From: a virus
IMG/VR virus record: IMGVR_UViG_3300017714_000071
Location: 1 to 32,968 of that record
Length of the DNA stretch: 32,968 bases
Reading direction: 5' to 3' (one strand)
In this document: in pieces, positions 1 to 32,968 of the stretch
Numbering within the stretch: the stretch's first letter is position 1
Layout: every line of letters begins with the position of its first letter
Made by a program: the position numbers and the translations under genes
Notes under the pieces: model-generated
What the model was told of the DNA's origin: nothing
Database searches by the model: none
The model's input: the letters and a program-made list of their open reading frames with translations, nothing else

Positions 1-69
1 GAGGAGGGACCACGCCGAAGAAGCACGCATACACGGTATTGTCCGTCCATTTTAGGAAAAAAAATTTTC

Positions 70-94
70 GGGGGGGGTGGGGTAGGGGGGCGGG
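70..94 (+). other. G-quadruplex motif
   Basis: Four G tracts of 8, 4, 6 and 3 bases are separated by loops of one or two bases (T, TA, C). This fits the canonical four-tract G-quadruplex rule with very short loops, which usually gives stable folds. It is preceded by an A-rich/T-rich stretch (56-68). No gene overlaps it. Confidence 0.6.
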
Positions 95-250
95 TGATCG
101 CTCGTCTCGCTCGAAATACGAGGGTTCTGCGGGGTTTTGTTTGGTTTCGGGGGAGTTCGTGCAACCTCGATCCCTCACTTGCCTTTGTGCGATGGCCGCC
201 TAGCGTAGCTTGCGGTCGGCTTGTGTAGTACGTGGGAGGCGTAGAGGTAG

Positions 251-283
251 AAATGTCCACTGTGTCCAACAGGACATTTTTTT
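251..283 (+). terminator. Hairpin with T-run, possible intrinsic terminator
   Basis: AAATGTCC (251-258) pairs perfectly with GGACATTT (272-279) across a 13-base loop, and the right arm runs into seven T. The form is that of an intrinsic terminator for rightward transcripts, though the stem is AT-rich. The same ATGTCC/GGACAT core recurs at 323-328 and 505-510, so it may instead be a repeated protein-binding site. Confidence 0.35.
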
Positions 284-351
284 ACAGACGTAAGTCCTTG
301 CTACATAAGCGTTTAAACTAAAGGACATATATAGAGTGTTTTTAATGTTAG

Positions 352-413
352 ACCCTAAGACTATGTACTATTTTACACCACCTATCATTGGGTGGCAGTA
401 CATAGTTTAGGGT
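352..413. repeat. Long inverted repeat (cruciform or hairpin)
   Basis: The left arm (352-369) and right arm (397-413) are reverse complements over 17 bp, with a single bulged G at 359. Inside, CCACC (378-382) pairs with GGTGG (391-395) around an eight-base loop. No T-run follows, so it does not look like a terminator. A recognition site for replication or packaging proteins, or an operator, would fit. Confidence 0.65.
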
Positions 414-626
414 GCTAAGGTGAAACAGCGTAAAGCGTCCTCGCAATACACTGCCGACAAAGGTTTCACCCCGCAAATTACCGAGCGAAGTCCCCCATCA
501 AAAAATGTCCGTTCTCGCAACAGTTGACATTCCTTAGCTCTGCAACGGTAGCGAGGTCGGCGGTGCCGTGTGCAGGGCAGTGATGGTTGTGTGGTATCGG
601 GGTTTCCACGAGCTCGGCGAACCCAG

Positions 627-644
627 ACATTATGTCATAATATC
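627..644. promoter_or_regulatory. Operator-like palindrome
   Basis: ATTATG-T-CATAAT (629-641) is a perfect 6-1-6 palindrome in the gene-free region, with outer bases GA/TC also matching. Such dyads are typical of dimeric repressor sites. No repressor gene is recognised in the window, and no clear promoter was identified beside it, so the function is only inferred. Confidence 0.35.
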
Positions 645-793
645 AGTCTTTCCCCTTGTGATAATGGCAGGATAATGGTCATATATTAGTAAGAGAAAAA
701 ACAGTTTAAACGAGTCTTAGGCCGAACATGGACTGACCTCCAGACGACAAGCAGTTTCTCTCTATAGAACTGTGGCAGGCACGAATGACTCAT

Positions 794-898
794 TGGGCAG
801 TGAGGCTTACGAGCCCTCTGGCGGGTTAGAGCCTCCGGCTAAAGACCGAGCTCCCCGCCTGCCCAGTCTTACAAAGTGACAGACTAGGGGGATACCCC
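794..898 (+). ncRNA. Candidate structured leader RNA (three-way junction)
   Basis: TGGGCAG (794-800) pairs with CTGCCCA (859-865) as a closing stem. Inside are a short hairpin GGCT-TACG-AGCC (804-815, UACG loop) and a long extended hairpin 820-859. In the latter, GGCGGG pairs with CCCGCC, GAGC with GCTC and CGG with CCG around a seven-base loop; base 859 can join either stem. A tight GGGG-GATA-CCCC hairpin follows (887-898), then the hairpin at 901-934. It ends about 65 bases before the first late gene. It could be a leader controlling late transcription (as antitermination RNAs do in some lambdoid phages) or a stand-alone RNA. No known RNA family was recognised. Confidence 0.35.
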
Positions 899-900
899 GA

Positions 901-934
901 ACAGCCGAACCCTCCAGCGGCCTGTCTGTTTTTT
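901..934 (+). terminator. Intrinsic-terminator-like hairpin before the late operon
   Basis: ACAG-CCG (901-907) pairs with CGG-c-CTGT (918-925, one bulged C) around a ten-base loop. Three bases later comes a run of six T (929-934). It lies only 30 bases before the first late gene, so it would end transcripts carrying the folded RNA just upstream unless it is bypassed. Confidence 0.45.
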
Positions 935-964
935 GAACTTGGGGCTTTGGATAAGGTGGTTTAA

Positions 965-1366
965 ATGAAAAGTGAAGAAGAGATTCGAGAGGCTGCGAAA
1001 GCAAAGTCTTCCGCAATTAAAGCGGGACAACGCCTTAAGCATGCTATCCCAGAATGGAAGTCCTCTGTTCGCGTTGCCAAAAACATATACTATACCAACC
1101 AAGGCAGATACAGAGTTAAGTACAAAGGTACTTGGCTTGGCTCTTTCTATACCCTTGAAGGTGCAAAAAGCGGGCTGCAAATGGAAAAAGATAAATCTCT
1201 ACTTATGCAAGTTAACCAAAAAATAGAAGAGCTCAAGAGTTTATTTGATCAAGAAGAAGAAGAACTTCAGGAAGCCTTGTCTTTTCTCCGCGACAGAAAG
1301 CGTAAGGAATTGGACGCACTTTGCTTAGAGGCAGGATATCTCATGGAACAAATTAGCAACACCTAG
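965..1366 (+). CDS. AP2-like/coiled-coil protein of unknown role
   Basis: A 133-residue protein, first gene of the rightward operon. Residues about 41-70 (YRVKYKG..LGSF.TLEGA) resemble the three-strand DNA-binding fold of AP2-like and phage integrase-arm domains, in which a basic sheet is followed by an alanine-containing helix. Residues about 75-130 are charged and predicted to form a coiled coil. A site AAGGTGG sits six bases before the ATG. Its place three genes before the large terminase makes a small-terminase or DNA-recognition role imaginable, since no small terminase is otherwise seen, but the sequence does not prove this. Confidence 0.6.
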   Translation: MKSEEEIREAAKAKSSAIKAGQRLKHAIPEWKSSVRVAKNIYYTNQGRYRVKYKGTWLGSFYTLEGAKSGLQMEKDKSLLMQVNQKIEELKSLFDQEEEELQEALSFLRDRKRKELDALCLEAGYLMEQISNT

Positions 1367-1395
1367 ATTTTTAGAATTATATTCGGAGTACGTAA

Positions 1396-2658
1396 ATGCG
1401 GAACAAGTTACTTACAGCAGTTCTTCTAGCTTTAGCCTTATCAGCTGGCTGCTCATTTAACGCAGGGATTACTCGCGGAGATGAGCCTCGCACCGTACTT
1501 TTCGACAGAGACAACATGCGGAAAGCTATGGGGTCTACAGTCCGAATCAGGGCTTACAACTCAAAGGGTACGATTCTATGGATGGGGTCTGGCAATGTGT
1601 ATAAAAAAGAAAACAATAGGCTTTATATACTTAGTAACCAGCATGTCTGCAGTAACCCAAAAGGAAGAATTACTTGCGAGTTTGTAGTCGATGGGAAAAG
1701 ACTAGGGGAATACAAAGCACGCACCGACCTTTGCGTACAGGAAAACGGAGTCGATGTTGCCGTAGTCTCTCTACCCCAAGGCGATACACTAAAAGACGTT
1801 CCCGCTGTACCTATAAAACTGGATGAGGTAAAAATTGGCGATGAAATGTTCCACTGCGGGTGCGACAATGGCAGGCCACAAAACTCTCAGCTGGGTGAAA
1901 TACTAGACGTAAGTACAAATCATTTCTTGTTTTGGCCTTCCGCTTACGCAGGCGACTCAGGATCTGCAATCGTACAATTCGATCAGGAGGGATCGCCTTA
2001 CATAGTAGGGCTAGTAGCATGGCAGACAGGCTACAAAGGGGAGTCCGTGGGGATGGCTATGAAATCAAAAGTTGTTCTGGATGTGTTAAAAGGTGGGAAC
2101 ATCCCAGAGTTACCTGAAGCTGGAGACGTACCACCTTCTTCTCTTGAATCAAGAAAGCTAATACAAGGTCTACTCGAAAAGCTGCGAGAGCTCAGGGAAG
2201 AGACCCAAAGAGAAAGAGGGCTACTGCTAGACAGACTTTCTAAAATCCAAACAGAAACTGAGCTCCAAAAAACTGAAGTACAATTATTTAGGGACAGATT
2301 CGATAGATGGAAAAAAGACACAGAAGATAATTTTGGGCAAATTGAAGATAAAACCGAAGGACTGCAAGATAGAATATTAGGTCAATTCACTGTAATAAAG
2401 CAGATGATTGAAATAGCGAAATGGTCTTTCTATGCTTTAGTAGCCGCACTACTCGTAAGTATATTTGCAGGCCAAGGATGGTTAACTAGAGTCATAGTTA
2501 CAATATTTAAAGTAGCGTTTAACTGCGTGAAAGGTTCGGTAGCAATTATATTTGACGCTATCAATACACCAATTAAAAAAACCAATAGTCCATCGGAGGC
2601 ACTGGACAATCTCAGAGAGGAGATTGAAGATGCCTTTGAAGATGACTCCCCTGACTAA
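1396..2658 (+). CDS. Trypsin-like serine protease with lipoprotein leader and coiled coil
   Basis: A 420-residue protein. Residues 1-19 form a basic then hydrophobic leader ending LSAGC, a lipobox-like site with Cys19. Residues about 40-235 carry a trypsin-fold protease: His83 in LSNQHVC, Asp120 in VDVAVVSL and Ser188 in GDSGSA match the catalytic triad. Residues about 250-330 form a long charged coiled coil, and about 344-358 a membrane segment, followed by another hydrophobic stretch (363-388) and an acidic tail. It is probably exported and membrane-attached. Ribosome site GGAG precedes the ATG. The protein is odd for a phage late operon. It could act in superinfection exclusion, envelope remodelling or lysis, but none is shown. 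The next gene starts inside its 3' end. Confidence 0.75.
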   Translation: MRNKLLTAVLLALALSAGCSFNAGITRGDEPRTVLFDRDNMRKAMGSTVRIRAYNSKGTILWMGSGNVYKKENNRLYILSNQHVCSNPKGRITCEFVVDGKRLGEYKARTDLCVQENGVDVAVVSLPQGDTLKDVPAVPIKLDEVKIGDEMFHCGCDNGRPQNSQLGEILDVSTNHFLFWPSAYAGDSGSAIVQFDQEGSPYIVGLVAWQTGYKGESVGMAMKSKVVLDVLKGGNIPELPEAGDVPPSSLESRKLIQGLLEKLRELREETQRERGLLLDRLSKIQTETELQKTEVQLFRDRFDRWKKDTEDNFGQIEDKTEGLQDRILGQFTVIKQMIEIAKWSFYALVAALLVSIFAGQGWLTRVIVTIFKVAFNCVKGSVAIIFDAINTPIKKTNSPSEALDNLREEIEDAFEDDSPD

Positions 2659-2992
2659 AGAAAAAATTCAAGCGGCATACCCCCAAGGAATAGTTGGAGT
2701 GTATGCCATTGGTTTTAGGGAGTGGCCTAATTTAGTTTACTTTGGGTCAAGTAAAAACATCAGGGCTCGCTTACTAAGCCATGCCAATGCACTTAGAAAA
2801 AACAAACATAAGAACCATAAACTTTCGAAACTATATCCAAGATACAAAGGATCATGTTTTTGTGTACTCGTAAAAGAGTGCGTTTCTGAAGACGAAGCAC
2901 GTAACCATGAACAGGTGTGCATCGACTTTGACCCAAGAGGAAAACTTAACGTAGACAAGTCAGTCGTAAGATACACAAGAAAGAGAAACTAA
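2630..2992 (+). CDS. GIY-YIG endonuclease-like protein
   Basis: A 120-residue protein. The start at 2630 was chosen because GAGGAG lies seven to eight bases upstream; the frame is open further upstream but without a site. The GIY-YIG core is visible: GVY (23-25), YFG (37-39), Arg45/Arg47 with His51, and Glu94 as the metal-binding acid in RNHEQ. The domain fills the whole protein, and no separate DNA-binding domain is present. It overlaps the protease gene by 29 bases. Free-standing GIY-YIG or HNH nucleases near terminases are common in phages, where they can be homing enzymes or help packaging. Which applies here is unknown. Confidence 0.75.
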   Translation: MPLKMTPLTKEKIQAAYPQGIVGVYAIGFREWPNLVYFGSSKNIRARLLSHANALRKNKHKNHKLSKLYPRYKGSCFCVLVKECVSEDEARNHEQVCIDFDPRGKLNVDKSVVRYTRKRN

Positions 2993-2993
2993 C

Positions 2994-3410
2994 ATGGCAA
3001 ACTACACAATCACTTCAGGTAGCGTATCAATTGCAGAAGCAACGGCACGCCCTTCAGTTGTACAGGTTGGCGAAGCTGTTACAGAAGGTCAAGCCCTATA
3101 CCTTAAAACATCAGACAGCAAATATTACAAAGCAGATTCTACTTCAGCTGCTAAAGCATCGGTGGTAGGTATTGTAGTTTCTCCCGCCTCTACAAATGGC
3201 TACGCTTTAATCCAAAGCAATAAAAAAGTGGTCATCGGCGCAACAGTCGTAGCCGGAGATCCAATCTATTTAAGTGCTACAGCTGGAGGCGGAAACATCT
3301 GCCCGCACGCCGACCTAGCCTCCACGAACTATGTCACGCAAATTGGACATGCAGTTAGCACTTCAGAAGTTTTAATTGACATTACGGCACTTGGAGTTCA
3401 GGTAGCCTAA
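2994..3410 (+). CDS. Putative capsid decoration protein (DUF2190-like)
   Basis: A 138-residue beta-rich protein without charged clusters, lacking a leader. The repeated pattern of 'vqvGeaVteGqalYl...vvGIvvs......viiqs.kkvviGatvvaGdpiYlSat' resembles the small beta-barrel of DUF2190/capsid cement proteins that bind the outside of phage heads. The start follows the nuclease gene by one base. Decoration genes normally sit next to the major capsid gene; here the gene is upstream of the terminase, so a head or tail fibre base is an alternative. The family call rests on pattern only. Confidence 0.5.
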   Translation: MANYTITSGSVSIAEATARPSVVQVGEAVTEGQALYLKTSDSKYYKADSTSAAKASVVGIVVSPASTNGYALIQSNKKVVIGATVVAGDPIYLSATAGGGNICPHADLASTNYVTQIGHAVSTSEVLIDITALGVQVA

Positions 3411-3425
3411 TAAGGAGTAGGCCAC

Positions 3426-5573
3426 ATGAACGGTTATGACACAGGAGCCGACAGAAAACAGAATTTAAGACGTAGAGCCCAAGACCTTGCGAATTGGGAT
3501 TACTACGAAAGAATAATTAAGAGGCCAGACAATCTCGACAGAAGGCTAGAATGCTCTAAGAGTTTTCAAACTTTTTGCGAAACCTACGGGGCTGAATCAT
3601 TTAGCCTTGCTTGGTCTCCAGCTCACCTTGAGTGTATAGAAAAAATCGAAGCATCTACACTTAAGTCGGAGTCTTTCGCACTTGCTTTACCTCGCGGATC
3701 TGGAAAGTCTACACTGTGTCATTGGGCTATGATTTGGTCTCTACTTAACGGTCATGTTGAGTATGCGTTATATGTTGCTGCAGACAAAGGAGCTTCTAGT
3801 GCTCGACTCGGCAACATTAAAACAACTTTGAGATTTAATGAGCTCTTAGCAGAAGACTACCCAGAAATAATCCAACCCATTAAATGGTGTAACGGAGAGG
3901 CGAGAAAAGCTGGTGGTCAGATGTTCCACGAAGAGACGACTGAAGTTCGATGGGGCTCGGATAGGTTAATATTCCCCACGCTGCAAAAGTTTGAAGATTA
4001 TGCACCGTGGATTGAAAATGTAGGGAATGGCTTTGGGGGCATACTCGACTTCGCATCTATGGAGTCTGGGCTGAGAGGTAAAGCAATAGAGAAGCCTGAC
4101 GGAAGTGTAATACGACCCCAGCTCGCAGTAGTAGACGACCCGCAAACCAGAGAGTCTGCAGCAAGCCCCGCCCAAGTAAAAAAGAGAATGGATATCTTGG
4201 CCGGAGACATTGGATACCTAGGATCACCTGAGCGTCCTTGTGGAGTTTTAGTCCCCACTACAATTGTCTATGAAGACGATTTATCGGATCAACTGATGGA
4301 TCATGAAAAAATGCCACAGTACAAAGGTATACGATACGGAGCTCTAGACAAGATGCCTTGGGAAGAAGCGGACACCCCAGAGGAGGAGCAAAAAATTACT
4401 GACTGGTGGGAAAATGAATACAGAGAAGTCAAGCGATTCGACTTGCTAGATGGGACTAATCACGCAAACAAACTATACGAAGATAACAGGCATTGGGCGG
4501 ACGGTAAGACCAAGGCACTTTGGGAAGAGCGTAAAAACGAAGACGAAATAAGTGCCATACAGAACTGCATGAACCTTTACCTTAGAGACCAAGAAGCGTT
4601 TTTTGCCGAGTTCATGAACCAGCCCTCCCCTGTTCAGATAGGGATGAAGGTTAAACTCAAAACAGAAGATATCCTTAACCGTCAGATTAACATCAGCAAA
4701 AATACAGTGCCTGCCGGTTTTGATTGCATAACTGTATTCGCAGACATATCAATGAAATGTCTGTGGTACTCGATAGTGGCATTCAAAAAAAATTCATTTA
4801 AAGGCCACATTATGAATGCAGGCGTATGGCCTGACCAAAGCAAAACATATGTCACTTTAAGTGGCGTAAAGAGAACTATCCACAACCGATACCCAGACCT
4901 TGAGTACTCGGCTGCGTTAATCTCTGGGCTAGACGATTTTGTGACAGAAGTTCTCAGCATTGATTTTAAAGACGAAGCAGGAAACTCAGTAAACGTAAAT
5001 GCAATCGGCATTGACTGCGGGTGGGGATCAGAGCACGAAACTGTACTTCAATTTTGCAGAAGGCATGTGCATAAGCGAATGCTTTTTCCAATGAAAGGCT
5101 GGGGTTCTACTCCGCTAAAGAAGCCCCTCGTAGACCCAGAAAAAAAGCATAACGTACCTTGCTCGTTAGCAGGTCAATGGAAAATGTCTCCAAATCAGTA
5201 CGGCGTAAATTTAATTATTTCAGACTCTAACATGTGGAAAAGCCGAGTCGATAATGCTCTTAGAGCTCCATTGGATTCTGGGTCTTCCCTGTCAATTTAC
5301 GGGGGGAAGGACGCAAGAGGGCGAACCCCAAATCTTCAGATGCTTGCAGAGCAAATGACAGCCGAAGAAGGTGTTTTGGTTGAGGGCGGAGGACGGAAGA
5401 TAGAACAGTGGAAAGTTAGTGTCGTTGGCAGAGACAACCACCTGTTTGATACAGTCGTAGGGTGTTACGTCCTTGCCTGCGTAAAGGGAGCTGAAGTCCA
5501 GAACGATGTTATGTCTCAGAAACTGAGAGCAAAAAAGAGAAGAAAGAAGCGGAGGCGTTATGTCCAAGAATAG
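3426..5573 (+). CDS. terL: Terminase large subunit, GpA-like
   Basis: A 715-residue packaging motor and nuclease that cuts concatemeric DNA and pumps it into proheads. The ATPase shows Walker A PRGSGKST (89-96) and Walker B AVVDDP (234-239). The C-terminal nuclease has acidic residues Asp440 (TVFADIS), Asp530 (IGIDCG) and Asp675 in NHLFD. The last resembles the RNHxLD motif of the lambda GpA family. The tail (703-711) is strongly basic, KKRRKKRRR. The ATG follows the ribosome site AAGGAGTAGG. The length is slightly above lambda gpA (641). A small subunit is not recognised nearby, although in the GpA family it normally precedes this gene. Confidence 0.93.
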   Translation: MNGYDTGADRKQNLRRRAQDLANWDYYERIIKRPDNLDRRLECSKSFQTFCETYGAESFSLAWSPAHLECIEKIEASTLKSESFALALPRGSGKSTLCHWAMIWSLLNGHVEYALYVAADKGASSARLGNIKTTLRFNELLAEDYPEIIQPIKWCNGEARKAGGQMFHEETTEVRWGSDRLIFPTLQKFEDYAPWIENVGNGFGGILDFASMESGLRGKAIEKPDGSVIRPQLAVVDDPQTRESAASPAQVKKRMDILAGDIGYLGSPERPCGVLVPTTIVYEDDLSDQLMDHEKMPQYKGIRYGALDKMPWEEADTPEEEQKITDWWENEYREVKRFDLLDGTNHANKLYEDNRHWADGKTKALWEERKNEDEISAIQNCMNLYLRDQEAFFAEFMNQPSPVQIGMKVKLKTEDILNRQINISKNTVPAGFDCITVFADISMKCLWYSIVAFKKNSFKGHIMNAGVWPDQSKTYVTLSGVKRTIHNRYPDLEYSAALISGLDDFVTEVLSIDFKDEAGNSVNVNAIGIDCGWGSEHETVLQFCRRHVHKRMLFPMKGWGSTPLKKPLVDPEKKHNVPCSLAGQWKMSPNQYGVNLIISDSNMWKSRVDNALRAPLDSGSSLSIYGGKDARGRTPNLQMLAEQMTAEEGVLVEGGGRKIEQWKVSVVGRDNHLFDTVVGCYVLACVKGAEVQNDVMSQKLRAKKRRKKRRRYVQE

Positions 5574-5766
5574 CTGTCTTAAGTGCGGTGCAAAAAAGCA
5601 CACAAAACTAGCACCACCTGTGACCAGAGACGGGACAATACCTGACAAAGTGCAGAGAGTCCGGTGCGACAAATGTGGGCAGGTTAGATTTAATGTATTA
5701 AAACCTCGGAAGACGAAGGAAACAAAAGATGGGTCACATAGCAATAGTATCCCCGCAGATAGTTGA
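5560..5766 (+). CDS. Small zinc-ribbon protein
   Basis: A 68-residue basic protein with two CxxC pairs, CLKC (6-9) and CDKC (36-39), the layout of a zinc ribbon. It overlaps the end of terL by 14 bases and the tail-fibre start by 38 bases, so it is probably translated by coupling. Role unknown; a nucleic-acid-binding helper of the terminase is one possibility. Confidence 0.65.
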   Translation: MSKNSCLKCGAKKHTKLAPPVTRDGTIPDKVQRVRCDKCGQVRFNVLKPRKTKETKDGSHSNSIPADS

Positions 5767-7630
5767 TTCGACTTCTATCGGTCGCGATATATTAACAGCC
5801 GCAGATCAAGCCGCCGTACAAACTATCGTCGGCACTTCCGGTGTAAATGTCGCCGCCGATTACGTGTGGACTGGAGATCACACGTTTGATAAGACCGTAG
5901 TGCTTAAATCATCAAACTGGGATAGCGTAAATGGCATAATCAATCAACCTAGCATTTCAGGCTTTACGTTTTTAGCTTTCAACGGCAGCAACGTATTCCG
6001 AGCGTCTGCGATTGACTTTATACCAATGTCAAACAACACAAAGGCATTGGGTCGTTCTGACTTACGCTTTTCAGATGTTTTTGCAGTCGATGGAAATTTT
6101 TCAGGAGACGTTTCGGCAAATGCTTTTTCTGGTGACGGATCAGCCTTAACAAACCTACCCGCATCAAACCCATTTAACCAAACGCTTAACACAACCGATG
6201 ACCCTACTTTTGACGCACTGACTGTGACCTCCGTCGCAGGCGATGGAAGTGGTCTTACCAACCTTCCCAATCCGTTCAACCAAACGCTCAACACAACAAG
6301 CAATCCCACTTTTGCTGCGTTAACAGTTACCTCTGTCGCAGGAGATGGAAGTGGGTTGACTAACCTCCCGTCGAGTAACCCGTTCAACCAAACGCTTAAT
6401 ACAACAAGCAATCCCACTTTTGCTGCGTTAACAGTTACCTCTGTCGCAGGAGATGGAAGCGGTCTTACTGGAGTTCCAGCAAGCAACTTTTTCAACCAAT
6501 CATTAAATACAACCGATGACCCTACTTTTGACGCATTGACTGTAACCAGCGTTTCCGGCTCGGTAACAACTGCTTCAATAACGTCAGTCGGCAATATTGT
6601 GACGACCGTTCCTAGCAGCGGGCAGCTGCAGTTCTACTACGGTGCAAATCCAATGTACCTAGCTTCAGCGACCGAGTTTCGACCCGCTGGAGCGTCAACA
6701 CTTGTCGATCTTGGAAGCTCGACTAGACGATGGAACAATGCCTTCTGTGTCAATGGTTCATTTACTGGGAACGTCATCGCTGAAACCGGATCAGTTTTAA
6801 AAGTGTTTAACTTAGGCACTGAAGGAGACGATCACTTAGAGTATTTGCAGGGCAGGTGGATTGCCAATGACTTCTACCTCGGAACAAAAAGTCTAGGCGA
6901 TGGGGTTGCTCGATCTATTTACTTGCAGCACGACTCGCAAAACAGAGTTTTCATTGGGGCTTCCGAGGTTAAATTTTACCGCGCAATTCAGCCCTCTACC
7001 AATGGAACTATTGCTTGCGGAGACTCCAGCTTAAAGTGGTCAAACGTCCACTCAGTCGCAGGAACATTCACAGGCGATGTATCGGCAAATGCTTTTACAG
7101 GCGATGGTAGCGGATTAACAAACTTACCTTCGCCCACTGTAGCAAACGACTCCATTGACAGCCAACATTATGTTGACGGGTCTATCGACACAGCACATAT
7201 TGGCGACGATCAAGTAACCGCCGCAAAACTGGCAGACACCTCGGTAAGTGCGGGTTCATACACGAACGCAAGTATCACGGTGGACGCTCAGGGCAGGTTG
7301 ACGGCTGCTTCCAGTGGCACTGGTGGTGGCGGTGGCATTTCTGACATGAGGCTGAAAGATGACATATTTAATCTGGAAAACTCATTAGATCGGGTTATGA
7401 AAATCTTTCCAAGGAGTTTTGTCTGGAAAGATGGATACAGCAATGTCCACGACAACAAAGGAAAAGATTTCGGGTTTTTAGCTCAAGAAGTAGAGATTTC
7501 AGAACCAACTTTGGTGGGCAAGCACATGGACTATAAAACTGTCGAATATGAAAAATTTGTCCCGCTATTGGTTGGTGCAATAAAAGAGCTAAAGATAGAG
7601 ATAGAACAACTAAAGGGGAGCAAAAATTGA
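5729..7630 (+). CDS. Tail fibre with self-cleaving S74 chaperone domain
   Basis: A 633-residue protein. The N-terminal part (1-145) is probably the attachment region. Residues about 146-290 hold tandem 34-36-residue repeats of the pattern NPFNQTLNTT..PTF.ALTVTSVAGDGSGLTNLP, and the GDGSxLTNLP motif recurs near 450-470. The last 96 residues are an intramolecular chaperone (peptidase S74). Ser538 and Lys543, five apart as in the known Ser-Lys dyad of endosialidase-type chaperones, predict cleavage just before Ser538 after trimer folding. A coiled coil (about 612-628) ends it. AAGGA precedes the ATG. The location between terminase and portal, not after the tape measure, is unusual. Confidence 0.88.
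   Translation: MGHIAIVSPQIVDSTSIGRDILTAADQAAVQTIVGTSGVNVAADYVWTGDHTFDKTVVLKSSNWDSVNGIINQPSISGFTFLAFNGSNVFRASAIDFIPMSNNTKALGRSDLRFSDVFAVDGNFSGDVSANAFSGDGSALTNLPASNPFNQTLNTTDDPTFDALTVTSVAGDGSGLTNLPNPFNQTLNTTSNPTFAALTVTSVAGDGSGLTNLPSSNPFNQTLNTTSNPTFAALTVTSVAGDGSGLTGVPASNFFNQSLNTTDDPTFDALTVTSVSGSVTTASITSVGNIVTTVPSSGQLQFYYGANPMYLASATEFRPAGASTLVDLGSSTRRWNNAFCVNGSFTGNVIAETGSVLKVFNLGTEGDDHLEYLQGRWIANDFYLGTKSLGDGVARSIYLQHDSQNRVFIGASEVKFYRAIQPSTNGTIACGDSSLKWSNVHSVAGTFTGDVSANAFTGDGSGLTNLPSPTVANDSIDSQHYVDGSIDTAHIGDDQVTAAKLADTSVSAGSYTNASITVDAQGRLTAASSGTGGGGGISDMRLKDDIFNLENSLDRVMKIFPRSFVWKDGYSNVHDNKGKDFGFLAQEVEISEPTLVGKHMDYKTVEYEKFVPLLVGAIKELKIEIEQLKGSKN
6150..6560 (+). repeat. Tandem coding repeats in the tail fibre
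   Basis: Four copies of a unit of about 102-108 bases encode the fibre's repeat motif. Copies two and three share an identical stretch of about 59 bases (6293-6351 and 6401-6459, offset 108). This suggests recent duplication and makes the array prone to gain or loss of units. Confidence 0.8.
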
Positions 7631-7782
7631 ACGAAAACAAGCAGCATCTTCAAGTACTTTCAATTCAACTTGAAACTCTCGCAGAGCTAGAGTCTGTCAA
7701 GAAATTCTTAACGCTACAGCAGAAGGCTCAGATGCTTTCGCAACTAATTAAGAAAGATGAGGAATCAAATGAGCAAATATGA
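7627..7782 (+). CDS. Small charged protein with TTG start
   Basis: A 51-residue protein beginning with TTG, overlapping the fibre stop as TTGA. An excellent ribosome site AGGGGAG (7614-7620) lies six bases upstream, which decides the start. The sequence is helical and charged (QHLQVLSIQLETLAELESVKK), with no membrane segment or cysteine. It overlaps the next gene's start by 14 bases. It could be a fibre assembly helper by position only. Confidence 0.6.
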   Translation: MNENKQHLQVLSIQLETLAELESVKKFLTLQQKAQMLSQLIKKDEESNEQI

Positions 7783-8158
7783 AGTACTACCAAGCAGCCC
7801 AGATGCGGCTGGTCAACTTAACGACATCCTAACTCGCGCAGACCGTGAGCTAAAACGGCAAATTCAGTCTTGGATGCAGCAAGTTGACATTTGCTGGTGT
7901 TGCCCTGTCACTCATGGCGACTCGGCTCGATCTATGGAAGATATGCAGGCCATTATCGACTCAGATTTTGAAAAGTTTCAGATGCTACTCACTGACAGTG
8001 CCGCACAAGCAGCACACTTTATGTCGATTGACAGAGAGGCTTTTTTAGAAATGACTGAGCCACGTCACCTTACTGAAGGTGCATACACTTGGGCAGAGGG
8101 GGAATTGACATTAGTATCATTGCGACCTGAGTGGGACGCACCAGCAGAAGAGGCTTAA
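7769..8158 (+). CDS. Hypothetical protein with CWCC motif
   Basis: A 129-residue acidic protein, not recognised. The start at 7769 is preferred because GAGGAA lies five bases upstream; an ATG at 7757 would add four residues with a poorer site. It contains DICWCCP at about residue 40 and many methionines. The C-terminal part (EGELTLVSLRPEWD) looks like a short beta hairpin. It lies between the fibre and a beta-rich structural protein, so a virion or fibre accessory role is possible. Confidence 0.6.
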   Translation: MSKYEVLPSSPDAAGQLNDILTRADRELKRQIQSWMQQVDICWCCPVTHGDSARSMEDMQAIIDSDFEKFQMLLTDSAAQAAHFMSIDREAFLEMTEPRHLTEGAYTWAEGELTLVSLRPEWDAPAEEA

Positions 8159-8162
8159 TCCG

Positions 8163-8870
8163 ATGGCGACACAGTATGTAATCGCAACAGGAGCTGCGAG
8201 CAGAACATTAACTGCAAAGCTCTACAACGTGTCAACGTCTGCCGTTGTTTCTACTGCTACTGTAGTTGCTGAAGACGTAGCCGCGACTGGAATATACCGC
8301 TGCACTTTCTCAGAGTCGTCGGCTCTTACGGGCTCCCACAGAATAGTTCTTACAGACAGTGTTGCGGGAGTATCTATTGCGGTGTGGAATGTTGTCCTGA
8401 CAGGCACTGACCTAGAGGTTATACAAGCAGCAGAGTTTGCTAACGTCACAGGTGCTGGGGACGCTACCGCCGCCTCACAAGCCGCAATATTAGCAAAGAT
8501 CACCCCCATAACAACTGTATATACAGCACAGCCTGCAAGCGAGATAATAAACTTAATACGAGGCGATGCCTATGACGGAACATCTAACGCAAAACTAACA
8601 TGGACGGCCTCGAAAAGCGTACATGGGCAGACAGCAAACTTCACTATCAGGGACGGTAAGGATGCAATTATCCTTGACCAAGACACGACTGGTGTTACAG
8701 CAACTGCTACGGGGAGCTCGGTTGAAGTATCCTTATCTACGGCAGCAACTAAGTTATTAGACCCTGCCGTTTCAATGTTTAAATTTGATGTTGAAATTCA
8801 ATTTTCTGCAGACTCACGATGGACGATTATTAAAGGAAACGTCTACGTAGAAAGCGACGAATCTAGATGA
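8163..8870 (+). CDS. Beta-rich putative virion appendage protein
   Basis: A 235-residue Ala/Thr/Val/Ser-rich protein. Residues 1-85 look like a beta-sandwich domain (TLTAKLYNVST..VVSTATVV) similar to sugar-binding or Ig-like modules of tail appendages. Residues about 120-235 form a second one (INLIRGDAYDG..LTWTAS) ending in RWTIIKGNVYVESD, a strand pattern common in baseplate proteins. AAGAGG precedes the ATG. Its stop overlaps the next ATG as ATGA, implying translational coupling to the thioredoxin-like gene. No exact family was recognised. Confidence 0.6.
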   Translation: MATQYVIATGAASRTLTAKLYNVSTSAVVSTATVVAEDVAATGIYRCTFSESSALTGSHRIVLTDSVAGVSIAVWNVVLTGTDLEVIQAAEFANVTGAGDATAASQAAILAKITPITTVYTAQPASEIINLIRGDAYDGTSNAKLTWTASKSVHGQTANFTIRDGKDAIILDQDTTGVTATATGSSVEVSLSTAATKLLDPAVSMFKFDVEIQFSADSRWTIIKGNVYVESDESR

Positions 8871-9244
8871 TAAAAAAACTATTATTAGTATTATTGTTAA
8901 TCGGGGCATCGGTTAGTTCACTTAAAGCAGATATTTTTGACGAATACCTGCCAGCCGCCAAAGAAAGCCTCAGAAGCAAAAAGACGCTAATAGTGGTCAT
9001 AGGTGCTGAAAATTGGTGACATACGTGCGTAAGATTTCAGTGTGAAATTAAAAGAAACCCTTCGGTTGCAGCTGGCGTGAACCTTGCATTTGAAGAGTAC
9101 GACACCGAGTGGGGGAAAAAACTATATTTAGGGAGAACAGTCCCTGCTCTAATTAAATATAAGTGGGACGGCAAGCAATGGAAAAAAATTGTTCGCATTG
9201 GCTATTTGTCACAGAAAAATCTAAAAAGGTGGATAAATGAGTAG
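8867..9244 (+). CDS. Exported thioredoxin-like protein with in-frame UGA, putative selenoprotein
   Basis: The frame from ATG 8867 to TAG 9242 has 125 sense codons if TGA at 9017-9019 (codon 51) is read through. Residues 1-21 are a signal peptide (KK, then a Leu/Val core, ending LKA). The rest is a thioredoxin fold: strand TLIVVIGA (40-47), then W50-U51-H52-T53-C54 at the exact place of the WCxxC active site, and later TVPALI with the cis-proline. TGA thus replaces the first catalytic Cys, the usual place of selenocysteine in redox selenoproteins. The base after UGA is C, and a SECIS-like hairpin lies downstream. It couples to flanking genes by ATGA and an eight-base overlap. Alternatives are a TGC/TGT-to-TGA mutation or sequencing error, which would make it a broken gene; reading stops at residue 50 if the UGA is not recoded. 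Confidence 0.75.
9033..9049 (+). promoter_or_regulatory. Candidate bacterial SECIS hairpin
   Basis: GATTTCA pairs with TGAAATT (one G-U, six Watson-Crick pairs) around a GTG triloop at 9040-9042. The loop starts 20 bases after the UGA at 9017-9019. As I recall it, the bacterial SECIS consensus wants an apical loop 16-37 bases after UGA with a G among its first two bases, and this hairpin meets that. It would bind SelB to deliver Sec-tRNA. Confidence 0.5.
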
Positions 9245-9452
9245 CAGGACACAGGCTGACATAAAGCAAGCTATTTCTGACCTAGAGACACTGCTTGATT
9301 CAGCGACGAAAATGGTGACGCAAGACGGCGAAACTGTACAGTTTGACCTAGAAGCTGCTAATTCACGATTGCGAGACCTACAAGCAGAGCTTGCTCTTTT
9401 GCAGGGGAAGAAAACAAGACGACCTTTATTCAACCGAATTGATTTAAGCTAA
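9237..9452 (+). CDS. Head-tail connector, gpW-like
   Basis: A 71-residue protein matching the gpW pattern in length and form. A helix (IKQAISDLETLLDS) is followed by a short hairpin containing VTQDGETVQFD and a second helix (LRDLQAELALLQG). gpW plugs the portal from below and lets the tail join. It lies directly before the portal gene, as W does in lambda. It overlaps the preceding thioredoxin-like gene by eight bases, and no strong ribosome site of its own was noted. Confidence 0.75.
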   Translation: MSSRTQADIKQAISDLETLLDSATKMVTQDGETVQFDLEAANSRLRDLQAELALLQGKKTRRPLFNRIDLS

Positions 9453-9463
9453 GGAGACCTGTT

Positions 9464-10918
9464 ATGGATTGGCTCGACGATAGCCAAGGCGCGATAGACT
9501 TCGGCTATGATGCCACAGAGTCAACCAAAAACCGCAAGGCTCCTAGACGGAAACTTCGGCATGAAGATGAGCACCTAACTAGCAACGGAAGAAAAAACTT
9601 ACTCGGAACTACTAGAGACCTCAGAAGAAATGAGATTTCTGCTAGGTGGGTTTTACGTAAGCACATTGACTTTGTCGTAAAGCATAATTTTCAACCCAAC
9701 ACAGGCAGGGAAGATCTTGACTCGGAGTTGAAAAAGTTCTACTCAATGGCCGCAAAAAAGGAAAATTTTGACGTAAGCGGTCGCTACAACCTTGATAATT
9801 TTATGCGTATTTTAGAGGCTGCAAGAGTTATTGATGGTGACATCTATTGTGTCAGGCAGAGAGGCGGATACTTACAGCCTATCGAGGGAGACCGGATTCG
9901 ACAGCCCACAGAAAAAAGTGTTGGAATAACACCGTCCAACGGCTATACCACAGGATACCTTCCTGACTGGTACTGTGGGGTGAAAGTAGATTCTACCGGA
10001 AGGCACAAACAGTATGCAGTCCATAAGAGGCACCAGACTGGGTTTGAGTTTGAAAGATTTATTTCCGCAAAGAAAGTTATTCCTTTTGGGTTTTGGGATC
10101 GTTTTGACCAGACGAGAGGAATCTCACCACTAGCCTCTGTCATAAACAAAGTTCAAGACTTGAACGAAAGCTATGACTACGCACTTGCAAAAGCAAAAGT
10201 TGCACAGCTTTTTGCTATGGCGATTACTAGAGAAGCTAAGATGGGATTAGCAGACGATGACGACGATAGGTCAGATTCAGATGCGAGCTCGGCAGTAAAC
10301 TTTGACAAAGGTGCTATGGTTCTCGACCTTGACGAAGGTGAGGACGCTAAGTTCCTTGCATCGGCAACCCCAGAGACCGCCACTCAGGACTTCTGGAAAG
10401 ATATGCTGGCTCAAATATGTAAGTCGCTGAATATACCCTATTCTTTCTGGGACGAAAGTTACACAAACTTTAACGGCTCTCGGACAGCATTGATTCTCTA
10501 CCTTAGATCTTGCGAGCAAGACAGGGAAGCACAGGTTGCTTTCAGGAACGACTGGTTTAGCTGGAGGCTAAAGATTGGAATCCTAAAGGGTGAAATTCAA
10601 CTTCCCGTTGATTTCCAAATAGACCCCTCGCAATGGATGTGGATTCCAGATGGGCTTCAATATTGGGACACACTAAAAGAAGCATCCGCTGACGAGAAGT
10701 TAATCAACATGGGACTTAGGACACGAACTGAGATTAGGCAAGAACGATACGGGGATGAGTGGACAGATGTGGCAAAAAGATTGGCAGAAGAGAAGGCTTT
10801 AATGCAAGAGCTTGACATTCTTCCTGCTGACATGCAGCCTCCCTCTGAGCCACTACCTGAGATTGTTGAAGTACCCGAAAAACAGAACCAGAAAAAGGAA
10901 AACGAAGATGGCGAGTAA
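9464..10918 (+). CDS. Portal protein, lambda GpB family
   Basis: A 484-residue portal, the dodecameric ring at the capsid vertex through which DNA enters. Typical lambda-type features are the N-terminal 'R.LLGTTRDLRRNEISARWVLRKHIDFVV' segment (about 44-70), the 'GDIYCVRQRGGYLQPIEGDRIRQP' strand region (about 126-150), and 'IPFGFWDRFDQTRGISPLASVINKVQDL' (about 206-232) leading into the stem helices. A Glu/Lys-rich tail ends it. AAGGAGA precedes the ATG. It sits between gpW and the protease-scaffold gene, as in lambda. Confidence 0.9.
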   Translation: MDWLDDSQGAIDFGYDATESTKNRKAPRRKLRHEDEHLTSNGRKNLLGTTRDLRRNEISARWVLRKHIDFVVKHNFQPNTGREDLDSELKKFYSMAAKKENFDVSGRYNLDNFMRILEAARVIDGDIYCVRQRGGYLQPIEGDRIRQPTEKSVGITPSNGYTTGYLPDWYCGVKVDSTGRHKQYAVHKRHQTGFEFERFISAKKVIPFGFWDRFDQTRGISPLASVINKVQDLNESYDYALAKAKVAQLFAMAITREAKMGLADDDDDRSDSDASSAVNFDKGAMVLDLDEGEDAKFLASATPETATQDFWKDMLAQICKSLNIPYSFWDESYTNFNGSRTALILYLRSCEQDREAQVAFRNDWFSWRLKIGILKGEIQLPVDFQIDPSQWMWIPDGLQYWDTLKEASADEKLINMGLRTRTEIRQERYGDEWTDVAKRLAEEKALMQELDILPADMQPPSEPLPEIVEVPEKQNQKKENEDGE

Positions 10919-12182
10919 ACCCTACACAAAGCCAACTATATTCAGAGCCGGAGTGGTCAAGGGATTTGACACAAAACCGGAACTCAGCCGAGAAGGTGGC
11001 GAGTTCGGTGCTGGCTACATAAAAAACTTTGCAGTCATTACTGTAGGCGAGGCTCTAGGCCACGGAGCTTGGGTTGACAACGAGTTTGTTGAACAAGTGG
11101 CACAAGAGTTAGCCAAAACTAAAAAAGGCGTTAAAAGCCGCTACACGCATCCCAATCAATGCGGAGACAGCTTAAGCAAAGGTCTTGGGAGGGTGTTCTA
11201 CAGATCAGACGGTGCGGGCAAGGTGCGAGGAGACCTCCACTTCTGGAAGGCGGCTCACAAGACACCAGACGGCGATCTGGCGGGCTTTTTGCTAGATATG
11301 GCTGAGGATGACCCAGAAGCATTTGGAGCGTCTATCAGCTTTATGAGAGACCCTGAAGCTGAAGAGCTATTTGCAATGCAAAACCCTATCTCTCCTGACC
11401 GAGAGAATGAAAATAACTATCCACATGTCAGACTGGGAAAGCTACGATTCATAGACATTGTCGATGAGCCAGCTGCCAACCCAGACGGATTGTTCCATCG
11501 CGGAGGCGAAGTAGCCAACGCTGAGTCAATCATGGAATATGCTCTAGGCATCCGAGAGGATCGCCCTTCTGACTGTGACACAATATTCGGAATTGAGTCT
11601 GATAGACTGCTCAATTTTGTTTCTACCTTTCTTAACACGCGAGGATTACAAGTCGTGAAGATCAATTTTGAAGGCCAAGACGAGCCTATCGTCGAAGATC
11701 AGCTTTCTGAGGGAGTCGTCGAATCTATTGAAGAAGCACCCGCAGAAGAAACATTTTCAGAAGGAATATCTGCGGAAGAACTTGAAGAAGAGTCTAAAGA
11801 AGAAGTTGTTTCTGAAGAGTTTGGCAAAAAAGCAGCAGAAGAAAAAGCACCTAAAAAAGAACCTGAAGCAGAGAAACCAGAAGTGGTTGCGGACGGTGCT
11901 TCACCGGCTGCCAAGTCCCCAAAAGACAAAGGTCATTTTAGTAAAGAAGAGCTCGGCGTATTCATTGAAAACTTTGGTAAGGATCTTGGGGTAGATTACT
12001 TTATGAAAGAGATGGATTTTAGCGAAGCACAATCTCAGTTCATCTCTGCACAGAAAGCACAGATTGCAGAGTTAAAGCACGCACTTGAGCTTTCAGAGCA
12101 GACAGAAAATTTACCTTTGTCTGGCAACAACGGCGAAGGCGACATTCAAAAGGGCAAAGGGTTTAAAGTAAACTTTGCTTAA
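10908..12182 (+). CDS. Prohead protease fused to scaffold
   Basis: A 424-residue protein. The ATG at 10908, with AAGGA eight bases upstream, is the start; upstream codons in this frame lie inside the portal gene. Residues 1-200 are a capsid maturation protease of the serine type: His81 in SRYTHP, a Ser in FGASISF (142 or 144), and LRFIDIVDEPAANPDG. This resembles P2 gpO-type proteases. Residues about 255-345 are extremely Glu/Lys-rich and disordered, and about 345-400 helical, as expected for internal scaffolding. It overlaps the portal by 11 bases. Fusion means protease and scaffold come from one gene, rather than nested C/Nu3 products. Confidence 0.8.
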   Translation: MASKPYTKPTIFRAGVVKGFDTKPELSREGGEFGAGYIKNFAVITVGEALGHGAWVDNEFVEQVAQELAKTKKGVKSRYTHPNQCGDSLSKGLGRVFYRSDGAGKVRGDLHFWKAAHKTPDGDLAGFLLDMAEDDPEAFGASISFMRDPEAEELFAMQNPISPDRENENNYPHVRLGKLRFIDIVDEPAANPDGLFHRGGEVANAESIMEYALGIREDRPSDCDTIFGIESDRLLNFVSTFLNTRGLQVVKINFEGQDEPIVEDQLSEGVVESIEEAPAEETFSEGISAEELEEESKEEVVSEEFGKKAAEEKAPKKEPEAEKPEVVADGASPAAKSPKDKGHFSKEELGVFIENFGKDLGVDYFMKEMDFSEAQSQFISAQKAQIAELKHALELSEQTENLPLSGNNGEGDIQKGKGFKVNFA

Positions 12183-12197
12183 CACAAACTAACTTTT

Positions 12198-12224
12198 AGA
12201 CCTCCTTCCGTGAGAGGTCTGTTT
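12198..12224 (+). terminator. Hairpin between scaffold and capsid genes
   Basis: AGACCTC (12198-12204) pairs perfectly with GAGGTCT (12214-12220) around a nine-base loop, followed by GTTTCT. The T-run is short, so it may be a weak terminator or an RNA-stability/processing element that raises capsid messenger levels relative to the upstream genes. Confidence 0.4.
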
Positions 12225-12251
12225 CTATTATCCTAATAAGGAAAACTACTG

Positions 12252-13187
12252 ATGGCGAACGATTTTTTAAGCGTGGCGGACATGGTTAGCGATGCCTACG
12301 ATCTTAGCGGAAACGAACTTAGCGAAGTTCGTGCTGCAGCACCCGTAATTGCTGCTCTTCCAGCAGTTCCAGCATCCAACGGAACTCAGCATAAATACTC
12401 AGTAATGAGTCAGCTGCCCGTAACGGGATTTAGGGGAGCCAACGCAGGCAGAGATTTCGATCATTCGATTGACCGAATTGATTCAATTGACCTTAAGATC
12501 CTTGACTGGAGTTGGGCAGTTGACAAGGCAGTCAGTGACGCATCTCGAATGGGTCGAGAGGCTATGGTACAGCGTGAAGGCCGACGACACTTGGCCTCCG
12601 CAATGTTTAACCTAGAGAACCAGTACATCAATGGAACTGGTTTCAATGCGGCTGGGTTTAACGGTCTTGCTGACAGTGCCAACCTAAACGCAGTGGCCGA
12701 TGACATGGTTATTAGTGCTGGAGGCACAACTGCCTCAACCGGATCTTCTGTGTACTTCCTTCGTCGGAACGAAGCAGAGTGTGCGATTGTATTCAAAGGC
12801 GATGGAATGCCATTAACACTAATGGACACTGTCACACAGAACTTCACTGACGGCTCTGGACTTAACTACCCCGCATACTACACTGGCGGTTGCGGTTGGT
12901 TTGCTGGACAGCTAGGTGCCTTGTACTCTGTTGCACGAATTTGCAACTTGACCGAGGACAGCGGGAAAGGTCTTACGGACGATTTGATCTACGAAGCATT
13001 AGAGAAATTCCCTGCTGGTGGAAAACCAGATTTGGTTGTCATGAACCGACGATCTCAAGAGCAGCTCCGAAAATCTAGGACTGCCACAAACGGAACAGGA
13101 GCACCTGCACCGATTGTAGAAAGCGTGTCAGGAATTGAAGTCATAACAAGTGACGCAATTCTTAACACCGAAGCATTGGTTAGCTAA
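12252..13187 (+). CDS. Major capsid protein, HK97-fold
   Basis: A 311-residue protein with the expected size, position (after protease-scaffold) and features. It has a mobile N-arm (MANDFLSVADMVSDAYDLSG), the spine-helix region around GREAMVQREGRRHLASAMFNLENQYINGTG (about 100-130), where capsid-protein subunits carry the conserved 'E..yinGtg' turn, and a C-terminal P-domain with LVVMNRRSQEQLRKS and IVESVSGIEVITSDAIL. AAGGAAAA lies before the ATG, after the 12198 hairpin. Codon use is unremarkable beside its neighbours. The exact capsid subfamily is uncertain. Confidence 0.85.
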   Translation: MANDFLSVADMVSDAYDLSGNELSEVRAAAPVIAALPAVPASNGTQHKYSVMSQLPVTGFRGANAGRDFDHSIDRIDSIDLKILDWSWAVDKAVSDASRMGREAMVQREGRRHLASAMFNLENQYINGTGFNAAGFNGLADSANLNAVADDMVISAGGTTASTGSSVYFLRRNEAECAIVFKGDGMPLTLMDTVTQNFTDGSGLNYPAYYTGGCGWFAGQLGALYSVARICNLTEDSGKGLTDDLIYEALEKFPAGGKPDLVVMNRRSQEQLRKSRTATNGTGAPAPIVESVSGIEVITSDAILNTEALVS

Positions 13188-13189
13188 TC

Positions 13190-13564
13190 ATGAGCAACCC
13201 AGCATACCGAGCCTACAGAGCCGGTAGGGTTGCTCAGAAAAGACTCCGAGGCGTAAAGGTAACTGTGAGCAGAGGCATAAACACTTCTGCTCCTTTTACC
13301 GTTACGGTCGGCTTCTCTGGTTCAGTTACTTTCGATGCTGAAGGTAGTCAACTGTTTGCAAAAAACAGAGACTACATCATTGACGTTTCAGATTACAATG
13401 TCGGTGGGGATGCTGTAGTGCCTGCGAAATATGACGTAATTACAGAAGTAATTAACGGGGTGTCAAAAACATTCCAAGTCGTAGAGTCAAATGGCGATGG
13501 CGTTTCGGAAACAGCAGATGCGAACATGACAGTTTGGCGAGTACATACAACGGAGATCACCTAA
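13190..13564 (+). CDS. Head-tail joining protein (putative)
   Basis: A 124-residue protein with a basic N-terminus (AYRAYRAGRVAQKRLRG) and a beta-rich remainder (VTVGFSGSVTFDAEG...YDVITEVINGVSKTFQVVE). Directly after the capsid gene, this length and strand pattern fit a stopper/gpFII-type joining protein. It starts two bases after the capsid stop with only a weak ribosome site, so it is probably coupled. The family is not firmly recognised. Confidence 0.5.
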   Translation: MSNPAYRAYRAGRVAQKRLRGVKVTVSRGINTSAPFTVTVGFSGSVTFDAEGSQLFAKNRDYIIDVSDYNVGGDAVVPAKYDVITEVINGVSKTFQVVESNGDGVSETADANMTVWRVHTTEIT

Positions 13565-14004
13565 TGGGAGTAGCAGTAAACCTGACAGATGCTGTCACAG
13601 CAAAACTACAGGCAACCACTTTTGGTTCGGCTACTGTTGAGAGGCAGCTATCCCCAAAGTTGACCCGAAAAGAAATGGGTCAAAAAATTATTGTGTGTTT
13701 GCAAGGCAAATCATCTGTTGAGCAGGATCGAACAGGAGACTGGATCGAGTATCGGATCGGTGTCGGACTTAGCTATCCACTTAACTCTGTCGCAGACCAA
13801 GAAGCAGGGCTAAACATGGCGGAAGATATTCAAGATTGGTTACTGGGTATGGCTAATAGACGTTTAACAACATCAGACGGAGAGTTCTGTTTAGTTCCAC
13901 CGTTTGACATGGACACCGTCTTTGACCCAGAGCAAGCCAATGAAACGGGTGTCATGTTTTGCATTACAAATTTCAACTATCGTTTTTATAAAGACAGGAC
14001 TTAA
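13564..14004 (+). CDS. Tail terminator-like protein (putative gpU-type)
   Basis: A 146-residue protein. The start 13564 overlaps the previous stop (TAATG), with GGAG nine bases upstream; the longer frame begins inside the preceding gene. The pattern helix (LTDAVTAKLQAT), strands (GQKIIVCLQGKSSVEQDRTGDWIEYRIGVGLSYP) and helix (AEDIQDWLLGMAN) matches tail-completion proteins that cap the tail tube. Its place just before the tail tube genes supports this. Confidence 0.5.
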   Translation: MGVAVNLTDAVTAKLQATTFGSATVERQLSPKLTRKEMGQKIIVCLQGKSSVEQDRTGDWIEYRIGVGLSYPLNSVADQEAGLNMAEDIQDWLLGMANRRLTTSDGEFCLVPPFDMDTVFDPEQANETGVMFCITNFNYRFYKDRT

Positions 14005-14006
14005 CT

Positions 14007-14447
14007 ATGTCATGTACAGGTTTTGACGGATCACTAGCTATCGGATCAGCCGATGCTACGTTGACCGCCACAGGGACTTGGACAGCAGTAGGCGGTTCCA
14101 AGGATGTTAACGCGACTATCTCTTCAGATAAAGCCGACACCTCAACCAGAAACTCGGTGTTCAAAAACTATATTGCAGCTGGCTTAGATTGTGAGATTTC
14201 AGCCACAGTTCAATACGATTCAACTGACACAACTCACTCTACAATTAGGACAGCATGCCTTGCACGCACCAGACTTACGGTCGCGTGCTTAGACGGAGCA
14301 GTTGCTGCCACCTCACAAGGTCTCGCATTCGACGGATACGTATTCTCGAACGATATCGCCCAGCCTCTATCTGAAGGTCAGACTTACTCTGTAACTTTCA
14401 AACCTGCAGAAGCTGGTACAGTTCCAACATGGGTTACATTAGTATAA
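14007..14447 (+). CDS. Tail tube protein paralogue 1
   Basis: A 146-residue beta-rich protein. It shares with the next gene the ordered motifs GFDG, G..DVNATIS, A..T.R.S.FK.Y, CE..ATV.Y, LTVA.L, and 'PL.eG.tySvtF.P...G..P.W'. Size and location (after the terminator-like gene and before the chaperones) fit a major tail tube subunit, which polymerises as hexamer rings around the tape measure. AGGA lies eight bases before the ATG. Which of the pair forms the tube is not decidable here. Confidence 0.65.
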   Translation: MSCTGFDGSLAIGSADATLTATGTWTAVGGSKDVNATISSDKADTSTRNSVFKNYIAAGLDCEISATVQYDSTDTTHSTIRTACLARTRLTVACLDGAVAATSQGLAFDGYVFSNDIAQPLSEGQTYSVTFKPAEAGTVPTWVTLV

Positions 14448-14458
14448 AGGATTAAATT

Positions 14459-14887
14459 ATGACAACCGTACCAGTAGGCTTTGACGGCCTTCTACAGTTT
14501 TCTACAAACCTAAATGCAAACCCATCCTCTGCTACAGGCTTGGCGGACATTGCAGGCGCAAGAGACGTTAACGCAACTATCTCTGTTAACTCGGCTGAGG
14601 TTACTGACCGAGATTCGAGATTTAAGCGGTACTGCCCTTCAATGATTGAATGCGAAGTAACCGCTACCGTGACCTACAAGGCGGCTACAAAGGCATTCAT
14701 CCAAAAGTGTATCGACCGCGATCTTATGACTATTGCAGTCTTGCACAGCTCAGGAGGCCAAGGTCTGTACATGACAGCTCAGTGTTTTACTTCTGATTTG
14801 TCCACTCCGCTGGAAGACGGAATGACCATTAGCCTTTCTTTCTGCCCCGTCTACGACAGTGTCGGCGGAGCACCAGTTTGGGCGTAG
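14459..14887 (+). CDS. Tail tube protein paralogue 2
   Basis: A 142-residue protein, clearly homologous along its whole length with the preceding gene (shared GFDG, ARDVNATIS, DR.SRFK.Y, ECEVTATV, PLEDGMTISLSF.P, PVW). AAAGGA lies before the ATG. A strong terminator follows, so the abundant capsid/tube segment ends here. The copies differ in cysteine positions. Two subunits could alternate in the tube, or one could form a baseplate-side or terminator ring. Confidence 0.65.
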   Translation: MTTVPVGFDGLLQFSTNLNANPSSATGLADIAGARDVNATISVNSAEVTDRDSRFKRYCPSMIECEVTATVTYKAATKAFIQKCIDRDLMTIAVLHSSGGQGLYMTAQCFTSDLSTPLEDGMTISLSFCPVYDSVGGAPVWA

Positions 14888-14900
14888 AATGATTTTTTCT

Positions 14901-14934
14901 GGGGGGTTAGCATGCCTAGCCCTCCTTCTTTTTT
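14901..14934 (+). terminator. Intrinsic terminator after tail tube genes
   Basis: GGGGGGTTAG (14901-14910) pairs over ten bases, two of them G-U, with CTAGCCCTCC (14916-14925) around a five-base loop. TTCTTTTTT follows. Strong form. It probably lowers expression of the chaperone and tape measure relative to the capsid and tube genes. Confidence 0.75.
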
Positions 14935-14945
14935 GGGAGATTTTT

Positions 14946-15131
14946 ATGTACGAATTAAAGTGGATGCTAGAACTTAGTGACGAACTTAAAATTTCACTTC
15001 GGGAAGATGCGGCTAAAGAGCTTGGCCTTGAGGTGAGGACTACCGTTGGAAAGCTCCGTGAAGCTATTGAGAAGCCAGAAGACATACAAGAGATGATTGA
15101 GATCGAAGACGATCTTGAAATGGAACTGTAA
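14946..15131 (+). CDS. Small acidic helical protein (SAP/HeH-like)
   Basis: A 61-residue protein. The ATG at 14946, six bases after GGGAG, is chosen; upstream codons would run through the terminator hairpin. The middle (ISLREDAAKELGLEVRTTVGKLREAIEKP) resembles a helix-extended-loop-helix or SAP unit, and the end is very acidic (EIEDDLEMEL). It lies between tail tube and chaperone genes. Role unknown. Confidence 0.55.
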   Translation: MYELKWMLELSDELKISLREDAAKELGLEVRTTVGKLREAIEKPEDIQEMIEIEDDLEMEL

Positions 15132-15150
15132 ACAAACGAGGGGTACACAA

Positions 15151-15615
15151 ATGGAAGCTACACAATTTAAGGACTCAAAAGGCGAGATCTGGACACTCGA
15201 CATTAACGTAGGCCACTACTTAAAAATAAAGTCAAAATTTGGAATAGACATTTCTGAATCTTTTAGCCAAGAAAACAACTGGCTGGCAAAACTAGCAGCA
15301 CACGAAAATATTGAAATACTTTTGGGGGTTTTAGACCTGCTTACTTCTGAAGAGAGGGAAGAGAGGGGTTTAACTCTAGATCAGATGTACGAGGGTATGA
15401 ACGGTGACGTTATTGCCGATTCCACTCAAGCACTTGTCGAAGCCACGGTGCTTTTTTTACCTGCCCACAAACAGAAAGCGATGAGGATAGTAGTCGATTC
15501 AGTGAAAGTGGGCATGGAGAGGACAGTGAAGCACATAGAGGAAAAGGCAGTAGAAGTTCTGGAGAAAGTGGAAGAGGAAGTGGACAAGGCGATCCAGAAC
15601 GAATACAAGACATAG
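15151..15615 (+). CDS. Tail assembly chaperone, gpG-like (zero-frame product)
   Basis: A 154-residue protein. The start 15151 has GAGGGG upstream; the longer frame begins inside the previous gene. The N-terminal part (QFKDSKGEIWTLDINVGHYLKIKSKFGIDI) is typical of phage tail assembly chaperones that hold the tape measure before tube growth. After the slippery site at codons 101-103 the zero frame continues as a helical, Glu/Lys/Val-rich tail (HIEEKAVEVLEKVEEEVDKAIQN). Location before the tape measure supports the call. Confidence 0.75.
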   Translation: MEATQFKDSKGEIWTLDINVGHYLKIKSKFGIDISESFSQENNWLAKLAAHENIEILLGVLDLLTSEEREERGLTLDQMYEGMNGDVIADSTQALVEATVLFLPAHKQKAMRIVVDSVKVGMERTVKHIEEKAVEVLEKVEEEVDKAIQNEYKT

Positions 15616-15887
15616 CATCGCAAGTCTATAATTTTATCTGGGAGACATCTGGAATACTAAAGTTAGACCCAAGGCCATTTAAGTTTCACCAGCTTCTTTT
15701 AATGCGTGAAGGGTGCGAGTCTGAAAGTTGGGATAGGCTTGCGTACTTCATTGGAGTTTACTTAGCGAGTCAAGGTAACAAAAACATAAATGTAGACAGT
15801 TTCCATAAGTTTAGGCAGCAGAAAGAAAAAGACAGCTCGATAACTAAAGAGGAACTCCACTCACTTAAGTCCCATTTTAAGGATTAA
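15151..15887 (+). CDS. Tail assembly chaperone gpGT-like, -1 frameshift product
   Basis: Joined as 15151..15459 plus 15459..15887, giving 245 residues. Ribosomes slipping back one base on T TTT TTA (15453-15459) enter a frame that is open without stops to TAA 15885-15887. The added part begins TCPQTESDEDSS, runs through a Ser/Gly/Glu-rich linker, then a helical T-like domain (RIQDIASQVYNFIWETSG... WDRLAYFIGVYLASQG). That T part has no ribosome site or start of its own before 15702, which supports frameshifting. This is the conserved strategy of lambda G/GT. About 157 bases are coded in two frames. Confidence 0.8.
15453..15459 (+). promoter_or_regulatory. -1 frameshift slippery heptamer
   Basis: T TTT TTA in the phase of the upstream gene (codons CTT TTT TTA) fits the canonical X-XXY-YYZ pattern, allowing both tRNAs to re-pair after a one-base backward slip. 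No obvious strong downstream pseudoknot was found, so the yield cannot be judged. Confidence 0.8.
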
Positions 15888-15889
15888 CT

Positions 15890-16522
15890 ATGGCGCAGTA
15901 TGGTATCAATCCGTTTGCATTATCCACGAAGTTTAAAGTAGGAAGGCTGACGGGAAACCAAGCCTTTTCCACTTGGTCTATGAACAATATAAATAAGTGG
16001 ATGAAAGAGGCCGAAAGCAGGATGTTTTCTGCAGCAGCTTTTTGCCGCACTGACATGCGTAGGTCTTTTGGCAGAAAAACAAAGTCCGTAAAAGGTCGAA
16101 ACGGGTACTATTGGGGGTCAAGCAGACCTAGTGCTGCGGGCTCGCCTCCAAGGAAAAAAATGGGTAAAGGAAAGGCGGGTCTTCAATTTGTTACTTTTAA
16201 ACAGGAAAAGCAGTTCACTTTTCGCATTGGCTCTGACATGTTTCCGTCTCCGTCACCAAAAGATAAAACAACTTTTCACGCTGACGTAATCCACAACACA
16301 GGCGGAACTGGCAAGGTCTGGCTCCCAATTCATGTAGACCAGATTCCAGATAGGAACTTTAGATTTTGGGCTATTAGCGGAGTCGTCAAGTGGCCTATGA
16401 CTTGGAAATCATCTTACTACCCAAAAAGAAACTACTTAGAGACACCAAAGAAGAAGACAATTAAACAATTTCGAACATTGTTTTCCCAGCTAGACCAGCG
16501 TAAGGGTAAATTAGCAAGGTAG
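15890..16522 (+). CDS. Neck/tail-joining protein, HK97 gp10-like (putative)
   Basis: A 210-residue basic protein. It carries a segment SSRPSAAGSPPRKKMGKG (about 76-95) like the SxPGxPPxxxTG signature of HK97-gp10/gpZ-type neck proteins. Helices precede it (NINKWMKEAESRMFSAAAFCRTDMRRSFG) and strands follow (FRIGSDM). Such proteins link head and tail. Here the gene lies between tail chaperone and tape measure, not before the tail tube genes, which is unusual. AAGGA precedes the ATG. Confidence 0.55.
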   Translation: MAQYGINPFALSTKFKVGRLTGNQAFSTWSMNNINKWMKEAESRMFSAAAFCRTDMRRSFGRKTKSVKGRNGYYWGSSRPSAAGSPPRKKMGKGKAGLQFVTFKQEKQFTFRIGSDMFPSPSPKDKTTFHADVIHNTGGTGKVWLPIHVDQIPDRNFRFWAISGVVKWPMTWKSSYYPKRNYLETPKKKTIKQFRTLFSQLDQRKGKLAR

Positions 16523-16546
16523 AACTTAACGTATTAGGAACCTGAA

Positions 16547-18736
16547 ATGGCAAATCCATCCACAAGAGCGTCAGTTATACTAGGGCTCAAAGACAATGTA
16601 ACCCCACGCCTAAAAAGACTTTCCGGCGGTCTCGACAGGGTAGCAGTCAAAGCTCAGAGGGCTGGGCTCGCTATGGGAGTTGGTGCAGCTGGACTTGGAA
16701 TGGTTATGAAAAAAACCGTGGGTGCTGCCGTTGAGCTTGACGACAACATGCGTAAAGTCCAAGCTCGCGCAGGAAACATGGATACCACAAAGCTAAGTAT
16801 GCTTAGGGAAGAAGCAAAGCGTCTTGGCCGAGAGACCAGTTTTACCACTGGAGAAGTATCAGAGCTTATGGCTACTTTGGCGCAGGCAGGTCTTAGCGGT
16901 GATCAAATTGATGCCCAGACGGAAAACATGTTAGCTTTTGCTCGTGCCAATGGACTTGCAACAGACGCTGCCGCTGAGTTTGCTTTCCAAGCTGGCTTGG
17001 CTTTTGGGATCGACAAGGGCGACACAGCAGGGATTGAGCATGTTACAGATGTTATGACATATGCTGCCACAAACTCCTTCCAAAGCGTGGAGGACATAGG
17101 AGAGGCATTTAAAATGGTCGCACCTGTAGCCAAGGCAACGGGACAGTCCATTGAGGACGTAGGAGCATCTCTCGCTATTATGGCAAACATGGGAATTAAA
17201 GGATCGAATGCTGGACGGCAGATGAAGAATGTTTTGCTCAAGGTGGGAGAGAGTGGATCGGATGTTGCAAAAACGCTGGGCGTAGAGGTTAGAAACTCTC
17301 AAGGCGATATGAAAAAACTACCAGAGTTGCTCGCAGACTTTTATGACGCAACTGCCGACATGGGTAACGTAGACGCAATGAAGTTGTTTAACAAAGCATT
17401 TGGTAAAATTGGACTTAACGCTGCGATGATTGGAGGTCAGGGTGCAGAAAACATCCGAAAGATGGCGAGAGAGATGGGAGGTCTTGGCGGGTTTACTCAG
17501 AAGACTTCCGATCTAATGGATGCCGGAATAGGTGGAGCTCTCAGGAGGTTAATGTCTGCCGTGGACGGTATTGTTATTGCCATCGGAGAGTCGATGGTTC
17601 CAATCATAGACGGCTTGGCGAAAGTGTTTTCCTTTTTACTAAACGTCGTCACTCCAATAATTGCAAACTTTAAATGGCTAGGTGCAATAATAATGAGTGC
17701 CTTTGGTGTTCTTGCTGGAGGAGCAGCTACCCTACTGACCATCGCAGGTGTTTTCACGATTGCGTCTGCTGCAGTTTCTGCTTTATCTTTTGTTTTCGGC
17801 ACGTTAGCTTCAATACTGTCAGCTGTTGCAGTTCCCGTAGGTATAGTGGGTGTAGTAATAGCTGCCCTTGTAGCAACTGTAGGTGCTGCGGTTCTTATGT
17901 TTGTAGACTTAGGGCAAGTTTCTGCGGGACTTGGTAAGCTATGGGCAAGCATAACGGAGACAGCTAACAACTTATTTGAAACGGTTAGCAGTGGCTTTAA
18001 AGGAATACAAGATGCAATGAAGGCTGGTAACATGGATTTGGTCTGGGACATTATACTCCAGACTATGAAAGTTGCGTTCTTGCAGTTTATGGACTTTTTT
18101 GGTGACACATGGCGTGACAAAGTAAAGTGGGCTGTGGACACACTGTATGGTTTTGCTAATGGCTTTAACGAACTTTGGGCTACAATAATTGACGGACTAA
18201 CTTCCGCGATCATAGGTCTTCTAGATCTCCTCGGCCTTATTGACGACCGAATGGCCGATGGAATGCGTAAGGAGATGAAGAACATACGCAGGGAAAAGAG
18301 AGAGGCTGCTCAGGCAAAAATTGATTCCATCAAAGCGTCGATTGACGGAGTGGTGGGGTCAAGTACAGACGCAGAAGTAGCTAAGTTAAACGAAATGCTG
18401 GAACTAGCTGAGAAGGCTAGAGAAAAAGTAGACGAGGCCGAAGCAGCAAAGCAAGACCAGAAAAAAAAGCCTTGGTGGGTGCAAGCGGCAGAGGATGCAA
18501 AAACAGCTGCCCAAAATGCAGCCAACGCTGCTTCTGAATGGTACAACAAGACTTTTGAAGAGGTCGAGGTAAAGACAAAAACCACCCACGGTTCGATGGG
18601 GGCTTTTTCTGCTGCCGGTCTCGCGTCAAAGCTAAACAAAGATATGTATCAGGTGGCTAAAGATCAGCTTACTGAAGTTAAAACTACAAATCAAATTCTA
18701 CTAAAGAATCGTAAGAAAGGGGTATGGGTTAACTAA
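16547..18736 (+). CDS. Tape measure protein (TP901 type)
   Basis: A 729-residue protein that fills the tail tube and sets tail length. Residues about 60-300 are the TP901/PhageMin_Tail core (LDDNMRKVQARAGNMDTTKLSMLREEAKRLGRETSFTTGEVSELMATLAQAGLS... FKMVAPVAKATGQSIEDVGASLAIMANMGIKGSNAG). Residues about 375-460 hold several hydrophobic segments, as usual for membrane-penetrating tape measures. The remainder is amphipathic helix and coiled coil. At roughly 0.15 nm per residue a tail near 110 nm is inferred. AGGAA precedes the ATG. Confidence 0.92.
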   Translation: MANPSTRASVILGLKDNVTPRLKRLSGGLDRVAVKAQRAGLAMGVGAAGLGMVMKKTVGAAVELDDNMRKVQARAGNMDTTKLSMLREEAKRLGRETSFTTGEVSELMATLAQAGLSGDQIDAQTENMLAFARANGLATDAAAEFAFQAGLAFGIDKGDTAGIEHVTDVMTYAATNSFQSVEDIGEAFKMVAPVAKATGQSIEDVGASLAIMANMGIKGSNAGRQMKNVLLKVGESGSDVAKTLGVEVRNSQGDMKKLPELLADFYDATADMGNVDAMKLFNKAFGKIGLNAAMIGGQGAENIRKMAREMGGLGGFTQKTSDLMDAGIGGALRRLMSAVDGIVIAIGESMVPIIDGLAKVFSFLLNVVTPIIANFKWLGAIIMSAFGVLAGGAATLLTIAGVFTIASAAVSALSFVFGTLASILSAVAVPVGIVGVVIAALVATVGAAVLMFVDLGQVSAGLGKLWASITETANNLFETVSSGFKGIQDAMKAGNMDLVWDIILQTMKVAFLQFMDFFGDTWRDKVKWAVDTLYGFANGFNELWATIIDGLTSAIIGLLDLLGLIDDRMADGMRKEMKNIRREKREAAQAKIDSIKASIDGVVGSSTDAEVAKLNEMLELAEKAREKVDEAEAAKQDQKKKPWWVQAAEDAKTAAQNAANAASEWYNKTFEEVEVKTKTTHGSMGAFSAAGLASKLNKDMYQVAKDQLTEVKTTNQILLKNRKKGVWVN

Positions 18737-19632
18737 TGGGAGCCATAACAGAAAAACAAGAATCGAGGTCTTTGTCGCACTCTGCGGAGTCGGCCTCACA
18801 TACTAGAGTTTATAATTTAATTGACTATCAAGACGCACAAGAAGCACTTGTAGCACTAAATAATTTTATTCCGCCTACGGTTATTGTAGGTAACTTTTTA
18901 TGTATTCTACCAGAGTTTGACGTATCTCCAGACTTTTCCGATCCAGACAGAACTTTGCACACAGGAACAGTTACTTGGAACACTGCAGACCAAGCTGACG
19001 GCGGCTCTGGATCAGAAGACGACCCAAAAGAACCCGAAGACAACACATCGTTTTCCTTTTCCTTTTCGGCTATGTCTGACATGAAGCTGAGGTCTCCAGC
19101 AAACAGCACCCCCCGCTTAGTAATTGGTGACAAAGTTACGAGTACAGACGATTACGAGATTAACAGACAGCACCCTGAGCTCCCACCGGAGGGTGTTGAG
19201 TTTAACAAAGCTATTGTAACCATATCTGCTAAAACTGTAATACACAGCAACACTGCATCGAACGAGTGGTTTAAGGATAGGCTTAACCAAGTGTGGACAC
19301 TAAACAATAGTAGCTGGAGGAGCCTTCCGGCTAAGTCAGTAGCTTTTACCGGACTTGAGGGATCTCGCAGGAAAGACGGACACTGGGACGTAACGTATTC
19401 TTTTGAGTACAGGCCAGACAATGCAGGGGAGGATATAAAAAATGGTGATCAGACGTTTAAGGTTCCTGCTACTTCTGGGTGGCAATACATTTGGGCTGAA
19501 TACTCAAAATTAGATCAAACAACAGACGAAGAAGATAACCAACCTATTGTCAAGCGTAACATCAAAAAAATTCACATAAATGATATATATGAAACATCAG
19601 ATTTTTATGCTTTAGGAATGGTGGGGGTATAA
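18736..19632 (+). CDS. Distal tail/baseplate protein (putative)
   Basis: A 298-residue protein beginning on the last base of the tape measure stop (TAATG). It is strand-rich, with an acidic low-complexity loop (DGGSGSEDDPKEPED, about 88-103). The middle section (VEFNKAIVTISAKTVIHSNTASNEWFKDRLNQVWTLNNSSWRSLPAKSVAFTGLEGSRRKDG..WDVTYSFEYRPDN) resembles baseplate hub or Dit-like domains. Position after the tape measure suits a distal tail protein; no family was recognised with certainty. Confidence 0.5.
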   Translation: MGAITEKQESRSLSHSAESASHTRVYNLIDYQDAQEALVALNNFIPPTVIVGNFLCILPEFDVSPDFSDPDRTLHTGTVTWNTADQADGGSGSEDDPKEPEDNTSFSFSFSAMSDMKLRSPANSTPRLVIGDKVTSTDDYEINRQHPELPPEGVEFNKAIVTISAKTVIHSNTASNEWFKDRLNQVWTLNNSSWRSLPAKSVAFTGLEGSRRKDGHWDVTYSFEYRPDNAGEDIKNGDQTFKVPATSGWQYIWAEYSKLDQTTDEEDNQPIVKRNIKKIHINDIYETSDFYALGMVGV

Positions 19633-19634
19633 CG

Positions 19635-21452
19635 ATGGGTAAGAAACCAATCAAGACTGAAAAAGCTAGGGCTAAGTCTGGGAGGGGTGTATCCGCTTCT
19701 CAATGGAATGGGTTCCTTGCGATGCACACCGACTACTACAATGGCAACGCTTCAATTGGAGCCTTGCCTCCACTATTGCAGAACTCCGTAATAGCCAGTG
19801 CTGTCTTGAAAGACGGCACTAGCTCTGTAGGTGCTTTCCAACCTGTCAGAATTGTCAAGAACATAAACTTCGTTAGCCTAAGCGCAACAGCACCCTGTTA
19901 CGAAGTTGTGCCTGTCGATGACGAAAACTATAAAGACAAACACGGAAACTACGGGTTTACATTGGCAGAGGGCGTAGGTGAAGAAGCCGGAGGACGCATC
20001 GTAATATCTGGTCTTGCTATCGCCGAAGTCAAAGCTGAGAAACTTTACTATGACAAGTTGGAGCAAGCTAGAAAAGGTTCTTACGACTCAGCTTTCTATA
20101 TGGTTGCCGATAAAACTTTAAGTACAGACACGGAAGTGATATCTCCTGTCGGCCACTTTAAGATTATCAGCTGGTATGACCCCGATGCGGTCGCCAAATT
20201 TGAGGCAGACGAAAAGCTATATGTTGCTATTGATTTAGGGCAACGATCTACTTTATTTTCTGCGGAGATATCATCTTCGATACCTAAATCTGTGTACGAT
20301 TCTCTGACTGAAACTACTACTTATTCTTCCCAAACCGCTACAGTTTATTTTGGTAAAGACGAGACGACTGCTACCGAAGGAAAATTTGAAACAGAAAAAG
20401 ACGATGCGTTTAAGATATCAGTTCACAACCACACATCAGAAAACATCGGGAAGGGTAAGATATCTGTAATATATTCTCATGAGTACAATAGATTTCTTGC
20501 AGTAGCCCCAGCACCACTAGAAGAGGATGAGATTTGCCCAGAAGTTTATCAAACTTGGTATGAAACAGATATACGATGTGTCGGAAACGGAACGCAGGGT
20601 GAGGGGGAGCTGCACCAGTATAAGAGGCAGAACACATATGAATATAAATGCGAATATGACCCCCTACTTGACATCATTAAATGTTGTCCAGATATGTTCC
20701 AAGGAGCTTGGTTTTATGATCGAAGAATTGCCTGTAGTGTTGACTGCTGTGAAGACTTGCCACCAGACTACTGCACAAACTGTGATGATTGCGTAACTCT
20801 TTACCTCCAGAACATCGACACTAAAACATACAAAAAGACTGGTGCCATTATAGGTGGGACTTCAGTCGTGTACAAGGTTTGCACGCCAGATCCGTGTTAC
20901 TGGTATTTGACTGACCAAGAAATTGCCAGCCACATTGACTTTGATGGTGATATATGCCCTTACCCTGAAGACACCGCAAACCCAGACCATTACTATACTA
21001 TTTGGTTAGTAAGTCTTGCTTGTGAATCAGGAAGTGACCACACGGTTCAAGACAAATATAAGGTTTCGGTAGACAGGCTGTGTGTTAATCACGGATCAAC
21101 TGTTCCAGCCTCTCCTTCGCCATATAAACCCCCTGCCAACACGCTAGTGTCAGGTACTTCCATGTCTGGAGCTCATGCGGAACACGTAGAAAAACTATGC
21201 TCCGACCCTGATGTAACTGGTACACTTGATGTCTACTATAATGGTAATTCTGGTCAAAGAGTTCTATTCCAAGTTGGGTTTGATATCACAAAAGTCGATT
21301 GCCCAGATTGCGGATCTGACTACTCCTCTTGCTCTGGATCAGGCTCCGGAGGCTCAGGAGGCTCAGGCGGAGCTGGGAGCTCTGGATCAGGCTCCGGAGG
21401 CTCAGGAGGCTCAGGAGGCTCAGGCGGAGCTGGCGGAGCTGGGAGCCCATAA
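19635..21452 (+). CDS. Large tail-tip or appendage protein with Gly-Ser tail
   Basis: A 605-residue protein. The N-terminal 230 residues are beta-rich (VASAVLKDGTSSVGAFQPVRIVKN-like pattern), and about 320-500 are rich in cysteine pairs (CCPDMF, CCEDLPPDYCTNCDDC), suggesting metal binding or disulfides. The last roughly 40 residues are Gly/Ser/Ala only, encoded by repeats. It follows the putative distal tail gene and likely forms part of the tail tip or a receptor-binding appendage. The start follows a GGGGG run; no better one is seen. No family recognised. Confidence 0.55.
   Translation: MGKKPIKTEKARAKSGRGVSASQWNGFLAMHTDYYNGNASIGALPPLLQNSVIASAVLKDGTSSVGAFQPVRIVKNINFVSLSATAPCYEVVPVDDENYKDKHGNYGFTLAEGVGEEAGGRIVISGLAIAEVKAEKLYYDKLEQARKGSYDSAFYMVADKTLSTDTEVISPVGHFKIISWYDPDAVAKFEADEKLYVAIDLGQRSTLFSAEISSSIPKSVYDSLTETTTYSSQTATVYFGKDETTATEGKFETEKDDAFKISVHNHTSENIGKGKISVIYSHEYNRFLAVAPAPLEEDEICPEVYQTWYETDIRCVGNGTQGEGELHQYKRQNTYEYKCEYDPLLDIIKCCPDMFQGAWFYDRRIACSVDCCEDLPPDYCTNCDDCVTLYLQNIDTKTYKKTGAIIGGTSVVYKVCTPDPCYWYLTDQEIASHIDFDGDICPYPEDTANPDHYYTIWLVSLACESGSDHTVQDKYKVSVDRLCVNHGSTVPASPSPYKPPANTLVSGTSMSGAHAEHVEKLCSDPDVTGTLDVYYNGNSGQRVLFQVGFDITKVDCPDCGSDYSSCSGSGSGGSGGSGGAGSSGSGSGGSGGSGGSGGAGGAGSP
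21334..21448 (+). repeat. Short tandem repeats coding a Gly-Ser tail
   Basis: Repeated units of GGCTCAGGA/GGCTCCGGA and GGAGCTGG, with a larger duplication of the block beginning GGATCAGGCTCCGG (about 21336 and 21382). They encode the SGSGSGGSGG-type C-terminus. Such arrays change length by slippage. Confidence 0.75.
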
Positions 21453-21454
21453 AC

Positions 21455-21832
21455 ATGAACCCACAAAAGATAATAGACCTAAACAACAAGTTCCCGTGTC
21501 CCTCTGGGCATAGAGGAGATGTTGTGGATTGGAAAACTAATAGACTGTGCGGGCTAAGGCACAATAGGGATGTTCCAGTATTTGAATGTAGCTTGAAAGG
21601 GACAACCTGCACCGTAGAGCCCTACATGTCTGGGCAGGAGGAAGATTGCTGCAAAAAATGCGATCACTTCTGGAGGCACGATGAGATAGAGCTCCACCAG
21701 CTAGGGGTGCAAAAGACTGCACCTATAGAGGTAAAACTAAGGAAGTGCGAGTGTGGCAGGATGTATGAGGGAACGGCTGATTATAAAGGTTGCGGTATTA
21801 CGAAGTGCATAAACCCAGATTACATAAGATAA
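21455..21832 (+). CDS. Cysteine-rich protein closing the late operon
   Basis: A 125-residue protein with eleven cysteines (15, 32, 45, 52, 65, 66, 69, 98, 100, 113, 118) and several histidines; CCKKCDHFWRHDE suggests zinc binding. The ATG at 21455 with GGGAG upstream is chosen, because the longer frame runs through the Gly-Ser repeats of the preceding gene as a meaningless Arg/Leu repeat. It is the last gene before the terminator. Role unknown; a tail-tip partner of the cysteine-rich neighbour is possible. Confidence 0.6.
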   Translation: MNPQKIIDLNNKFPCPSGHRGDVVDWKTNRLCGLRHNRDVPVFECSLKGTTCTVEPYMSGQEEDCCKKCDHFWRHDEIELHQLGVQKTAPIEVKLRKCECGRMYEGTADYKGCGITKCINPDYIR

Positions 21833-21896
21833 GGGAAGGCTATTTGCCCCGATAGCTGGTGTGGAATCTTGTTGAGGAAGCACCTCCCTTAACATA

Positions 21897-21939
21897 AAAA
21901 GCCCCTGTAGCTCAGTGAGTTACAGGGGCTTTCTTTTTT
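21897..21939. terminator. Bidirectional terminator between convergent operons
   Basis: GCCCCTGTA (21901-21909) pairs perfectly with TACAGGGGC (21921-21929), and inner CTC/GAG pairs extend the stem. A run of A precedes it and TTTCTTTTTT follows, so it works on both strands. It lies exactly between the rightward and leftward operons. Confidence 0.9.
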
Positions 21940-22327
21940 ATTGGTTATAGTGAGGATATTGAATTTCCCAAACCTCTTTAATTCGATGTCTCCGCCCGTC
22001 AGTCCAGTCCTTAATAAGCCCATATTTGACGGCAAGAGCGTGATCTGTCGTAAAAGCGATGTAGTTGTTTTTACGCGGAAGCGAGAGAGTCGCACACGTC
22101 TTTCCCCGCCACGTCTCCAGTTTCTCAATATGATATCCCAGCCGGAAAAGCACCTTCTCAACCATCCACGTTGTGCATCCACGCTTTGACTTCCTGCCCG
22201 ACAGACGGAAAACCTCGTGAACTTCCTTGTAACTCTTGCCAGTTGCAATCGCGACAGCAATAACAGTGCAGTCGTTTGTATCTTGGATCGCCTTTTTTTC
22301 TGCCAAGATTGATTGAGGAATTGCCAT
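21938..22327 (-). CDS. Papain-like cysteine peptidase-type phage protein
   Basis: A 129-residue protein. It has the NDCTV.A.A.ATGKSY.EVH motif (Cys20) found in a widespread family of small phage proteins, a later DHALAVK (His96) and KDW (Asp107), giving a Cys-His-Asp arrangement of a C39/papain-like fold. RGCTTWMVEKVL lies between. No signal peptide is visible. AGGAG is 11 bases upstream of the ATG. It is the last gene of the leftward operon. The function is unproven: it may cut a peptide bond, possibly in lysis or takeover of the host. Confidence 0.6.
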   Translation of the reverse strand: MAIPQSILAEKKAIQDTNDCTVIAVAIATGKSYKEVHEVFRLSGRKSKRGCTTWMVEKVLFRLGYHIEKLETWRGKTCATLSLPRKNNYIAFTTDHALAVKYGLIKDWTDGRRHRIKEVWEIQYPHYNQ

Positions 22328-22348
22328 TATACTACGACTCCTAACTTT

Positions 22349-22636
22349 TTACTGGTTGTTATTTTCTACGTCTGAAACTATGGTCGAGTAAAGCCCCATT
22401 ACCCAGTCTGCACTGTTTTCACCAGTGAGCTCTTTATTTTCGACACCAGTGCTTTTGAAGTATTCTTTTATAAGTCCAATCATCTCTAGCGTACCCCAAA
22501 GCATTGCCTCTTCTCGCGTAACCTCCTTATCTACTGACTCAAGCAAAGCTGCGTAGTTTGCAGCCATTGTTTTTATTTTACACTTTGTTTCAAACGCTTC
22601 TCGCATCAGCTGTATTGATAGGTTTAACTTTGTCAT
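22349..22636 (-). CDS. Small helical hypothetical protein
   Basis: A 95-residue protein starting at 22636, chosen because GGAG lies eight bases upstream; the longer frame runs through a promoter-like region. It is predicted all-helical (IQLMREAFETKCKIKTMAANYAALLESV, EEAMLWGTLEMIGLIKEYF). No family recognised. A promoter and nested inverted repeat lie just upstream, so it may have its own control. Confidence 0.55.
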   Translation of the reverse strand: MTKLNLSIQLMREAFETKCKIKTMAANYAALLESVDKEVTREEAMLWGTLEMIGLIKEYFKSTGVENKELTGENSADWVMGLYSTIVSDVENNNQ

Positions 22637-22645
22637 CTTAGTGTC

Positions 22646-22695
22646 TCCGAAGTTGGTTGTGTCTTGTACTTCTTTATCATACAAGTTACTTCGGA
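22646..22695 (-). promoter_or_regulatory. Nested inverted repeat over a promoter
   Basis: TCCGAAGT (22646-22653) pairs with ACTTCGGA (22688-22695), enclosing CTTGTA (22663-22668) paired with TACAAG (22680-22685). All pairs are perfect. It covers the -10 box of the candidate promoter and could be an operator or a leader hairpin. Confidence 0.45.
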
Positions 22696-22703
22696 AACTA
22701 CAA
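22676..22703 (-). promoter_or_regulatory. Candidate sigma-70 promoter
   Basis: On the minus strand, TTGTAG (22703-22698) and TATGAT (22681-22676) are separated by 16 bases. Transcription would start about 30 bases before the 22636 start codon, and would serve the last two genes of the leftward operon. Confidence 0.4.
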
Positions 22704-22766
22704 GTGAGATATTTAAGAATTGCCAATATTTAACGGAATAGTTTTTTTAACTCGGTTTTTACCGCT

Positions 22767-23054
22767 TTACTTTATTGAAATACTTTCTGCAAGCACGCAA
22801 ATTGCCTCTTCCATCTTTAGTTCCATCAGCTCTGAAATCCCAGAAACCCGCAATGCTGCGTGCATTAGTTCATGCTTTAGCACTCGGTTATACCTAGACT
22901 GCTGGAACCTTAAATAGTCATCCAGTTTGATAACTCTTTCGCTTACGTAGCACGCACCCTCACATCTTTCCCCCTCGACCAAAAGGTTTTGTACGTGCTC
23001 CACAACAAAAGACTGACCCAAGACTGTGACTTGGTAACTGTTGTTTTCAATCAT
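22767..23054 (-). CDS. Small HExxH metallopeptidase-like protein
   Basis: A 95-residue protein with HELMH (61-65), the zinc-binding helix of metallopeptidases, and a later EEAICVLAE (82-90) that can supply the third ligand, as in small phage zincins. The N-terminal half is a strand region ending in an acidic patch (KLDDY). No signal peptide. GGGGGG sits five bases before the ATG, and the start overlaps the preceding membrane-protein gene by eight bases. It may be a regulator-cleaving or lysis-linked peptidase. Confidence 0.65.
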   Translation of the reverse strand: MIENNSYQVTVLGQSFVVEHVQNLLVEGERCEGACYVSERVIKLDDYLRFQQSRYNRVLKHELMHAALRVSGISELMELKMEEAICVLAESISIK

Positions 23055-23247
23055 TTTTCCCCCCTAAGCAGCTAACTGTTCCGCGAACTGAAGCACCCCC
23101 AAGGCACAACAAAATTACGCTTTGCATCGTGTTCCACACAACAGGCTCGGATGCACGCCCCGATATAGATAAATAACTGAATATACCGACCATCACAAAC
23201 ATTACGATTCGCGATGATGAGAGTTTTCCCTTTTCATCTCTTAACAT
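23047..23247 (-). CDS. Small membrane protein, holin-like
   Basis: A 66-residue protein with a charged N-terminus (MLRDEKGKLSSSR) and two hydrophobic segments (IVMFVMVGIFSYLSI and MQSVILLCLGGASV) joined by a short polar turn, the shape of a class II holin. AAGGAAATAAG precedes the ATG. It is the best holin candidate in the window, but small membrane proteins of other roles look the same. Confidence 0.55.
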   Translation of the reverse strand: MLRDEKGKLSSSRIVMFVMVGIFSYLSISGRASEPVVWNTMQSVILLCLGGASVRGTVSCLGGKND

Positions 23248-23248
23248 C

Positions 23249-23488
23249 TTATTTCCTTCTAATTATGTTACCGTTTTCGTCGTAAAGAGGATGCTTTTCT
23301 AACCATTTGTTTGCACAAATAAAAGAACAAAAATAGTTGTCCTCCCAGCCTGCTGCAATCCGAGCAAAAACGCTTTCAACTGCCGTCTGAGTGCCGCAAT
23401 GCTGGCATTTGATTGGGACAGGCCATAGCCCCAGCAATATCAGTGGCATTAAATACACAACACGCAAAAACTTAAATCTTCTGTTCAT
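23249..23488 (-). CDS. Membrane-anchored small zinc-binding protein
   Basis: A 79-residue protein with one N-terminal membrane segment (VVYLMPLILLGLW) followed by CQHCGT and, later, FCSFICANKWLEKHP. The four cysteines suggest a treble-clef or TRASH-like zinc site outside the membrane. AGGAAG precedes the ATG, and the start lies inside the end of the next upstream gene. Function unknown. Confidence 0.55.
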   Translation of the reverse strand: MNRRFKFLRVVYLMPLILLGLWPVPIKCQHCGTQTAVESVFARIAAGWEDNYFCSFICANKWLEKHPLYDENGNIIRRK

Positions 23489-23633
23489 TTTTACTTCCTA
23501 GTGCCGCTAAAAAAACGGCACACCAGTACATGAAAACTATCCCAGAGGTAAAACAAAAAAAGCCGTACATGCGAGCTGCGGCAAACATCATTATGATGAC
23601 TACATGCCACAAAAAAACATTAAGGGCTTTCAT
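23472..23633 (-). CDS. Tiny membrane protein
   Basis: A 53-residue protein reading MKALNVFLWHVVIIMM..., with two hydrophobic segments (about 5-21 and 25-46) and a charged end (GSKNEQKI). AGGAGA lies six bases before the ATG. It overlaps the genes on both sides by 14-17 bases, as expected in a tightly coupled operon. Function unknown; it lies in the putative lysis region. Confidence 0.55.
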   Translation of the reverse strand: MKALNVFLWHVVIIMMFAAARMYGFFCFTSGIVFMYWCAVFLAALGSKNEQKI

Positions 23634-23793
23634 TGTTCATCTCCTGTATCCTTGCATGAAGTGCCTCTTCCGCAGCCTGCCAAACCGCTTCCATTCGAGT
23701 TGCTGTAGGGTCATCGAATCCAACTAAGCTGCCTATTTTTTGCCAGTCAGACGAAAGTGTGTTTACGTGTTGTTCTTGCTGCTCAATGTTCAT
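23620..23793 (-). CDS. Small helical hypothetical protein
   Basis: A 57-residue acidic protein (start NIEQQEQHVNTLSSDW; end EALHARIQEMNNESP), mostly helical. AAGGAAAG lies just before the ATG. It overlaps the downstream membrane-protein gene by 14 bases. Not recognised. Confidence 0.5.
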   Translation of the reverse strand: MNIEQQEQHVNTLSSDWQKIGSLVGFDDPTATRMEAVWQAAEEALHARIQEMNNESP

Positions 23794-23897
23794 TTGCTTT
23801 CCTTTTTTTGTTTAGTTTCTTCGTTGCGGTTAATTCTATCCATTGCTTCTCGATAGGCTTGCCTGTCGGTAGTTCTATCTCTATCACCCTTGCTCAC
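23790..23897 (-). CDS. Very small charged protein with GTG start
   Basis: A 35-residue, highly charged protein (SKGDRDRTTDRQAYREAMDR, then a Lys-rich end). The start is GTG, eight bases after AGGAGGGG. The stop overlaps the next ATG (ATGA), and the start overlaps the upstream gene by 14 bases. It could be a leader used to pass ribosomes along; no function is seen. Confidence 0.45.
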   Translation of the reverse strand: MSKGDRDRTTDRQAYREAMDRINRNEETKQKKESK

Positions 23898-24291
23898 AAA
23901 CTTTCCCCTCCTCTAAAAATTTTTGGAGGAATGCCAACGCACGCCACGCCACTTTGCTCATATGCAGCCTGCCATCCTCGTCATACGGATCTTTGCTGTG
24001 GTCTGCGATATGCCTCACTATTGCGTCTAGCTCGTCCGCAGACTTGCTCCTGTCCCAATACATAGGCTTGTCGATGTCATTGTGTTGTACATGACCCACC
24101 ATGCTATTTTGTGCAACAGCCGCCAACGCGAGGGGGAAGTAGGCTAGGCATCCGCTGTACATCGGAGTCATTTTCCGGTACTCAGATTTACCCATGCTAG
24201 GGTAGTCTAGCACAGGTCTAGCCTCTTCCCCCTTCTTCATATCCTTGAGAGCTTTAGTTCTGTCTTCGTCGCTCATAGCCCAGTGCTGCAT
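23884..24291 (-). CDS. DUF5664/MazZ-like nucleotide pyrophosphohydrolase
   Basis: A 135-residue protein. The start 24291 is preferred because GGAG lies eight bases upstream; an ATG at 24306 has no good site. The pattern FPLALAAVAQNSMVGHVQHND, KPMYWDRSKSADELDAIVRHIADH and DGRLHMSKVAWRALAFLQKFLEE fits the helical DUF5664 family. In phages that replace adenine with 2-aminoadenine, a member called MazZ hydrolyses dATP and dGTP. No PurZ is present in the window, so base replacement is not implied; pool control is likely. It lies 24 bases after the DNA polymerase gene. Confidence 0.65.
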   Translation of the reverse strand: MQHWAMSDEDRTKALKDMKKGEEARPVLDYPSMGKSEYRKMTPMYSGCLAYFPLALAAVAQNSMVGHVQHNDIDKPMYWDRSKSADELDAIVRHIADHSKDPYDEDGRLHMSKVAWRALAFLQKFLEEGKVCEQG

Positions 24292-24315
24292 ATTGTATCT
24301 CCGCATTAAAAGTAA

Positions 24316-26184
24316 TCACTTCTTAAATCTGTAGCTGAAGAATCCCTCAACAGCAGTCGGTAATCCTACACACCATTCTCTTTCACTTTCCATAATAGAC
24401 TCAATCTGCTTTAGAGTCAATTCTGGATTTTTTGATGACCCTTCGATGATAACTTCGTCATGTACTGTCAAAAGTAATCTGTGTCCTTTTTTGTCGAGCT
24501 CAAGCATACTATCTACCATTACGTCTCTGGCAATCGCCTGACAAATGTTTTCGCACCACTTACCACCATAGCTGTCGGACAACACAAAGTTTTTTCCGAG
24601 AGGTCTTTTATATTTAACCGCAGGTCTGTCAAATCGGTTAGTGAACAAAGAGCAGCTTTGGTATCGTATAACCCTCCCAGAAGGTAACGTAAAGTGCAAT
24701 GCACCTCCTTCGGTGTACCACTTACCATCTTCGCTTTCGCCCCTTTGGACAGCTTGTACAGCCCCTGAGTCCAAGTCCCACCAAAGCTGTCTAATGTCGG
24801 GATACTCGTTACGGTACGTGTCAACAACACCTTGAGCAAAATCTAGTGAAACCTCAATGCCACTTAGCTTCAGGGTTGCTTGAAACTTATTTGCACCCAT
24901 GCCGTACCCCAGACCAAGGACTGCCTGCTTTCCTACCATGCGTTTCTTTTTGTCCGATTTGGTTACTTCCTCACCAAAAACTTTACTCGCAAATAGGCAG
25001 TATATATCTTCTCCTGTGCGAAACGCTTCGACTAAGTTTTGCTGCCCTGCGTACCACGCCAATACCCTAGCTTCAATAGAACTGTAGTCAACAACGTATA
25101 GCACTCTGTCTTCAGAGGCTCTCAGCATAGCCCTAACTGCAGATTTAGCACCATCGAACACATTCCCCGCCATCCTCTTAATATCTTCTATCTGCCCACT
25201 TAGGATGTAATCTGCAAGTGTGTCTGTGTCTGCCACGGTTCCGCGAGGCAAGTTCTGCGGCTGAAGACCAGAGCCAGCCCACCTACCAGTAGTGGCACCA
25301 TGATACCTAAGACTTCCCCTAATCCTTCCGTCATCGTTGACCATATCTAAAGCACGCTTAAATTTTCCAGTAGAGCTCCCCCCGCCTCTCTGCCTGCATA
25401 GAAGCACCTCTCTCACGTCATCTTGCAGGTCTCCATCTAACATGTCTTTAACGTAGTCTAAGCTAAGGGTGTCAGTTTGTATCCCCTTCGTCGAAAGCCA
25501 ATCTATGATTCGTTTTGCCATAGTAGGTCTTTCGACTAAGCCCCCAGTAAGACGCATAAGAGTGTCACTTAGCTCGTTTGCAGATCTGTTTACCATTTCT
25601 ATAGACCTACGAGCTAAGTCTTCGTCTATGGAAATACCCCTGCAATTCATTTTTTGGTCTAGCTTCCAAACCTTAAGTTCCCTTTCGGGGAGGTCGCCGA
25701 GTCTTCTGTGTATTTCCCTTTCAACTTCAACATCCCGTTTGCAATATGATTTAATTATGTCCAAATCGCTGTATGGTATTTCGTCGAGAGGAACTCTGTA
25801 ATATTTTCGGAGAACTTTAGCCCCGTCCTTATCCTTCTTCATTTCCAAATTTAAGTGTTCAGCCACTGCCTCCAAAGACGCAGGAAGCGCATTGTAGCTT
25901 GCAACAGCCGATGTGCATCGCATATTGACGTTATCTATTCCAAATACGTGATATAGTATCTGCTCCTCCATTGCGGCATTATGTGCGTACACAAGACCGC
26001 CTTCCCTGATGTGCCTTCTGACTTTGTTAGGCATCCTAACTTCTACTTTAACTGGCTCATCATCAAAAGCGTAGCCTATGCAAAGCACTTCCGTGGAGGG
26101 GTCGGCACAATATCGGTAGGTTCCTACAGATTTAATGTCAGACTTAGAGGATGTCTCAAAATCGAGATGCAAAATTTTACTCAT
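24316..26184 (-). CDS. Family A DNA polymerase with 3'-5' exonuclease
   Basis: A 622-residue replicative polymerase. The start at 26184 overlaps the upstream stop (ATGA), with GGAGGG five bases before it. The exonuclease has motif I LDFE (Asp8, Glu10), motif II AHNA (Asn69) and motif III YCKRD (Tyr147, Asp151). The polymerase has motif A VVDYSSIEAR (Asp366), motif B KQAVLGLGYG (Lys419) and motif C TVHDEV (His575, Asp576, Glu577). At the place of E. coli Phe762 it has Leu423. There is no 5'-3' exonuclease domain. It works with the primase-helicase, DUF2815 binding protein and nuclease of this operon. Confidence 0.95.
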   Translation of the reverse strand: MSKILHLDFETSSKSDIKSVGTYRYCADPSTEVLCIGYAFDDEPVKVEVRMPNKVRRHIREGGLVYAHNAAMEEQILYHVFGIDNVNMRCTSAVASYNALPASLEAVAEHLNLEMKKDKDGAKVLRKYYRVPLDEIPYSDLDIIKSYCKRDVEVEREIHRRLGDLPERELKVWKLDQKMNCRGISIDEDLARRSIEMVNRSANELSDTLMRLTGGLVERPTMAKRIIDWLSTKGIQTDTLSLDYVKDMLDGDLQDDVREVLLCRQRGGGSSTGKFKRALDMVNDDGRIRGSLRYHGATTGRWAGSGLQPQNLPRGTVADTDTLADYILSGQIEDIKRMAGNVFDGAKSAVRAMLRASEDRVLYVVDYSSIEARVLAWYAGQQNLVEAFRTGEDIYCLFASKVFGEEVTKSDKKKRMVGKQAVLGLGYGMGANKFQATLKLSGIEVSLDFAQGVVDTYRNEYPDIRQLWWDLDSGAVQAVQRGESEDGKWYTEGGALHFTLPSGRVIRYQSCSLFTNRFDRPAVKYKRPLGKNFVLSDSYGGKWCENICQAIARDVMVDSMLELDKKGHRLLLTVHDEVIIEGSSKNPELTLKQIESIMESEREWCVGLPTAVEGFFSYRFKK

Positions 26185-26705
26185 TGCACCCTCCAATCAA
26201 GCCTTTCCGAAAGTTCTATTTTATTTTTTGCTTGAGGTTTTTTCATAACAAAACAAGCTGGAATAACTATATTACCTTCGTCGTCTATTTCATCCTCCTC
26301 AATTCGTATTACTACAAAGCCATTTTCCCTAAAAAACTTTGCTTGGTCGTATCTTTCCTCGCCTACCTCCACTTCAATTTCAGCTCCGTTTTTTACTTCA
26401 ATAGAGTCGAGTAGCAGAGTCCCTATTCCACTTCTCCGTAGCTTTTTAGTTACCCCGACCCTAAACAGGTTAGCCATCTTGAAAGAGCCTATTTTACCTT
26501 CTAAGTACACCATATAGCCTACTATTTCGTCATCAAGTATAGCTACACTTCCCTTGTAAGTTGTGTAAGCACCTTCGTTAAGTACAAACATTTCCACAAG
26601 ATCCTGCTCTCTGAAAGGCTCTTCTACGTGGAGCTCCTGCTCCAGCCTTTGGACTCCGTCAAAATGTCTTTCGTCAATATCTTCTATTGTAAATTTATCA
26701 AACAT
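26181..26705 (-). CDS. GNAT-family N-acetyltransferase
   Basis: A 174-residue protein with the acetyl-CoA site RVGVTKKLRRSGIGTLLLDSI (about 82-102; Q/RxxGxG/A form RRSGIGT) and the later AKFFRENGF helix and strand. The N-terminal region 'IEDIDERHFDGVQRLEQEL' is a normal GNAT start. Substrate unknown; a host or phage protein, or a small molecule, is possible. The gene couples to the polymerase gene by ATGA. Confidence 0.8.
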   Translation of the reverse strand: MFDKFTIEDIDERHFDGVQRLEQELHVEEPFREQDLVEMFVLNEGAYTTYKGSVAILDDEIVGYMVYLEGKIGSFKMANLFRVGVTKKLRRSGIGTLLLDSIEVKNGAEIEVEVGEERYDQAKFFRENGFVVIRIEEDEIDDEGNIVIPACFVMKKPQAKNKIELSERLDWRVQ

Positions 26706-26720
26706 TATCGTTACCCCCAG

Positions 26721-27389
26721 TTAAACTTGCCAAGGCTCAAAAATACCAGTCACGCCGTCTAGCACAACACCACAGCCCAAAATTGGTTTTGAAGAATATT
26801 TTATACCATATTCTTGGAGCTGATGCGATGCGTCTGCACCAGTCCCGCACTGAAGCCCAAAAATTCGTGTAAATTTGTTTGCGTAATATGTTACACCGGC
26901 TTTGCTGTGGTGATGGCCTTGCACTACCGACCTAAATTCATCCTTAGCATTTAAAATCGCACTTGCCCTTCCGCGATCACCATGCTGATATATTACGTCA
27001 TCAATAACTATTTGACCGAACCTTTTTGTTACTTCCCAGCCTTCCGGCAGTCGCCACAAATCTGAAGGTGACAGAAGATACCAGTCTGGCACACCAACCT
27101 CTTTTGCCCATCTATAAGGCAAAGCGTCATGGTTACCTATTAAGAAATTTGCTTCTGGAAAGGCAGTAGTAATCTCTTTTACCTGTTTCAATGCCTGCTC
27201 ATATTCGTTTAAAACATTTTTGTTGCTGGGCTTTTTTAAGTGAAAACTCAAACTATGATTGTCTACGAGGTCTCCGATCATAACAACTTTGTCACAATCC
27301 CAAGCGTGATACGTTTCCAGTAAAAAGTCTACATAACCCTTTCGCATGCAAGGACAGTGCGTGTCCCCAATTGTCAAAACTCTTGCCAT
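26721..27389 (-). CDS. Calcineurin-like metallophosphoesterase
   Basis: A 222-residue protein. The start at 27389 with CGAGG upstream is chosen because a longer frame passes through an intrinsic terminator. Metal-binding motifs are complete: GDTH (Asp9, His11), GDLVDNH (Asp40), GNHD (Asn86, His87), His136 in YQHGD and GHHH (159-161). The family cleaves phosphomonoesters, diesters or nucleic acids; here a DNA-metabolism role is suggested by neighbours. A terminator lies between it and the upstream DUF2815 gene, so it is made by read-through or from its own promoter. Confidence 0.85.
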   Translation of the reverse strand: MARVLTIGDTHCPCMRKGYVDFLLETYHAWDCDKVVMIGDLVDNHSLSFHLKKPSNKNVLNEYEQALKQVKEITTAFPEANFLIGNHDALPYRWAKEVGVPDWYLLSPSDLWRLPEGWEVTKRFGQIVIDDVIYQHGDRGRASAILNAKDEFRSVVQGHHHSKAGVTYYANKFTRIFGLQCGTGADASHQLQEYGIKYSSKPILGCGVVLDGVTGIFEPWQV

Positions 27390-27414
27390 TGAAACCTCGA
27401 AAAAAGAAAGATAG

Positions 27415-27443
27415 AAAAAAGCCCCCCTACATCTAGGAGGGCT
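27415..27443 (-). terminator. Intrinsic terminator on the minus strand
   Basis: Read leftward, AGCCCTCCTA pairs with TAGGGGGGCT (one mismatch) around a four-base loop and is followed by six T. It lies between the single-strand binding protein gene and the phosphoesterase gene. This would make the binding protein the last fully expressed gene of its segment. Confidence 0.8.
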
Positions 27444-27459
27444 ATAAAGTACATCTGAG

Positions 27460-27972
27460 CTAGAAAGCACCAAAATCAGACTCGACAGTTGAGGTGCTGC
27501 CGAATGCTTCTCCGTCTCCGGTTCGCTGTACATTTCCGAGGTATAACGAGACACCCTTCTTGCCTGCAAACTCCCAAGCATATGCAGAAACAGCTGCCCG
27601 CATTTCGCACCCGCCGTAGACTATTGTTTTGTCTAACACTGGGTTGAGCTCCATGTCAACGACTTTAGGTGGGTCGGAAACTTTCGCTTTTGCTATTGCA
27701 AACTTCTTACCGACATATTCAGGTCTTTGTTGTCCTTCGGAATCTAGCTTTCCATCGCCGTCCTTCATGGGCATCTGAATGTTTGCGGGGCGATTTGACC
27801 CCCATTTTTTGTCGATTGCACTTTCGCAAGCAGCCTTTAAGTCTGATAGATCTTCGTCCCTATCCCAAAGCATGGTAATTGAAAACTTTGGATCAGATCC
27901 TTCAAATCCCCCCGCCTCAAACAGCTGAGGAAATGAAGCGGTGAAAACTGGAGTTGTAATTCTTGTTGACAT
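27460..27972 (-). CDS. DUF2815 single-stranded-DNA-binding protein
   Basis: A 170-residue protein of the DUF2815 type: N-terminal TPVFTASFPQLFEAGG, middle YSITMLWDRDEDLSDLKAACESAIDKKWG-like section, and C-terminal IVYGGCEMRAAVSAYAWEFAGKKGVSLYLGNVQ. It ends in an acidic-hydrophobic tip (VESDFGAF) like the partner-binding tip of SSB proteins. Members are found beside PolA, D5 helicase and DUF2800 nuclease, exactly as here. It probably coats single strands in replication or recombination. A weak A/G-rich site precedes the ATG. Confidence 0.8.
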   Translation of the reverse strand: MSTRITTPVFTASFPQLFEAGGFEGSDPKFSITMLWDRDEDLSDLKAACESAIDKKWGSNRPANIQMPMKDGDGKLDSEGQQRPEYVGKKFAIAKAKVSDPPKVVDMELNPVLDKTIVYGGCEMRAAVSAYAWEFAGKKGVSLYLGNVQRTGDGEAFGSTSTVESDFGAF

Positions 27973-28034
27973 AATACTTTTTCTTTCTTCTTAAACTTTA
28001 TAAACGGAAACTTGAAACTCGCACTCAGTCTTGG

Positions 28035-28223
28035 TTAGCACTCCTCTCTGCCAAAATATTCGTCTTGACAATTCTGGCACATTGCAGAAATGTTGTATTC
28101 CTTCTGCGATAACTCATCCCTAAACGAAAGAATTTGCTCGCCGCATAGGTTGCAAATGTTATCTTCTTTTGCCTGCTCAATGGAAGCCAGCTTTTTTGAG
28201 ACATCCCAATTTTCATCCCACAT
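28035..28223 (-). CDS. Small zinc-ribbon protein
   Basis: A 62-residue protein with CNLCGEQ and, about 25 residues later, CQNCQDEYFG: two CxxC pairs of a zinc ribbon. The start at 28223 with GGAGAG five bases upstream is chosen, that site lying in the end of the nuclease gene. It stands between the nuclease and DUF2815 genes, suggesting a small replication accessory role. Confidence 0.6.
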   Translation of the reverse strand: MWDENWDVSKKLASIEQAKEDNICNLCGEQILSFRDELSQKEYNISAMCQNCQDEYFGREEC

Positions 28224-28224
28224 A

Positions 28225-28992
28225 TTACTCTCCAAAATCACGGTTCAATTCTTTCCTGCCCCTAACAGCACAAATGTTTTTAGCCCTGCACCAAAAACAA
28301 TGGCTGCCCTCCTTGGCTATAGCTTCCATTCTATCCTCACTAACTTCATCGGCAATTTTAGCTGTCTGCTTTACTCTGTAAAGATGTTTTTTAACTGCAT
28401 CTATATCCAATCCCGTAGATCGCGTTTTTAATTTAGTTGTTCCGTTAGGTTGTATTACTGCAATTGTAATGGTTTCAATATCAGGGAATCTATCTTTAAG
28501 TAGGCAGGCGTAACACAGTAATTGAGGGTTGACCTCTCCCTTTCTGTTCTTTACCTGAACGACTGACCTGCCGTTTTTTAAATCCGCTAATAACGCATGT
28601 GTCCCGCTGACGCAAACGTAATCTGCAGTACCTCGAAGTTCTGGTATTTCGCTATGCTCCATTTTGAGCTCTGAATACACTTCGGAATCTTTTGCCGGTA
28701 TCCCCACTTCTGATAGAAAAAAGTTAACGGTGTCAATCATTTTTTGATTTACAGAGATTGTGTATGGAAAGTCCATTGCCTCTTCATCGAACACTTCTAT
28801 GCTTTCGCCCCTAAATTTTTCAGGACTTTTTTCTTCCTTAATGCACTTTTCAAGGAGCTCATGTGTCGCACTCCCCAAATAGGCGGGTATCATGTCGTTT
28901 CGTTTTACAACTGGAACCCTTTCTTCTAAAACAAGCGAGGCAGGGCATGCAAGCCAGCGAGAGGCTCCTGATGGCCTAAGTTTATACTTCAC
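28225..28992 (-). CDS. Cas4-like Fe-S PD-(D/E)XK nuclease (DUF2800 type)
   Basis: A 255-residue protein. The GTG at 28992, one base after the upstream stop and six after GGAG, is preferred; ATG 29010 has no ribosome site. The nuclease core shows His44 (SATHELLE), Asp124 (GTADYV), Asp137-x-Lys139 (ADLKNG) and Gln157 (NPQLLCYA). Cys16 in WLACPAS plus Cys232-x2-Cys235-x5-Cys241 is the Cas4/AddB iron-sulfur pattern. The enzyme likely trims DNA ends for recombination, with the DUF2815 protein. Confidence 0.8.
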   Translation of the reverse strand: MKYKLRPSGASRWLACPASLVLEERVPVVKRNDMIPAYLGSATHELLEKCIKEEKSPEKFRGESIEVFDEEAMDFPYTISVNQKMIDTVNFFLSEVGIPAKDSEVYSELKMEHSEIPELRGTADYVCVSGTHALLADLKNGRSVVQVKNRKGEVNPQLLCYACLLKDRFPDIETITIAVIQPNGTTKLKTRSTGLDIDAVKKHLYRVKQTAKIADEVSEDRMEAIAKEGSHCFWCRAKNICAVRGRKELNRDFGE

Positions 28993-28993
28993 A

Positions 28994-31231
28994 TCATACT
29001 CCAAATTCATTGTTTGAAAGTGCTATGTTTTGGAACACATACGGCTTGGTTCCGTTCACGCTTTTTCGTGTTCTTGGCAGTCCAATACGCTCCATCTCCA
29101 TGCAAAACTTCTTCCTGCCAAGCCGACCGCCTGTTCTCACATAAGATTGAAAAGCATCCACTACAAGTACAAAAGATCCAGCTTTTTTTGTGAAGAGGTC
29201 TTCCGCTACTCTTGCAAACTCATCTTCATTGACCCGATACATTTCGGTTGCTTCATCCACCGCCTTGCATGTCCCTACTCCCATTGCCACAAACTCCCTG
29301 TACCCCTGAATGAGCCAGTTAGCCACGCCTGCAAGTTCTTCTCTTAGCTTGCTGGGAATAGTTATATCTTTTTTGTCTTCTAGGTTCACAGTGAAAGGAA
29401 CCAGCCTCAGCCTCCGCCAGATGCCAGCGTCACGACCTTTAATTAGCGGTCTGTGATTGGTGCAAATGACAGAAGTGTGAGATGGCTGAAAGTGCCACGG
29501 GTTCTCTCGCATCCTGCGAGCTTCTATTGTGTCCTGTGAGGTTAGCTTTTTGACCGTAGATTCCGCGAGTGGAACGTCTGCCTCCATCTCTGCGAATATG
29601 GCGAGTCTCGCATTATGGAGTTTTGCCATGTAGGTCGGGTGCATATCTTTTCTATTGTCCAGAAGCTCTGAGGGTAGATGGCTACTGTAGCTGCCCAGTA
29701 AGTCAGCAATACACTGAACAATGGTGCTTTTACCATTGCAACCATCACCGTAAAAAATGTTGAAGACAGGATCACTGCAATTGCCAGTGATAGATAGCCC
29801 AAGAAGCCTTCTAACATAGCGAATGAGGTCGTCATCTCCCGCAAAAACGTCATTGATAACACGCTCCCACGTTGGCGAGGTCTGGCCTTCGACGTAATCA
29901 GTGTTGCACTGATGAAAGCAAAAATCCTCCGGTGAGTGACCCCTGAATTTATCCTCTTTGAGATCATAAGTTCCGTTCCTAAAATTCAGCAGATATGGGC
30001 TTTCACCTATATCTCCTAGTCCTATACGTAAACCCCTTTCCCCCTTAGCCTGCTTAATAACTCCATTGGTGTTATTGTAGTTTAGCAGGTTTGATATCCA
30101 CGCCTCTGCTTTCGCTGATTCCTCGCCTCCAGATTCTGGTATTCGTGAAGACAGCCTGCACAAAAACTCCATGACTATCCCGTGGAACCTGCTGCCTCCA
30201 GAATCAATTCTCCAAGCCCCATCGGAGTAAATGATCCACTGACCCCAATCTTCAACAAACTTGCAGAGCCGACCTTCTGGGTCTTCTGAAAGCTGCCTCA
30301 CTACATTGGAGTGGTTGCGACTAGCCTCGTTCAACAGCCAAGGCAGCAGGTTCCCTTCTTTAACGGGTAATTTATCAAAATCCGATTCAGGCTCAATTCG
30401 AGGTCTGTCTTCTGGCTTCATGGCTTTTACTATCGTAGCCACGGTAACTGGCCTAGCAGCGTCTAGCTTGAGGCTGTCCCAGTCTCGATCTACAGAGTGT
30501 TTGTTGTACTGCTCTGCATCGCCTGAGCTCCAGTCGTTAAAGACTTCCTTGCCTTCCTGAGAGCCTGCTGTGCCGTGGTGAGCAGCCTGCATCATGCGAA
30601 TCCAGTCCTGCCTGTTCTGGTAATCCATAATGTCCAGTTTGTCTAGCATGCTCTTTAGTTCATCAGGAGAAGTAGTTCCTGCCTGAGCACCACTAGGTTT
30701 TACCTCTTCTATTTGCGAAACATCATATCCCATGACCTCGCTAAGTGACTTAATGTCTACCTCTTTAGCATCTTCAACTATTACGAGAGATTCTGTAAGG
30801 GCAAAATACTTATTATCAGTAAACAGCTCTATTTGCGGTACATGTCCCCCATGCCTTTTGGCCTCAACAAAACGAACGCCCCGCTTGATTGAACCGGAGC
30901 AGGGTAGGATAACTTTTACCCCAGTGCCTGATACACTTGTGTTTACAACTGTGGCGGAATCTTCTGTAGACAGCTTTGCTAACATATCAGCCGCCCAGCT
31001 CTCTGTTTTGCCCTCGCTGTCTATGCAGGAGTCCAAGTCTAGACCAACAAAAGGTAAGTCTTTTGAGAAACATATTCCTAATCTAAATGATGGGTTATCC
31101 TCGCAAAACTGCTTTGCTTCTGAATATGTAGATAGGTTCCTGTTCCAACCTGCCTGCTTACCCGTTAATGCCGAAGTGGGTCTGTCTTTCCTCTCCCAAA
31201 CCAACCAATTTTTATAGCTTTTTATTGACAT
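28994..31231 (-). CDS. Primase-polymerase/D5-type helicase
   Basis: A 745-residue bifunctional replication protein. The N-terminal primase-polymerase has Asp65-x-Asp67 (VGLDLDSC) and NTSVSGTGVKV (98-107), with the PriCT-like segment at 190-255. The C-terminal SF3/D5 helicase has Walker A GDGCNGKS (495-502), Walker B LAIFAEME (543-550), and the arginine-finger region GIWRRLRLVPF. It starts at ATG 31231; a TTG one codon upstream could also serve, as GGAGG lies six bases before it. It makes primers and unwinds DNA for the PolA gene product. It overlaps the sigma-like gene by 20 bases. Confidence 0.9.
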   Translation of the reverse strand: MSIKSYKNWLVWERKDRPTSALTGKQAGWNRNLSTYSEAKQFCEDNPSFRLGICFSKDLPFVGLDLDSCIDSEGKTESWAADMLAKLSTEDSATVVNTSVSGTGVKVILPCSGSIKRGVRFVEAKRHGGHVPQIELFTDNKYFALTESLVIVEDAKEVDIKSLSEVMGYDVSQIEEVKPSGAQAGTTSPDELKSMLDKLDIMDYQNRQDWIRMMQAAHHGTAGSQEGKEVFNDWSSGDAEQYNKHSVDRDWDSLKLDAARPVTVATIVKAMKPEDRPRIEPESDFDKLPVKEGNLLPWLLNEASRNHSNVVRQLSEDPEGRLCKFVEDWGQWIIYSDGAWRIDSGGSRFHGIVMEFLCRLSSRIPESGGEESAKAEAWISNLLNYNNTNGVIKQAKGERGLRIGLGDIGESPYLLNFRNGTYDLKEDKFRGHSPEDFCFHQCNTDYVEGQTSPTWERVINDVFAGDDDLIRYVRRLLGLSITGNCSDPVFNIFYGDGCNGKSTIVQCIADLLGSYSSHLPSELLDNRKDMHPTYMAKLHNARLAIFAEMEADVPLAESTVKKLTSQDTIEARRMRENPWHFQPSHTSVICTNHRPLIKGRDAGIWRRLRLVPFTVNLEDKKDITIPSKLREELAGVANWLIQGYREFVAMGVGTCKAVDEATEMYRVNEDEFARVAEDLFTKKAGSFVLVVDAFQSYVRTGGRLGRKKFCMEMERIGLPRTRKSVNGTKPYVFQNIALSNNEFGV

Positions 31232-31694
31232 CAAAATCAGCCTCCACGATTTTCCTGATTGACTTTATGGCAAGGCTAATTGCTTGTTGGCTTACTCCCA
31301 CCTCCAAAGCAATTTCACTTTGCGTGAACCCTTTTGTTAGCTGTTGGGCAATAAACTTTTGATCGTCACTTAGCCGAGAATCAACCCAATCATCTATCTC
31401 CAGCTGCTCAACGTAATCGTCCTCAGTATTTCGCCTTCCTGAAGGGGCAGAACCCTCGTCTACAGAAAATTTATGTCCTGTAAACTCATCGCATTCATTC
31501 TTATATCCAATGTTGCGTGCTGCCTTCTGCACTGCAAAATAGTAATCTACTGCTTTACCTTCCAGAACAACTACAACGGTTTCTTGCCTTAAATCTTCAA
31601 AAAACTCGATGTCTCCCCTTCTGTTGGGCATTGCCTTTTCGATAAATGTGTGGACTTTAGCAGATATAATCCCTAATGCTGTTTTGTCTAACAT
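31212..31694 (-). CDS. Sigma-70-like transcription factor
   Basis: A 160-residue protein. The start at 31694 with AAAGG seven bases upstream is chosen. Residues about 30-66 (FFEDLRQETVVVVL.....YYFAVQKAARNIGYKNE) match the region-2 pattern of short sigma factors. The C-terminus (107-150, LSDDQKFIAQQLTKGFTQSEIALEVGVSQQAISLAIKSIRK) is a region-4 helix-turn-helix. There is no cysteine-rich or other extra domain. It lies upstream in the leftward operon and could direct host polymerase to late promoters. A helix-turn-helix regulator without sigma activity is the alternative. Confidence 0.65.
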   Translation of the reverse strand: MLDKTALGIISAKVHTFIEKAMPNRRGDIEFFEDLRQETVVVVLEGKAVDYYFAVQKAARNIGYKNECDEFTGHKFSVDEGSAPSGRRNTEDDYVEQLEIDDWVDSRLSDDQKFIAQQLTKGFTQSEIALEVGVSQQAISLAIKSIRKIVEADFDVNKKL

Positions 31695-31768
31695 GAATAA
31701 ACCTTTCTGTGTGTAAATATATGACCAGTAATTGTGTCTTGGCACAACTAAAAAGTCATTTTTCCACG

Positions 31769-32209
31769 TTATGACATGTTTGAGTAAGTGTGGGTGCGAG
31801 CTATTTCCCTGTTTGCCATTTCAATGTCTGGCCTGCCTTCAGGGTCTAGCCACCCGTTTGCGTCTAAGGTCTTTTTGTATTCATTGAGAAGTGCTTTGTG
31901 TTGTGCGTGTCCAATTACGCTCAGCAATCCCATATCGTAAAAATGGACTAGCAATGCACAAGGGTGAATGCAATCCCACGTTCCCTCGCCAGAAAGTGTA
32001 GATACTTCCTCTGCTGGCTCGCCGCTAAACGCTCCAGACTCAATGTGAGTTTTAATGTCTCTAAGGCTTTTGAACTTAATCCCTTTGCACTCATAACCTT
32101 GTGAGCCAGTCGGAGAGCACGCAAAGTCTTTGCCGCATTCCGTTTGTATGCTGTACCCTTTACGCATTCCTAAACCGTTTTTGTGTCCGATAGTCTTTTT
32201 AATTTTCAT
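31769..32209 (-). CDS. Hypothetical protein, early operon
   Basis: A 146-residue protein. The start 32209, with GGAG seven bases upstream, is favoured. The N-terminus is basic (KIKKTIGHKNGLGMRKGYS), with C-F/Y motifs and a stretch ALLVHFYDMGLLSVIGHAQHKALLNEYKKTL. No family recognised. The start lies inside the preceding gene's end (11 bases), typical of the dense early operon. Confidence 0.5.
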   Translation of the reverse strand: MKIKKTIGHKNGLGMRKGYSIQTECGKDFACSPTGSQGYECKGIKFKSLRDIKTHIESGAFSGEPAEEVSTLSGEGTWDCIHPCALLVHFYDMGLLSVIGHAQHKALLNEYKKTLDANGWLDPEGRPDIEMANREIARTHTYSNMS

Positions 32210-32444
32210 CACTGTGCTCCTTCTTAAGTTTTTTGTCGTAAGTTCCGTATCTCGACAGCATAGTAAGATTTTTAACGAGATCATCTAAATCTAAATCACC
32301 GTATGAATATATTGACCCTATCCGAAACGGTTTGCCTTCCCGTACCAGTTTTCCACAATAATCTAGCAGCTGTTGGGTGGATCGGACTGTAGCGGTGTAA
32401 GTGTGTGTCTTTTGGACTATTTCAATAATTGCTGGGTTTGACAT
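32199..32444 (-). CDS. Hypothetical protein, early operon
   Basis: An 81-residue protein with strand-helix pattern (HTYTATVRSTQQLLDYCGKLVREGKPFRIGSIYSYGDLDLDDLVKNLTML) and a charged C-terminus. GGGAG is eight bases before the ATG. Not recognised. Confidence 0.5.
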   Translation of the reverse strand: MSNPAIIEIVQKTHTYTATVRSTQQLLDYCGKLVREGKPFRIGSIYSYGDLDLDDLVKNLTMLSRYGTYDKKLKKEHSDEN

Positions 32445-32470
32445 AATTAAACTCCCTAAACTAATTTTTA

Positions 32471-32644
32471 CTATATGTTTCTTTTTCTCATCTCTCTATC
32501 AACTAAAATGATCTTAGAGACAAGAAGATGTCTGTCGGACTTTGCGTAGCGATAGCCTGTTCCCTCTTCCAGCAAATTGCTGTACTCCCTGCGAAGTTCA
32601 GCGTCTTCCATTGCCTCCACCTGTTTTAAATAATAACTTTCCAT
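32471..32644 (-). CDS. Small charged hypothetical protein
   Basis: A 57-residue helical protein (EDAELRREYSNLLEEG, then DRHLLVSKIILVDREMRKRN). The start is coupled to the preceding stop (TAATG), with GGGG seven bases upstream. A second ATG 11 codons in has GGAGG too near. Not recognised. Confidence 0.5.
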   Translation of the reverse strand: MESYYLKQVEAMEDAELRREYSNLLEEGTGYRYAKSDRHLLVSKIILVDREMRKRNI

Positions 32645-32817
32645 TACGCAACCCCATAATTTTCTTCTACTGAAAGACCATCGTCGTCAATAAAAAACAG
32701 TGTAGTTGATTTCATGTCTTCGTTCAATAGATATGCTGTACACCATTTCCTTTCGTTCGATACGCTGCCATGATGGACATCGTGTTGTTCTCCGTTAATC
32801 ATCGTTATGCGTATCAT
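32644..32817 (-). CDS. Small hypothetical protein
   Basis: A 57-residue protein (MIRITMINGEQHDV...) with a beta-hairpin-like middle (WCTAYLLNEDMKSTTLFFIDDDG). The start 32817 has GAGGAAAAAG directly upstream. It overlaps the neighbours at both ends. Not recognised. Confidence 0.5.
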   Translation of the reverse strand: MIRITMINGEQHDVHHGSVSNERKWCTAYLLNEDMKSTTLFFIDDDGLSVEENYGVA

Positions 32818-32914
32818 CTTTTTCCTCTGCAGATAGAATGTCAACTACCCAACACCAGATCCCAAAATAAAGAGCTGCTGTAATTACAATAGCGGTTATT
32901 TCATATCCTATCAT
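32795..32914 (-). CDS. Tiny single-pass membrane protein
   Basis: A 39-residue protein with one hydrophobic segment (about 5-26) and an acidic end (SAEEKDDTHNDD). GGAG is eight bases before the ATG. First gene of the leftward operon within the window. Function unknown. Confidence 0.5.
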   Translation of the reverse strand: MIGYEITAIVITAALYFGIWCWVVDILSAEEKDDTHNDD

Positions 32915-32956
32915 TCTGGTTTCTCCATCATCAAGAATAGTTGCGATCCATAAAGT

Positions 32957-32962
32957 ATTATA
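32957..32962 (-). promoter_or_regulatory. -10 box of a leftward promoter at the window edge
   Basis: A perfect TATAAT lies on the minus strand, about 45 bases upstream of the first leftward gene. The -35 box would lie beyond the window, so the promoter cannot be confirmed. If the molecule were circular as given, no TTGACA-like box would fall at the right distance in bases 10-20. Confidence 0.4.
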
Positions 32963-32968
32963 CCAAAC

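Follow-up and report, generated by a model that had tools for sequence, protein, structure and literature searches.

A probable selenoprotein of the thioredoxin fold encoded among the head and packaging genes of uncultivated tailed phages

Selenocysteine (Sec) very likely occupies the active site of a thioredoxin-like protein encoded by a group of uncultivated tailed phages. The gene lies in IMG/VR virus record IMGVR_UViG_3300017714_000071, which was analysed over its positions 1 to 32,968 (32,968 nt, hereafter the window). The account that explains the data best as a whole, and in which we place considerable confidence, is that an accessory gene located among head and packaging genes would encode an exported thioredoxin-fold selenoprotein, whose UGA codon 51 would be read as selenocysteine by the SelB and tRNA-Sec of the host, guided by a SECIS hairpin inside the coding sequence, 20 nt downstream. 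A signal peptide would direct the protein out of the cytoplasm, where its U-x-x-C site would serve late in infection as an oxidoreductase of thiols and disulfides, with reduction the most likely direction. The Sec allele would have had a single origin in this family and would have spread by phage recombination, in exchange with Cys alleles.

The gene occupies 8867–9244 on the plus strand, as do all window features described below. With TGA read as a residue (U in the translation) the frame has 125 codons and contains one TGA only, at codon 51 (9017–9019), which sits in a W-U-H-T-C motif and is followed by 74 open codons that include TVP. The motif supplies the presumed resolving cysteine C54 (9026–9028), and TVP, a case of the T/S-V-P motif, supplies P93 (9143–9145), the predicted cis-proline of the thioredoxin fold; both C54 and VP are invariant in 12 of 12 relatives. 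Residues 1–21 (8867–8929) read by eye as a signal peptide, with a basic start and a hydrophobic run, cut probably after LKA. Relatives have A-x-A-like sites after the hydrophobic run (AKA, AQA, AGA), and this consistency across the family points to an extracytoplasmic location. The start codon at 8867 (ATG) shares an ATGA with the stop of the upstream gene (8163–8870; phage family phrog_1084 of unknown function), and the TAG at 9242–9244 overlaps the ATG at 9237 of a downstream gene for 71 amino acids (9237–9452), with the same gene order in relatives. Overlaps of a few bases with both neighbours are as expected within an operon. The portal protein gene follows at 9464–10918 (phrog_21, E 3.3e–49), and according to PHROGs the major head and terminase genes are close as well; the gene is therefore probably expressed late. 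Re-reading of the sequence confirmed what an earlier note on this DNA had described, namely a frame interrupted solely by TGA within W-UGA-H-T-C, the 74 codons beyond it with their TVP cis-proline, and an end overlapping the start of the next gene. Elsewhere in the window, an Rfam int-alpA RNA (RF02996, 44.5 bits) lies at 877–944, just upstream of a small gene (965–1366), and no integrase was recognised near it. The region 1396–2658 encodes a 420-residue protein that is trypsin-like in appearance (GDSGSA) and has a lipoprotein-like signal, a coiled coil and a membrane segment; PHROGs gave no match for it.

A protein search returned one phage contig that is 74% identical and has TGA at the same codon. 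Further relatives were collected among IMG/VR phage contigs by searching with the portal gene and scanning with TGA held open. Including the window, seven TGA forms were found (the window, L001, L004, L006, L010, L011 and L023), the six others in IMG/VR phage contigs at the same place near the portal gene and with the motif W-U-x-T-C. Five relatives are Cys forms (L005, L007, L009, L013 and L025), in which the codon is TGC or TGT and the motif W-C-x-P-C. The homologues that the earlier note had asked for, with Cys or U at position 51, thus exist in both versions, and none ends at residue 50. In L012 both neighbouring genes are present with no gene of this kind between them, and the thioredoxin gene is also missing beside the distant portal relatives L026–L028 and beside those in three genomes of the same phylum as an Opitutia metagenome-assembled genome (MAG) considered below; the gene is therefore accessory. 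Two motif patterns run over viral contigs returned only members of this group and four unrelated frames (L014, L015, L016 and L018, matching W-UGA-x-T-C), and a profile search with the C-terminal part added no member. Another contig without the thioredoxin gene, L022, has a tRNA-Thr gene (5888–5962, plus strand) just before its homologue of the window gene 8163–8870.

We then compared the coding sequence on both sides of the TGA among the seven TGA forms. Purifying selection after the TGA is as strong as before it (pN/pS 0.155 for codons 52–125 versus 0.169 for codons 23–50), and the differences after the TGA fall mainly at third codon positions (243/183/787 for first, second and third positions). 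Hence, the downstream sequence is translated and selected as a protein. The conservation past the UGA that the earlier note had called for is in this way borne out.

A putative bacterial SECIS hairpin was found at 9033–9049, starting at the 14th base after the UGA, with seven base pairs and the GUG loop (9040–9042) that had been noticed before; its distance from the UGA is 20 nt. The published bacterial consensus (PMC13188914) has a loop of 3–9 nt, a stem of 4–16 bp, a distance of 16–37 nt from the UGA, a G within the first two bases of the loop, as a rule with G or U next to it, and a minimum free energy of –7.5 kcal/mol or lower. A hairpin of fitting geometry is present in 7 of 7 TGA forms (6–7 bp, loop 3–5 nt, 19–20 nt from the UGA), with loops GUG, GGA, GGC, GGC, GGC, GGUCA and GUC, that is, G first and then G or U. 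A corresponding hairpin is present in none of the five Cys forms. The claim of a SECIS-like element just downstream of the UGA thus holds for the TGA forms, in spacing and loop alike. The window hairpin by itself is weak and would not convince alone: at –3.3 kcal/mol it is below the strength of the –7.5 criterion. Energy depends on the folded length, and the window gives –6.5 kcal/mol at 57 nt and –9.3 kcal/mol at 63 nt; folded over 57 nt, 6 of the 7 TGA forms reach –7.5 kcal/mol, which the window misses over 39–57 nt. Tests on single sequences were mostly non-significant alone. When codons were resampled with the protein fixed, the observed pairing was reached in 1 of 20,000 trials if the seven sequences are treated as independent, and in 429 of 20,000 under full dependence. 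Among 53 columns of conserved residues that allow a codon choice, only three use the same codon throughout the seven TGA forms; two of these lie in the stem arms (F57 TTT and E60 GAA). Codons 56–62 are also the seven-codon stretch least variable at third positions. Covariation is silent, with no two-sided compensatory change in the stem among the seven forms. Residues over the stem read V-R-F-Q/R-x-E-I in Sec forms versus R/K-K-M in Cys forms, a difference that a constraint from the hairpin on these residues would predict.

How, then, is UGA 51 read? The codon falls on the attacking position of the thioredoxin active site, where relatives have Cys, and we know of no reading of UGA in a bacterium other than selenocysteine that would keep a nucleophile there. 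Programmed stop readthrough, in which an ordinary amino acid such as Trp is inserted at a leaky UGA-C to give a short and a long product with no need for selenium, is unlikely, even though a C follows the UGA in 7 of 7 TGA forms, a context in which termination is considered weak, and a downstream stem-loop could promote readthrough too. Against it, the UGA falls on precisely the residue that is the catalytic Cys in relatives, and the hairpin agrees with the bacterial SECIS model in its spacing and in its G[G/U] loop. Moreover, a 50-residue product would stop before the active-site helix, and an ordinary residue at 51 would remove the nucleophile. Very unlikely, too, is a pair of genes in which a short exported peptide is followed by a second protein started inside the frame. 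The GTG at 9077 could start a frame of 55 amino acids, but L001, L006 and L011 have GTC or GTT in its place, so that this start lacks conservation, T53-C54-V55-R56 is conserved between the TGA and the GTG codon, and the Cys relatives are one continuous protein.

The remaining alternatives have almost no probability. Some phages and bacteria have reassigned TGA, and the phage or its host might read TGA generally as Trp or Gly. Against such a code, the 154 Trp codons among the 9,760 codons of the 38 assumed genes in the window are all TGG, these genes contain no in-frame TGA and 8 of the 38 end in TGA; the window has no tRNA gene, and the homologous residue is Cys rather than Trp or Gly. A scan of the window for other recoded TGA codons returned only frames that look like shadows of real genes. 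Had the stop been seen in one metagenomic contig alone, a sequencing error or a decaying pseudogene would be the default reading; its chance here is negligible: the same TGA stands in seven divergent contigs from different IMG records, which rules out a misread TGC, TGT or TGG at 9017–9019, and purifying selection downstream of the TGA excludes error, pseudogene and truncation alike. Overall, comparison among relatives strongly supports selenocysteine at codon 51, as the earlier note had proposed.

The structure model of the protein shows a thioredoxin fold (pLDDT 87.5, pTM 0.79) in which a helix (residues 52–63) follows directly after residue 51, and a Foldseek search with the model retrieved solved thioredoxins (E 1.3e–5). 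The family thus combines the fold, a UxxC or CxxC where the first active-site helix begins, and the invariant VP. Pfam Thioredoxin_7 matches 12 of 12 members, and the window protein itself is below the Pfam and NCBIfam cut-offs. Among NCBIfam models DsbH (NF043050) is the most frequent match, weak and at low scores in 12 of 12 members; membership in this disulfide reductase family was rejected at 13.2 of 190 bits, far under the curated cut-off. What the members have in common with DsbH-like disulfide reductases (NF043050; 2ju5, a thioredoxin disulfide isomerase) is a thioredoxin-like domain. They likewise have a thioredoxin domain in common with phage thioredoxins: phrog_22 is matched by 10 of 12 members, and the putative thioredoxin of Dinoroseobacter phage vBDshPR2C, which has Cys, matches only weakly (E 0.8). 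Thioredoxin-like selenoproteins of bacteria with a UxxC motif (Trx, PF00085; thiol:disulfide interchange protein, PF13098; PMC13188914) also come close: they have the same fold, Sec first in UxxC, an in-gene SECIS-like hairpin and Cys-containing relatives, as described or proposed here. Unlike these, the present gene is phage-encoded and located in a head/packaging operon. The W-U-x-T-C forms also have one residue more before W than the Cys forms. With no more than moderate confidence, we propose that the protein acts as an extracytoplasmic thiol-disulfide reductase late in infection, with phage or host envelope proteins, for example, as possible targets.

No selenocysteine genes of the phage's own were detected in the window, and neither a tRNA gene nor a match to the Rfam tRNA-Sec model was found there; therefore, the machinery of the host would have to be used. 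Neither the portal nor the terminase has a close relative among isolated phages. One Cys-form contig belongs to the MAG Opitutia bacterium NP117, membership in a MAG being no proof of host identity. No match to SelB in this MAG passed the cut-off: those below it look like other elongation factors, and a tRNA-Sec match proved to be tRNA-Ser(TGA) by ARAGORN. SelB was also absent from three further genomes with distant portal relatives. It was found in 18 of 188 genomes sampled from the class of the Opitutia MAG and in 1 of 42 genomes of its family; in that one genome a selA-like gene, selB and tRNA-Sec stand together on a short, possibly contaminating contig, and the genome has no relative of the thioredoxin gene. 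A Sec-using Verrucomicrobiota host is possible for the Sec-form phages.

The Sec and Cys versions are distributed differently in the protein tree and in the portal tree, which was used as the backbone. All Sec forms group into a single clade of the protein tree (support 100/99). The portal tree, parts of which have weak support, intersperses Sec with Cys forms and needs 4 changes, of which strongly supported branches force only 2. A single Sec clade scattered over the portal tree suggests allele exchange, and on the simplest reading the Sec allele arose once and was exchanged with Cys alleles by recombination among phages. The pair L006 (Sec) and L009 (Cys) is a case in point, with DNA identity of 84–86% over the portal and downstream genes (84% for portal) versus 55% in the thioredoxin gene. 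The occurrence of the Sec gene (L006, 2918–3295) and the Cys gene (L009, 3559–3930) on such close backbones suggests that the site next to the portal gene is a hot spot of recombination. The segment upstream of the selenoprotein gene (7757–8866) is 83% identical in DNA to L023, and the portal and head genes of the two phages are 62–64% identical; this suggests that the upstream module was recently exchanged between them. More tentatively, the phage group may keep a swappable Sec/Cys allele pair of one accessory redox gene, exchanged by recombination, in which the allele that persists follows the Sec capability of the host. If this is true, the fitness benefit of the gene would depend on selenium, and the gene would serve as a marker for the Sec capability of the host.

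Proven viral selenoproteins are reported from poxviruses only, namely the glutathione peroxidases of molluscum contagiosum and fowlpox viruses (PMC6769590). These are virus-encoded and use the host Sec machinery, as proposed here, but they belong to eukaryotic viruses, a eukaryotic SECIS and the GPx family, whereas the present case is a phage gene with a bacterial-type SECIS and a thioredoxin-like product. Neither phages nor viruses are named in a 2026 inventory of the prokaryotic selenoproteome (PMC13188914). In a marine survey of trace elements, viral sequences were few or absent except in three families, none of them selenoproteins (PMC9402790). A text search, the scope of which did not extend to subscription papers and preprints, found no phage selenoprotein. 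Apparently, this is the first well-supported family of phage-encoded selenoproteins, and a known kind of protein in a new kind of carrier. Standard phage annotation splits such genes in two. Conservation of Sec and of the SECIS in a phage family that also has Cys alleles would demonstrate that the 21st amino acid of the host is used by phages, and phage fitness would be tied to selenium and to host Sec capability. The natural Sec/Cys allele pair would also offer a test of what selenocysteine buys.
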